DNA from: Umbelopsis isabellina
Lineage: Eukaryota > Mucoromycota > Umbelopsidomycetes > Umbelopsidales > Umbelopsidaceae
Reading direction: 5' to 3'
Length of the DNA: 64,000 nucleotides
NCBI GenBank assembly: GCA_016758905.1
Contig: JAEPQZ010000021.1
Location: 300,168-364,167, forward strand
The position numbers and the translations under genes were made by a program. The notes beneath the pieces are model-generated. The model did no database searches. It was not told the origin of the DNA and saw only the letters and a list, made by a program, of their open reading frames with translations. Below are positions 1 to 64,000 of this stretch, one piece after another; positions within the stretch are counted from its first letter, which is position 1, and each line of letters begins with the position of its first letter.

Positions 1-330
1 TGGAAGTAATGTAGTTGATGGTTTGCTGCATAGTCTGAAAGTGCTTTGATTATCAGCTGTATACATATCCTTTATATCAAACCTTCGCTAAGAAGCAAAA
101 AAACAAGAAATACGATCAAAGTGTGCAAGTAGCAACAATGTGAGGTTGGGAAGAACATATTGACAAAATTCAGCGGGTAACACTTCGATACGCCGTACTA
201 ACTCAGAGGTACAAACATAGGCTTTTTCAAAGGTTGCGCGCACACTCTTGCTTTCTGATGTTGAGGCTTTATTCTTGTCATTTGTAGTGAATAGGTAAAA
301 AAATAATAATTCTAGTATCAACCATGAGAG
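1..330. repeat. 3' tail of an upstream long repeat unit
   Basis: This stretch resembles the ends of the two long units further right. The segment around 88-150 matches about 6440-6520, and 220-325 matches about 6650-6745 and 16915-17020, including the shared text around TTCTTGT and the AGYGACAATGAG-like boundary motif. The next unit appears to begin directly after it, near 330. I see no credible gene here. The alignment was made by eye, so the exact boundary is approximate. Confidence 0.55.
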
Positions 331-584
331 AGAGTTCTCTCTCACCACACCCAAAAGCCCAACACCGAACAAGATGCCCAACTTCCAAGCGTTATTGTTT
401 TATGACACATTCAAAGCATCCTAAGAGCTGTACTTCTATCATAGAAATTGAATTCAAATATTCAATGGTTACAGCTACTTTGAAGCAAGTTCTAAAAATT
501 TCAGCTAAGATTCCAATGTTTAGTCTCGTAGTAATTGAGCTCGTCCCGTAAAGCTGATAGTTTTATATGTTCCGCCTTTGGTTT

Positions 585-835
585 GCTACATCTTGGGTAC
601 ATCTCGTATGCACTGACCTTTCCTCCGTAAAAATATACCATATAAGTAAAATATCATGTCCCTAATTTTCACTATGAATTAATTTGCATTTCCGTCTCAT
701 TGAAGCACTATAATACACCAAACATCATCTTTCTTCTTTCAATTCATCATACCTTACAAAAGATATGATTGATTACAAGTCATAGGATGCCCACGCCAAG
801 AAATTGTGATCAGTGCCTGGGCAAAAAAAACAAGT
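585..835. repeat. Dispersed ~250-bp repeat, copy 1
   Basis: The sequence from the TGCACTGACCTTTCC block to the GCCCACGCCAAGAAATTGTG block recurs at about 10790-11075 and 49235-49465 in the same order. Shared landmarks include ATATACCATATAAGTA, ATCATGTCC, ACACCAAACAT and TTCATCATACC. It forms the left part of long unit A but also occurs alone at 49 kb, so it is a separable element. Confidence 0.7.
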
Positions 836-1039
836 TACGGATCTAATTCCAACTCCGACCCGAGCACTTTCACCCTGTTCTTTGTGGCGTTTATTTTTGG
901 CTTTCCAGCAAGTAAGATTGATCCTGACAGCATAATTATATGTTAGTCAAGTTCTCATCGACGAAACGTATTCTTACTAAGAGAAACATCTTCAAATTAT
1001 TCAATTCAGACAACAAAAATATATGCAAAACGTTATATG

Positions 1040-1620
1040 AGGGAAAGGGACGCAAGTGAGATAGTTGACAATCTTTTCACTATAAGCTTCCCTTTCCCCG
1101 ACAATGGGTTTGTTCGCTCGCTATACGTTCCTTTAGGCTTGCCTCAAAAATCTCACTGAGAAGCAACACCTAAATAAAAACGGTCTCTTTCTTCAATTCA
1201 AAGCGATTGGATTCATTCAACCTTTCCCGAGTTGATCAGGAGACTTGGTGATAAGAAGTTGACAATCTTATCACCAAAGCGAGCTACTCTCTCTTTAATA
1301 TCGGTGTTCCCTCAAATTGACGTCCCTTTGCGTGAGCATCAAAGCTCCAAATAAGCACCAAAGCCAAGGATTATACTCTATACTTGTATACGTTCTCATC
1401 CTTTGGGCTCGACCAATTGTTCTAATTTAAAAAAAGACAAAACTTGGTGATACAGGATGGGCTCCTTATCACTAAACATGAACAATCTCGGTTGAAAATT
1501 GGTGCTCACTCATTGACGTCCTTCTAAAGTGGCTAAGAGCTCCAACTTAGCCTCCAATCCAATCGCAACACCATTGGACTGAACTGAACTGAATATTTGC
1601 AAAACAACTCGCAATCATCA
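1040..1620. repeat. Degenerate ~190-bp tandem repeats with AGTTGACAA hairpins
   Basis: Three degenerate repeats follow each other. Landmarks ATTGACGTCC and GAGCTCCAA/AAAGCTCCAA recur about 190 bp apart (near 1319 and 1515). The first repeat has a 10-bp outer stem GGGAAAGGGA/TCCCTTTCCC (1041-1050 and 1089-1098) enclosing loop AGTTGACAA at 1063. The second has a perfect 12-bp stem TTGGTGATAAGA/TCTTATCACCAA (1245-1256 and 1266-1277) with the same 9-nt loop. The third has a weaker stem near 1445-1480. The partner copy in unit B is at about 11264-11845. Confidence 0.7.
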
Positions 1621-2180
1621 GTAAATCATTTGGAACTATACTTGGTCATCTACTCATCAAGTATCGGGCCTAGCTGCAGTTCGCTATATCATATCAAAGT
1701 ACTGCATTCAACGAAAGACCAAAACGATTAAGAGCTATGTCAAGCTACGGTATGATACTATCGTACCAGGCTACGCAACCTTACGACCATAACGTCAAGT
1801 TTGCGAGCCATACTACAACGCAAAAAAAAAAAAAAAAACACAAAAACGTCCAAAGTTCTGACAAGTGCTTGATCGAATAGACATTGTATCGTCCTGACTA
1901 AATGGTTCGGCCAAACTACCGGCCAAACCTATTGATCTCATACTGGTCAATGTGTATGAGAAGTTGACAAACATGGAGGGCAAGCTTTCCACTAAACATG
2001 ATGGATCAAGATGGCAAACAATCAAAATACATCTAGGTCAATATCGCACAACAAACAAAAGCATTTAAATGCACATCAAACAAAAACCGCACAGACAAAA
2101 GCATCAAAAGAACGAGCAAATATGGACGATCTCTACAATGAGGTCTCCTGCAAATGAAGTTGACAAATGCTTCAACGTTC

Positions 2181-2898
2181 ATATCATATCATATCATATC
2201 ATATTATATTGTATCATCTCGCATTGCTATGGATTGTATACGGTACAATTAGTTGGGTAAGTATGGGGCTAGTACAACCTAGCAGCGTGATGATGGGCGA
2301 GATGTGCGAGACATCAGGGAGATAATGATCAGTCTGTTCTTGGTAAACCATCTGTTTGGCCAAAGTCAGTAAGGTTGGTCCAGCTTTCCTGGTACTAGAT
2401 GGGTAATGGGTACCAGATGCTTAAACTTTACTGCCTTAGGCATACCCCAAACTGGTACTAAGAACCGCAACGTATGATACGGTTTTTTTTTTATCGACAC
2501 CATGTTGATTCAACCAGTAATTAATAAAGTTGACAAACTGTTTGGGGCGAGATATTGGTTTCTGGTTAATGGGGAAAAGATTGCAATGACTGGTTGTGGA
2601 TAGGATTGGGGATTGCAACTGTTAGCGATGGGATGTTAACGCAGATGGTCACTGTCAGTCTGTCATGCATGGAGGACCCTTAGTTCTTAGTCCATTCTCG
2701 TTCCATTACCTGGAGACTAAACGAGAGTGGTGAGAACTCATTAGTTGGGCGGCCTTCTACAGCTTTTTGACATCGGTTTGGGGTGCACCCAAAGAGCTAA
2801 CGACCGCACATTCACAATCCATATTCACAATACTAGTAATCTGATTGAAGCGTAGTAATGCGAGACGATATGATATGATATGGTAGGATATGGTATAG
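2181..2898. mobile_element. TIR element copy 1 (MITE-like, ~0.7 kb)
   Basis: The left end carries ATATC-type repeats followed by GTATCATCTCGCATTGCTATGG. The right end (about 2848-2898) carries the imperfect reverse complement, GTAGTAATGCGAGACGATATGA. The interior shares conserved blocks with three other copies, such as GGTTGTGGATAGGATTGG and GTTGGGCGGCCTTCTACAGC. It contains no transposase-like frame, so it is either a non-autonomous DNA element or a structured noncoding unit. The ends were judged by eye and no clear target-site duplication was found. Confidence 0.55.
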
Positions 2899-3420
2899 GA
2901 GATGCTAGTCAGGACTATACAAAGTCAAAGAGTTACACGATACAAAACGAGGGAACACCAATAATGAGAGCATTCAAACTACATAAAGCAAGACATAATG
3001 GTAGGTATCAATAAAAGTTAGTGGGTACTTCGTTAACAAAACTAACTGAAGGTTGAATAGAAAAGATCTTGGGTTCATCTTTCAAAAGACGCATACAAAC
3101 TAAGAGCTTCAGACTGTTCAAATGTCCTTCAATGAACTACATATACAGCTGGCTAGACTCAAGACGCCAGCACCTTCCATACTTTTGTACAATGGAAGTA
3201 TCTTTATATGAGGGTCAAGCAAATCCCTTACAAACCGTTAGGAGAGAGCCAACATAACTCCAATAAAACAATGGAGACAATAAGAACAGAATGCTTTCAA
3301 AAGGCATACAATCAAATTGACAACAAGATAAACTCACTCAAACAAAACCATCAAAAGAACAAACAAACAAGGACGAGACTTACTAAAGTCTCAATAGAAA
3401 GCTTACAAAAGCTACATCAT

Positions 3421-4168
3421 TCATATTGTATCATATCATGCCATATTGTATCATCTCGCATTGCTATGGATTGTATACGGCACAATCAGTTGGGTAAGTA
3501 TGGAGCTAGTTCAACCTAGCAGGGAGATGATAATGGGCGAGTGGGCTAGCGCTGACCAGCAGCGCTATGTTGAACGAGGGAGAGAAGCCGCGAGAGTAAC
3601 TGTTAGTCTGTTCCTGGCAAACCATCTGTTTGGCCAAAAGTCAGTAAGGTGGGGTCCAGCTCCTCTGATTCTAGGCGGGTAATGGGTACTAGAGGCATTA
3701 AGCCTTACTGACTTGTGGCATACCCCAAACTGGTGCTAAGAACCGCTGAGGAATTATACATTCCTTTCAGTCAGTCGGCATCCAAGTTGATTGAACTGAT
3801 AGACTAATAGCTGAGGGGCTTGCGTTGGCGGTATATGTGATCTCGGTTATTGGGAAAAGATTGCGATGACTGGTTGTGGATAGGATTGGGGATTGCAACT
3901 GTTAGCTAAGGGATGTTAACGCAGATGGTCACTGTCAGTCTGTCATGCACGGAGGACCCTTAGTTCTTAGTCCATTCTCGTTCCATTACCTGGAGACTAA
4001 ACGAGAGTGGTGAGAACTCATTAGTTGGGCGGCCTTCTACAGCTTTTTGACATCGGTTTGGGGTGCACCCAAAGAGCTAACGACCGCACATTCACAATCC
4101 ATATTCACAATACTAGTAATCTGATTGAGGCATAGTAATGCGAGACGATATGATATGACATGATATAT
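3421..4168. mobile_element. TIR element copy 2 (MITE-like, ~0.75 kb)
   Basis: This has the same organisation as the copy at 2181-2898 and lies about 0.5 kb downstream in direct orientation. The left terminus holds ATATTGTATCATCTCGCATTG; the right terminus (about 4131-4168) holds its imperfect inverse, ATAGTAATGCGAGACGATAT. The last 270 bp are nearly identical to copy 1, while the middle diverges and contains an extra internal inverted repeat, GTCAGTAAGG/CCTTACTGAC. Confidence 0.55.
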
Positions 4169-4309
4169 ATAGTATAAATGGCATCAATTAAGGACATTTG
4201 AATTTGAAACTCTGTATGATACGAAAGAGGGAATACCAAAAAAAAAAAGAACGAAAATCTACCACGCCCATGCAAGTACGCAACCACAAGCCGTACAATG
4301 TAGCATGTC

Positions 4310-4860
4310 AAGAACAAAGCAAAGGAATCATATCAGGAAAGGCAAGAAATAGAGCTAAGGGAAAAAGCAAAGAAAAAAAGCAAAGAACAAAATATACACC
4401 AAAACCAAAGATTACAATCAAAGAAAGAAAGCAAATATAAAAAGCAAAGACAAAAAGCAAAGATAAAAGCAAAGAACAAAGCAAAGAAAAAAGCAAAGAA
4501 AGAAAGCAAAGAAAGAAAGCAAAGAAAAAAAGCAAAGAAAAAAAGCAAAGAGAAAAAGCAAAGATAAAAAGCAAAGATAAAAGCAAAGAGAAAAAGCGAA
4601 GAAAGAAAGCAAAGATAAAAAGCAAAGATAAAAGCAAAGAAAAAAAGCGAAGAAAGAAAGCAAAGATAAAAAGCAAAGATAAAAGCAAAGAACAAAGTAA
4701 CGAAAATAAGCATAACCAAGGAACATAACCAAGGATCATATCTAAGGACTACACCCAAGGACTAGACCCAAGGAACATAACTAAGGACTACACCCAAGGA
4801 CTACACCCAAGGAACATAACCAAGGAACATAACCAAGGACAACATCCAGGACTCTACCTA
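4310..4860. repeat. Polypurine (GCAAAGAAAAA)n and 13-bp CCAAGGACTACAC minisatellites
   Basis: About 4310-4700 consists of short units such as AAAGCAAAGA with runs of A on the plus strand, nearly free of pyrimidines except the periodic C. It is followed at about 4710-4850 by repeats built on CCAAGGACTACAC and CCAAGGAACATAA. Copy number differs from the partner array at 14545-15190. The complementary strand gives long open frames rich in Leu, Phe and Ala; these are an artefact of the composition. Confidence 0.85.
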
Positions 4861-6765
4861 AGCAATCAAGGAAAAACGTGAGTAAATCGAATCGTGCAGT
4901 ATACAGCTAATGAAATACTGACAAGCCTTGTACAGTATAACACTTAACATCACAGCTATGACTATCTCAAGTCTTTCAAATCATTCAACAACTTAAAGAC
5001 ATAACTCTCAATTACAAACAGCAACAACTGCTATGATCATCAGTCCAGTACTCAGTAACTTTACCTACACTCAGGTCAAATACTTAACAAAACAAAACGC
5101 CAGCTTGAAAAGGCCAAATCATACCAAAACACCATGACCACAAGACATGCTGTCTGCTAAAGCTAAAATAGATCTCAAGCCTCCTAATCTATCCAAGCAA
5201 CTCAAAGTACAGCGAATGGGACAAACAAAAGAAAGCGAACAAAAAGCAATCAAATCATACTTAAAACATACAAAGCCCCTCGTCCACTTCAGGAAAAAAA
5301 AAAAAAACAAAAACACTTGGAACATAATAAAAAAGATAAATCAAGACAATACGTCTTGAACACTACATCAACATCATTCTGGCTTGATAAAACACTGAGC
5401 ATATAAACCAAAAAAGTAAGTATAGTGCACTAGATTCAGAATGAGTATTGGGACCTTAGTACTAAGTTCATAACATCACAGCATCCACCAATCCGCCCTA
5501 CCTGGGTTCTCTGTTGGACTAGTTAGTTCATTTAGTTTGAAATTTCTCTTAAGACTTGTTAGAAATAGTCTACATAATAAATCCCCATGAATTCTTGAAA
5601 GCTTATAACAAAAGTTTTGACATGTGTGTTGATGAGAAGTGACAAAGTGGTCGTTTGGACCGTCAATAGTATTCAAATCTTTGATTACTTAACATTGTGA
5701 GTAAATTGACATTACAGATCTTAGCTGTAGATAATTCGTGATCAGCTTTTAGCTTTAGCGAAGTGGGGTAGAAAAAGAACGATGTTCTTTGAGTGTTTAG
5801 CATCTTTGTACTAGTGATCTTCCGAGGACTTTTGAACTAATATATTTGATATATTTTTGAAGTTACAAACTTTGAACTTGAGTGGATAGCTTTCTGAAAT
5901 TGTAATTCTTAACTTATAATTCTTAACTTATAACTTTGATCTAAGTAAGTCTAGGTAAATGACTGAGTAGCGACTATTGTAGTGTAGATGGCTAAGCAAA
6001 ATCAAACAATAACTATGAAATTTCTACCCTCGTATATCATTTCTTTAGTGTGAAGCTCTTTGATGATAAGTAGTTGGAGACAAGTATATTTGTTAGGTTG
6101 CAACTTTGCAATTTTTTTCCCTGCTGAAGCTATTCACTTTGACTCGGTGGGGAGAGGGAGAGGTGGCTAAATTGTAGATATTCGAAATGTCTCTAAGTGA
6201 AAAGCATACCAATATGTTGAAGCTAAAACAGAACTAAGAAAGCGATAAGCTATGAATAAGATAGTATCGATGTGGTAGTCCTTCATAGTGAGGCTAATTT
6301 TTGCTGAACAGCGGTGACAATATGAAATAAAGTGAAGAACACAGCACAAAAATCAAAAGCGAGAGAAAGAACAGCAAGCTAAAAATGGTTTAAGAATTTC
6401 AGCAGTAGCAGTATAATATTTTTTGATGTTGATGCTTGCTATCAATGAAGAAGAAAAAAAGATACAATCAAAGTGTACAAGTACAACCATGAGCGATTGA
6501 GAAGTGCAAATTGAACAAAAAAAACCAACGTTGTACACTCCGACACATCCTCAACACATCCTCAATACAGATTTAGACACTCCCCAATACGCTTCCCACC
6601 CCAAAAATATATACAAGCGAAAAAAACAGAAGTAAACACACTGCTGTTCAAGGATTGAGTTGATGTTGTTTCTTTCTGACTATGAAGCTTCGTTCTTGTT
6701 ATTTTGGAGTTAATTAAGCGGTTAAAATTTAGCGACAATGAGTATATTGCTATATTAGGTATATA

Positions 6766-8331
6766 TTACTTAAATTTTGTGAACACCCAAAATTCACAAA
6801 TGGTAGAATCAGAAGTAAAAATCAAGGCTATTTATAATTGCGTTGGCGGTGTTGCTTTAAATTCTAGAGCTTGACTCTTATCATATAAAGTAGGTGAGCT
6901 CAAAAATCTTTTCCTTATGCTAGAAACAGTATAAGGCACTACGCTGAGAAAAGGCTGTGAGGAGATTAAGTCACCACTACGATGAGACCTCATTAGAATG
7001 ATCAGCAACAGCCCTAGTTGGATATATATGATAGCCTAAAATAAGCTGATTAGAATGAAGCTATGCTTCCAAATATAGCTTTCAATAGTTTATAGCTGAA
7101 TAAGGATGACAATAGCAGTGACGTACAATGTATAACTTGATGGGTTCACTTCGAAGTTTCAAATTTCACCATGCATGCTTGCACTGAATTACATGGCTTA
7201 GCAGGTTTGACTGCATTTCTATTACCAGTATACGCCTTACTTGATGTGATTAGAAGCATTTTCATAGAGCAGAAGCGGCAGTTCAATCGTCAAGAATCGA
7301 ATGCTCAAGTAGCTTCATATTGCAGTAGAAAATTGAAAAACATGCTCACCACCATGAGTATGTATACCAATCCCAAATTTCTCTCTGAATTGCAAGATGT
7401 GGACCATATTCTACTAGTAGATCATTATCTGCGTTGCCTCCTTTATCGAAGCTCAGACATTGCTCCTCGATTTTTTTTCCGTCACCACTACTCTTCATAT
7501 TGGAGTTGCCATGGTGGGGCTTACGGTACAAAATTGTAGGTTTATGGTTTACGTGCGTGTATTTATGAATATGCAGGTGATTTGATCGAGGGTGTGTGAT
7601 GCGGCGTAGGAGTGTGTTCGTGAAGATAAATATAGCAAGTGAATATTTGTATTTTGTAAAATATTTGTACCAGATCATTTATGATATTAAATCTGATGAC
7701 AGTAACTTGGATCAACTTCTAGTTGAAAGTATTCGAAATTTGATCGTCTTTCTAGTCAGTGAGAACATATTGTGACTATATGGTAAAATTTAAACTGCTA
7801 CAATGTGCAGTTTTGGTAGACTCAATGTGGGGATTACCCCAATTTCTTTAACCTCCCCACAAAAATACTTCGGTGTTGCATTGGCAGTTTACTTGGTATA
7901 AAGTCGAAAGCTTGATAAAGTTTGCGACACGATAATCCTAGTGTTTTCCAATAAATCGAATTCACTACCCGTAAAGATCTATTCAACTCGTAAACATCTA
8001 TACAAGATACATGACGATATCGCCTTGTACAACCAGACAGTTTAATAAGTGATGTAGTGGTTCTCCGATGGACTGGGATCGACTTAATTATGCTAAGCAA
8101 GTCAATTTACCATACGTATGCAAGCCAATGTGGTCAGATTTCAATAGAAGAAACTATTGGAATATGTATTACCTCTACATAATAGCGCATATTACGACCA
8201 ATGATTTCCTTATAAGAAGTATTACTGTCACAGCCTTTTGCTAGGCATACGTTGCTGACAGCGCTACCATAGGCACTCCCATTCTGCTCAGTTCTAAAAA
8301 TCATTAACTTTTGCTCATTTTTTTTCTCCGT
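6766..8331. other. Unique AT-rich island upstream of the flavin oxidase gene
   Basis: This segment follows the end of repeat unit A and shows no match to either unit. Short open frames of 88-122 codons exist at 7171-7539 (+), 7346-7678 (-) and 7834-8100 (-), but none resembles a known family, has credible splice sites or shows a convincing start context. I see no gene here that I can support. Confidence 0.5.
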
Positions 8332-10086
8332 ATGAAAACCGCTGTAACTGAAAATATATATTCAATGGCCGCAATTGACACTCCTAGTATCTTTGAGGGT
8401 CAGCATGCTAAACTTTGCGACTATCCAAACAAACCACTCGGGGAGTTTAAGAGCTCCATAACAGTTGCAGTTGTTGGCGCTGGATTCACTGGCCTTCTCG
8501 CCGCCCGCTCTCTCGCAATGTGCGGCGCCAAAGTTGACCTCTATGAGAGAAATTCAAGGCCGGCAGGTCGTGCTCAGTCTAGACTATTAGCTCCCAACAT
8601 TACCACCAATCTCGGTCCCATGCGTCATGGAGATGGATATGGTGCGCTCAAGCGGACAATCGAATATTTCGGCTTCACATTTGGTAAAGAGTTTGAGAAC
8701 CCAGGGGTAGTACCGACTGCTGTCATCTACGATGGTTTAGTTTATAACCCAAGTGATAAAGATAACCTCCCTTGGCAAATCAAAGACGCTTTGAAAGGTT
8801 GGAAAGTAGTTGAAACTCAAGGTTTTGAAGTCAATGGTAGGAAGTATCCTTCGCTTGATCAGTTGCGGAATTGGCTGAGAATCGAAGATATGAGAGAGCG
8901 TCTTGAAAAGCATGAGGAGTTTGAAAGGTTCGTTGTCGATTTCGAACCTTTTAGCCTTCAGCAGTTTCTGGAACTAGTATTCGTCACAAATGACACCCCT
9001 CCAAACGAGAAAAATTGGACGAACGATACTATTAATGCCTTTGCTTCTTACTCTTTCAAAAACGGTAACATTGTCCCGTTTTTAGATTTGGGCTGCATGT
9101 GGTTCCTCAAATCAAGCATAAACGGTTGCGATGCCAACCAGGTAAACTTCTGCGAAATAAACGCAGACGGGAGCCGATCGTTGGGTGACTACCAAAGATT
9201 TTGCGACAAGCTTGTTGAAGAAGCTCGAGCTAAAGGTGCTTCGCTTTTCATGGACACTGAAGTTTCTTACGTTCACCGTCACAATCGTGCTCACGATTTG
9301 GCCAACTATACTCTTTACGGAAAAAACCAAGGAGGCAATATAAAGAAGTGCTACAATGAAATTGTTTTTGCCATACCTCCACCGGCACTGACTAAAATAA
9401 TTGACAATGGTAAAGGATTGCCTGAGACAATTTATCCTAATCCTATCTGTGATGCGATACGCAACATGCATATGATCAATGCTTTCAAAATTGAATGGCT
9501 AGTATCTAAGCAGCCATTCATAGAAGATCCCACATTAGTACGCTGCTTGCAAATGCCTGACACGCTTGGCCAAGTTTATATCCTAGAATGCAACAGTCAT
9601 CGTTTTCTCAAAGCTATGGTTTACACTTGGGGGGATAAGGCCGATAACATTGCAGCCCATCGTCCTGCAGATATGTATGAATATGCCATAGCATGTATTG
9701 AAAAAGAGTTCCATGGAACGTCAGTTGAGCCAATGATTCCGTGTTATAAGAAAGTTGAAGGTATTGGACGAGTTGAACAAGTGAACTGGAAAGACAATCA
9801 ATCGTCACAAGGAGCTGTTGCATATCCTCTACCGGGACAAGATAGATATGGCCAAAGAATTTTAAAGTTGTTCGTTGAAGGCAATATGCCACTAATCGCC
9901 GGTACAGGCTATTATGATGATGATTGGTGGAAATACTGCGACCGCAATAGCCAGCTCGCAACAATTAGTCTCATCAAGCGACACAAAGGTGTTATCTTTA
10001 ACAAAGACGTATCCGAATTAAACGGATTGGAGAAAGGTTTCTATCGATATTATGACGAATTCATGTCAGATAAAATTTTGAAATAG
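8332..10086 (+). CDS. Flavin amine oxidase / tryptophan 2-monooxygenase-like, intronless
   Basis: This predicts a 584-residue FAD-dependent amine oxidoreductase. The N-terminal dinucleotide-binding motif VVGAGFTGLLAARSL lies at about residues 45-59 and is followed by an acidic strand end (YERNSRPAGRAQS). A late GTGYYDDDWW segment corresponds to the C-terminal FAD-contact region of the family. The nearest remembered architecture is the L-amino-acid oxidase and tryptophan 2-monooxygenase group, but substrate cannot be read from sequence. The first true ATG is at 8332; ATG 8365 is also possible. There is no intron in 1.75 kb, unlike most multi-domain genes here, and no signal peptide. It is the only gene between two long direct repeats, suggesting insertion or transfer. 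Confidence 0.85.
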   Translation: MKTAVTENIYSMAAIDTPSIFEGQHAKLCDYPNKPLGEFKSSITVAVVGAGFTGLLAARSLAMCGAKVDLYERNSRPAGRAQSRLLAPNITTNLGPMRHGDGYGALKRTIEYFGFTFGKEFENPGVVPTAVIYDGLVYNPSDKDNLPWQIKDALKGWKVVETQGFEVNGRKYPSLDQLRNWLRIEDMRERLEKHEEFERFVVDFEPFSLQQFLELVFVTNDTPPNEKNWTNDTINAFASYSFKNGNIVPFLDLGCMWFLKSSINGCDANQVNFCEINADGSRSLGDYQRFCDKLVEEARAKGASLFMDTEVSYVHRHNRAHDLANYTLYGKNQGGNIKKCYNEIVFAIPPPALTKIIDNGKGLPETIYPNPICDAIRNMHMINAFKIEWLVSKQPFIEDPTLVRCLQMPDTLGQVYILECNSHRFLKAMVYTWGDKADNIAAHRPADMYEYAIACIEKEFHGTSVEPMIPCYKKVEGIGRVEQVNWKDNQSSQGAVAYPLPGQDRYGQRILKLFVEGNMPLIAGTGYYDDDWWKYCDRNSQLATISLIKRHKGVIFNKDVSELNGLEKGFYRYYDEFMSDKILK

Positions 10087-10789
10087 AATAAAGCAGTACA
10101 AATATTCGGACTTAACAGCCAAAAAATGTCGGATTACCTTAATATTTATCTTTTTTACAGGACTTGAACTGTTCGAGGCTTGCTCATGTTTTATACAAAA
10201 AACAGAGTTAAATATCATTACTTTTAGTAGCGACAAGGACACAAGTGCCATATTAAGAATACCTTTCCCTCGTTATGCCCTAGGAATCCAACGCCAGATC
10301 AAGACGCCCAATTTTCAAGCGTTATCTGTTTTATGACAATCTGAAAGCAGCTCAAAAGCAGTATTGTATACATAGAAGTCTAATTAAAATATGTAAATGT
10401 TATAACTTCTTCATATCAAGTACTGAGGATGTCGGCTATAAACCTCAATGCAAATTCTACCAGTAGTTCGAGCGCAGTCCATTAAGGCTAACCTTGAGGA
10501 GAGGATTTGCCTATCAATCATGCCAGTCGTGATAGTTACAAGTTAATTAGCAAATTGGTCATTTCTAATGAGGTAGTTGGATATACTGGCTATACGTATG
10601 TAACAGTCAACAGTGATCAAACTCTGGTATGTAAAGTACCAATTTGCGGCTATGTCAGCTAAAGAAAAAAATGCATAATATGAGCGTATAAAGAATTGAT
10701 GTCGACAGACACAGATATATCACTTGATCCATGTCTTTATCAGTGGTTTCTACAATTCGGCAGTCTACCTAACTTACATTTATATGTTC

Positions 10790-11075
10790 CTCCGTTGGGT
10801 TCCTTCTTTGCATTGCTTCGTTTTTTGGTACATTTCTCGTTGCACTGTCCTTTCCCCGATGAATATATACCATATAAGTAGAAATCATGTTCCTGGACGT
10901 TTCTATGTAATTTAAGTTGGCTTCGCACCCTATTGAGAAGTGTAGTAAACCAAACATTGTTTCTTATTTCAATTCATCATACCTCACAACATATATGATA
11001 ATTTAACACGTTACAGGGTGCTCACGGCAAAATTTGTATCTATGCTTGTGCCAAAAAAAGTTGGTCAAATTCTAA
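10790..11075. repeat. Dispersed ~250-bp repeat, copy 2
   Basis: This is the same element as at 585-835 and 49235-49465. Landmarks are TGCACTGTCCTTTCCCC, ATATACCATATAAGTAGAAATCATG, ACCAAACATTG, TTCATCATACC and a final GTGCTCACGGCAAAATTTGT block. Confidence 0.7.
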
Positions 11076-12405
11076 CTCCGACCCATGCACATCACCTTAT
11101 TCTTCGTGGCGTTTTTTTTTCTGGGATTATAGCAAGTAAGATTCATCCTGACAGCATATTTATATGCTAGTCAAGTTCTCATCGACGAAACGTATTCTTA
11201 CTAAGAGAAACATCTTCAAACTATTCAATTCAGACAACAAAAATATATGCAAAACGTTATATGAGGGAAAGGGGCGCAAGTGAGATAGTTGACAATCTTT
11301 TCACTATACGCTTTCCTTTCCCCAACAATGGGTTTGTTCGCTCGCTATACGTTCCTTTAGGCTTGCCTCAAAAATCTCACTGAGAAGCAACACCTAAATA
11401 AAAACGGTCTCTTTCTTCAATTCAAAGCGATTGGATTCATTCAACCTTTCCCGAGTTGATCAGGAGACTTGGTGATAAGAAGTTGACAATCTTATCACCA
11501 AAGCGAGCTACTCTCTCTTTAATATCGGTGTTCCCTCAAATTGACGTCCCTTTGCGTGAGCATCAAAGCTCCAAATAAGCACCAAAGCCAAGGATTATAC
11601 TCTATACTTGTATACGTTCTCATCCTTTGGGCTCGACCAATTGTTCTAATTTAAAAAAAGACAAAACTTGGTGATACAGGATGGGCTCCTTATCACTAAA
11701 CATGAACAATCTCGGTTGAAAATTGGTGCTCACTCATTGACGTCCTTCTAAAGTGGCTAAGAGCTCCAACTTAGCCTCCAATCCAATCGCAACACCATTG
11801 GACTGAACTGAACTGAATATTTGCAAAACAACTCGCAATCATCAGTAAATCATTTGGAACTATACTTGGTCATCTACTCATCAAGTATCGGGCCTAGCTG
11901 CAGTTCGCTATATCATATCAAAGTACTGCATTCAACGAAAGACCAAAACGATTAAGAGCTATGTCAAGCTACGGTATGATACTATCGTACCAGGCTACGC
12001 AATCTTACGACCATAACGTCAAGTTTGCGAGCCATACTACAACGCAAAAAAAAAAAAAAAAACACAAAAACGTCCAAAGTTCTGACAAGTGCTTGATCGA
12101 ATAGACATTGTATCGTCCTGACTAAATGGTTCGGCCAAACTACCGGCCAAACCTATTGATCTCATACTGGTCAATGTGTATGAGAAGTTGACAAACATGG
12201 AGGGCAAGCTTTGCACTAAACATGATGGATCAAGATGGCAAACAATCAAAATACATCTAGGCCAATATCGCACAACAAACAAAAGCATTTAAATGCACAT
12301 CAAACAAAAACCGCACAGACAAAAGCATCAAAAGAACGAGCAAATATGGACGATCTCTACAATGAGGTCTCCTGCAAATGAAGTTGACAAATGCTTCAAC
12401 GTTCA

Positions 12406-13126
12406 TATCATATCATATCATATCATATCATATTATATTGTATCATCTCGCATTGCTATGGATTGTATACGGTACAATTAGTTGGGTAAGTATGGGGCTA
12501 GTACAACCTAGCAGCGTGATGATGGGCGAGATGTGCGAGACATCAGGGAGATAATGATCAGTCTGTTCTTGGTAAACCATCTGTTTGGCCAAAGTCAGTA
12601 AGGTTGGTCCAGCTTTCCTGGTACTAGATGGGTAATGGGTACCAGATGCTTAAACTTTACTGCCTTAGGCATACCCCAAACTGGTACTAAGAACCGCAAC
12701 GAATGATACGGTTTTTTTTTATCGACACCATGTTGATTCAACCAGTAATTAATAAAGTTGACAAACTGTTTGGGGCGAGATATTGGTTTCTGGTTAATGG
12801 GGAAAAGATTGCAATGACTGGTTGTGGATAGGATTGGGGATTGCAACTGTTAGCGATGGGATGTTAACGCAGATGGTCACTGTCAGTCTGTCATGCATGG
12901 AGGACCCTTAGTTCTTAGTCCATTCTCGTTCCATTACCTGGAGACTAAACGAGAGTGGTGAGAACTCATTAGTTGGGCGGCCTTCTACAGCTTTTTGACA
13001 TCGGTTTGGGGTGCACCCAAAGAGCTAACGACCGCACATTCACAATCCATATTCACAATACTAGTAATCTGATTGAAGCGTAGTAATGCGAGACGATATG
13101 ATATGATATGGTAGGATATGGTATAG
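12406..13126. mobile_element. TIR element copy 3 (MITE-like)
   Basis: This is the near-identical counterpart in unit B of the copy at 2181-2898. The left-end ATATC microsatellite is longer than in unit A, showing slippage after duplication. The terminal inverted repeats and internal blocks are otherwise the same. Confidence 0.55.
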
Positions 13127-13647
13127 GAGATGCTAGTCAGGACTATACAAAGTCAAAGAGTTACACGATACAAAACGAGGGAACACCAATAATGAGAGCA
13201 TTCAAACTACATAAAGCAAGACATAATGGTAGGTATCAATAAAAGTTAGTGGGTACTTCGTTAACAAAACTAACTGAAGGTTGAATAGAAAAGATCTTGG
13301 GTTCATCTTTCAAAAGACGCATACAAACTAAGAGCTTCAGACTGTTCAAATGTCCTTCAATGAACTACATATACAGCTGGCTAGACTCAAGACGCCAGCA
13401 CCTTCCATACTTTTGTACAATGGAAGTATCTTTATATGAGGGTCAAGCAAATCCCTTACAAACCGTTAGGAGAGAGCCAACATAACTCCAATAAAACAAT
13501 GGAGACAATAAGAACAGAATGCTTTCAAAAGGCATACAATCAAATTGACAACAAGATAAACTCACTCAAACAAAACCATCAAAAGAACAAACAAACAAGG
13601 ACGAGACTTACTAAAGTCTCAATAGAAAGCTTACAAAAGCTACATCA

Positions 13648-14396
13648 TTCATATTGTATCATATCATGCCATATTGTATCATCTCGCATTGCTATGGATT
13701 GTATACGGCACAATCAGTTGGGTAAGTATGGAGCTAGTTCAACCTAGCAGGGAGATGATAATGGGCGAGTGGGGCTAGCGCTGACCAGCAGCGCTATGTT
13801 GAACGAGGGAGAGAAGCCGCGAGAGTAACTGTTAGTCTGTTCCTGGCAAACCATCTGTTTGGCCAAAAGTCAGTAAGGTGGGGTCCAGCTCCTCTGATTC
13901 TAGGCGGGTAATGGGTACTAGAGGCATTAAGCCTTACTGACTTGTGGCATACCCCAAACTGGTGCTAAGAACCGCTGAGGAATTATACATTCCTTTCAGT
14001 CAGTCGGCATCCAAGTTGATTGAACTGATAGACTAATAGCTGAGGGGCTTGCGTTGGCGGTATATGTGATCTCGGTTATTGGGAAAAGATTGCGATGACT
14101 GGTTGTGGATAGGATTGGGGATTGCAACTGTTAGCTAAGGGATGTTAACGCAGATGGTCACTGTCAGTCTGTCATGCACGGAGGACCCTTAGTTCTTAGT
14201 CCATTCTCGTTCCATTACCTGGAGACTAAACGAGAGTGGTGAGAACTCATTAGTTGGGCGGCCTTCTACAGCTTTTTGACATCGGTTTGGGGTGCACCCA
14301 AAGAGCTAACGACCGCACATTCACAATCCATATTCACAATACTAGTAATCTGATTGAGGCATAGTAATGCGAGACGATATGATATGACATGATATA
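13648..14396. mobile_element. TIR element copy 4 (MITE-like)
   Basis: This is the counterpart in unit B of the copy at 3421-4168. It differs by very few bases, including one extra G near 13771. It carries the same inverted termini around TCTCGCATTGCTATGG and the inverse near 14363. Confidence 0.55.
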
Positions 14397-14544
14397 TATA
14401 GTATAAATGGCATCAATTAAGGACATTTGAATTTGAAACTCTGTATGATACGAAAGAGGGAATACCAAAAAAAAAAAGAACGAAAATCTACCACGCCCAT
14501 GCAAGTACGCAACCACAAGCCGTACAATGTAGCATGTCAAGTAA

Positions 14545-15190
14545 CAAAGCAAAGGAATCATATCAGGAAAGGCAAGAAATAGAGCTAAGGGAAAAAGCAA
14601 AGAAAAAAAGCAAAGAACAAAATATACACCAAAACCAAAGATTACAATCAAAGAAAGAAAGCAAATATAAAAAGCAAAGACAAAAAGCAAAGATAAAAGC
14701 AAAGAACAAAGCAAAGAAAAAAGCAAAGAAAGAAAGCAAAGAAAGAAAGCAAAGAAAAAAAGCAAAGAGAAAAAGCGAAGAAAGAAAGCAAAGATAAAAA
14801 GCAAAGATAAAAGCAAAGATAAAAGCAAAGAACAAAGTAAAGAAAATAAGCAAAGAAAAAAATCAAAGAACAAAACCAAAGAACAAAACCAAAGAACAAA
14901 ATTTAAGAACAAAAGCAAATAACAGCATTAAAGAACAAAACCAAGGAACAAAACCAAGGAACAAAACCAAGGAACAAAACCAAGGATCATATCCAAGGAC
15001 TACACCTAAGGACTACACCCAAGGGCTAGACCCAAGGACTAGACCCAAGCACTACACCCAAGCACTACACCCAAGCACTACACCCAAGGACTACACCCAA
15101 GGACTACACCCAAGGACTACACCCAAGGACTACACCCAAGGAACATAGCCTAGGACAACATCCAGGACTCCACCCAGGACTTCACCTAAG
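14545..15190. repeat. Polypurine and 13-bp minisatellite arrays of unit B
   Basis: This is the partner of the array at 4310-4860. The polypurine part runs to about 14930. It passes into AACAAAACCAAGG repeats and then into a regular run of CCAAGGACTACAC units (about 15000-15140). The 13-bp array is longer than in unit A. Confidence 0.85.
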
Positions 15191-17045
15191 CAATCAAGGA
15201 AAAAATGTGGGGTAGATAAACAGTGCAGCATACAGGTTAATGAAATACTAACGAGCCTTCAATAGTAAAACACTTAAACCATAACTATGACTATTCAAAT
15301 CCCTCAATTCAGCATCTCGAGATATAACGCTAAACAACAAACTCAAGAAATCATATCAAACAAAACAATAATCTACATCAACACAAAGTCAATGTTGGAC
15401 TCTTAGAAGATTATAACAAACTTGAACAACTGCTATGAACATCAGCCCAGAACTCAAGAACTTTCCATACAATCGAGTGGAACTAAGGCATTCTCCATAT
15501 GCCAAACCATCAAACCCTCCAAACAATTTACAAGACAACACTTGAAGTGGCTAAATCATACCAAAACACAAACAAGCAAGCATGGCCTCTCTACTAAAGC
15601 TCAAATAAAATCTCAAGCCTCATATCCTATTCAAGCAAATAATCTAAAATGAAAGGGACAATCAAAAGAAAGCGAACAAAAGAAATAAAACAATACTCAA
15701 ATCATACAAAGTCCTTAATTCATTTGAAAGGAAAAAAACAAAAACACTTGGAACACAATACAAAATATAGTCAAGACAATACGTCCTGAACACTATATTA
15801 ACATCGTTAAGGGTTGATAATACATTGAGCATATAAATGCCAAACAGTAAGTAACAGTGCTCTAGATTCAGAATGAGCATCGAGGGCTTAGTACTAACTC
15901 TAAAACATTACAGCATCTACCAATACGCCTACCTGGGTTCTCTGTTGGACTAGCAGTTTGTTTAGTTTGAAGATCTCTCTTTAAGAGTTGTTAGAAATAG
16001 TCTACATAATAAATCCAAATAAAATCCTTGAAAGCTTATAACAAAAAATGTGACATAAGTGTTGATGAGAAGTGACAAAGTGGTTGTTTGGACTCTGGGT
16101 ATTCCAGTCTTTGAATACTTAACATTGCGATTCAGTTAACATTACAGATCTTAGCTGTAGGTAATTACTAATCAGCTTTTAACTTTAGCGAAGCATCTAG
16201 GAAACGAATGATGTGCTTAGAGTGCTTGACACTTCTCACTAGTAATTTTTTGAGAGGCTGCTTGAACTAATATATTGATAAACTTTTTAAAAGTTACAAT
16301 TTGAACTTGAATAGGCAGCGTACTGAAGTTGTAACACTTACTCTTGAATTTGACTAACTTAGCTTTTGGTAAATGGCTGATGAATGATGTATTGACTACT
16401 AAGCAAAATTGAATGATAGCAGCAAAATTTTTAGCATCGTATCTTCTTTCTTTAGTGAGAAGCTCTTTGGGGAAGGATAAAAGATATCAACATATATGCT
16501 GGGTTGCAAATTTGAATCTCTTTCCCAAGCTGAAACTTTTTCACGTTGATTGAGAGAGGAGAAGTTGGAAATGTCTACAAGTGAAGCATATCAAAGGTGG
16601 CGGTAAATTTGCGTATAGTGAAGAACACATTAGAAAATCAAGGCGAGAGGAAGCAAATTAAGAAAAAAATTAACATTTGGAGTTCAGCGGTATGGTGTTT
16701 CTTTTCCATTGAAGCTTAGTTCTCCAATGAAGAGCCAAAAAGGATAATTAAAAAATTTAGAAGATCAAAATGTTAAGTAGCGACAATGAGAGAGATTGGA
16801 AAGAGCACTTCGGAGTAAAAACCAGCCGGTACACTCCGATACATCCTCACTACATCTCAATCCGCTGGCATTAATTAGGAAGACCGATACAGAAGTTCAA
16901 AAAAGAGCTATTCAAGTGTTGCCCAGAGGCTATCAATTCATATATTGAAGCTTCTTTCTTGTTAGTTGAAGTAATTAAATGGTCAAAAACTTATAGTATC
17001 GACAATGAGAAGTTCGCTATATTAGGTATAGTGCCTCTAGCGGTG

Positions 17046-17674
17046 CCTAATAATCCCACACTCGTCAATATACCAACTTGCCAAACGGTATAGGTTTTGC
17101 GATACTCAAAAATAGCTCAAGAGCAGTTTTTCACCTAGGATGATAATTAAAATCCCTCGAATGCGACCAGTATTTTGCCTCAAACGCTGTAAATATCTGC
17201 CATAGACCTCGAAGACACTGGTATATTTTCAAGCATCAAAGAATAGTATAAATTCACCTATGAAGCCCATTTCTTTGATCGTGGAAAATTGTTAATTGCG
17301 TTGTACTGTCACTCAAGTGTTTCTACTAAAATATTTCTAGCAATCTCTACGTAGCACACAATTAACATTAGATACACAAAGAAAATGAGAGAATAGGATT
17401 GGAAAATTTACACATGCTTCAACAGATATACTCTGTGTGCTGTTATTCTGATTCAATTCGATAATCTTTATTAAGTCGTAATAAGCAAATTAGCTTAATA
17501 TGGCTATTTGGGATATCCAGGCTATATAAAATGTCACTTCTTTTATGAGTCAAATTTTACGCACCACCAACAAGGGCTAGCAAAAATTCGCCCCAACTGC
17601 GGGGCACAAACACGTGACACATCAAGTATACACAGCACCTGTCGGTCCAGCCTTGCTGATTTTATTGAACTCTA
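17046..17674. other. Intergenic, boundary between repeats and gene-dense region
   Basis: Unique AT-rich sequence between the end of repeat unit B and the Ugo1-like gene. I see no gene, RNA or clear regulatory signal. Confidence 0.4.
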
Positions 17675-19277
17675 ATGACGGATCGACAGAAACCTACGTT
17701 TCCGTCAGCTATGGCGAATGGAGGGTCGGGTTTTCGATCATACTATGCCCCTGGTCTTGGACAAGGAAACTACTCTTCACTAGCAGCACCGTCATTCCCC
17801 ACGTTCCCTGCTACATCGACTTATCAAACAGACGATTTTGACGACTTTATTGATTCTCGGGCTGCTACTCGAGAACTCATCAACTTCGTAGCACTGAAAT
17901 ATATCACCACAGCTGTCAACTCTCCGTTTGAGATAGCAAACACGTTACTGCAAGTACAGTATCTTCCTACTGACGGCGACGATGCACCTATTGCCAGTCA
18001 AGACGATTCCGACGAACAACAGGACGGTCAGCCGACTTACTCAGACAGCGAAGAAGAGGAAGAAGAAGAAGAAGATATATATGGAACAGGATCTGGAGGA
18101 CGTTCAAGACGACGACATTCAGGCGACGCACCATATCAACAACCTACCATTGACTCCAGTGATCCCATGTTCCAGCGCAACGTACCTGTTGACGAAAGTG
18201 GCTATATCGTTCGTCCAAGCGTTTACGACGAAGGCACCAGACCACAACATCAGCTTCCTCCTTTGCAAGGTGGTATATGGAAGACAATAAGAGCTATCAT
18301 GAAGCATCCCCAAGAAGGTTGGACGTCACTGTTCAAGGGGCAATATACCAACTGGCTTTATGAAATCTCCCATCTGTTCTTACAACCTACCCTTGAAGGC
18401 TCATTGAATGATGCATTTGGCCTATATGATGATACTATTCCTTTGGTCCATCTTGACCATGCTGGTCCCAATGTTGCGACCATTGTGGTCAGTCATCTTA
18501 TCGTTGGTGTTGCTCTCAGTCCACTTGAGTTGGTACGAACGCGGTAAGTTGATATCAGCGTAATTTTACATGCACATCTCTTTAATACTAATAACTGTGC
18601 AGGTTGATGGTACAGTCAGCTTCTCCTCTACAAAGAAAGTATAAAGGACCTTGGCATGCCTTACGAACGATTGTGGCAGAAGAAGGCGGCTTGAAAGGTC
18701 TTTACTTGTCACAAAACCTATTGCCTTCCATGCTGTATCACTCGATTATACCATTGTTGTCTAACACTGGTCCCTTAATTATTGATCGAGTATTCCGTAT
18801 ATCTGCTGTGGACTCACCCATATTATATGGTCTGGCTCAACTTGGTCTCGACACATTGGAGTTATTGATAACCTTGCCTTTGGAAACAATCAGAAAGAGA
18901 ATGCACTGCCAGATCAGATCTAGAATCCCTGGAAAGAGATTTGAGAGCGTTGTACCTCTCCGACCTGTGCCTTATTCTGGCATCGGAGATGCAGTCTATA
19001 AAATAATGAAGGAGGAGGGAGGTAAGCGAACTTCTCGTAAAGATCGCAAAGCGTCTCGTAGTCAGAAAGCCCAGCCTGCTGGACTCGGTCTCGGTGGACT
19101 GTACCATGGCTTTGGAATGCAATTTACCAGCAACATTGTATTCTTTGTATTCCATGCTATCAATGGCATCGAAGGTTGGTAGTACAAGTTATGTCATTTT
19201 TCTGACTAGCGTGAGGTGAAGACATTAACGCTTTTTTTTTTCCTCTATTAACAGCCGAAGACTTTGAGGATTTTTAA
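17675..19277 (+). CDS. Ugo1-like mitochondrial carrier-fold protein
   Basis: Exons 17675-18543, 18603-19174 and 19255-19277 encode 487 residues. The protein has mitochondrial-carrier-fold features but not the classical triple PX[DE]XX[KR] signature. A degenerate form, LPLETIRKRM, sits near residue 400 and LSPLELVRTR near 289. An acidic low-complexity insert (a run of Glu around residue 130) separates the first helices. The WTSLFKGQYTNWLYE region and overall length fit the fungal Ugo1 / SLC25A46 group of outer-membrane proteins in mitochondrial fusion. The third exon is only 23 nt and adds the tail AEDFEDF; reading through the second intron would give a stop after GW. Assignment to Ugo1 rather than another atypical carrier is by recognition of family style. 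Confidence 0.8.
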
Positions 19278-19515
19278 TATGCCTATGATCATAGACTAGC
19301 TACTCATAATATAGAATATCTTTTTTACCTTGGACAATAAAGTTGCGCCCTTATCATCACGTAAACGTGAAGTCACCATCACTGTGGCTTGCCAGTCATT
19401 TTCCAAGTATGGGTTCCAATAAGATAAAATTGTAAGGGACTTTACCGGTTTCACTGATCTTATCAACCCCTTTCACCTAGTTCTTTCAGGACTGTAGTAT
19501 CAGTGTACTTCAAAC

Positions 19516-21236
19516 ATGGCATACACGTTGCCAAAACTACTATTCATAGCGTTGTTCACTATGCAGGGCTCGGCTATCCCTTATCTAGCTATCTTTTATG
19601 ACCAGGCACTGCATCTCTCGTCAGATCAAATTGGCGTTTTGTTGGCCATTGCGCCATTCATTCAGTCGGTTGCATGCCCAGTCTGGACTATGGTGGCAGA
19701 CAAGTGGCCAAGGTGGCACGGTGCGCTTATGGCGATTTTGGCGCTGGTTGGAGGCTCCGCTATCGTATCTATGTCACTATTGCCGACCGTTCTTCAAGAC
19801 CGGGAACAATTAACTATGCCTTTTACATGCATCCTTGCTCTCATGTATGCTTTCTTTGGGTCCCCACTCATGGCCTTGGTGGATAGCGCTGTTCTCAAGA
19901 TCTTGGATACACATAAGATTCTATATGGTGAGTGAGCACGGTTCCTATTCGTTTTTTCATCCCCCGCTGAGTTCCCATGGTTGTCATATAACAGGTGAAC
20001 AGCGCCTATGGGGTTCGGTGTCCAACGGCCTTAGTATCCTGGCTGTAGGTTTGCTGATAACAGCCACTGGAGACAACCTGAATGTAGCATTCTACGTGTT
20101 TGCTGCAGGAACCTTCATATTTATAATCTTATCTCTGGTCGCCAAGGTCGAGCCTAGTGTTGCCTACAGCAATGATGAGCACTTGGAGGGGGACACTCGA
20201 CCATTGCTGAAAAATATCATCTCTGCAAACTATGTTACACCTCATGAGCAACCTGCAGACGGTGAAGATGATGATGTGCAATCGTCTATTATCACACAAG
20301 GTCTAGACCATATTGTGGGTAGGCGCGACAGTCGAATCAGTTTTGCCAATACAGTGTTTTCCGATGACCACAGACATACATTAGCACTTCATAGAACAGC
20401 AACGTCTGTTGCTCGAGATGTGCATTTAGAAGCGAGCGAAATGATGGAATCGCTCGATCATATACCCTCTCTTGGATTGGCTCTTTCCCACATCCCGTCT
20501 ATGGAAACATCATTAGCTTTCTTGATGCCTCATGGCCCTGAGGAAGATATAGTTGTGCCATCAAAGAGTATATTGAAGTCAGCTAGAGTCATGACATTTC
20601 TTCTATGTATGCTCATTTTTGGTGTGGCCTTCTCGATGATCAACCAGTTCCTGTTCCTCTTTCTCCACAATGATTTGGGTATCCAATCCTCTATCCTGGG
20701 ATGGACTGGCCCTGTAGGCGGTGTAACCGAAGTGTTGACTTTTTGGGTTTCAAAGCAGGTAACAGCAAATACAATTGATGGTTGATCAAGCTCACCTATT
20801 TATGACAGACTAACCCCGCATTTATTCGGTTTGGCCGGCGCTATAGCTATTTGATCGCTTTGGAGTAACAGCTTTGATGGTATCAGCTCATGTCATTACT
20901 ATTATTCGTTCGCTGTTGTATACCTTATTACAACCAGATTCTCCTATGACCAGTGCCTTTGCGCTTGCTTTGCAAACACTCAATGGCGTTGCTTTTGCTA
21001 CCATCTGGTCAACTGCTGTCAGCGAAGTTGATACCTTCTTCCCTCCAGAGCAGCGCGCCATTGCCCAAGGCACACTGGCTGCGTTACACATGGGGGCAGG
21101 ATTTGGCATAGGCTGTGTGTTGGGCGGTATCATATATGGAGAATGGGGAGCGCATGCTTTGTATCAGGCAGCGGCAGCACTCACCGGCGTTAGTCTTCTA
21201 ACCTTCCTAGCTGGTCGAATTCAGCGCTCATCATAA
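19516..21236 (+). CDS. MFS transporter, MFS_1-like family
   Basis: Exons 19516-19927, 19995-20758 and 20847-21236 give a 521-residue polytopic protein. The N-terminal half (FIALFTMQGSAIPYLAIFYDQ, then VACPVWTMVADKW) is typical of the MFS_1-like group related to animal MFSD6 and bacterial nucleoside/sugar symporters. A long hydrophilic loop (about residues 215-345) separates the two six-helix halves. The third exon restores FDRFGVTALM, a loop that follows helix 8 or so in this family. The C-terminal half ends with a Gly-rich helix, GAGFGIGCVLGGIIYGEWG. The substrate is not predictable. The intron after GTTTCAAAGCAG is supported by phase; translating through it gives a premature stop. Confidence 0.85.
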
Positions 21237-21555
21237 TCCAAATAAGTTAGCATTCATTCGCATTACTCCTGCAAAAGTATATCATTGTTTTGAAATAAAA
21301 TTTTCAAAAATGACCTTCGTAGGCATTTATATATCCATGAAATACACCACATCCTATTGTAAAACCCAACTCAAGCACACTTTTAGACACATCAATAAGC
21401 AAGCGAGAGACAGTGTTAAGGCTTGGAGTAAGCCATTATGGCGTGAGGGAATGCGGCAGAAAGCGGCGTTTCAATCTCGGTGTCCCGCGAGGCGCACAGG
21501 CAATATTTCCATACTAAATGCACACTGGACTGTTATTGAGATCCTCTTGAGCCTA

Positions 21556-22711
21556 ATGAATCCACTACAAACGTTCACATCGACTCCAAGGACTTTTGCA
21601 TATGAATATCTCACTGACATTAAAGTACATAGTTTGCTTTCACTACTCTCATATTTGAAATCCAAGTAAATTGATTTAACACTACATTTAGGGAAGACAA
21701 ATTGACGTACGCGCACTGGCTGATCAGTTCTATTTGGTAGTGGTCACGTTAAAGAGCGTGTACTGCCCGGTGTGCCCGGTATTTTTGGAGCTTATAAACT
21801 TTTGCAGTGGTATGGGAGAACCCCCCGAATTTGTAGACCCTTTCACATCCGATACCATCAAAGTGAAAAGCGAACACTACAAGGTAACATGGCTAAATTT
21901 TAATGCATGGTGGTCAGCAGAAATATTAACACGTTGATAATAGTTTTACAAAACACTGCTGAGAAAAGATGCATATTACATCGTCATCTGCCCCGGCTCC
22001 AATAGTGCTTTACATACAATACAGCAAACCTCACAATTCGAAGACTATCCATTTGTTCCTGATGATGAGGATCTATCGATTGCCCGGTCTATGAAACTGA
22101 ATATGTCAAGTACAGAAATATGGCCTGGTATCATCCATATCTCTCAGGATTCTTTGTCTATGTTTCCCATCTATATTGGCCGCGGACCAGGGAATTACGG
22201 CATACCTGCATTACTCAAAAGCTTATGTGACGAGCGTTCAAAATGGGTATACAATGCCTACCAAGCCATGAAAGATTCAGCCTATCAGGTCGATCGCATA
22301 CGTCGAAAATTGAGGAAATGGCAACCACTATTGAACACACGACAAACAGAACCTAAAGATACCAGCTTGCCTTCTGAACTTTGGCTCGACATTATGGACT
22401 GGATGCCAGAAGTTCGAGACATTATGAATATGAGAGAGGTTTCCATGACTTTCAACGTGGCAGCATGTCAAGTTATCATAACGCGGTTACGAGCCAACGC
22501 AAAGCATCTAGCACTATGCGTACCTCCACAAGAAACAATTGAATTCGACAGCCAAGTTGCAAACCGTGTCGATGCGCCAATGAACTCTTATGACAATTAC
22601 GATCAGTTACCAGGACTAGGAGAATTGAGAAAACAAGTAGAGATAGCAGAACAGTGCTCATCTTTAGTCAATCGATGGGTACGCAATGCTAGACCTTCAC
22701 TCAACATTTAA
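21556..22711 (+). CDS. Thioredoxin-fold / F-box fusion protein
   Basis: Exons 21556-21624, 21692-21883 and 21944-22711 are in consistent phase and give 342 residues. The N-terminal half looks like an AhpC/thioredoxin-like domain: strand FYLVVVTLK, then a CPVC redox motif (Cys48 and Cys51), later YYIVICPGS and a GRGPGNYG turn. The C-terminal half has an F-box-like segment, LPSELWLDIMDWM, at residues 229-241 followed by a helical tail. F-box proteins link substrates to SCF ubiquitin ligases; redox chemistry by the CXXC is inferred. The true start is uncertain: the open frame extends back to ATG 21310, and an upstream exon may exist. The intron 21625-21691 is chosen because it joins TDIK to GRQIDVRAL in phase. 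Confidence 0.65.
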
Positions 22712-22998
22712 ATTCTCAACACCATCTAAAAATCAATGCACATTTTCAAACCTGACTTTCCCGCCATAAGTGGGGTAGATTTTTGTGCATGCCATATTTA
22801 TGAAACAACAAAATAACAAATGAAAATCATGCTGGAGCACCAAGCAAGGTATATACGAATTGATGGTTCTAATCTGAGTTTAGACTATCAGTGCATTTTT
22901 TGGTTTTGCGTCAGCCTTGCTGTGTCGCTATCATCGATGCTGTTTTATGCAAAAAGTGGTTAGATGAGCCGATAGCACCGAAACTAGTTGTTTTTCAC

Positions 22999-25144
22999 TT
23001 ACTCATCATCGTGGTCCTCGGAGTCAAGTAGACCTCCATGCTCTCCAGCGCCGGAAAGATCTCGTCGTGGAGGTTCGCGAGCTTGACTGCTTCCACCAAC
23101 ACTCATCAATTTGACACGATTTCCATCTTCTTCATCGCTATCCTCATCGCCGAGCTCGAATATGGCCGCGTCTTCATCCATCATACGGCCATCGCCATTT
23201 CCTCTTCCTTTCATGCCATCATAGCCGAGACCTTCAGCACGACGCAATCGATTTTCAAGGTCCATGGCTTCATCTTCATCCTGGCTCAGTTGCTCCAATC
23301 CATATCGTGCGTTGTTTTCAGTGGGTCGCCATAGAATTACAATAACAAAGAATACAGTAAAGTACAAAATGTTGAGCCATCCATCCAACATAAACCACCG
23401 GCGTTTCCAGTTCTTGGCTGGCCAGTCTGGTGACAAACGAGATCCAAAATTCAGAATGTTGAGAACAAACAAAGCAATGACCATGCATACTGAGAACACC
23501 AGTAGCCTATACAAGCGCTTGTACATGAGGGCCTTCACATGTTGCTTTCGAATGTCTACATGGCATACATTAGTTATTCCAATGTTTCAACTATTAATAC
23601 ATCAAATTGTGCACGTACCCAAAATGGCTAACGTGCCGTTGATCGAATTGAGGGTCCAGATATAAAAGGCAGTCATGGTAGTTGACAATGGGAAGATGAC
23701 CAGGAATACCAGGAAGAACCCGTCATCCTCAGGTTTCATCAACATTGTACCAATCACATATAAAACACCAAAGAAAAAGTGTGTGGAGGCAAGAATGACA
23801 CATTTCCTCATGGTTGAACCCAAAGAAGGTCTGCGGTGATGTGTTTTAGACAACAGCAAAGCAAAGGTTGAGTTTTTGCAACACCAATGACTTACCTGAC
23901 TACGCCATAGCCCATACAAACAATCAGCAGCATAAAGAACGATATACTGTTACGTGCAGCATTGAGCAAAGCTACTAGGATTAGAAGACCCCACGCTAGA
24001 TTTTGATAGTATTAGAAACAAGAGCAAAACAAAAGTTGCTTGCGTACGTGCTGAAAATACTTGCATGTTCTGCCAGTCTGATTATACGACTCCCAATATC
24101 CCCAATTGAAAGCCATTTCTACAGCCAAGAAGAAAATAAATCCAGATATGTAGTTCTATGGAGCATTGATTAGCTCTCGATGACGATTTCCGTTAACCTT
24201 GGACATTGATTACTCACTTGTACAGGCAAGATATCACGCCAGTATCTGAAGGTTTGGATTCCCCAGTAAATACCAATGACTAAATATATCAAGGCGAACA
24301 GGCCATAAAACTGCACAAAGACATTAGTATAATTGATATTCCCCAACGGCACAGCTTTTTATAAACACTCACCATTAACTTGGGATAATCTACAGCAGGG
24401 AGTTCGCCATATGGGAACCTCCACTCGACCCAAGCATCAAATTTGCCCAAAGCGCCACTGGAATTCTCAACCGGTACGATAGCAACACAATAATATCCAG
24501 TCTTTGATATCTCATATATGGTTCCATCGGTGTCATTGGGTGTTAAGGTAAACAAATGATCAAAAATAGATGTGGTATTTCGTTGGTTTTCTGGTACATT
24601 GATGATGAAGGTGCCAAGTTCAGCTTGCGTGCATAAATGATCGGCGATGGCCTCTGCGTCACAGATATATCGCAACTGAATGACGCCGGCACAAGGTGAG
24701 TACATATGCAGTATGAGGGGCAATATAATTTATAGCCTGTTACCTCCATAGTATTATTGTCGAACGCTCCAATTTTGCTATAGTCGCTCCATTCATATAT
24801 CAAGACCGCTACGTCGCCTTCCGACGTGCTATCAAAACCCACTTTGGTGATACAGTAGCGTCAAAAAGTTAATACCTATGATGTTAGACATCCTTATCAC
24901 AAACCTTGCCCCTTCATACCTTTTATATATGGGTCAGTTCCACCTGGAAAGGCGCTTTTGCTCCACATTCCGGAGCATGTCGTTGCGCTTTCGTCATTTG
25001 ACGACTGTAAGTCAGCCAACACGCAGGTTAATACCGTGTATAGCCTGAGCAAAAGGTTATGAAAGCTGTACATACCAAAGGCACTTCAGCTGCCATAGCA
25101 ACCACGGCTAATGAGCCTAGTGCTACTAGTAATTTAGAAAGCAT
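22999..25144 (-). CDS. Lu7TM / PTM1-type seven-transmembrane protein
   Basis: Nine exons (transcription order: 25144-25076, 25004-24920, 24841-24744, 24675-24373, 24310-24218, 24155-24044, 23995-23896, 23830-23619, 23555-22999) give 542 residues. A signal peptide (LLVALGSLAVVAMA) is followed by a lumenal domain with paired cysteines. Seven membrane helices come next, with family hallmarks such as FYGLFALIYLVIGIYWG, GYGVVRPSLG and the WRPTENNARYGL motif after the last helix. The tail is acidic. Fungal PTM1 and animal GPR107/108 proteins of this family act in Golgi and endosomal trafficking. The intron 23996-24043 works only with a GC donor (GCAAGC). The start lies 154 bp from the divergent Imp2 gene. 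Confidence 0.9.
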
Positions 25145-25298
25145 TTGAGGGACTTCTGCAGAGTTCACGTATGCCAAGTCTGAAGGGAAACCAGCCAAAC
25201 TACTCTGTCGGGGTCTCAAATGTGATGTAAAATGGACGGCTGCTTGTAAAAAATCCAGGATTTTGTTCCCCTGTCAACAAAATCCTGGCCGTGAATAC
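25145..25298. promoter_or_regulatory. Bidirectional promoter, PTM1-like / Imp2
   Basis: The two start codons are 154 bp apart on opposite strands, so this interval must hold both promoters and 5' leaders. It contains GATTTTGTTCCCC and GACAAAATCC halves near 25259-25286 that form an inverted repeat, GGATTTTG/CAAAATCC. No canonical TATA element is evident. Confidence 0.5.
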
Positions 25299-26118
25299 AT
25301 GACTTCTCGGCTTTGGTCACATCCAAACACTCGAGCAGCAATCAAGACATTAACATGGTTTCCGGTTATATTCTTTTTTCTGGAAAACGGCTTCTCAACA
25401 GCTACTGTTCAAGGCAGATCTATGCAGGTACGGAATCGCAGAATCGGGTGTGTGCCCCTGCTCATGCTCGCTTGCACAGCACTTATCTATAACTACACAG
25501 CCAACTTTCAACCCTGATTCCAACAAATTGACTCCGGACGTGGTTCTGTTGAGCCACTGGGGCGCTATTGGTCACAAATTCAAACGTGGCGAGGTGGTTG
25601 CTATGACGTATGTAATAACTACCTAGGATTCTGCTCGATTGTCTATTTCATAACACGTTTGTTACGCTAAAGATCACCACATAATCCGAACCTTACAATT
25701 ACGAAGCGTATTATAGCTCTAGAAGGTGACACTGTTCGGCCATTACCACAAAGCGAGCAAAAATCAGGTAATTGCAAAGAAATAATCACACATTGATTAT
25801 CCCTGGGCAATAATAGTAGTTAACCCACTGTTGATCAAATAGCTGTACATGTCCCAAAAGGTCATTGCTGGGTAGAAGGTGACGAAAGCTTTCATTCTCG
25901 CGATAGCAATTTCTTCGGAGCGGTAAGTGTTCCTTGTATTAATGTAGTTGCATGGTAATGGCACTAATTTTAGCGGCTGCTAGGTCCCACTAGGATTGAT
26001 CAGTTCTAAGGTCACTTACATATTATGGCCGTTATCTCGATTTGGAAAGGTAGAATTAAAGCCAAACCGCGACCGCGTTTCGGTGGACTCAGTAGATGCA
26101 GTGCGTGTGGCAACATAA
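25299..26118 (+). CDS. IMP2: Mitochondrial inner membrane protease subunit 2
   Basis: Exons 25299-25427, 25501-25607, 25673-25767, 25843-25922 and 25984-26118 give 181 residues, the usual length of Imp2. It belongs to the S26 signal peptidase family that cleaves intermembrane-space sorting signals. The catalytic Ser is in GRSMQPTF (Ser41) and the general-base Lys in [10 protein letters not shown] (Lys90), matching the Ser/Lys spacing known for the family. A single hydrophobic anchor ([11 protein letters not shown]) precedes the Ser. The conserved box [15 protein letters not shown] and the VPLGLI segment are both present. All introns are GT-AG and phase-consistent. Confidence 0.93.
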
Positions 26119-27155
26119 TTATCATAGACAATGGCCTGGCGGCATAATTTAGTTTTGTACATAAGACGAGCAGCTTTTTTTCTTAAAGTCACAATTGCGT
26201 TTGAAAAGACGAATTTTACACTGTAGTGAACCAAGATTAACAAGTGTAGAGCTCATCGAAGCTTATATCATCAGCTGTATTATCATGTCATACAAAGCAA
26301 CATGGTATAGTCAAGTGCTGCGGCAAAGTAACATGTTATAAAACCAGTCACGCTTTCGACGGAATATTTGCAGCCGAGTATCGCGACGACACTGACATTG
26401 CTGTTAGATCCTACTCAATAAGGTGAGAACGAAGTCTCCTTTTTCCATGTATACCCCATCAGCGAACGTGTGATGAGTCACGTAAAAGGTTTGAGTTGAA
26501 CTGCTGTGGACATGCCGAAAAGCCTCTCTGCCTATTAGCGATGATTCTCGTCTTGTTCGAAAATTCGGCCATTTTCTTAGAGTTAGAAACCTGGTTGTAA
26601 GGCCGGACATACAACAAAGACGGCTATCAAACGGTCAAAGAGTAACAAATCTTCTGACCTCGGTACCTGTGTTTAATATGGCCGCTATTCCCGAGTATTG
26701 TGAATCAGCGGCAAAGGAAAACACCACAATCATCCCTCTCCGCTTTTCTACCTGAGCCGCGCTGCCCAAGATATGGCATCGTTGGTGGATTCGTTAAAAG
26801 CCAAATTACACAATGAGCGCTAAAAACAGTCTGCTGTATGGACTCGCAGTGTCCATATGTCGAGGAAAAGCGCTTACAACGAGATAGCTATAGGCAAGGG
26901 AAAGGTTCCTGCGGCATGACCCGTTTCAACGCATGAGACCAAACTGTTTTGACAACTGATATCGCGATGTCACTGCATTCTTAAGAACGATAATGCTTTG
27001 CTCATGTACTGAAATGTGTTGTCCACTTACTGATAGATCTCAATCAACAAAAATCAAAGTTTAGTCGAGTGATTGCCAGCTCGTACACGAATATTAGAAG
27101 TGAGTAACTCGTACGGCAAACATCTTGATCAATTGGTACGAAAACTAAATACCAG
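26119..27155. other. Intergenic, no gene recognised; may hold the Alba gene 5' exon
   Basis: About 1 kb between Imp2 and the first secure Alba exon. Short frames occur, for example ATG 26773 with 16 codons and 26404-26610 on the minus strand, but none is recognisable. A good donor GTGAGT occurs at about 27099, and an acceptor CCAG ends at 27155. No in-frame ATG precedes that donor, so the first exon is unresolved. Confidence 0.4.
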
Positions 27156-27814
27156 ACGCATTAGTGGAAAATTATCGTCGCCAACCTATAACAGCATCAG
27201 AGACCGATGCTGGCCACACGTTGATCAAGCATGCTGAAAATGAGCTTCTCATCAGTGCATCTGGAAAGATTAATCGGTATGTTACTGTCGGTTTGGAACT
27301 ACTAGAGGTACGTTGATGAATAGAGATGTATAGGTGGGATATTCAGGCAGACCTGTTAACCTGCTCACATCAGAAAAACAAAACTGTTGTTATTGTTGGA
27401 AGTGGGAAAGCAGTCAGCAAAACGGTCTCTGTCACGGAAATCATCAAACGAAGGATGGAAGGAGCATTGCATCAGTATACACAAATCGGCAGCTCGACGT
27501 CTACAGAAAAGTGGAACCCTGTGGAGAATAAGGAGTTTGACCAGTATGTTTCCAGCCCACTCCTCGTTGCATATATGCATGTATGCATGAATAAAGACTT
27601 AACTACTTTTCTCAGGTTGGTTGTTTCCAAGCATATACCAGTGTTGACTATTTATCTCTGCCATGAGCCATCACCAGATCTAGAAAAAGTGTCAGGGTAA
27701 GTCTACTGTCGGTTTCTGCAGCTCGCTCTATTAGTGGCTAACCATCCGATCCTTAGTTATCAGCCGCCAACAAAGGAGGGAACCAGTTCAGGCACGGCAG
27801 GTACAACTACATAA
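27156..27814 (+). CDS. Alba-domain protein, RNase P/MRP Rpp25-like (5' end unresolved)
   Basis: Exons 27156-27307, 27374-27543, 27616-27696 and 27757-27814 are phase-consistent and end at TAA. The product contains ENELLISASGKINRYVTVGLELLE, then VVIVGSGKAVSKTVSVTEIIKRR and LVVSKHIPVLTIYLC (each a separate core element), the alternating strand-helix layout of the Alba superfamily. Eukaryotic Alba proteins of this size are mostly RNase P/MRP subunits (Rpp20/Rpp25) that bind the RNA. The first exon with the start codon was not found: the frame upstream of 27156 meets a stop and the preceding CCAG looks like an acceptor. An alternative is a cytoplasmic Alba-like RNA-binding protein. Confidence 0.72.
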
Positions 27815-28132
27815 ATCAGCATATGACGCGATGTAGCCAACATATGGCACACTCCTTCACGCTATTTCCTATTTTTCTTTCAATAATGCATTGTAAATAT
27901 ATATTCGTATAGAACATTGAGATAATTTTGTGCGCTATACAGAGCACCAGTAATCCGTTTCTCAAGCTTAAAATTGCTCATCCTTGTAAAAGTACCTTCG
28001 TTTGTGATCCAGCATAGTTTTTTTTTGTGTGGCGTTTATGGGACATTATGATAAACAGGCTTGTACAATATCTAATTGCGCTTGACAAAGTAATATTATG
28101 ATATGTATACGAGTGATTCTAAAAATGGCCTC
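27815..28132. other. Convergent intergenic spacer
   Basis: The 3' flanks of the Alba gene (+) and the YcnI-like gene (-) meet here. AT-rich, with T runs near 28020. No gene or RNA was recognised. Confidence 0.4.
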
Positions 28133-28923
28133 TTAAGCCAAAAGCACAAAGGAAGAGATAACAAGAAATAGCATGGTCCAGACCATGCTCGTAGAAACGG
28201 ATGTAGCACTGCTCTGAACACCAGACGCAGTTGCTTGGCCAGAGGAAGTGGAAGCAGATGCGTTGGTCAATTCAATAGTTGGAGCAGGATGACCAGTGTA
28301 TTGGTCCCAGGAACTCGTGTTTGCTATTCCGCCCCAGAAAGTAGAACCATTGACACTGATAAAAAGAAAACATCGCCTATAGTGTTAGCATTTGATAACA
28401 AATCTTTACAAAAATTCCACAAATAACACGGTATTATTTACCAAGTTTGAAGGACAGGGAACCAGAGCTTGTCTGTGCCATTGTAGCCAGAATCAGGAAG
28501 GGCAATCTGTAGACCAAATTCTTGGAACTCATCGTTGGGAAGCAGGCCGTTGTCCCAAGTGATGTTGCTGACAGTCTGATTGATCTGTTGACCTTCAATG
28601 GTAACCGGAGTGGTAAGATCTCTGTACTGAATGGTCAAGTTCCAATTGGCGACAACTTGGGGCTTGATAGAGTACACATTGTCCGGGATCGACAGCGAGA
28701 TTGCATTAGTAGCAGAACCGTTACAGCCATGGGGAACGCGAAGAGCAGTGCTAAGATAGCTTCCAGGCTATGAAAGGGATCCTACTGTTAACAATGCAAG
28801 CTCAAAAGGCAAGAACATGGAATCTCTCGATTGATTTACCTGGCCACTGTAAACAGTGAACGTTACGTGAGCCGAAGATAGCGCAGCCAAGGAGAACAAG
28901 CAGATAGCAATGAAGGATTTCAT
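28133..28923 (-). CDS. Secreted YcnI-like (DUF1775) domain protein, GPI-anchored
   Basis: Exons 28923-28840, 28767-28442 and 28355-28133 give 210 residues. The signal peptide ends at AALSSA, so mature His19 (HVTF) becomes the N-terminal residue, as in copper-binding YcnI proteins. The domain runs through LRVPHGC, IPDNVYSIKPQ and the box FQEFGLQIALPD, followed by a Trp-containing strand (KLWFPVLQTC) and a second Trp pair (STFWGG, SSWDQY). A Ser/Thr-rich stretch and a hydrophobic C-terminus without charged tail (LFLVISSFVLLA) indicate GPI anchoring to the membrane or wall. Copper binding is known for bacterial members and inferred here. Confidence 0.85.
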
Positions 28924-28991
28924 TCTTTTGGTATTCTTTTGCACGATTCAAGACGAAACTGAAGTTCACGTTCTCGCATTACCAGCACACA

Positions 28992-28999
28992 TATTTATA
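28992..28999 (-). promoter_or_regulatory. TATA-like box of the YcnI-like gene
   Basis: The minus strand reads TATAAATA about 69 nt upstream of the start codon at 28923, a normal distance for a core promoter with a short leader. Confidence 0.5.
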
Positions 29000-29208
29000 T
29001 TCTTGATCGCTAGACAAATGTCAAGCTGATCCACCGCAAAAATGGCTCAAACAACAGTCCTGCAGGCACAAAGCACAGGCAAATTTATGAAAATCTAATT
29101 CTATTGGCTACCGACTTTTTTCCAAGATTTCTATTGTTCGTTCGAAGCCAGAACGCGGATCTATTATCATGTCTAAGATATTTTTTTATATATGTTACAG
29201 TCAAGGAA

Positions 29209-30930
29209 TTATAAAGAGTTGTTCTTGGTGTTGAGAACGGCAAGCATTTCCTCAATGCGTCCAAATTTCTCTCTAGGCTTGCCGGTCTTCAAGCCAGCTT
29301 CAAATTCCATTTTCTCAATCAATTTCCAGTCAATGTAACTAATTGGTTTCACACTCTGTTGTCTAAAATGCTCAGCAAGCCCCTGCGATCCAGATTTATA
29401 TCCAATCCCATCGACATCCCCCAAAAACGGTTTGCCTTCCTTGAAATCAGCAGCAATAGTGTCGGCTGTTTCGTACGCATCAGTCATGGTGGTAGCAATC
29501 ACTCCAGTAGGGCCGCGCTTCAACCATCCAGCGGTGTACATGCCCGGTACCTGGTAAGAGAATACATCGATTAGTATTCCCACATACACAAAAATTATAT
29601 GTGTAATAGACTCACCTCGTTGTCTTTATCCATCACTTTACCGTACTGATTTGGCACTCGGCCAAGAGCTTCATCAAATGGAACTCCCTCCAAAGCAATG
29701 CTCTTGTAGCCAATGCTGCGCAACACGAGTCCACAGTCTTGACGAGTGAATTCGCCTGTACCGATTGCCTTACACGCGTTAGGAGGACCCTCTAGTCTGT
29801 TGATCTCGTACTCTATCGCTTGTACGGTTGTGTTACTGGAATCAGGTAGTATTTTTGTGGGACTGCGTAAAAAGTCCAGATTCCATGACTTGTCGCCGGT
29901 TTGGTGGGCCGGTGATGCAATTTCCTTCTCCAAAATACTCATCAGTCGTTTAAGGGGCCTCGTTTTGCTTAGATAGCTTGCGCCTGCTGTCAATTCATTT
30001 TGCAATAATGGAATGTCTGTGTGAAACTGTACTCCTGGCAGTTTCATTTGCTCTCGCAACTCTTTGGCAGTGAACGCAGCCTACAAAATCATGATCGTTA
30101 ATGCACCATTCCATTCGCAATTACACTACACTCATCCACATCATACCTGCAGCGGTCCGCGTCTACCTACAACGTGCACATGCTTGATGCGACTCTTGCT
30201 AAGAGCTTCCAGTGCATAAGCTGTCAGGTCGGTCTTACGTAGCTGATCGATAGGGCTTAACAACAATCTCGCAATATCCAATGCCACATTTCCCTGTCCA
30301 ATGACAACAGCAGTGTCGGTATTGTCCAAGTCGGGTTGCAAGTCGCGATGCAACGGCAGACCATTATACCAACCGACGAAAGCTCGAGCGGAGAACACAT
30401 TTTTCAGGTCCTCACCGGGAATATTTAGCCGTCTATCTTCGCTGGCCCCGTATGAGAATACAATAGCATCGTAATGGGGCTTAAGCTCTGCCAATGGGAG
30501 TTCTGATCCACCTACATGAACATTGCCCAAAAATGTGAATCTATCATCGGTAGCCACCTCATCAAATTTGTTCATCACGTTCTGGTCGCCATAAAATAGA
30601 ACGAAAGACGGGATTCTTTGTTAGCAGCCTATATGAAAAGACAGTGCAAAGTGCAACCCTTCCGGTACCGAATATGCTATACACCATGGGTTTAAAACAA
30701 ATTCTGGTTTAACATACCTTGACTTCGGGGTGGTCTGGAGCTACGCCGAAACGAACTAACCCATGGGGTACGGGAAGACTTTCGTACATGTCAATTTTGA
30801 CATCAGCAATATCTTTGAGCACACGATGAGCAGTGAAAAATCCAGCCGGCCCGCTGCCAATAATGGCAACCTGTAGAGGTCTGCCGCTGACGGCCGTTGA
30901 GAACCCATGTACTAGGCTGCGAGCGAACAT
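29209..30930 (-). CDS. ARH1: NADPH:ferredoxin (adrenodoxin) oxidoreductase, mitochondrial
   Basis: Exons 30930-30718, 30581-30147, 30080-29616 and 29550-29209 give 484 residues, the family length. It passes electrons from NADPH to mitochondrial ferredoxin for Fe-S cluster and heme A synthesis. The N-terminus (MFARSLVHGFSTAVSG) looks like a matrix-targeting sequence. The FAD motif IIGSGPAGFFTAHRVL and the VRFGVAPDHPEVK block follow at once. The NADP motif VVIGQGNVALDIARLL lies near residue 135, and the HVHVVGRRGPLQAAFT block comes shortly after. The C-terminal AGWLKRGPTGVIATTM motif is intact. The first intron (30582-30717, 136 nt) is the longest in the window. Confidence 0.95.
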
Positions 30931-31199
30931 TGAGCTGACAATGACTCACAGACAGGGACTGAGACTGCCGAATATTAAAATGCTTGCGGAGCCTAACGTC
31001 AAAGCCACAGCCAATGAAAAGGTTAAAATCGTGAGAGGCAACGTTCAGCCATTATGACATACAGGTTTGTAGATATATGTATAAGTAGTATTGCTTTAAT
31101 TAACATTCAATATTTTATGCTGTAGCTATGTGTCAAGCTTAATGAGATATATGAAAGGACATGTATTATTTCTATAATGTGTGTCTACATGATTATATT

Positions 31200-32834
31200 T
31201 TAGGGTTTTTGAATCATGGCCTTTTCCGCCATAGCCAGTTTGGCTGCCTTCTTCCGCCGAGCAATGGATGATACGGCAAATCCAACGATAATCATGGCTC
31301 CCATCAGACCACCGGTAAGAGCAAGTGGAACAATAATTGACGGAGTCTTGGTTGTGGGTGTCTGTGTTGGGACAGTATTGTCGCGCACACCTCCCTGCGT
31401 ACCTTGCGTGCCTTGAACAGATTTGTTTGTTGAATTTTGCTTTGAGTCCCCAACTTTCGGCCCATAACCTGCTGGTGGCCATGCAGCATCTTTAGCTGGA
31501 GTCAAGCAATCGATCTTTATCCACTCGAAATCCATTTGGAAATTGCGTTTAGCGTCACTCCAATCAATCTTGCCGCCTGACCAACCGTCGGTCCAATTGC
31601 TTCCTATCTGGCCAGCATCCCAAATTGAGAGCTGAATACGAGACGGACGAGATGGGAACTTGTAAGTTTTGTCGTCAGGGTTCAGAGTCGACTCCTTGCT
31701 GACAGTTCTTCGCACTTGTCCGTCCACAACCCACCTAGTAACAATAATGTTATAGCTATCTGATAACAATGCAATATGATCGTGTTCAACTTACTGAATA
31801 GCTTCAGGCATCCATCTGATCTCATACTGATGATATCCAGTGCTCAAATCAGTGTTGAGCTCTTCTTTGGTGGAATGAGTGTAGTCTAGTTGAGCATTCC
31901 AGTAATAGTTTGTCTGAACCTGAGTCATATTGCCTGTCCATTCGTAATCAATTTCGTCGCCGAGATCATTTTTTGTCTATGTGTCGTGAACCCAATAAAG
32001 TTTAGAAACATGGTGTTGAAATGCATATTTCAGACTATATCAAACCCTTACTATGAATGACGAAACCACGCCAACGGAAGACGAGCCACTTTTGATACTG
32101 GCTGTCACATTGCCGTAGAGCATCAACCTAATGAATATAAACATCAAAACCGAAACAAGTCAATAATTGCACCAAATGCCACCATATATTATATAGTAGT
32201 TTCTCACCTGGTTGAAGACACAGTTGCTCCAAATCCTTGTTGTTTTCCTTCAGCAAGTTTACTTTGATCCAAACCCATGTTCAAAAGAAGATGGCCATTG
32301 TCAATTTTGGCATTGTTAGGTTCGAAATCGCTCGTCCAATATGCTGCGTTGGGATCTCCATTCCACTGCGATTTAGATACCAGTTTGGAAGGATCTTTGA
32401 AATGATCCTCCAAGTTCACACACATGGGTTCGGAGGGTAAGCATGAAGATGATGCGTTATAGGAGTTTGCTGCATCGCATCCGGCCGAGCATGCCTCTAA
32501 TGTGACAATTGTTCACCTATCAGTAAAATAGCTAAAATCGCAATCCGTATCAACTAATACATACTTAGGTCGTTGGAGCACCACCTTTTCGTAGTGAATG
32601 GAAGTAAGTAAAGAGAATGTGTCATCCAGATACGGCAATATTGGTTCGCTAACCTACCCTCCGTTACAACAAGGGGCTTCCTTAGGGCACTTGGCACCAT
32701 AATGTGAACACTGAGCCATAATGCTCAGTGGAGCTAATGTCATCAATACTAGAGCTCTAATTAACTAAGTAGGTGTTAGAAATTCTGGTATTATGGCGCT
32801 GTCGGAATAATATGTGCCAATCTCTTTTTACCAT
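31200..32834 (-). CDS. GH16 Crh-like chitin/glucan transglycosidase, membrane-anchored
   Basis: Eight exons (32834-32832, 32764-32658, 32584-32565, 32496-32208, 32127-32052, 31976-31795, 31734-31200) are listed as seven coding blocks; exon sums are in frame and give 403 residues. A signal peptide (LVLMTLAPLSIMAQ) precedes a Cys-rich CBM18-like start (CSHYGAKCPKEAPCC). The GH16 catalytic motif is DEIDYEWTG, with Glu-X-Asp-X-Glu intact. A Ser/Thr/Gln-rich linker leads to one transmembrane helix (IIVPLALTGGLMGAMIIVGFA) and a basic tail rather than a GPI signal. Crh enzymes cross-link chitin to glucans in the wall. The first exon is proposed to be only the ATG, and exon three is 20 nt. Confidence 0.87.
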
Positions 32835-33731
32835 GGTATAAAGGAATATAATGTATGCTTATGCAAGGTATGCTGTTATGAAGAAATTGAGAGAGTTTTA
32901 AAAAAAAATGAAAAAGTAGAAATGCACGAGATAACAAAAACGAATTCAAAAAGAAGTCAATAGTGGCAAAAGGTCAGTGAATTTATAGACAAGCTCAGGC
33001 ATGTTCTTGGATTTGGCAATGTTACAAATATGCCACATAACTCTAACAATCTTGTAAGAATCAAACATTTTTGTATGTTTGTCTATCTCACGATACTTCC
33101 AAGTGCCGATTATAATTAGTGAGGAACGCCGAAGAAGTATTCTATTTATCTGCATGCCTGCATACCATTGATTAACCAGATGTACCTGAGGGTCTGAGCT
33201 TTTTGCTTCATGCTTCAATAGTTGTTCGCTGTCACTAGTTAATTCAGTAGTAAATCCAACTTCTCAATGCTTATTTACAGACATGAATTATGATCACACA
33301 TAACTATATAGTGACGAACATGTTTTATTAAGTTAATAAATACGTTGAAACATCTCTTTATACCAAGTCATCTTTTTAGCGATAGGCCACCCACCTCAAG
33401 CAACCTCACATTTCACCTTGACAAACGATATCACCTGCCTGTAAACGAATCAAAATGCCTGCGATATTATAGCAGGATTCTCCGCTAATTCAATTTATCA
33501 TAAACCGTATTGCGATTTGGCCCAATTAAATTAAATTTGTTCGCGCTTATGACAGTTGAGCAAGAGAGAAGTGTGTCGGTGCAAAACGCGAGTATCTCTT
33601 TTGCGTGGCAAATGTGACAGCTGTGGAGGGCATTTGCAGTCACGCAGGCGGAGACCCAAAATTTTCAATATGGATTTTTTTTCTATCACCAACTGCAAAT
33701 CCTTGCACCGCCTGCTCCATATACACCTGCA
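32835..33731. other. Intergenic, divergent promoters of GH16 and LRR genes
   Basis: A 90-codon frame on the minus strand (33218-32946) is open but unrecognised and lacks supporting features. The rest is AT-rich with no evident RNA gene. Confidence 0.4.
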
Positions 33732-35049
33732 ATGAAGTTAACCCCGGCTCTCATTTCCACTCTTATAGAGACGCCTATGGCGGATCTCATAAGTTTGGAT
33801 ATGAGCAACAAAGAAGTCAGCCATGTTGACGATATCTCTGGCTGCATTTCGCTTAGAAAGTTGAATTTAGCCAAGAATACTATCAAAAGCTCGGACGCTC
33901 TCTCGGGTCTTCAGTACCTGCCCGATCTTACTTGGTTGAATCTGTCAAACAACTCTTTGGAAAACTTTGAAGGACTTCAGAGACTCAAGTCCTTGTTTGG
34001 TAGGTGCACTGGTTGTCATATAGTGGGTGACCATGATTATATCGGCTAACGTTTGTTCGTATTGTAGTTTTGAACATGAGCCATAACGAACTCAATCGTA
34101 TCAGTATCCACATCACAGGCATGACCGAGCTCAAAGCTTTGATCCTTAATCATAACAAGATAAAAACAATCGATAATCTGTCTTCTTTGACCAACCTCAA
34201 CACCATAGGTAGTTGCTATACAGTTTGCTAAAAAATTATGCCTGTTCAATCTCACTGACTTGCTTATTATTATAGTCCTATCTCACAACAACATCCAATC
34301 GTTACCATCACTACCAACACTCACAGCATTGACCAAACTGTCTGCCGCTCACAATCAGATCCGTCTTGTACCGGATTTGTCTGTCAACTCCGAGCTTAAG
34401 GAGTTACGATTAAATGATAATAAGATATTGCAATTACCTGAAACCTTTAGACAATGCAGTGCATTAGAAATTTTGGATCTAGGAAACAACATTATGAGAG
34501 AGTGGAGGTATGCTTAGTAGATCCCTATTCGCATTCTGCATATAGTAACCCGCCGCTAACACATAACCCTTCGCAGTGATATTGCCCCACTTGGATCGTT
34601 GCTTCATCTTGTTAACCTCAATCTCAAGGGCAACCCCGTGTGTGAAAAGGAAGACTACAAGGAAAAGGTAAGAGCACGAACAACAGGTGATAGTGGTATG
34701 CACAGGAAAATTTACGCCGTTCATGCAGATTTTGGCTCTTATACCATCACTTCGTGTCCTTGATGGAGAACGATTTGATCCCAAATTTTTGGAGAGGCGT
34801 CAGAAGCAAAAGAAACATTTGGAATTCATCAGTGATTTGAAAGAGAAGAAACAACGTGTTCAGGAATACCGCGAAAAGAGGCGGCTGAAGAAGGACCAAA
34901 AGGCGGAAGGAGGAGAGTCTGATGACGCAAAGGACACTGAAAAGAAGGGCAGCAACAAGAAGTCCAAGGACAAGGATGGCAGTTTCAAGGGCAAGAAACG
35001 TACGCAATCATCAGAGAAACCCAACAAACGACCAAAAGTCAAGAACTAG
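33732..35049 (+). CDS. Leucine-rich repeat protein with basic nuclear-type tail
   Basis: Exons 33732-33999, 34068-34208, 34276-34507, 34577-34667 and 34729-35049 give 350 residues. About nine SDS22/U2A'-type repeats are visible (pattern LxxLxLSxNxI), for example LTWLNLSNNSLENFEGL and LKALILNHNKIKTIDNL. They end in an LRRcap-like IPSLRVLDGERFD motif, as in U2A' and related proteins. The last 90 residues are a Lys/Glu-rich, disordered tail with several basic clusters (KKSKDKDG, NKRPKVKN) that would serve as nuclear or nucleolar targeting. The repeats suggest a scaffold or phosphatase/RNP regulator; the partner cannot be named from sequence. Confidence 0.85.
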
Positions 35050-35406
35050 AATAGTCGCCAGACTTCCCTTAAATATCCTATACATGTTTGCAATTGTAAT
35101 ATTCACTCATCCTACAGAAGAATTCACTTTTTTTATAAACTGCTATTAACAAAATTTTTGGAGAGAAAGACGGTGGGCTCATATATCAGTTCTGTGCACT
35201 AGCGTTACAGAGAATTTAATACTTCTAATAAGTTTTGCGGCTAATTTGATAAGCACAATTTTCACGCACTGCTTTAAGCATGTCAGCTTAAGCTTTAACA
35301 GGGTTAGGGTCAGCTGGCACAAAAATCTCGACGCGTCTTGAATTGTTAGCAACCAGGCAGCTGTCCTATCTTTTCAACCAGTTGACTACCGGTTCATTAA
35401 CACACA
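35050..35406. other. Intergenic spacer
   Basis: Spacer between the LRR gene and the coiled-coil gene, both on the plus strand. No gene, RNA or repeat was seen. Confidence 0.35.
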
Positions 35407-38400
35407 ATGAATCGATCTGATGGAACACCCAATAAGCGAATAGGCCGAGCGTTTTCCAATGCTTCATATCATGACCCCAGCTTATTATGTGAGTAGCAGC
35501 ATTCAATTTAATTAGGTGGAATGTTAAAAGTTGAAAGAAAAAACTAATCACCAAATTCCCCCTTTCAGCAAACCCGAGAAAACGACCACTACCACCAGCA
35601 AGTCCTTTAGCGAAGAGAAGGCTGACCACGTATGACCAAAACTCGATATCATCACCGTTAAAGTCAAAGACCGATGGTGTTTCTCTCACGAAAGAAAACC
35701 ACGCTGGTCAACTGAGTGCCGCACAATTGCAAAGTTTATATGATACCTTGGAAACGCGTACACAAGAATCGAAACTCCTTCGAAAACAGATTTCCCTGAA
35801 AGACAAAGAACTTGCCGGCCTCAAATCTGAATTGGTAGACGTGTCAGACCTGTTGACTGAAATTGAGAGAAACGTTACTCAGACGCCAGGTAGCCTCAAA
35901 GCATCAGTTGCTAAGGCCGTGGCCAAGAAAAATAACAGCGACTCTGACTACCGCGTCGCTCAGCTGCGACAAGAGCTTTCGAAGAGAGATGAATCCGTTT
36001 ACATTCAGCAGAAAAAGGTGGAATCTTTACAAGAGCTGAACGAAGCGTCAAAGGCAGAGATAGATCGCATTGTATCATACGGAGAAAACCTACAGACGCA
36101 ATTTGATAACTTGGCGCTTGAAAAGAAGGAACTGGAAGGAAAGCTAGAGGAGATCAAAGAAACCAGAGATAAGCAGATCAAAACGCTGGTTGAAGAGTTG
36201 GAGAAGCGATCAGCTCTACTCAAACAGTACAGAGATATGCTCGGAAATGTCGATGAAGAGAACGGCGAGTTGATGGTTGATGGAAAACGATATAGTGATC
36301 TCAAAATGGAGGCTGAAATGGCTCAGCGGAAACTAGAGTCGCTGGAACGAGCACATCGAGATGCTAGAGAGAGTCTTTTACATCTTCGCAATGAAAAAAG
36401 CGATATGGAAGAAAGATGGCAGAGGCTCCATGAGCGACTAGATGAACGCGAAAAGGAATATGAGATTGTCGAAAAGAAAGCGGAAGAGTCAGAGTACAAT
36501 CTTCTTTCAAATTTGGAGAAAGTAAAGGTTCTGGAGCGAAAGATTGGAGAGTACGAAACCGAACTGGACAACATCACAAACGATAGGGACGATCTAGAGG
36601 CAAGGAGACGTCATTTGGAAGAAGAACTTGCTAAACGCAACCGACAATATGAACAAGCATTAAACGCAAAGGATGAAATGGAAGAAAAACTGGAAAAGCT
36701 CACGTTAGAGCTGGAATCCAAAGACGAGCTTGAAGTTGAAAAATTGCGATACGAGCAAGCACTCGATGATCAACAACGAGCATATCAAGAACTTGAAGCT
36801 GAAAAGCGCGACGTTGAGCAACAGGTTAATGATCAACAAGCAGCTTATGAGAATGTTACGGCTCAAAAGCGTCGCTTTGAGCAACAGTTACATGATCAGC
36901 AAGAGGCTTATGATGAGTTGCTGCGTGAACGAGATGAGCTTGAGCAGTCAGAGACTGAGTTGAAACGGCGGTTAGCGGAAAGCTCAACATCAAAGGAAGC
37001 ATTTGTGACTGAGAAACGTCGTCTGGAGCAACAGTTAGAACAACAACAACAAGCATTTGAAGACCTTCTCAATGAAGCAACCGAACTGGAGTCAAAAGAA
37101 AGAGAATTGAGAATCCAGTTGAACCGAGTTTCTGTGTCTGGTGAAAATGCTGAGGTAGAGAAGCGAAACCTGGAGCAGCAATTGCTTGAGCAACAAGCTG
37201 CCTATGAAGAGCTTGATCAGGAAAGAGAGTACCTTCAACGGAATGAGAGAGATTTAAAACGACGTATAAGCGAACTGACAGCATCGAAGGACGATTTAAC
37301 AACTGAGAAAAATCAACTTGAGCAAGCATTAAACGAGCAGCAACGTGCCTACGATCAGCTTGATCACCAGAAACATAGCCTTCAATCGAAAGAGAGCGGT
37401 CTGCAACGGCAACTAGATGATCTCAAATCATCATATGAGGATGTTGAGGCGGAGAGGCGACATTTTGAGCAACAGCTTAAAAAACAGCAGCAAGCATTTA
37501 ACCATCTTGAACAAGAACGGGATAGTCGAAGGTCGCGAGAGGTGGATTTGCAACGACGATTGACTGATTTAAATGTCAAAGCTGATACCTTAACTGCTGA
37601 GAAGCGCCGAATGGAGGAACTGCTTGATGAGCAGCACCAACAATACCAGCAACTTGTAGTCGAACGAGATGATTGGTCGTCTCGAGAGGCTGAATTGCGA
37701 AAACAACTGACTCGAAAGGAGATGCAATACAAGAATATGGAGAAGAGTTTGCAAGATAAGACTGTAGTTTCCAAGCAGGAGATGGAACTACAACAAAAGA
37801 CGCTTACCGATTATAAGAGACAGTTATCAGAAGCACGTAGCAAACTCACAGTCGCGAATGGCAAAGCTAACGAATATGAAATTGAAATCGCAAAAGCCAA
37901 TGAAGCAACACGAGAGCGAACTTTGAAAATTGGCGAATTGGAACAAAAGGTGGATCAGATCAAACGAGAACTAGAGGGAGCCCTGTCACAAAGACGACAA
38001 GTAGCACAAGTGATTATGGATCTCGAGCAACGTCTTCATGCTGCAGATGCTGATAAACAAGATGCTGAAGATAGAGCCAGTAATATGGAAAAAGCAGCCA
38101 AGATGTTACGTGACGAGCGCGATGAATTCCGAAAAGATCTTGACAAACTAAAAAGGCTATATGAACAACAAAACAAACAGTATATCGAAAAAGCCAAGGC
38201 TCGGGAACATGAGATCAGTTTATTGAGACAAAAACAGAATGACGATACACATGCTTTGGCCGAGAGTGTTAAAGAAAAAGATTCGCAAATCCATGAGCTG
38301 GCTCGTGATCTTGCCCGGTACAAGCAAGTATATCAAGCTGCTTGCGACGAAAAGAATTTTGCAGAGCGATCTCGAGATGACTGTATTGCTGATGCTCAAA

Positions 38401-38468
38401 TGCTCAAAGAAGAATGTTTAAAGCAGATCCGACTATTGGAACAGCGTCTTGTCCATCAAGGCAGATAG
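35407..38468 (+). CDS. Large coiled-coil protein with six 49-residue heptad repeats
   Basis: Exons 35407-35488 and 35569-38468 give 993 residues. A basic, Ser/Pro-rich head of about 75 residues (NPRKRPLPPASPLAKRRL) precedes almost continuous coiled coil. Residues about 461-754 are six tandem units of exactly 49 residues (seven heptads), each beginning KRR(L/F/M)EQQL-like and containing QQ.A(Y/F)..L. Two 21-residue (three-heptad) units with the same start precede them. No motor or other enzymatic domain is present. Such proteins are commonly structural tethers of the spindle pole, Golgi or cytoskeleton; I cannot assign one. The first short exon carries the start codon, and its splice phase is required to reach the long frame. 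Confidence 0.85.
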
Positions 38469-39049
38469 TTACCCATCCTGAATATAGTATTAATCCATCT
38501 ATTCCAGTCAATAATAAACACTTTTTTTATTTTTTTTACATTATTGAAAAACAGTTGGTTGAATACAATTCGTTCATCGGCTATCATTGCAAGAAAGTAA
38601 CCAGGAAATTTGGCCAACATTGCAATTTAGTCCCATTAGACAAAAATGGGGTAACTGGCGAGTCCCTTAACAAAATTGAAAACTCGTCGGGTGACAAGCT
38701 TTTTTTTCAGTGCACTTTTGCTTCCAATAGGATTATACTATAGCTGGGTGCTAGATTTGCCTTAGGAAATTTGATATATCTTGTCCATAATGAAAACAAT
38801 CAAATATTACATCTTTTTAGCAAATGAAATCACAAATTCACTCTGATTGATTTATTGCTTACTTGATATCACAAATTCACTCTGATTTATTGCTTGCTTG
38901 ATATCTATATAATGTAAGCCTGTGTTCATGATAACACTATTTTTTTACTATCCAAGAGATATCTGACGAGCAAGATATCCAATTCACCCATCTATTCTTA
39001 TCTATTCTTGTAGCATCTCAACAACCAACCTTACCTTTCACTATTCATC
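38469..39049. other. Intergenic, chitin deacetylase promoter
   Basis: The interval contains a direct tandem duplication: about 38828-38865 and 38867-38901 both read ATCACAAATTCACTCTGAT...TTTATTGCTT.CTTGAT. It lies immediately upstream of the TATA-like element of the chitin deacetylase gene. No gene was recognised. Confidence 0.55.
38906..38913 (+). promoter_or_regulatory. TATA-like box of the chitin deacetylase gene
   Basis: TATATAAT lies 137 nt upstream of the start at 39050, implying a leader of roughly 100 nt. The duplicated ~37-bp block directly precedes it. Confidence 0.45.
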
Positions 39050-40291
39050 ATGAAGTTTTCTAGTGTTTTGGCGGTGATAGGTCCCATCATGGCCTTTTCT
39101 AGCACGTTAGTTCTCGCTCAGGGCGAAGCTGAAAATATTGCCGTGCCTAAAAAAGCTGAATGGACAGCACAAGTAAATATGGCTGCTGTGCCCAAGATTC
39201 CAGTTCGCCCTATCGGCTCTGGAGTATGTGCCAACCCAAAGTGCGACGGTACCGACAACGACAAGTGCTTTGAATCTTGCGGAAATAGCCCTACGTCAGA
39301 AGACATCTATGGTTGCCCAGCAGCAAAGCAGTGGTCGTTGACCTTTGATGATGGTCCTTCAAACTATACCAGGGAGCTTCTCGATATGTTAGACAAAACC
39401 AACATCAAAGTAACGTTCTGCGTCATGGGAGCTCATGTTAAGCAATTCCCCGATATCGTCAAGCGTGCATACGACTCTGGCCATCAAATTGCGTCCCACA
39501 CTTATTCGCATCCTCACTTGATGAGTCTCAGCAACGAGGAGATTATTGCCGAAATGAAAGCTACCGAGGAAGCCATCGTTGATGCTATTGGTGTCAAGCC
39601 CAAGTACATGCGCCCACCCTTCGGTGAGGCTGATGAGCGTGTCAAGGGTTTAATGAAGGCTATGGGATATAAGATCCTGCTGTGGAATGCTGATCCCACT
39701 GACTACAATATTTACAAGGAGCCCAATGCCGGTAGCAAGATCCAAGCTACTTTCCATTCTGCCGTTACTGGTGTAGACACTGGCCTCAACCTTCACGATG
39801 ACCCTGGTTTTATCAGCTTGCAACACGGTAAGTAGTAGAGGGAAGGTTATATGCCTTGGTTATTGTTTATTTACTAACTGATATAACTAGATCTGTATGC
39901 TGAGTCTATCGCTGAGGTTCCCAATATTATCAAGCTTCTCCAAGAAAGTCAATTCCAGTTGATGACTTCTGCCCAATGCATCGGTGACAGCTATCCTTAC
40001 CAGGGTGAAGCCCCCAATGCCGCAGCTGCACCTGCTGCTCCAGTTGCTCCTGCAAGTGACGATGCCTACAACGCTGCTGCAGTGAACGGTACTGTGAATG
40101 CTTCCGATGTTTCTTCATCTGCTGCTCCTCTCTCAACTGGCCTTGACGCTCTCAGCAGTAGCAAGGCTGCAGCTTCAGCTGCTCCTACCAGCAAGAAGAT
40201 TGCTCACAAAGAATCTGGAGCTTCAATGACCTCAGTATCTCTTCTTCTTGGCATTTTCTCTGTTTTCTCAGCTGCCTTCAACTTGCTTTAA
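39050..40291 (+). CDS. Chitin deacetylase (CE4 / NodB), GPI-anchored
   Basis: Exons 39050-39827 and 39891-40291 give 392 residues. It removes acetyl groups from cell-wall chitin to make chitosan. A signal peptide (SVLAVIGPIMAFSSTLVLA) leads to a Cys-containing region. The NodB motifs are complete: TFDDGPSNYT (Asp100, Asp101), the metal histidines in SHTYSHPH (His150, His154), RPPFGEAD and WNADPTDY. The Ala/Ser-rich C-terminal third and hydrophobic terminus (VSLLLGIFSVFSAAFNLL) indicate GPI attachment, placing it at the plasma membrane or wall. The single intron of 63 nt sits after the LQH sequence. Confidence 0.94.
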
Positions 40292-40676
40292 ACAGCAAAT
40301 ATTACTGCAAAAGTCTTTGCAACAACTGTATTGCCCTATTGTATTACATTTGTATCCATGAGAATCATGCTGTAATTTCATTCTTACTACCAAAACACTA
40401 TTCAACTGCGTAAAATTGCTCTTATAGATAGACACCTTGCGTTCTTTTCATATTTCCCTTTCAAAGTTTCTGAATGTATTTCAAACCGGACAAATAAACC
40501 ATATGCATATGCCCATGACTTATAACATTTGTTGTGTCATTGATGATGGCTATCAACAGGATCCAAATACATGTAAAAACATTAGTGGCACATGTTTATG
40601 GAGAGTAATTCGGCTGTACAGTAAAAGTTTGGCAATAAAGACTTGTAAAAAATAATTATGAATGCGTAGAATAATT
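40292..40676. other. Convergent intergenic spacer
   Basis: 3' flanks of the chitin deacetylase gene (+) and the CUE gene (-). AT-rich, no gene recognised. Confidence 0.35.
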
Positions 40677-42435
40677 TCACTGGGGTAAGTCAGATATTGG
40701 CCGGTCTCTGCGATGGGCTTCGTATGGCGGTGGCAACTCATCTTCTGCCTCGTCTTGAAATGGGTTAATTGCTATAAAAATGGATAATATTAGAACGTGG
40801 TTTTGCTAATAATAACAATTTTCATAATGATATTCACTTTGTGAGCCACCGCTGCGATTATCTTGTGAACGGCCATTGTTCGCTAAAAAGTGAATAAATT
40901 TGTATTTAGAAACGAACCACTTATATGGCTATCCCGCCTAATTGATTTAGCCTGTTCGTGGATAGTACTCACGTCTAGCTTGCTGCTGTTGTACTGCTTG
41001 ATATTGTTCATCGGCAAGCCGGCGCGCATATTCTTCATCAGCCTGAAGCTGCTGCCTTGATTCATCAGCAAGCTGGCGTGCTAACCGTTCGTCTGCTTGA
41101 AGTTGAGCCATTGCTTCGTCCGAATGTCGACGGGCTATCGGCTCATCTGACTGAAACCGATGTCTTCCACTACTATTACCAGGTGGAGTAGAATATCGCT
41201 GAGGTCGCGGGTTTGGCCGGGGAGGAGTGGGAGGATTAGGCTGTGAGTATTGGGGCGATAGAAATGGGTTGGTGCTCGATCGCCCGTATGATCCACTCTG
41301 GTTATAAGAAGACCTGACCAGCAAGAAAATAAAAATCAATGAATAAATGATTACGATGGAAAGAAACGATGTATCATCACTCTGTCTTACGCGTTGGTAA
41401 ATTCATTCAGCTTGGCCATGTTCTTAGTCTTCAACTGCTGGTATAGTTCTTTGGCTTTTTGCTTAGCCACTAAATGGTAATTTGATGATGATCAGCTCCA
41501 GTTCGGTTGGAAATTTCCTGTATTACACTACCACTTACTATTGCTTCCTTCTACCACATTACTTCGTATCATTGGTATCTGATCCCGTAATTCTAAAAAA
41601 GGTGTGTGAGTCAATAGTTGATATCCAAGGGATACCTTTATATTTACTCACCTTGTAAATTGAATGGATTCTGTCCTGGTTGCGGCATAGCTTTAAACAA
41701 AAAAAGGAAATTGAGGATGATGTACGGGTATTCTCGGTGCCAAGACTTGCAAACTTACAAGCAGCATATGCGTGGCTGGTATATGATTGTGGTGGTTGGG
41801 GCGGGGGCGGAGCACCAAAGACAGGTGGGGGCTGTAGGCGTGGATTTGTCCATGTTGTATTGGCAGATGCTGGTGGTATTGGTGCCGCTGAAGAGGACGA
41901 CTGTGCTTGTTCTTGCTGTGCAAGACGTTGTGCAAGCTCGGCATCCTGCTTGATTTGATCTTCGTTCTGATGTGAGGATCGGCGATAACTTGACCCCTTT
42001 GTATAACAAGAATGTTAGAATCTGTTGTGCACACATAAACCATACCAAAAATAATTCGACCATTTACATTGTCACTCCAGTGGTCAATAGTGGACTGTAA
42101 ACAACAAGATAGTTAGTTAGCTAAAAGATGACGCCGAAAATCACTGGGCTATAGCATCAAAATGTATTTCAGCTCGCACTTGCCTGTACATTGTGACCAG
42201 TTTGATTCGAGGAATCGGACCACGAAACTCTAGGCTTTCGTGAATCCGTGCTTGGTTCCTTCCTGGCCTGGTTGGCGGCCGGGGGTTGGTCTTGGAAGTC
42301 GGGATCCGACATCTCGAGAAGACTGTCGAAAGTTTTGTCGACATTGCCAGAATTGCTCTCTAAAATGGTTTCTATGACGTCTAGAGAAATATTGGGAAAC
42401 ACATTGTGCAGCGAGGCAGTGTCGTTGACGGACAT
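40677..42435 (-). CDS. CUE-domain, PPxY-containing ubiquitin-binding protein (Cue5-like)
   Basis: Nine exons (42435-42184, 42094-42068, 41996-41759, 41690-41652, 41592-41539, 41469-41391, 41313-40973, 40882-40838, 40771-40677) sum in frame to 389 residues. The CUE domain occupies roughly residues 6-50 (LHNVFPNISLDVIETIL, LEMSDPDF). The middle has Pro-rich segments and a repeated DE.(L/Y)ARxLADE motif, ending in a PPPY (residues 372-375) for WW-domain ligases of the Rsp5/Nedd4 class. Cue5 and Tollip couple ubiquitinated cargo to autophagy; that role is inferred. The first intron (42095-42183) needs a GC donor, GCAAGT. The second exon is only 27 nt. Confidence 0.82.
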
Positions 42436-42817
42436 TAGGAACGACAATGAGAGGAAAGCGTCAAGTAGCGAGGCTCAAACGATGCCAAGGCCTTTAATTT
42501 TTGATGCCCGTTCAAGCCTCGGATTAACCGTGCTTAAGTCGCAGCAGCAGTCACTGCTCTTCACGAACCGAGGTCAACTAAAATATGAGGAATAGCCAAT
42601 GTATGTAGAAAAAAATCAACTACAACACAAGTAGTCAAGCATCTGGTCGTCTTGTTCGGACAGAGTACTAAGGATCTTGCATATGTGCTTATCAATATGG
42701 CTTGTCAGTACCCAAGTTTTGCCATCAGTGCAATTGTTGTGTTCAATTGAAATTCCGACAACAGTAATTCGAGCAAGAAAAACTGGGGCGAGCTCGAGCT
42801 TGCTTGATCTCGTTGAC
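42436..42817. promoter_or_regulatory. Divergent promoter interval, CUE / Gon7-like genes
   Basis: The two starts are on opposite strands 382 bp apart. An open frame continues upstream of 42818 to 42677, but it carries hydrophobic residues not expected for this family. I see no TATA box. Confidence 0.35.
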
Positions 42818-43035
42818 ATGCCCGAGCTTACAGCAAAATATACCTCACCAAATCCTCAGGATAGCAAGGCCAGTGACTATCAAGTTGAATACACTGGATC
42901 AAGGGCTAATGATCTCAAGAATTTGACATTTCAACTGTTGATTATGAAGGAACAGCTCAACGATCACTTCACCAACCTAATGACAGCGTCTGGAGCCCCC
43001 AACGGAAACAATAAAGCTGATCAGCAGGAGCAGGC

Positions 43036-43068
<33 letters not shown>

Positions 43069-43144
43069 TAGTGGCGAAAAAGACGGTGGCATGGTCAAAA
43101 TGGCAGACCCCAAAGATCGAGTCAAGCGCGTGAAAACTAAATGA
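42818..43144 (+). CDS. Small acidic protein, Gon7-like KEOPS subunit candidate
   Basis: This encodes 108 residues from ATG 42818. A short conserved-looking start (PELTAKYTSP) is followed by a predicted helix (LTFQLLIMKEQLNDHFTNLM), then an acidic run of Glu and a basic C-terminus. This order of N-terminal strand, single amphipathic helix and acidic tail is that of Gon7, the small KEOPS subunit needed for tRNA t6A modification. Sequence identity in this family is low, so the call rests on layout and length. The open frame extends to ATG 42677, which would add 47 residues; the shorter start is preferred on family grounds. No introns. Confidence 0.5.
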
Positions 43145-43266
43145 GCAGATTGACAGTGGTTCATGTATATATAAATGCTAATATTGAAAAAATAAAATTA
43201 TAAAGGTAGTCTAAGTAATACAACTTTTTTGAGCAAAAATGTGAAAGGAAATATAAAACCAGAAAT

Positions 43267-44978
43267 CTAGACATCTATAATAAAGTTGGTGATCTGTGGA
43301 AGGTATGCGCATGCACTTAGTTCGAGAATATAAACATCGTCAAATGCCACTTTTCCATCATAGCCACCAAAGAGAATCAATCGACTATCGTACAATACCA
43401 CAGTGTGGTATCCGCGCGCTGGCGGAATGGTTCCATAAATTTTACGCGTTTCCCAATTCATTGTAACTAGTCGTGTTAAAGAAACGCGATGGTTAACAGA
43501 CGGCTATAGGCACTAATTTGCAGACATGAATGCTTGCTTACCAAGATTGAGAAGTAGAACGTCAGAGGAATATTTGCTACCGTCGTGGCCGCCACATATG
43601 AACAAGTAAGAGCCGATTTGAGTTGACGTATGCGAAAGCCGTGGAATAGATCGATCAACCTCAACTTGATACCAATGATTATTAGCTAGAGCAGTAATCG
43701 TAAGTCAGTGATTCCGTGACTAAAAAATCATTCATAAATACAAAGGTTAGGCTTGTTACTTACAAAGGTCGAGAATATGAACATCGCTGAAGCATTCATG
43801 ACCGTCACTTCCGCCATATATGATATATTTATCACCAACGAGATTGCCCGTATGATATCCTCGAGATAGAGGCTGAGGTCCAAAGGTCTGGAGTTCGGAC
43901 CATGTCAATCGTGTGGGATTGGTTAAGTCAAGTACGTGTACGTCGTGCAGAGCTCGTATGCCATCGCCTCCGCCAAAAACGTATATTTTGTTTTGCCAAT
44001 AGCACGTTGTATGCGCCCTTCGAGGACTAGGTGGAGCTCCGTACGTAATTGGTTTTGTCCAAATTAGCGTTTCTGAAAGAACTAGTTTGAGTCATCCTAT
44101 TTCAAGCGATTTCACCGTCCTCAGCCGGAAACTCACCTGTGTCGAGTACGTAAAGAGTGTTTGAATAGTTTGGACCATCACCTCCACCGAATACATAAAT
44201 GGAGGATGACTTTTTTCCAGGGCCGTCTGTATCTCGCTCTACAAGTGTGCTAGAATGCGCTCGACAGGGTGGAGGAAAATCGCCATAAGTACGAGGTTTT
44301 GACCAACATAGCGTGTCTACCCAAGTCATTCGTCAGTATTTGCTGAGCGTCGCAAGTATTCGTACTGCATAAAACTTACCCAAATCCAAGATATAGAGTG
44401 TGGTGAAACAATTACGGATATCACAACCGCCGAAAATAAACATAAGCTCTCCAATGATGGTTGCTGTATGTGCCCTTAGGCATTTGGATGGCAGTCTACC
44501 ATAAGTTGACGCTCGAGACCAATACATCCCGGGGGCTGGAGCCGATGGCACATTGGGCGTTGCGATAATATCCGAATTTTCAGCTGGTACAGTGTTCTTT
44601 TTCTGACGGGGATGTGGAGGCGAGATAGCCCGAGATGTGTTGCTCGACTGAGGCTGCCTAACAGGCGAATTGGCAAACGCTGTGCCAAAAGGTAGTTCAG
44701 AGTTAGTAATGTTTGAGATAGGCATATGAGAAAGAGGCGAAAGTGAAACACAAAATAGATCAAACTTTGTTTAAAAAGTAACTCAAATATGGCTTACTTC
44801 GAGGTGATGCCGGAGCATTATCCAAAATGTGGCGAGATCTTGAGCCATTTGACGTGGTCGAGATTTCACCTGTGGATTCATAGCTCGTCTTGGGTGTGAT
44901 GGAGGCTTCTGATGGGAGATCAAACGCTGGCAAAGTAGGTGATTGCGGTACACTGCTAGGATGTGGATTGTATAGCAT
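43267..44978 (-). CDS. Kelch-repeat protein
   Basis: Exons 44978-44798, 44679-44380, 44316-44137, 44072-43764, 43685-43542 and 43466-43267 give 437 residues. About 100 disordered Ser/Pro-rich residues precede six kelch motifs, each with a diglycine such as FIFGG, YVFGGG, YIYGG, FICGG and LFGGYDG followed by aromatic and LDL ends. The repeats should close into one six-bladed propeller. Introns fall between blades, always one base into a codon. Fungal relatives with such heads include cell-polarity proteins of the Tea1/Ral2 type, but the coiled coil of Tea1 is absent. Confidence 0.87.
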
Positions 44979-45786
44979 TATTTAGTCGAACGAGTCGGGC
45001 ATAGCCTGGCTAAACTCTACTTCAACATTGAATCTATTTATTTTTACCTCATAGTTTGGAACGAATCCTGACTATAAGCCCTTTGATTCATTGCTTAGAA
45101 TCTAAGAAACGGCAAGTGGGGCTGTCAATTTATGCAACGAGACACGAAGAATAATTTTTATATTTTGTGCGTCCAGCGGTTTACCCGGAAACCATTTGGT
45201 TTCGGCTAAGTAGAGTCAAACGATGATGTGTTTAGCAAGCCGTACTTTCGTCTTTTTTCCATATAGCTGCCCCTGCCTCTCATTGGTTTCCAATTCCAGC
45301 CGGCCAATTGCCTGCTGGAAGGCTTCAAAAACATCGAAGTTGGCCGCTTTGGCTGATCCCGATACCGCGTCGGCCGATTAATTGCATTAGTAAAATGTAT
45401 ACACAATTTTTGCATATTGGGCAATTCAATAGAACAGATGCATCGATATATCTCAAACACACCTTGATTTTTTCGATTTTGAATATTTTTGCTTCTATCA
45501 TTCGAACAAGATTATCTGGTTCATGAACTATTGAGCAAATGATACACAATCATCTATATAGGCATCAACACTAAGACAGTTGTTGTAACATAACAACAGG
45601 GTATGTCAGCCGGTTGAAGGTTCATTATCGTTATCTTCAACTTTGATCACCAAACTGATTTAGTTTAGTATCGCTATGTGTCCTTCTTTGGAAATAAAGC
45701 ATCCAGGATTCATATTACTTGGCTGACCACCATATACTTTATAGCAGAAGTAAGGATTGAGTAAAGTTCTTTATGGTGGATATTAA
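44979..45786. other. Intergenic, divergent promoters of kelch and Apn1-like genes
   Basis: This holds short unrecognised frames on both strands (45206-45549). No conserved gene or RNA was seen. Confidence 0.35.
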
Positions 45787-47061
45787 ATGTCTGCGTTTGA
45801 AATTTTTCTTATGTTCATGTGTGCATCACCAACTATTATATCATTTTGGAGCTCCGGCGGTTTGAATGGTATCGCAGCTTCTTTCCACTTTTTACTGCCA
45901 GAAATTAAAGTGACGCCGAGAAAGCAAAAAACAACCAATAAACAACCACAGGAAGAAGCACCTGTTAGCGAAAAGAGGATAGCATCCGACAACAAGACAG
46001 TTAAGCCAAACAAGCGTGCTAAAGCGGTGAAGAAGCGTGATGCTACTCCTACGGATACGGATACACTAAACGACACAAAGCCTGTAAAGCGGCCCAGAAA
46101 AAAGAAGCTTAGTGAACAAGAAATGACATTTCCTTCAAGAGTTGTGGATTCGGCCAAGAAGATAGGAGGACATGTCTCTACAGCCAAAGGTATCTATAAC
46201 GCTATTCTCAACGCAAGGTTGATCGGCGCAAACGCTTTCCAAATCTTTGTGCGTTCGCAGCGAAAATGGGAGTCAAAGCCGACTCCGAAAGATGTACAAG
46301 AAAGGTTTATACAAGATTGTAAAAAACATAGATACACGGCGGATGATATTCTCGTTCATGGCAGCTATCTTATCAACCTAGCCAACCCAGATCCGGAAAA
46401 GTATAGCAAGTCGTACGAAGGATTACTGGATGAAGTCAAGAGGACCGAAGCTCTTGGGCTAAAGCTCTATAACTTTCATCCAGGAAGCACAACCGGCCAA
46501 TCTTCTGTGGAGGAAGGTTGTTTATCTATAGCTCAGGCCATCAACCAAGTCCATAAAGATGTGCCAAATGTGATATGCGTCATAGAGATTATGGCTGGTG
46601 GTGGAAATACCATTGGTGGAGACTACAAACATCTAAAAAACATAATCGATCAAGTAAAGAACAAATCTAGGGTTGGAGTATGTCTTGATACTTGTCATAT
46701 GTTTGCAGCGGGCTATGACATTAGAACCGCTGATGCATGGAAAGATGCTATGAATGAATTTGAACAGACAGTAGGACTAAAGTATCTAAGGGCTATGCAT
46801 TTAAATGACTCGAAGACGGATCTAGGGTCGCATAGAGATCGACATGAGAACCTCGGCAAAGGGTTTATCAAGTGGGATGCCTTTTCAGCAATCGTAAATG
46901 ATCCACGAACAGACGGTATCCCAATGGTCTTGGAGACGCCTGTGCCAAAGGAAGACGACAAGCAGGAAATATATACGACCGAGATTGCAGAATTGTATCG
47001 CCTCATAAAGAAAGGAAAGAAGCAACCAGTCTCAACCAAAAAATCTGCCAAAAAAGCATGA
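45787..47061 (+). CDS. APN1: AP endonuclease 1, endonuclease IV family
   Basis: A 424-residue open frame without introns. The core from about residue 125 is a complete endonuclease IV TIM barrel for repair of abasic sites and 3' blocked ends. All nine zinc ligands are present by homology: His191, His231, Glu267, Asp301, His304, His338, Asp351, His353 and Glu383, in motifs VHGSYL, NFHPGS, CLDTCHMFAAGYD, MHLNDSK and DRHENLG. Residues 40-110 are Lys/Arg-rich and suit nuclear import, as does the basic C-terminus (KKSAKKA). The first 35 residues are hydrophobic and not typical; the true start or a small upstream exon may differ. Confidence 0.9.
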   Translation: MSAFEIFLMFMCASPTIISFWSSGGLNGIAASFHFLLPEIKVTPRKQKTTNKQPQEEAPVSEKRIASDNKTVKPNKRAKAVKKRDATPTDTDTLNDTKPVKRPRKKKLSEQEMTFPSRVVDSAKKIGGHVSTAKGIYNAILNARLIGANAFQIFVRSQRKWESKPTPKDVQERFIQDCKKHRYTADDILVHGSYLINLANPDPEKYSKSYEGLLDEVKRTEALGLKLYNFHPGSTTGQSSVEEGCLSIAQAINQVHKDVPNVICVIEIMAGGGNTIGGDYKHLKNIIDQVKNKSRVGVCLDTCHMFAAGYDIRTADAWKDAMNEFEQTVGLKYLRAMHLNDSKTDLGSHRDRHENLGKGFIKWDAFSAIVNDPRTDGIPMVLETPVPKEDDKQEIYTTEIAELYRLIKKGKKQPVSTKKSAKKA

Positions 47062-47281
47062 GAGACCCTTTTGATTATATAGATGATATGGGTATTTTTC
47101 AATTTTGCCTGACCCAAATTAGTGTACAGAAACCTCTTTAATGAGACTTTAAATTCCAAATATATACATCGGCGAGCCTAGCAATTTTCTGACAGTAACT
47201 AAAATGTATCATTATCTTTTGAAATGGTACAGCTTTACTGGAGCTCTATATCGCCTTTTGGTATATGGCGGCGGGTTGGGT

Positions 47282-47944
47282 CTAATCGTCCACGAAAATA
47301 GGCTGCGGTATCGCAATGTGACAAACACCCTTAATGCACTTGTTCTTTGGACAGCACATATTACCACAGCACTTGTTGCGTACAAACCCATGACCGAAGC
47401 AGTCTATGTGTTTTGTGCAATAACCGTCATTGTCGGGGCAAAAACATGTGCCATTTGGGTCGATGACACCTTCATAACAGCACCTTCCGTTGATAGGCGG
47501 TTTGCCACAGATTCCGCACTCAACCCCAGGTATTGGAACTTCGCATGCCCCTTCAATACATTCCTCATAGTCTTGACAATCACCGTTATTTGAACACCCT
47601 TTTGTTTTATCACACTTGGTCCTGACGCACTTGAGTCCGCATGTTCGTTCATCCTCGTCAAACTTATGGACAGCAGCCACGCCATCGCAGCATTCTGATG
47701 GATCTGAAACGCGCTGACCGGTCTCTCTGCAATTGTGCTTATGTCGTGCTTTACACTTTCTTGGTGTACCAAACTTCCAAATCACTTCGGGAGATAGCTT
47801 GTAACAACCATATAAATTGCTTTCCATATTGCGCAGGCATGTTGCGTCAGGACCACATGGCGGGTAGCACAATTGAGCGGCGGCAGCCATCGATACCAGA
47901 AAAAAAACGTAATGTAGCATGATAAGCACCATCATCATTGACAT
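47282..47944 (-). CDS. Secreted cysteine-rich protein, 29 Cys, unknown function
   Basis: From ATG 47944 this gives 220 residues with a clear signal peptide (MVLIMLHYVFFLVSMAAAA). The mature part has about 28 cysteines in clusters such as CYPPCGPDATC, SECCDG, CGICGKPP, GRCCYEG, NKCCGNMCC and a final GVC. The spacing hints at repeated disulfide-knotted modules, with some EGF-like or granulin-like CC pairs, but I recognise no family. There is no intron, and no anchor at the C-terminus. The frame extends upstream to 48004, but the later Met places the signal peptide correctly. It may be a secreted effector, inhibitor or wall protein; none can be shown here. Confidence 0.75.
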   Translation of the reverse strand: MSMMMVLIMLHYVFFLVSMAAAAQLCYPPCGPDATCLRNMESNLYGCYKLSPEVIWKFGTPRKCKARHKHNCRETGQRVSDPSECCDGVAAVHKFDEDERTCGLKCVRTKCDKTKGCSNNGDCQDYEECIEGACEVPIPGVECGICGKPPINGRCCYEGVIDPNGTCFCPDNDGYCTKHIDCFGHGFVRNKCCGNMCCPKNKCIKGVCHIAIPQPIFVDD

Positions 47945-49234
47945 TCCTAGACAACATCTTATATGTTCAGCTATGGCACAATCAATCTCAATAGGGACGA
48001 GCAAGGGGGATCAAGGGGCACCAATAGTATTGCCAAATTGAGCATAATGGTCAATACGTACGTTCAAAAGCTCGCTATCCCTTCCTGATCTCAGGGATTA
48101 AATGCAGGTATAAGTAGTGCACCATGTGCTAAGACTTTTCGGCTAGAAACTAATAATGTATATAGATCTATATCAAAAGAGTCAAACCAGACGCCGTAAT
48201 AAGGCTGTCGAGTATTAAGGTTTAAAACCTTGCCAGCTTATACCTTCATCAAAACTGTGGCTTATTACCGCATTACTATTATACAAATGATAGCATGGCC
48301 AGTGATCGACTGCGTTCTTTGATCTTCACTTTCTTTGCCGTATTGTTGTAAGTCATGCAGGCTTACGAGCTATTTTTATAGCTCAGACAATCAAGAATCG
48401 AGCGGCTTAAATTAGTCGGCTGTACGTATAAGGGACACTTTAAGCCAGATTGAATGCAGTATAGAGGTGAGCTGGACATTGTAAGCGGTAACCACTATGA
48501 TCCTTATACGCGTAATTATTTAGCACAGAATGCATATAAGTTTAATTCATGCTCGTGGTGCCATAGTAGCAGGTTCCAATCAGCCAAACAATGAATGTGC
48601 GAATACCGTGTACCAGAAACTCTAAATCAAGCGTTCTCACATCAAAGCCCAAAACAATTGAAATTAATTGAGAGTTATAGTGCAATAAACACGCACCACC
48701 AAGATGTTGAACGGACCCTTTTGTGCAGTTTGATGACGACAACACAACAGATTGATTATAGCTACCGAGGAAAAGCTCACATACAATGCCATATTCATCT
48801 CACTTCATGGCCCGCTACTTCCATAATTCCTTATTGCGCTCCGCAGTCGATCTGCTTTGAACCTTGTGGATCATAATCTGTTTTTGAAGTTTCTGTATCT
48901 TGAGATGACAATGCCTACTATAGCAATAGGCTCATTGTCGATACTACAAGTTTGACCGTATATCATCTCAAAACAAGGACTAAGCTTCAGATCTGAAAGC
49001 ATCACCGTCAACGCAACCCTTACATAGCCATTTTTTTGCTTCTATTTCTTACATTTGTGAATTTCTTGAGATAGAGAGTGCATTGTGAAAGTATGTTGTG
49101 CTTTTTCTCGTTATCCTCTTCGCATCCATTCGTTGTTATCACTTTTTAATTTGATCGTAATTTTTTTTTTTGCTTATTCATTGAGTATCAAGCCTCAATG
49201 TTCAGAAGAATTATATTGCTACAATGCTCAACTC
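47945..49234. other. Intergenic, 1.3 kb, no secure gene
   Basis: At 48295 an ATG starts a signal-peptide-like stretch (SLIFTFFAVL) that runs into a good donor GTAAGT at 48350, but I found no downstream exon that continues it. Other frames (48542-48876) are unrecognised. Long T runs occur near 49160. Confidence 0.35.
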
Positions 49235-49465
49235 TGTCTTGTGCACTGACCTTTCCTCGGTAAATATTATACCATATCAGTAAAACATCATGTCCCTGCA
49301 CTTTTTCTATGAAATTTAATCCAGCTTCCCACCATATTGAGCAGTGCAGTACACCAAACATTGTCTTTTTTCCATAAATTATTATACCTTACAACATAGA
49401 TGATAATTTATAAGTTATACAGTGCCCACGCCAAGAAATTGTGATCAGTGCTTGGGACAAAAGAA
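49235..49465. repeat. Dispersed ~250-bp repeat, copy 3 (solo)
   Basis: This is homologous to 585-835 and 10790-11075. It shares TGCACTGACCTTTCC, ATTATACCATATCAGTAAAA, CATCATGTCCCTG, GTACACCAAACATTGTC and GCCCACGCCAAGAAATTGTG. Here it stands without the rest of the long repeat unit. Confidence 0.7.
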
Positions 49466-49841
49466 AAAGTTTACCAGTGTGTATCAAATCATGTTAAGTG
49501 ATATCATTTGTCAGATGACCATAGAATATATGAGCAATGATCCTACCATTGATTACAAAGACGATCAGCTTTGCAGTCTCTTCTTAAGCACCATTCTGAA
49601 TTTTCAGAACTGCAAAACGACAAATATTTCAACAAACAGTTGTTCTCACTACCATTAGATTTCATTGCTTTCAGTACTTTGGACAGTTATAAAGAGCCTT
49701 CATATTCGTACGAGCTGCCAAAACATTAGCTGGTTGTTGCAACTCCACCTATAGGTAATGAGCCCATTGAATGAAAGGAAATTTCTGAAATGTGTCTACT
49801 TGATTTATTGGATATGGCATAAAAATGGTGTTATCAAAAAG
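49466..49841. other. 3' flank of the amylase gene
   Basis: Unique sequence between the solo repeat and the amylase stop codon. A 78-codon frame ends at 49658 and is unrecognised. Confidence 0.35.
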
Positions 49842-51257
49842 TTACAAAAACACAGAAGGCATGCCATTGTGAAGGTTATAAGTTATAGAGCCGCCGGAAA
49901 CAGACACGGTGGTATTCGTGAAGACATCTTTGAGGCTGGTTCCATCCTGAATACCCGAGCCAACTTTGACTGTCACTGAGCCAGATGCACTGCTACCTTG
50001 ATTATTTACCACTACCAAGGCATTTCCGCGTGTAAATGCATATACATTGTCTTGGACATCTACCTCTGTCACTGTAGTTCCACTGATTTTCTTCCTAGCG
50101 TCTTTCACCAAGGTGGAGGTAAAAGTATAAAGATCAGTGGTTGTATCGAACGAGGAAGTCCAAAGAGGAGCACGGTTAGCAGGATCTGCTCCACCATTGA
50201 ATCCTTGTTCTGAGCCGTAATAATAAACTGGGATTCCATCAGTCAACATCACAAAGGTGAGAGCGTTCTTGAACAGAGAGGTATCAGAAGTACCGTACAG
50301 GAAGCGTGGATTGTCATGATTATCAACAAAGGTTGTCAAGAGAGTGATATCCTTGAAATATTGCTTGTTGGTAGCAATCTGCTGTGAAAGTTGAGTCATG
50401 GAGTTCTTGGATCCGAATACTCTGGTAATAGGATAGTAGAGAGGATAATTGATAATAGAGTCAGAATAGTTTTGGTATGGTCCAACGTAACTCGAATCTC
50501 CATCAGCTACCTCTGCGGTTGAAAAAACATTGGCAGAAGCGAGATATGACGGCCAAAAGTCTTTACGGATATGCCTGAATGTGTCGATGCGGATGGCGTC
50601 AAAACCATAAGTCTTTGTCCAGTTACCAACAATACCATAAAGAGTGTTTATAACATTGTCGTCTTCCGTATTTATATCTGGCAAGCCAGATAGCCAGCAT
50701 TGCTCCACTGAGGTTTGATTGTTAAAATCGATGTCGCATTCGGTATGGTATTGACTTGCAGAGTTGAAAGTGTAGCCACTGTAATCGCCGCTTGTCTGCG
50801 GAATACCCGCATGATTTGCTACGACATCCAACATCACGGAGATTCCTTTTTGATGAGCGGCATTGACCAAGTTTATCAAATCATCTGATGAACCAAAATT
50901 GCTGTTCAAGGAATTAAAGTCTGTAGCCCAGTATCCATGGTAACCATTAGCCTGATTCTCGGGAATAGGAGATATCCATATAGCATCGAAGCCCATTCCA
51001 GCAATGTAGTCTAATTTATTGGTAATGCCTTGATATGTTCCACCACAATAAGTGCTTATATCCCCACACGAGTTTGTCGACCCATCGGTCTTAGAGAACC
51101 TATCGGTCAAAAGTTGATAAACAGTCTTGGTTTTCCAGTCATCTGCTGTGGTTCCCAACGGCGTTGGTGACCTCTTCTGTATCTTATATTGGACAGGGTT
51201 GGCTGATGTAGCTAACATAAATGTGGCAGTGGCCACTGCTGATAGAATTGTTTTCAT
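49842..51257 (-). CDS. Secreted alpha-amylase, GH13
   Basis: From ATG 51257 this gives 471 residues, the length of fungal secreted alpha-amylases, without introns. The signal peptide is followed by a propeptide-like KIQKRS. Catalytic residues by homology are Asp225 in FDAIRIDTFRHI, Glu249 in STAEVADGD and Asp315 in VDNHDNPRF. The calcium/substrate motifs DVVANHAG and GYHGYWATDF are present. The C-terminal beta domain ends at NGMPSVFL, with no starch-binding module. It hydrolyses starch outside the cell. Confidence 0.96.
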   Translation of the reverse strand: MKTILSAVATATFMLATSANPVQYKIQKRSPTPLGTTADDWKTKTVYQLLTDRFSKTDGSTNSCGDISTYCGGTYQGITNKLDYIAGMGFDAIWISPIPENQANGYHGYWATDFNSLNSNFGSSDDLINLVNAAHQKGISVMLDVVANHAGIPQTSGDYSGYTFNSASQYHTECDIDFNNQTSVEQCWLSGLPDINTEDDNVINTLYGIVGNWTKTYGFDAIRIDTFRHIRKDFWPSYLASANVFSTAEVADGDSSYVGPYQNYSDSIINYPLYYPITRVFGSKNSMTQLSQQIATNKQYFKDITLLTTFVDNHDNPRFLYGTSDTSLFKNALTFVMLTDGIPVYYYGSEQGFNGGADPANRAPLWTSSFDTTTDLYTFTSTLVKDARKKISGTTVTEVDVQDNVYAFTRGNALVVVNNQGSSASGSVTVKVGSGIQDGTSLKDVFTNTTVSVSGGSITYNLHNGMPSVFL

Positions 51258-52149
51258 GGTAAGGAATTCGTGTGTCAGGCACTCGGCCTCATTATATAAC
51301 ACATTGATCAGCTACAAACTTAGCCACTACTGGTTAGTACCTTATGGATGCAAACAATATGAAATTTCCCGCAGTCACCCTCTGGGAAAAAGCGGCTCAT
51401 TCCAATGGAATTACCCCGCAATGTTGAGGATGTACAGCATGTAATGGTATTTTACTGAAAGTAGTCTAAATTCCCAAATGCCGCGTGAGCCATCTGTTTC
51501 CCGACGTCGATTCGTACTCACGGACACATGCAAATTACAATTCATAGAATATGAATGTGGATTGCATGGGACTTTGGAATCATTAGTACAGTATAGTACC
51601 ATAGTCACTAGTCCAACCTACCACAAAAGTTCAGTACAAGCTGGCTTTGCTTGGCAGCTTCACGATATGAAGTATGCTTTAACACATGATTTTTAATCAC
51701 TGGGAGCCGCACTACCCCGCACCCACCTATTGCTCATATATTATTGGCACGAGGGTTTCCCGCCGCACAACGTCGATGATCGTGACACAAATTAGCAATA
51801 AATGAATTGCATACCAAGATCTCCCCGTTGTTCCCATGTAGATAATTGTATCTAAAATGGAAGCTTGACTTAATGACGCACTTTGCTACAAGGAATTTCA
51901 TTTCCGTACCTTCGGAACACAACATCAATCACTGTTTTGAGTATGTCGGGCTTGAAGCACTGTTTGCATTTAGTACAAGTGCCTTTTTTTTTGCTGAAGC
52001 TTAAGAAAGAGGAGAAATCAAGCCTGTCGTACTCTGATCATTGTTATGTTTCATTATACCTTTGTATAAAGATCGTAGTGGACGTAAGTTCCATGCATAT
52101 TGCGCGAGCTGTTCTTTTTACCTTTTTTCTTGCAAACCCTGATCTTTTG
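51258..52149. other. Amylase promoter and intergenic region
   Basis: TTATATAA at 51292-51299 lies 35 nt from the amylase start. The rest has no recognised gene. Confidence 0.4.
51292..51299 (-). promoter_or_regulatory. TATA-like box of the amylase gene
   Basis: The palindromic TTATATAA lies 35 nt upstream of ATG 51257 on the minus strand. This implies a very short leader or a start site very close to the ATG. Confidence 0.45.
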
Positions 52150-52427
52150 CTCAAACATCAGTTGAAAAGCTGCCGATAGACTGTGCTGTTGGCGGCATAG
52201 ACGTTGATGGTTTGGACAGACTAATTGCATTGAACCATTAGGCAGGGTATAATATGAGCCTGCTATAATAAGACTTGTGTTAAATTTCTTAACATTAACA
52301 GCCATATTCCGAATACGGCTATAACGCAGGCTCCGCAAGCTACACTACCCTTACATTTAAAGCGCATTTAGCTACTGGCAAGAATGTGTCTTTTATGGAT
52401 ACAACTGATCATTTCAAACAGTTCTTT
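52150..52427 (+). pseudogene. Remnant of an SGNH/GDSL-like hydrolase gene
   Basis: A 126-nt block (52302-52427) is bounded by acceptor AACAG and donor GTAAGT. It reads in phase as 42 residues including SYTTLTFKAHLATGKNVSFM and TTDHFKQFF, which resembles the late region of fungal GDSL hydrolases. Upstream, LPIDCAVGGIDVDGLDRLI is interrupted by stops, and the sequence after the donor does not continue. The rest of the gene, including the GDSL block, is missing. The family call is tentative; that it is a gene remnant is better supported than which family. Confidence 0.35.
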
Positions 52428-52659
52428 GTAAGTCTGTTAAACATACAGATACGGCTAAGGTTTTGCATATTATTAAGTAATGTGAGAAACAAAGGGCCAC
52501 ACTAGAATTAGTTACATATTGCAAAGTGCTTGAAAGAATGTAGCGCGATAGTAACTATAGGATTCTATCGATATACCAGACAAGGAGTGGGAATCGAGTT
52601 ATAGGGATATTACAGTTCCTTTCTATTTACAAAGACAGTGAAAGCAACAAGCAAGATTA

Positions 52660-53286
52660 TTAAATTTGATCAAGTTGGGCATTGAACTCTTCCATTTGAC
52701 GCTCCAAACCATCAGACTTGTCCTTGAGAGCATCATATTTCTTCTCCTGGTTTGCTAATTCATTTTCCAATTGCTGTACCTTGCGCTCAAAATGCTCAGC
52801 TTTAACGTCCGCTTCTCGGAAACTAAAAATGACCAACACTCGTGTTTTAATAACCTATAGCTTATAGCTTTTTACATAGTCTCAGGTAAAGACTTACTTT
52901 TGAGTAGCTTCATGCAAAGCCTTATCAGAATTCTCCAATTCAGTCTCTAGAAGCGATATCTTGCGTTGGGCAGCTTCAGTCTCTTTACGCTGGTCTTCCT
53001 CTTTGCCTTCAGATGCTTTAAGGCGCTCAACGTCCTGTTGTGTCTGTTCCAACCTATCTTCAAGGAACTTGATTTGATTATTGAGAGAGGTTATCTCTCG
53101 TTCTTGCTTAGACTCCTGTTCTCGTGAATCTTTTAGCTGTACTTCCAAAGCGTCTGCGCGAGCAACGGCTTGTTCAGCTTGATCGCGGTAGTTGTTGATT
53201 TTCTGTATGCACAAGTATTAATCCCATGAGTTCATGCGCCTTTTGGTAAAAGAATATCTCAACTTTACCTCACGAAGTTTGTCCAT
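52660..53286 (-). CDS. Tropomyosin, Cdc8-type
   Basis: Exons 53286-53269 (18 nt, encoding MDKLRE), 53202-52898 and 52822-52660 give 161 residues, the same length as fission yeast Cdc8. The whole protein is an uninterrupted heptad coiled coil with the fungal tropomyosin start (MDKLREKINNYRDQAEQA) and internal SLNNQIKFLEDRLEQ. It forms head-to-tail polymers along actin cables and the cytokinetic ring. The start faces the divergent Hsp40 gene 200 bp away. Confidence 0.93.
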
Positions 53287-53486
53287 ACTGTAGAAAGAGA
53301 GAGATATGTTACAACCAAAAGGGCAAGATTGAAAAATGGCTGTGACTCTTTTTATGTTCCATATCCACCAATCGTTTCAGCTAACGAGATGATTTCACGT
53401 GACTAGCCAAGCCTCAACCCAAGCATTCAAATTTCTAAAGCTTCCATTTCTTTCTCCTTTGATCTTCAACTCACTAATCAATCACA
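53287..53486. promoter_or_regulatory. Bidirectional promoter, tropomyosin / Ydj1-like
   Basis: Only 200 bp separate the divergent start codons. A pyrimidine-rich stretch (TTCCATTTCTTTCTCC near 53440) precedes the Hsp40 start. No perfect heat-shock element array was seen, though scattered TTC/GAA triplets occur. Confidence 0.45.
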
Positions 53487-55029
53487 ATGGTTCACGATAC
53501 AAAGCTCTACGATGTTTTGGGCGTTGCACCAGACGCCAGCGAGGCAACTCTTAAGAAAGCCTACCGCAAATTGGCTTTGAAATACCATCCTGACAAGGTA
53601 TAATGTGGTTTTTTTATTGAGCTGTTCCTGAGCCGATACAAGATAATCTGTGCGGTACCAAACTAACTGATGTTTTCCTTCACAGAACCCCGAGGCCGGT
53701 GACAAATTCAAGGAAATATCTCATGCCTACGAAGTTCTTTCCGACTCACAAAAGCGCAGCATCTACGATATGCAAGGCGAAGATGGATTGAATGGCCAAG
53801 GTGGCATGGGTGGTATGGATGCTGAGGATTTGTTCTCTCAACTGTTCGGTGGCGGTATGTTCGGAGGAGGTGGTCGCCGCGGCCAGCCTTCTGGACCTCG
53901 CCGTGGTAAGGATATTGCTCACAGTCTCAAGGTCAGCTTGGAAGATTTCTATATGGGCAAGACCACTAAGTTGGCACTCCAAAAGCATGTCATCTGTGCA
54001 AAGTGCCAAGGTCGTGGTGGTAAGGAAGGTGCAGTCCAAACCTGCAGAAACTGTAACGGTCAAGGTGTCAAGGTCACTCTTCGTCAAATGGGGCCTATGG
54101 TTCAACAGATTCAACAACCCTGCCACGAGTGCCGTGGTGAAGGTCAGATTATCAATGAGAAGGACAGATGCGACACTTGCCACGGCAAGAAGATCGTTTC
54201 TGAGCGCAAGGTTCTTGAAGTCTTGTAAGTTTTGATATGTGATATATTTTTTTTGCACAGCTGGTATTTTTTTATTTTTTTTTGGACACTAAACATACTT
54301 GAACCTGTTCCGAAAATCTAGTATCGATAAGGGTATGAAGAATGGCCAAAAGATTACTTTTGCTGGTGAAGGCGACCAACTTCCTGACATTATTCCCGGC
54401 GACATCATCATCGTTTGTGAGTTTTACCTTCACATACATATACAGTGCGTTGCATGTTTCCCAAATACTAATTACAAATGTCATAGTGGAAGAGAAGCCT
54501 CACGATAGATTTGAGCGCAAGGGTGATGACCTTTTGTATAATGCCAAGATTGATATGCTCACAGCTCTTGCTGGTGGTCAATTTGCTATCACTCACCTCG
54601 ATGGACGTGTACTTCTCGTTACCATCTTGCCCGGTGAGGCAATCAAGAGCGGTATGTAGAAAATCATCATATGGCGGAACAAATGTTATTAGTCAGTCAC
54701 TAACTCATGGTAATCATGCAGGCCAAATGAAGATGATCCCCAACGAAGGTATGCCCAGCTACCGACACCACAACACTGGCAACCTTTATGTTCGATTTGA
54801 CGTCGAGTTCCCTGAACCTAACTGGACTGACGCCGAGACCATTGCTAAGCTTGAGGGCATTTTGCCTCCTCGTAAGGCTGTTCCTGAAACGCAAGGCAAG
54901 CAAGTTGAAGAAGTTGTACTTGCCAATGTCGATGAATACCAAAGCGCCAGAATGGAGAACGCCGATTATGAGGATGATGATGAAGAAGGCGGCCAGCATG
55001 GACCTGGTGTTCAGTGCGCACAGCAGTAA
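53487..55029 (+). CDS. YDJ1: Type I Hsp40 co-chaperone, Ydj1/Mas5-like
   Basis: Exons 53487-53597, 53686-54224, 54322-54416, 54487-54651 and 54722-55029 give 405 residues. The J domain (with HPDK) is followed by a Gly/Phe-rich region ([13 protein letters not shown]). Four CXXCXGXG-type zinc repeats start at [24 protein letters not shown] and CDTCHGKK. The C-terminal substrate-binding domains end in CAQQ, a CAAX box for farnesylation as in Ydj1, which tethers it to ER or mitochondrial membranes. It activates Hsp70 ATPase. It is divergent from tropomyosin and is followed on the same strand by a second J-protein gene. Confidence 0.95.
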
Positions 55030-55712
55030 ACCAAAATCCAAAAAAATATCAAGCAGCAAAAATTTCTTTAGAACCGCCAATGAAAAGGATGCGAGAGCAA
55101 CACCCGTCAATTGGCTTACATTAAGAATAATGGAGAGCCATTTTCCCATTTTTCTAAAGAATTATATTCAACATTTTTAAGACAGTATCAACAAAAAGAA
55201 GAGGCTTTCATTATGTGTATTACTTGCTTCTTTTATTATTCTCAATAGTCTGGCTTTCTTTCATTTGCATGTACTTTTTTTCTCTCTGTTATTTTTCTCT
55301 ACTTTTATCATCAATGTGTTAGAGTTCGTGCATTAAAGTCTTTGGAGAACGTAGAGTCCAACGAATGCCTGCCAAGTGATGATGACGTCTAATGTTGCAA
55401 CTACCATTGATGAATTTGGTTGTCAGGTTACGTTATTTCTCAAAATGGGGTATTGAGAAATGGAGTTATCATATTATTCGTCAAACAAACAGCGTATGCT
55501 TTGACAAGCAAGACAATCAAGGACCTTCATCACAGCTTTATCTAGCTCAACTTCTGCATCGACAAGTGGCAGTCTCTCGAGCCATGACATAAAATTAAGA
55601 ACGACAGAAATTCTCTTTTGGTAAAAAAGTCAAACTCAGCCCCGAAGTTTTACATTTGCCGAATTAAAACATTTGTCGAAGATCCCATCTTTTCTCAGAA
55701 CATTGCACTATT
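55030..55712. other. Intergenic spacer between the two J-protein genes
   Basis: Contains the 3' flank of the Ydj1-like gene and the promoter of the DnaJ-X gene. Short frames only; nothing recognised. Confidence 0.35.
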
Positions 55713-57068
55713 ATGCCGGCTTTTGGTACCGATGAGAAGCCTGCTGATACCAGCTACTATGAATTGTTGGGCGTAGAGCCCACAGCTGACGATGCTAAGA
55801 TTAAAAAAGCCTATAGGTAAGCTCAGTCCGCAGCGTGACATTTTGATAAAGGCAAATTGCTGACACTTGCGTTGGTTTGTAGAATTATGGCCATTGTAAG
55901 TATGATGCTCTTGGATGCAAGACAATAACTTGGTGGTGCTGTTGCTCACTTTTTGAAATTTTCTATCGCCTCATAGAAATACCATCCCGACAAAAACAAG
56001 GCACCAGATGCTGAAGAGAAGGTAGAGTTAGATATTGCCAAGACACAGCAGAAGATGACATGTGACTGACATAAGTATGATTCAGTTTAAGCAAATTGGA
56101 GAAGCTTACCAAGTCTTGAGCGACCCTCAACTTAGAGCTCATTATAACAAGTATGGTAAAGATAATGAATTAGCCCCCGAAGGTGGATTTACAGACCCAC
56201 AAGAATTTTTCCAACAAATGTTTGGTGGCGATGCCTTCCGAGGTAAGAATTGACAGTGTGTTGATGTGTAGTCGATAGTAAAGGGTATCGTTATCAATAT
56301 TGCTACGTTGCAGGCATTATTGGCGATTTGACAGTGGGCGGTATGTTTGCTGAAGCTCAAGAGGCGGAAATGCAAGAAACTGAAGAATCGACTGAGGTGG
56401 ACAAACAAAAGAAGAAGTATACCGGTCCTAGCAAGGAGCAGATGGAAAAGATGCAGGAGCAGCAGCGAGAAAGAGTGAAGAAATTGGCGGAAAACTTGGT
56501 CCACAAGTTGTCATTGTACACTGAGGGCCAATCAGACGACGAGCAGACTGCTGCATCTTTTGAGGAACAAATCAAAGTAGAAGCCGAGAAATTGAAGCAA
56601 GAGAGCTACGGGTTAGAGTTGCTTCATTCTATTGGTTTGGTGTATTCAAGCAAGAGCAAGCAGTTCCTTGGTATGAAAGGAGGAGAGCTTCCACGCGTTT
56701 TCCAAAGTTTGAAAGAGAAGAAGCATATTATGGGCGAATTGTGGTCAACATTAAAGAGTGCCATGGCAGTCCAAACTACCGTTGAGCTGATTCAAAAGGC
56801 TGAAGAGCAAGGTTTGGATCAAGCCGAACAACTCAAACTTGAGGAGGATGCTACCAATAAGATGTATGCTGCCATATGGCAGTCTTCCAAGTTCGATGTC
56901 GAGCAAACACTTCGTCAAGTATGTGACCTGGTTCTGCTCGATAAGGCTATTCCACAAAATGTTAGACGAAAGCGCGCTGAAGGTCTTAGACTGGTGGGCT
57001 ATATTTACAAGCACGCCGAAGCAGATAAGCCCGTAACCGATCTGCTTGTCAAGACTAGAAAGCGTTAA
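55713..57068 (+). CDS. DnaJ-X domain Hsp40, Caj1/Djp1-like
   Basis: Exons 55713-55816, 55883-55895, 55977-56021, 56086-56242 and 56314-57068 give 357 residues. The J domain is split over the first four exons and has HPDK intact. The second exon is a 13-nt microexon that supplies RIMAI, joining KKAY to KYHPDKN as expected for J domains. A DnaJ-X domain (PF14308 type) fills the second half, with LLHSIGLVYSSKSKQFLG and RRKRAEGLRLVGYIYKHAE. Caj1 and Djp1 act in protein import to peroxisomes and at membranes. There is no zinc-finger region and no CAAX box. Confidence 0.92.
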
Positions 57069-57913
57069 TATTAGCTGTGCATTATTTTTTAAAATAAACC
57101 TAATTAGCATGATTATAAATGAGAAACAGCGATTTTCATATAGGCGTCAAAAGAGGTTTAACTTTGGGTTGTTCACATGGCACTAATAGCCTAAAACTTG
57201 CCATACTTCTGGGTTGGAAAGCGACTGTAAGATATATATGACCTGTTAAGATTTTTAATGTGAAGAGGCTGATATGAATTACTGACATTTTTGGCTGTGT
57301 TGTGATTCATAGGTCAAACCCGAATGCTATTCCTTTGATCAAATCTGATATTAGCCGGCAATACTCGCTGACTGCACATGGGTTTTTCGGCACTCCGAGA
57401 AATTGACAAAATAGGGTGGAGTTTCAATGGATGAAAAATTTAAGGTTGCGGCACATAATCCAAATACACCATAACAGATCAAAAATTAGGCACCAAAGTC
57501 CCTTTCATTGATATATAATAGTAACAAACATCGACTATAACAGAAATGAACTATTACAATATGCAAAGGCTCAAAAAGATGTGGATTTCTGCTTTTGAAT
57601 GTTGGTGACTAACTCTGAGCGATTAGGTTCTCAAAGTGTGAGAATCTTGTGACTTGCCATTACAAACTTGCCTTCTGCAAACACTGAAGTTACATTGATA
57701 CAAACTACCTAATATTGATTTCAAGCACCATAATTGCACTCGAAATTCATTCAAGATCCTGATGATATCAAGTACGATGCTTTGGTGAAGCAGCAGTGTG
57801 AATTGTAGGAGTATTCTTAGCTGAGTGATCGGCTGAGAGCTAACAACATGTCCATTATTAATAGCCAGCAGGGGTATTTATTACCAGTCATTTTATCGGA
57901 ACAAAAAATAATT
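57069..57913. other. Intergenic, 845 bp
   Basis: AT-rich spacer between the DnaJ-X gene and the MFS carrier, both on the plus strand. No gene, RNA or repeat was recognised. An upstream in-frame ATG at 57848 would extend the next gene by 22 codons. Confidence 0.35.
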
Positions 57914-59615
57914 ATGGCTTTCTCTTTTCCAAAACTTCCTAGCTCACCACTGATATCGTGTACCGCTGGGGCAGTTATACTGTGGTTGTTTTTTGGTGTT
58001 CGACAATCCTTTGGCTTATTACTGATACCAATCACCACTGACTATGGATGGGGCAAGTGCTATGTTGATCTTCAGTTTCAAAGCTAGATCAGGCTCTTTG
58101 TTAATGCTTAATATCTGCAGACCGAAGCACATTTTCCATAGCTGCCGCATTATTACAGTTGTTTTGGGGGCTCAGCCAACCATTCATTGTCTTCTTGGCA
58201 GAGAGGCGAATTGGCTTTGGAAAAGTCATTTTTACTAGCTGCATAGTCTATGGTGTTGGAGTGCTTATTTTACACTTCTGCACTGCTTCCCTGGGACCTT
58301 TGTTCATTGTGGCTATGGGCATCATTGTTGGAGGTGCAGCTGGCGGAAATAGTTTCCCAGTTGTTCTCGCTTCGATAGGGAGACAGTTCCCGCAAGGTAG
58401 TAAGAAGCAAGCTTTGGCCTTTGGGTTCGTTTCCAGCACTGGAAGCTTGGGTCAAGGATGCTTTCTTCCTATAACCAATGTCATGATCCAGCGAATGGGA
58501 TGGAGAAATACTCTTCTGGTACTAGGTATGTGCTTATGCAAAGCGACGCTGGTGACTTGCACATGCAAAACTAATCTAAGGGTATCTGCTGCTTTAGCCA
58601 TCCTTTGCATAGCAGTTTCCCCACTAGCTATTTTCCTACGTTCGGTAGAGCAAACACCATCGGAAGCTATAACAAAGCCAATAGAGACTAATGAAAATGA
58701 CAAATCAGAAGATAAAGAGCCAAGAGCCAATGAACTCAGCAGCCTAGAAAAGGCAGAGGTTGTTGAAGAAGAAATGATATCGAATCAACCGCAGAGCATT
58801 GGTGCTGCTTTAGGGGAAGCATCTAGATCACTGACTTTCTGGTTGATTGCAATTGGCTTCTCTGTTTGTGGCTTCCATGTCAGCTTTCTTGCTACCCACC
58901 TGCCAGCTTATTTGAACGGTCGAGGTATCGACGCTAGCATCGCTGGTAAGATGGAATTTTATAGCAGCCGCGCGACATGCAGTATCACTAACATTCGAAA
59001 TAGCTTGGTCGGTTTCCATTCTTGGTTTTGGTTCTTGTTTCGGAACAGCTGTTATGGGATGGCTTTGCTCTAAGTATCGGCCAAAATATCTCTTAACTGG
59101 TCTTTACTGGTGTAGAGCTCTTATGCTAGCTATCTTTTTCTGGGTTCCACTTTCCATGACGACTATATATGTTTTCTCCGTGATATTTGGAGTAAGTTTT
59201 ACGACAAAACCACTTTCAGTTTATGTGAGATTCTGTTCAAGTGCTTATATTTTGTCTGCAGGTTTTATGGCTATCAACTGTTCCGGTCACAACCAAATTC
59301 ATTGGCGATGTGTTTGGATTTAGGTACTTAGGAACGCTCACCTCCTTAACCTTCATTGGTAAGTTATAGGCTATAGATTTATCTATTCGTCAGAACCAGT
59401 CTCAAACAGACTCTTACATAGGACACCAAATCGGGGCCTTTTGTGGAGCATACATCGGCGGAGTCGAATATGACGCTTCAGGCTCTTACAACCACATGTG
59501 GTATGCGAGCTTTGCCTTGGCGCTATTTGCTGGATGTGCAAACTTTTTCGCTAATGACACTACTCTGCGAGGACATCATCCGCAAAGAGTCAAAGAAAGT
59601 GATTCAGAAATGTAG
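57914..59615 (+). CDS. Monocarboxylate-transporter-like MFS carrier
   Basis: Exons 57914-58052, 58121-58525, 58598-58945, 59004-59191, 59262-59358 and 59422-59615 give 456 residues. The layout matches fungal MCT-family carriers: FFGVRQSFGLLL in helix 1, DYGWDRSTFSIAAALLQL across the first junction, Gly-rich helices 4-5 (GIIVGGAAGGNSFPVV) and a hydrophilic central loop. The late loop FGFRYLGTLTSLTFIGHQIG is also conserved. The first intron has a GC donor (GCAAGT), without which DYGW and RSTFS cannot join. The substrate is unknown. Confidence 0.88.
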
Positions 59616-60945
59616 TCAGACAATCTGAATATCATACCTCAATTTCACATCATATACCCCCTGGAACGATAAAGATAGGCAATAATACGCGAGCTGGGCT
59701 AGTTGACTTGCTTAAAAGGAGGCTCAATCGCCATCACAATGTTCCGAGATATATAATGATCCTATCAAAATAATTTACTAGTACAGATTAAAGTCATTGA
59801 GACCCAAATCATTAAGCTACTTAGCTGAATATTGCTTGCCAGTTGACACTTCAAACAATCATCAACATGATACATATCGGTATTCAGATGATTTAGAATT
59901 GCTCCAGAGGTTGGTCGATAAATAATAGCGTCACTGGCTAGATATGAATACGTATTATCAAAGGCGTTCGCCAATTTTTGTTGAAAGCCTCTAAGCTCGT
60001 TGGGCCGAAAGCTTGTACTTTATAAGATATACCAAGCAACAACTTTTTCAAGGTTCGGAGTATGTAATACCTGTATCTCTGGTACCGCCCTATCATGAGT
60101 TACGCTTCAAAGAGTACTGTCTCGCCGTAGAAGCCTCTACAATTAAACTTGCTGGGGAGGTATAGTTACCATTAGAGTAAGTTAATCCTCTGACGCACAT
60201 GGAATTAATATATAGAACCGCACTGAAACTAGCATGAAAAATCAGTTGAATATTTACCATGAACGGGATGACATGAAATTTGGTTAGAAGACATTATTAG
60301 ATTTCCCCATCCATCATAAACATACACTTAGGCTTTTAATAGCTTCTTCATTTGCGTTTGAACCCTTGTGTAATGGTACCGAAACATTGGAGCAAACTGC
60401 TTGAATTTCTCAGTGTTTTTTTTGCCTAACTCACTATTATGTCCATTTTTAGCGTGGGCCCTTGGTCGGGTTTGTCGGCTTACTTGTCATTGCGCTATCG
60501 TGCAAAAACAGCTGTTTAGCACACCAATCAATATTCATCCAATGATAGGTCAGTTTAGCCACTGATACTGCCATATTTACCAAAGCCATCATAACTTCCA
60601 ATTTCAAAATATCATTGAATCCGGTAAGTATGCAGTGGAGCTATTGGCATCCATATCGTTTATTGACTTGAGTAGCCAGATTTTGAATCGCCAGTCTGCA
60701 ATAGCATGAAAGTTGTAACCTGGGTATAAGCCAGTCCCGTGTCACAGCATCTTTTGTGGTACATTTACCTCTTTTTGTAACACCATATAATCTTTTTTTA
60801 ATTTCTTATGTTACTCCAAGCTTCTATTTTGAGCATATTCGACACTTTCATGTGCATATGTATCGACAGCCACCTGTTAAAAACATATATAAGAAGGCTA
60901 TTTCGTTCATTTTATTATGATCATATCACAGTCAATACCTGAAGT
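59616..60945. other. Intergenic, 1.3 kb, start of the gene-poor subtelomere
   Basis: No recognised gene. One 69-codon minus-strand frame (59765-59974) is open but has no support. The 3' end carries the promoter of the secreted protein gene. Confidence 0.4.
60886..60893 (+). promoter_or_regulatory. TATA box of the subtelomeric secreted-protein gene
   Basis: TATATAAG lies 60 nt upstream of ATG 60946, the expected place for a core promoter with a short leader. Confidence 0.55.
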
Positions 60946-61616
60946 ATGAAGCTTGCCATCCTGTCTGCTATAGTGGCCCTATCAGCCACCACGGTTTCTG
61001 CCAGCTCCAATGGAACTATTTATGTCTACGCTGACGACATTGCACATCCCAAGACTACATTCCTCAAGAAAGGCTCCAATAATCATCTGGTGACTGATGG
61101 TGCTGCTTGTAATGGAAAGAAAACTTTGCCTGGAACAGGAGGCGCGTTATCAGGTGTCCTGATTGACATGCCTAACCAATGGGATTTCAATGGTGCACAC
61201 GATAACGAAATAAGACTTGGTAAGGAGAAAATTAAAAACGAAGCATGATTTCAAGCACCTGTGTATTGATAACTACTTCGAATGCAGGTTACATCAAAGT
61301 CGGTAAAAAATGCCTTACACTCACCAAGGGACACCCTTTGAGCCTTGCTGCTTGTCCATCGTTTACCGAGGAAGTTAAGGTCGGCAACAAATTTGCGTGG
61401 TTTCATGATTCACGCAGCAGTGCATGTTGGGCGTATGGTGGTGATGCTGATGCTGACGAGGATAAAGGTCTTACTCTTGCTGTCCAAAACCTTCAAACCA
61501 AGGGCAAGACCCTCAATGGTGTTGTTATACCAGATGACCTTGATAAGAAGGCTTTCATTGGACTTGGCAGTGTAAACATAGGTAATGCCGGCCATACACC
61601 TACCGGATGCAAATAA
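60946..61616 (+). CDS. Small secreted protein, unknown function, telomere-proximal
   Basis: Exons 60946-61219 and 61288-61616 give 200 residues. The signal peptide is clear (LAILSAIVALSATTVSA). The mature part has six cysteines and no anchor: one in GAACNGKK, then KKCLTL, LAACPS, SACWAY and the final TGCK. I do not recognise a domain. It is the last intact gene, about 2.4 kb before the telomere array and next to a pseudogene; small secreted proteins in such positions are often fast-evolving. Confidence 0.75.
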
Positions 61617-61839
61617 GCGTTATTATAACCTAACGTACTGCAAATAAAATCTTCTCACTGTTCATATGCCTATCAATTTATAAACTGTATGTGACATATA
61701 ACTGCTACATTAATTGGCCTTTTCGAGGTTTGAATAATCCCGCAACTTCCAGCCGCCTATATCCTCCTTTGAAAACCTAGCTAAAAAACCAGGTATTCGG
61801 AGGTAACAGAGCATTCCAGCAACATTATGAAGAATTGAA
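61617..61839. other. 3' flank of the secreted-protein gene
   Basis: Short AT-rich spacer before the monooxygenase pseudogene. Nothing recognised. Confidence 0.3.
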
Positions 61840-62700
61840 ATCCCTAGTTGCATTTGAGGTATTCCAAATCGCAACAGCGATGGGCTTACGTTTTGAATTT
61901 CGTTGATAAATGGTCATAACATCTTTCGTAGTTCGTAAATGCCCCGAGAGATTTTGAGTATTCCGGTTAATCTCTCCAGCTAATACAAATGCACCAACGA
62001 GGCTGGCTGTGATACCTTGCCCATTGAACGGAGATGGACAGTATGCAGCATGCCTAAGAGAACAACGCGGCTTTCGTACCACTTGTCGGTACATACATGA
62101 ACGATTTCCTGGCAATAGAAGCTTTCGTTGTTGCCATACCCTCAATGAACCGATCCGTTTGCCATCCTGATCTAGAAAACTTCTGGGCCCAAAATTCTAT
62201 TTGCTTTTCAATTGGTGATTTAGGAATTCTAAGTTCCTCTGAATCATCTCTAAGCGCGAAATAGACTTGAGTTTCCGTTGCGTTGTGGCTTCTACACATA
62301 ACCATTCATCCACCAGAGCTATTCAAGCCTTTGTAAATATTACTGTCAATTTCGGTTCGAGGTATAAACCCAATATGCCTTATACATGCGCAATCTTTTC
62401 AAAGGTTCCGGAGCATTAGGTGGCAAAATGGCTTTCCGAACTCGAGAACCTTGACGATCCGCCCCGACTACGATATCAAAAGTATCAACCTGACCGTCCG
62501 AAAAGTCTGAAACGACTCGGACGTCGTATTGCTCGAACTATACATACATTTGCCGAAAATACAATACATTTCTTCGTTGGTAGAATCATAGAGTATACGT
62601 ACAACATCCCCACGCATAATCTCAAATTCAGATATTGAAGGCTTAGAACTTTTATTTCTCTTATTAGCCAATCGAGGGCTGTCTTATAAAAAACAGATGT
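61840..62700 (-). pseudogene. Decayed FAD-dependent monooxygenase gene
   Basis: Read on the minus strand, consecutive family blocks lie in order but in different frames. At about 62640-62540 there is SEFEIMRGDVVRILYDST, the substrate-side strand region. At about 62490-62350 there is DTFDIVVGADRQGSRVRKAI, containing the DG-type FAD/NADPH motif, ended by a stop. At about 62070-62000 there is HAAYCPSPFNGQGITASLVG, the second FAD motif, whose usual GD has been lost. At least two frameshifts and one stop separate them, and the N-terminal GXGXXG region was not found. The family is that of aromatic-ring hydroxylases (PF01494 type). Confidence 0.75.
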
Positions 62701-63070
62701 CCCTTTCACTATGCAATGCTTGTAAATCAACTGCAGTCTATCATTGAAAGCACCTACACAGCGCTGATAACAAATTGCCAATAATACGAGTGTTAATGAA
62801 ACGTTTTTTTCGGTGACTTCTACCAGTTAGAAAAATTTATAACTACATTCTGAGAAATGTACAAAATATAGGCCTACTTTATTCTTGACATCTGATATGG
62901 TACACATAAGCACAATAAAACATAAAGCACTAAAAAGAGGATACAGGAACCATAGAACACGAGAATATAGAAACAACTAGAAGATAGGGAATAGTACATA
63001 GGTTTAAGAACGCACACATTACAAGTTAGAAATAGAATTATGAGACATACATATAAGATATACAATAAAA
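62701..63070. other. Subtelomeric spacer
   Basis: AT-rich sequence between the pseudogene and the telomere-like repeats. From about 62880 on it already has TAGGA/TAGAA-type words. No gene was recognised. Confidence 0.35.
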
Positions 63071-63074
63071 AAAT

Positions 63075-63885
63075 ATAGATTATGACGACAGGATTTAGAA
63101 TTCTAGACTTTAGGATTCAGACTCCAGGGGTTATGAAGTTAGGAACTTAAGATTTAGAATTTAGGATCAAAGAATTAGGACATGAAGAATAATAATTATG
63201 CCGTAGACATAGAAAGTTAGGATCGAGGCTTTAGATATAAGCGTTAGGATTTAGAACATAAAGTGCGGAATGTAAAAATTCAAGTCTCAGGCTTTAGACT
63301 TGAGACGTTAAGATTAAAGAATCAGGATTAAAAATGTATGATATAAAATTTAACATTGAGGACGTTAAGATTAAGACTTACAATTTAAGATTTAGCATTT
63401 AGACTTCATCATTTAGGATATAGGGTTTACTATTTGGAATAAAAGATAACGTTCAAGGATTACATAAATAGGAAATAGAATATAAGGTTTAAATATAATA
63501 TATATCTATATATATATAAAAAAATAATTAGAGTGTATGATACAAGATATAGGATATAGAATTTAGGGATTTAGACATTAAGGCTTAGACTAGAAAAATG
63601 CATACGTGACGATTGAGGCTGTAGGGTTTTAGAATTTGCAATTTAGGACTTAGGCTTTAGAGTGTATAAAGTTTAATATTTAGAATAGAAAAATGTATAA
63701 CATAGGAATAGCATTTAAAGTTTAGAAAATAGAATATAGCCTTTAGAACTTAAGGTAAGGAAGACAGGGTAGAATGTAGAATTAAAATATACGGGCTAAG
63801 GTTTAGAATTTAGGATTTAGGATTTAGGGTTTACACTTTAAGATTTATAATTTAGGGTTTAGGATTTAGGATTTAGGGTTTAAGG
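63075..63885. repeat. Degenerate telomere-like repeats
   Basis: Words such as TTTAGGA, TTTAGAA, TTAGGA, TTTAGACT and TTAAGATT recur every 6-15 bases. Their match to TTTAGGG improves toward the right end (TTTAGGGTTTAGGATTTAGG near 63851). This reads as old telomere sequence decayed by mutation. No reading frame of note. Confidence 0.85.
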
Positions 63886-64000
63886 TTTAGGGTTTAGGGT
63901 TTAGGGTTTAGGGTTTAGGGTTTAGGGTTTAGGGTTTAGGGTTTAGGGTTTAGGGTTTAGGGTTTAGGGTTTAGGGTTTAGGGTTTAGGGTTTAGGGTTT
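63886..64000 (+). repeat. Telomere, perfect TTTAGGG array
   Basis: 115 bases of uninterrupted TTTAGGG units (over 16 copies) run to the end of the window. The G-rich strand points 3' to the right, as required at a right chromosome end. The 7-base unit differs from the 6-base TTAGGG of most filamentous fungi. Confidence 0.97.

Follow-up and report, generated by a model that had tools for sequence, protein, structure and literature searches.

In the window, that is the whole stretch of 64,000 nucleotides from Umbelopsis isabellina that was analysed, two long direct units, A and B, share a nearly identical core set in strongly diverged flanks (table 1). The pattern is probably the outcome of recent gene conversion of the core within an old array, the core being hairpin-rich and, with about equal chances for and against, the template of an RNA. 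The array is close to a chromosome end. The units look noncoding and seem low-copy; a genome search returned A, B and, on contig C1, a single diverged relative (best candidates only, and thus a lower bound).

A sequence-only reading of the same DNA had described two long direct units, preceded at the very start of the window by the tail of a third. Self-comparison and alignment show A and B to be homologous end to end, and the opening segment does match the unit tail. Further pieces are found 32 kb from the units, where an inverted tail is joined to a head on the + strand, and positions 1-17060 have no blastn match in the 20 kb that precede the window. The head element of unit A appears promoter-like by eye, with a CT-rich stretch after a TATA-like CATATAAGTA. 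The amine oxidase gene lies between the units, outside the repeat, and gave one match in the genome search.

Table 1. Features of the window and identity between units A and B (fraction of sites, in unit A coordinates); the nhmmer query was the A/B unit profile.
Feature	Position	Strand	Basis or remark
Tail fragment of an upstream unit	45..329	+	nhmmer E 1.7e-15
Unit A	330..6765	+	self-comparison, alignment, nhmmer
Head element, unit A	600..845	+	common to 10834-11060 and 49233-49480
Putatively homogenised core, unit A	907..4343	+	alignment identity; change points 944, 1101
Perfect 12-bp hairpin, loop AGTTGACAA (example from core)	1245..1277	+	
Module a of core, A/T-rich inverted repeats at ends	2180..2897	+	self-comparison
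Module b of core, tandem duplicate of module a	3417..4176	+	self-comparison
13-bp minisatellite, unit A; right border of the putatively homogenised tract	4344..4853	+	repeat comparison
Diverged right flank and tail, unit A	4854..6765	+	alignment
Possible partial second tail, directly after unit A	6790..6905	+	6790-6872 vs tail copy 48982-49064, E 2.9e-7; 6802-6905, nhmmer E 1.8 only
Flavin amine oxidase gene, 591 aa, intronless, single-copy	8311..10086	+	Pfam Amino_oxidase E 3.8e-18
Unit B	10260..17045	+	self-comparison, alignment, nhmmer
Putatively homogenised core, unit B	11131..14573	+	alignment identity
13-bp minisatellite, unit B	14574..15190	+	length and repeat order unlike unit A
Possible truncated further unit, start part	17066..17217	+	nhmmer E 0.0007 only
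Unit tail fragment, inverted	48907..49240	-	nhmmer E 4.1e-25
Unit head fragment	49236..49471	+	nhmmer E 1.9e-46; 79% blastn match at 49242-49471
A/B identity, left flank	330-599; 600-906		0.600; 0.736
A/B identity, core	907-1100; 1101-2473; 2474-4343		0.959; 0.997; 1.000
A/B identity, right flank	4854-5500; 5501-5940; 5941-6380; 6381-6765		0.766; 0.793; 0.630; 0.620

In the near flanks, 309 of the 1330 aligned sites are substituted, compared with 4 of 3242 between 1101 and 4343 and none of 1869 between 2474 and 4343; Jukes-Cantor distances are ~0.28 for the near flanks and ~0.0012 for the core, a core/near flank ratio of 0.0044. The core had been said to differ at about a dozen sites, and the alignment of 907-4538 with 11131-14768 contains 12 substitutions, eight of them in 920-1100 and the others at 1779, 1989, 2038 and 2473; as far as 4343 the copies also differ by four indels, namely a TCATA unit at 2179, T at 2483, G at 3543 and T at 4313. 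A two-change-point model is better than even identity along the units by ~475 lnL units, and a single, even recent duplication, which the sequence-only reading had also rejected, is ruled out by this fit together with the diverged flanks.

At the left edge, the fit places a change point at ~944 and a second step at 1101, the latter matched in 0 of 2000 permutations. The 12 core substitutions are non-uniformly distributed (KS p 7e-5; Fisher p 3.6e-8 for 8/194 versus 4/3243 as entered, the true count being 3242), and leftward from the minisatellite divergence steps through 0/1869, 4/1373, 8/194 and 77/292 sites, although the gradient within 1101-4538 rests on four substitutions (KS p 0.067; 4/1373 versus 0/1869, p 0.032). 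As to the right edge, earlier set at 4690 in unit A and 14830 in unit B, the near-identical core stands but its border does not, since it falls inside the 13-bp minisatellite, where the alignment is ambiguous; repeat-for-repeat homology, as read by eye, reaches ~4705 in A and ~14855 in B.

The core contains two modules, a and b, each bounded by inverted repeats (one example being 44 nt with 82% complementarity), and the similarity of a to b continues beyond these repeats. Over 2062-2566, a differs from b by 4-57% per 50-column window (the 57% window has just 23 aligned sites, and the next highest value is 51%), whereas between units A and B the same interval shows one substitution and two indels. 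The core and its C1 relative are identical at 517 of 762 aligned sites (68%), with short near-invariant blocks, and of the long homopolymers A17 and A11 are equal in A and B while T10 faces T9. The right parts of the modules (~2567-2866 versus 3848-4146) are 96-100% identical per window, their flanks less so; a near-identical right part in diverged flanks repeats the A/B pattern one scale down.

The high-identity tract is thus bounded on both sides by collinear, diverged, homologous flanks, the arrangement that points to gene conversion. The sequence-only reading had left the choice between conversion and selection; the former is now favoured and the latter, acting alone, is unlikely, as indirect evidence suggests that core identity exceeds what constraint would explain. 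Purifying selection alone, whereby the core would be a functional RNA held unchanged in both copies, is consistent with the predicted RNA structure of the core, absent from the right flank, and with the conserved blocks of the C1 relative; it is nevertheless very improbable, because the modules differ strongly where A and B are near-identical, the stretch free of substitutions belongs to a core that varies against C1, and two of the three long homopolymers, the 17-A and 11-A runs, have kept the same length. An assembly or polishing artefact, in which one core's reads served to build both units and gave the second a false copy, is unlikely: the right edge does lie in a low-complexity minisatellite, where assemblers might switch path, and of the four small indels in the core three are single-base, two of them in runs, as sequencing errors would be, but a 5-bp unit and 12 substitutions still distinguish the copies, identity at the left edge drops stepwise over ~200 bp with no single point, and repeat order is unlike between the two minisatellites. 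That a mobile core was newly inserted at the same site in two older diverged units is hardly credible: inverted repeats at the module ends recall small DNA transposons, but only two copies and one diverged relative emerged among the best candidates in the genome, a/b similarity extends past those repeats, a transposase-like ORF is lacking and the left edge is graded. A MITE-like or otherwise abundant transposon was rejected in view of the few copies found (a lower bound) and of homology running past the inverted repeats.

The preferred reading, recent conversion within an old array, would start from an ancient tandem array of a ~6.5 kb noncoding unit, of which units A and B and the fragments would be the survivors; the middle of one unit (~3.2-3.4 kb) would then have been copied recently over the middle of the other through interlocus gene conversion. 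The stepwise leftward divergence points to polarity and to more than a single event. Conversion may have begun in or close to the minisatellite or the inverted-repeat modules, initiation in the minisatellite being suggested by position alone. Its direction at 1779, 1989 and 2473, judged by eye from the alignment at these three sites, is mixed. If the core is an RNA gene, such conversion would keep its two copies alike.

A protein-coding gene was rejected on short frames, gap lengths and a Pfam scan. Outside the minisatellite, no stop-free frame in the core exceeds 120 codons, and the one of that length, when scanned, gave no match in Pfam; longer frames, reaching 197 codons, run into the low-complexity minisatellite. 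Multiples of three are the exception among gap lengths (1/11, 8/32 and 4/19). Nor is a known RNA family recognized: no Rfam 15 match in the window reaches the gathering score, and the two matches at E <=3 within 560-6800 are far below gathering scores and both outside the core. No tRNA was found in the window. A telomerase RNA for TTTAGGG telomeres was rejected, as no CCCTAAA-repeat template of at least 9 nt occurs on either strand of 1-17045 or of L007 7382-8175. Plasmid records gave no match to 1000-4300 at E 1e-5, and viral contigs no exact match to a conserved 26-place pattern. Literature searches found nothing on TTTAGGG with Umbelopsis or with Mucoromycota, and among the matches listed no title on the locus.

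Folding was scanned in 200-nt half-overlapping windows, with z computed against dinucleotide shuffles. In the core, z<-2 is reached by 14 of 32 windows on the + strand and 2 of 32 on the - strand, against 6/154 in the background and 1/19 on each strand of the right flank. In non-overlapping core windows the + strand is lower than the - strand (p 0.0067), and the - strand, too, exceeds the background somewhat in stability (p 0.006). The + strand is predicted to form 17 hairpins, or nine if only Watson-Crick pairs are allowed, versus 6.8 (sd 2.35) and 3.0 (sd 1.7), respectively, in shuffles. Besides the example at 1245-1277, predicted hairpins of the core lie at 1749-1767, 1936-1961 and 3547-3567. 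The loop AGTTGACAA occurs five times per core, once more in the window (23680) and nowhere on the window's other strand. Predicted structure in the core exceeds both shuffles and local background; the C1 relative lacks a window signal (z<-2 in 2/20 and 1/20 windows) and has z -0.04 when 341 nt are folded whole.

From these fold predictions, the core has roughly an even chance of being a structured long noncoding RNA gene, read mainly from the + strand. It is quite possible, if short of probable, that conversion took place in a core devoid of functional RNA, made of hairpin-rich DNA, for instance a fragile site or clustered binding sites, which is compatible with the conversion part of the preferred explanation. 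Whole module b folds similarly on both strands (z -4.45 and -4.47), as does module a with its ends trimmed (z -2.26 and -2.40); GU pairs show no excess over AC mismatches (14 versus 12, p 0.27), and for the three sequences a, b and C1 the covariation term from RNAalifold was +1.36, i.e. no support, with two-sided change in 4 of 60 pairs. These results, like the missing window signal in C1, agree with hairpin-rich DNA, but the + strand is favoured by both window folds and hairpin counts. A more elaborate proposal, a new ~3.4 kb hairpin-rich lncRNA gene whose two copies are kept identical by repeated, polarised conversion seeded at the adjacent 13-bp minisatellite, is doubtful; if true, a noncoding RNA gene pair would bear its own homogenising hotspot.

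If conversion of the core is right, the locus would clearly exemplify, in nature, noncoding tandem duplicates that have avoided diverging only in the part that may encode a structured RNA, and would supply a candidate conversion initiation site at one tract edge; the amine oxidase gene, set between near-identical 3.4-kb direct repeats, is predicted to undergo loss or amplification at a rate that can be measured.

In concerted evolution of the rDNA type, tandem units of a noncoding RNA are kept alike; here, in contrast, there are just two full units, and their flanks have escaped homogenisation. The Saccharomyces flip/flop region consists of two near-identical 4-kb inverted repeats that are continually homogenised (PMC9731477), and thus resembles the present locus in having few-kb repeats homogenised at one fungal site with other genes in between; however, those repeats contain sporulation genes that code for proteins, and the region is subject to inversion, whereas units A and B are noncoding-looking and direct, and therefore a crossover between them would delete or duplicate the intervening segment. 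In the study on palindrome P6 of the human Y, the arms of MSY palindromes are more than 99.9% alike via conversion, with P6 tracts of 2068 bp on average and a maximum above 9 kb (PMC3723533), a range that includes the 3.4-kb tract found here, although P6 has inverted arms and events counted from population data, whereas units A and B are compared in one assembly.

Two direct, apparently noncoding repeats, unit A (330-6765) and unit B (10260-17045), align collinearly, as the sequence-only reading had claimed of them from end to end, and the 12 substitutions counted in 907-4538 bear out its 'about a dozen sites' for the nearly identical core (907-4343 in A, 11131-14573 in B). Fitting two change points raises lnL to -1028.3 (even identity, -1503.9); on the left, identity steps up near 944 and again at 1101. 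The fit covered the sequence outside the 13-bp minisatellite, so that its right edge (4874) places the step at or in the minisatellite. The minisatellite repeats, grading from AAGAAAAAAAGCA-like to CCAAGGACTACAC-like, match one to one between units up to ~4538, beyond which, by eye, a 51-bp block is present in additional copies in unit A and other repeats stand in unit B, with homology recognisable (also by eye) to about 4705/14855. A genome search with 14560-15500 matched just units A and B at E 0.001, a weak result because the search skips simple repeats. The G+C content is 0.41 in the core (1101-4343) versus 0.32-0.37 in the near flanks; a higher value is what GC-biased conversion might give.

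Features of the repeat array and its surroundings (window coordinates; A/B rows in unit A coordinates)
Feature	Position	Observation
A/B substitutions	330-599	108/270 sites; large length difference
A/B substitutions	600-906	77/292 sites
A/B substitutions	907-1100	8/194 sites
A/B substitutions	1101-2473	4/1373 sites
A/B substitutions	2474-4343	0/1869 sites
A/B substitutions	4854-5500	147/628 sites
A/B substitutions	5501-5940	85/410 sites
A/B substitutions	5941-6380	110/297 sites
A/B substitutions	6381-6765	129/339 sites
13-bp minisatellite, start	4344 (A) / 14574 (B)	both units
Unit tail fragment	45-329	
Flavin amine oxidase gene	8311-10086	intronless; one match in genome search
Unit head, doubtful	17066-17217	
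Inverted tail joined to head	48907-49471	

A single duplication predicts even identity and is rejected, the A/B identity being uneven. Selection alone would need nearly every core site to be frozen, but across 2062-2566 the tandem modules a (2180-2897) and b (3417-4176) inside the core differ by 4-57% per 50-column window (the 57% window holds 23 aligned sites, the next highest reaching 51%), while A and B differ there by one substitution and two indels, and a diverged relative on another contig, C1, differs from the core at roughly one site in three. Runs of 17 A and 11 A are exactly equal in length in the two units; a T run and a TCATA array each differ by one unit. Most likely, interlocus gene conversion acted recently between these noncoding tandem duplicates; the core Jukes-Cantor distance is 0.44% of that of the near flanks, and homogenisation is therefore recent relative to how old the array is. 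Divergence rises leftward in steps, which fits repeated conversion events with polarity from the right, the polarity signal within 1101-4538 being weak (four sites, KS p 0.067).

The same pattern recurs at smaller scale, in modules a and b. Per-window identity between the two modules reaches 96-100% over ~2567-2866 versus 3848-4146, and is 43-96% (left) or 63-65% (right) outside that stretch. Because this near-identical stretch within diverged surroundings is common to both units, an earlier exchange between the modules, or local constraint, predates A/B homogenisation.

The tail of a third unit, noticed earlier at the window start, was found as the fragment at 45-329; unit A is possibly followed by part of a second tail (6790-6872). 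The joined inverted tail and head, a rearranged relic of the unit, adjoins an alpha-amylase gene 32 kb from the array, which formerly comprised probably at least three units. Genome searches beyond the window found one relative, at ~C1:560381-561174 (7382-8175 of L007, the stretch holding it), which matches 1500-2400 at 517 of 762 aligned sites; the searches score best candidates only, so this count is a lower bound. About 3 kb from it lies a 73-bp tandem array (7.4 copies, L007 3835-4374), unlike the 13-bp array of the unit, and the sequence adjoining the relative has short dispersed matches at C23:304781-304901 and C2:241178-241245.

The core may encode an RNA, at about even chances, and is the part deserving follow-up. 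The minisatellite set aside, the longest frame without a stop in the core has 120 codons; Rfam gave no match at threshold and a tRNA search found none. In 200-nt half-overlapping windows, each against 30 dinucleotide shuffles, the core has 14/32 at z<-2 and 6/32 at z<-3 on the + strand versus 2/32 and 1/32 on the - strand, and the background (17.4-63.4 kb) 6/154 and 4/154; z<-2 is reached by 1/19 on either strand in the right flank, and by 2/8 (+) and 1/8 (-) in the left part (1-906). In 17 non-overlapping core windows both strands differ from background (+ p 4.8e-6, - p 0.006) and from each other (p 0.0067). The + strand of 907-4200 holds 17 short hairpins where shuffles give 6.8 (sd 2.35); the - strand holds 12, its shuffles giving 9.8 (sd 2.6). 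Counting Watson-Crick pairs only, there are 9 hairpins where shuffles give 3.0 (sd 1.7); the region around the relative on C1 has 4, its shuffles giving 1.3 (sd 1.1). By eye, one hairpin keeps its stem CTCATAC/GTATGAG with a different loop between unit A and C1, and another has the loop CATCT in both modules and in C1. The 9-mer AGTTGACAA has five copies in each core, all on the + strand (1063, 1257, 1962, 2158 and 2528, with the corresponding positions of unit B), and a single one in the rest of the window; the copy at 1257 forms the loop of a 12-bp hairpin. Against an RNA count the lack of covariation support for helices, of a GU-pair excess in the strand test and of a window fold signal in the C1 relative (z<-2 in 2/20 on + and 1/20 on -). 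So does the finding that module b, taken whole, and module a, trimmed, each fold as well on one strand as on the other.

The window spans C14:300168-364167 of an assembly of 22.03 Mb in 24 contigs, and a TTTAGGG-type (plant-type) telomere repeat of ~200 bp closes the contig (63797-64000), about 47-63 kb from the units; degenerate copies lie just inside the terminal array, and the host genes look fungal, perhaps of an early-diverging lineage. Pfam identifies a polysaccharide deacetylase (presumably chitin-type), MFS transporters and the alpha-amylase, a mitochondrial-carrier-like protein scoring just under the cut-off; several genes are apparently split by introns. The 3.5-kb segment at the A/B boundary carries the single-copy amine oxidase gene, for which a search of solved structures at E 1e-5 gives just tryptophan 2-monooxygenase (4iv9, E 5e-18) and an L-amino acid oxidase/monooxygenase (3we0). 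The gene was possibly gained horizontally, and the near-identical direct repeats flanking it could excise it. The case is real and well delimited: conversion, its most likely cause, is a known process, here on an unusual substrate.
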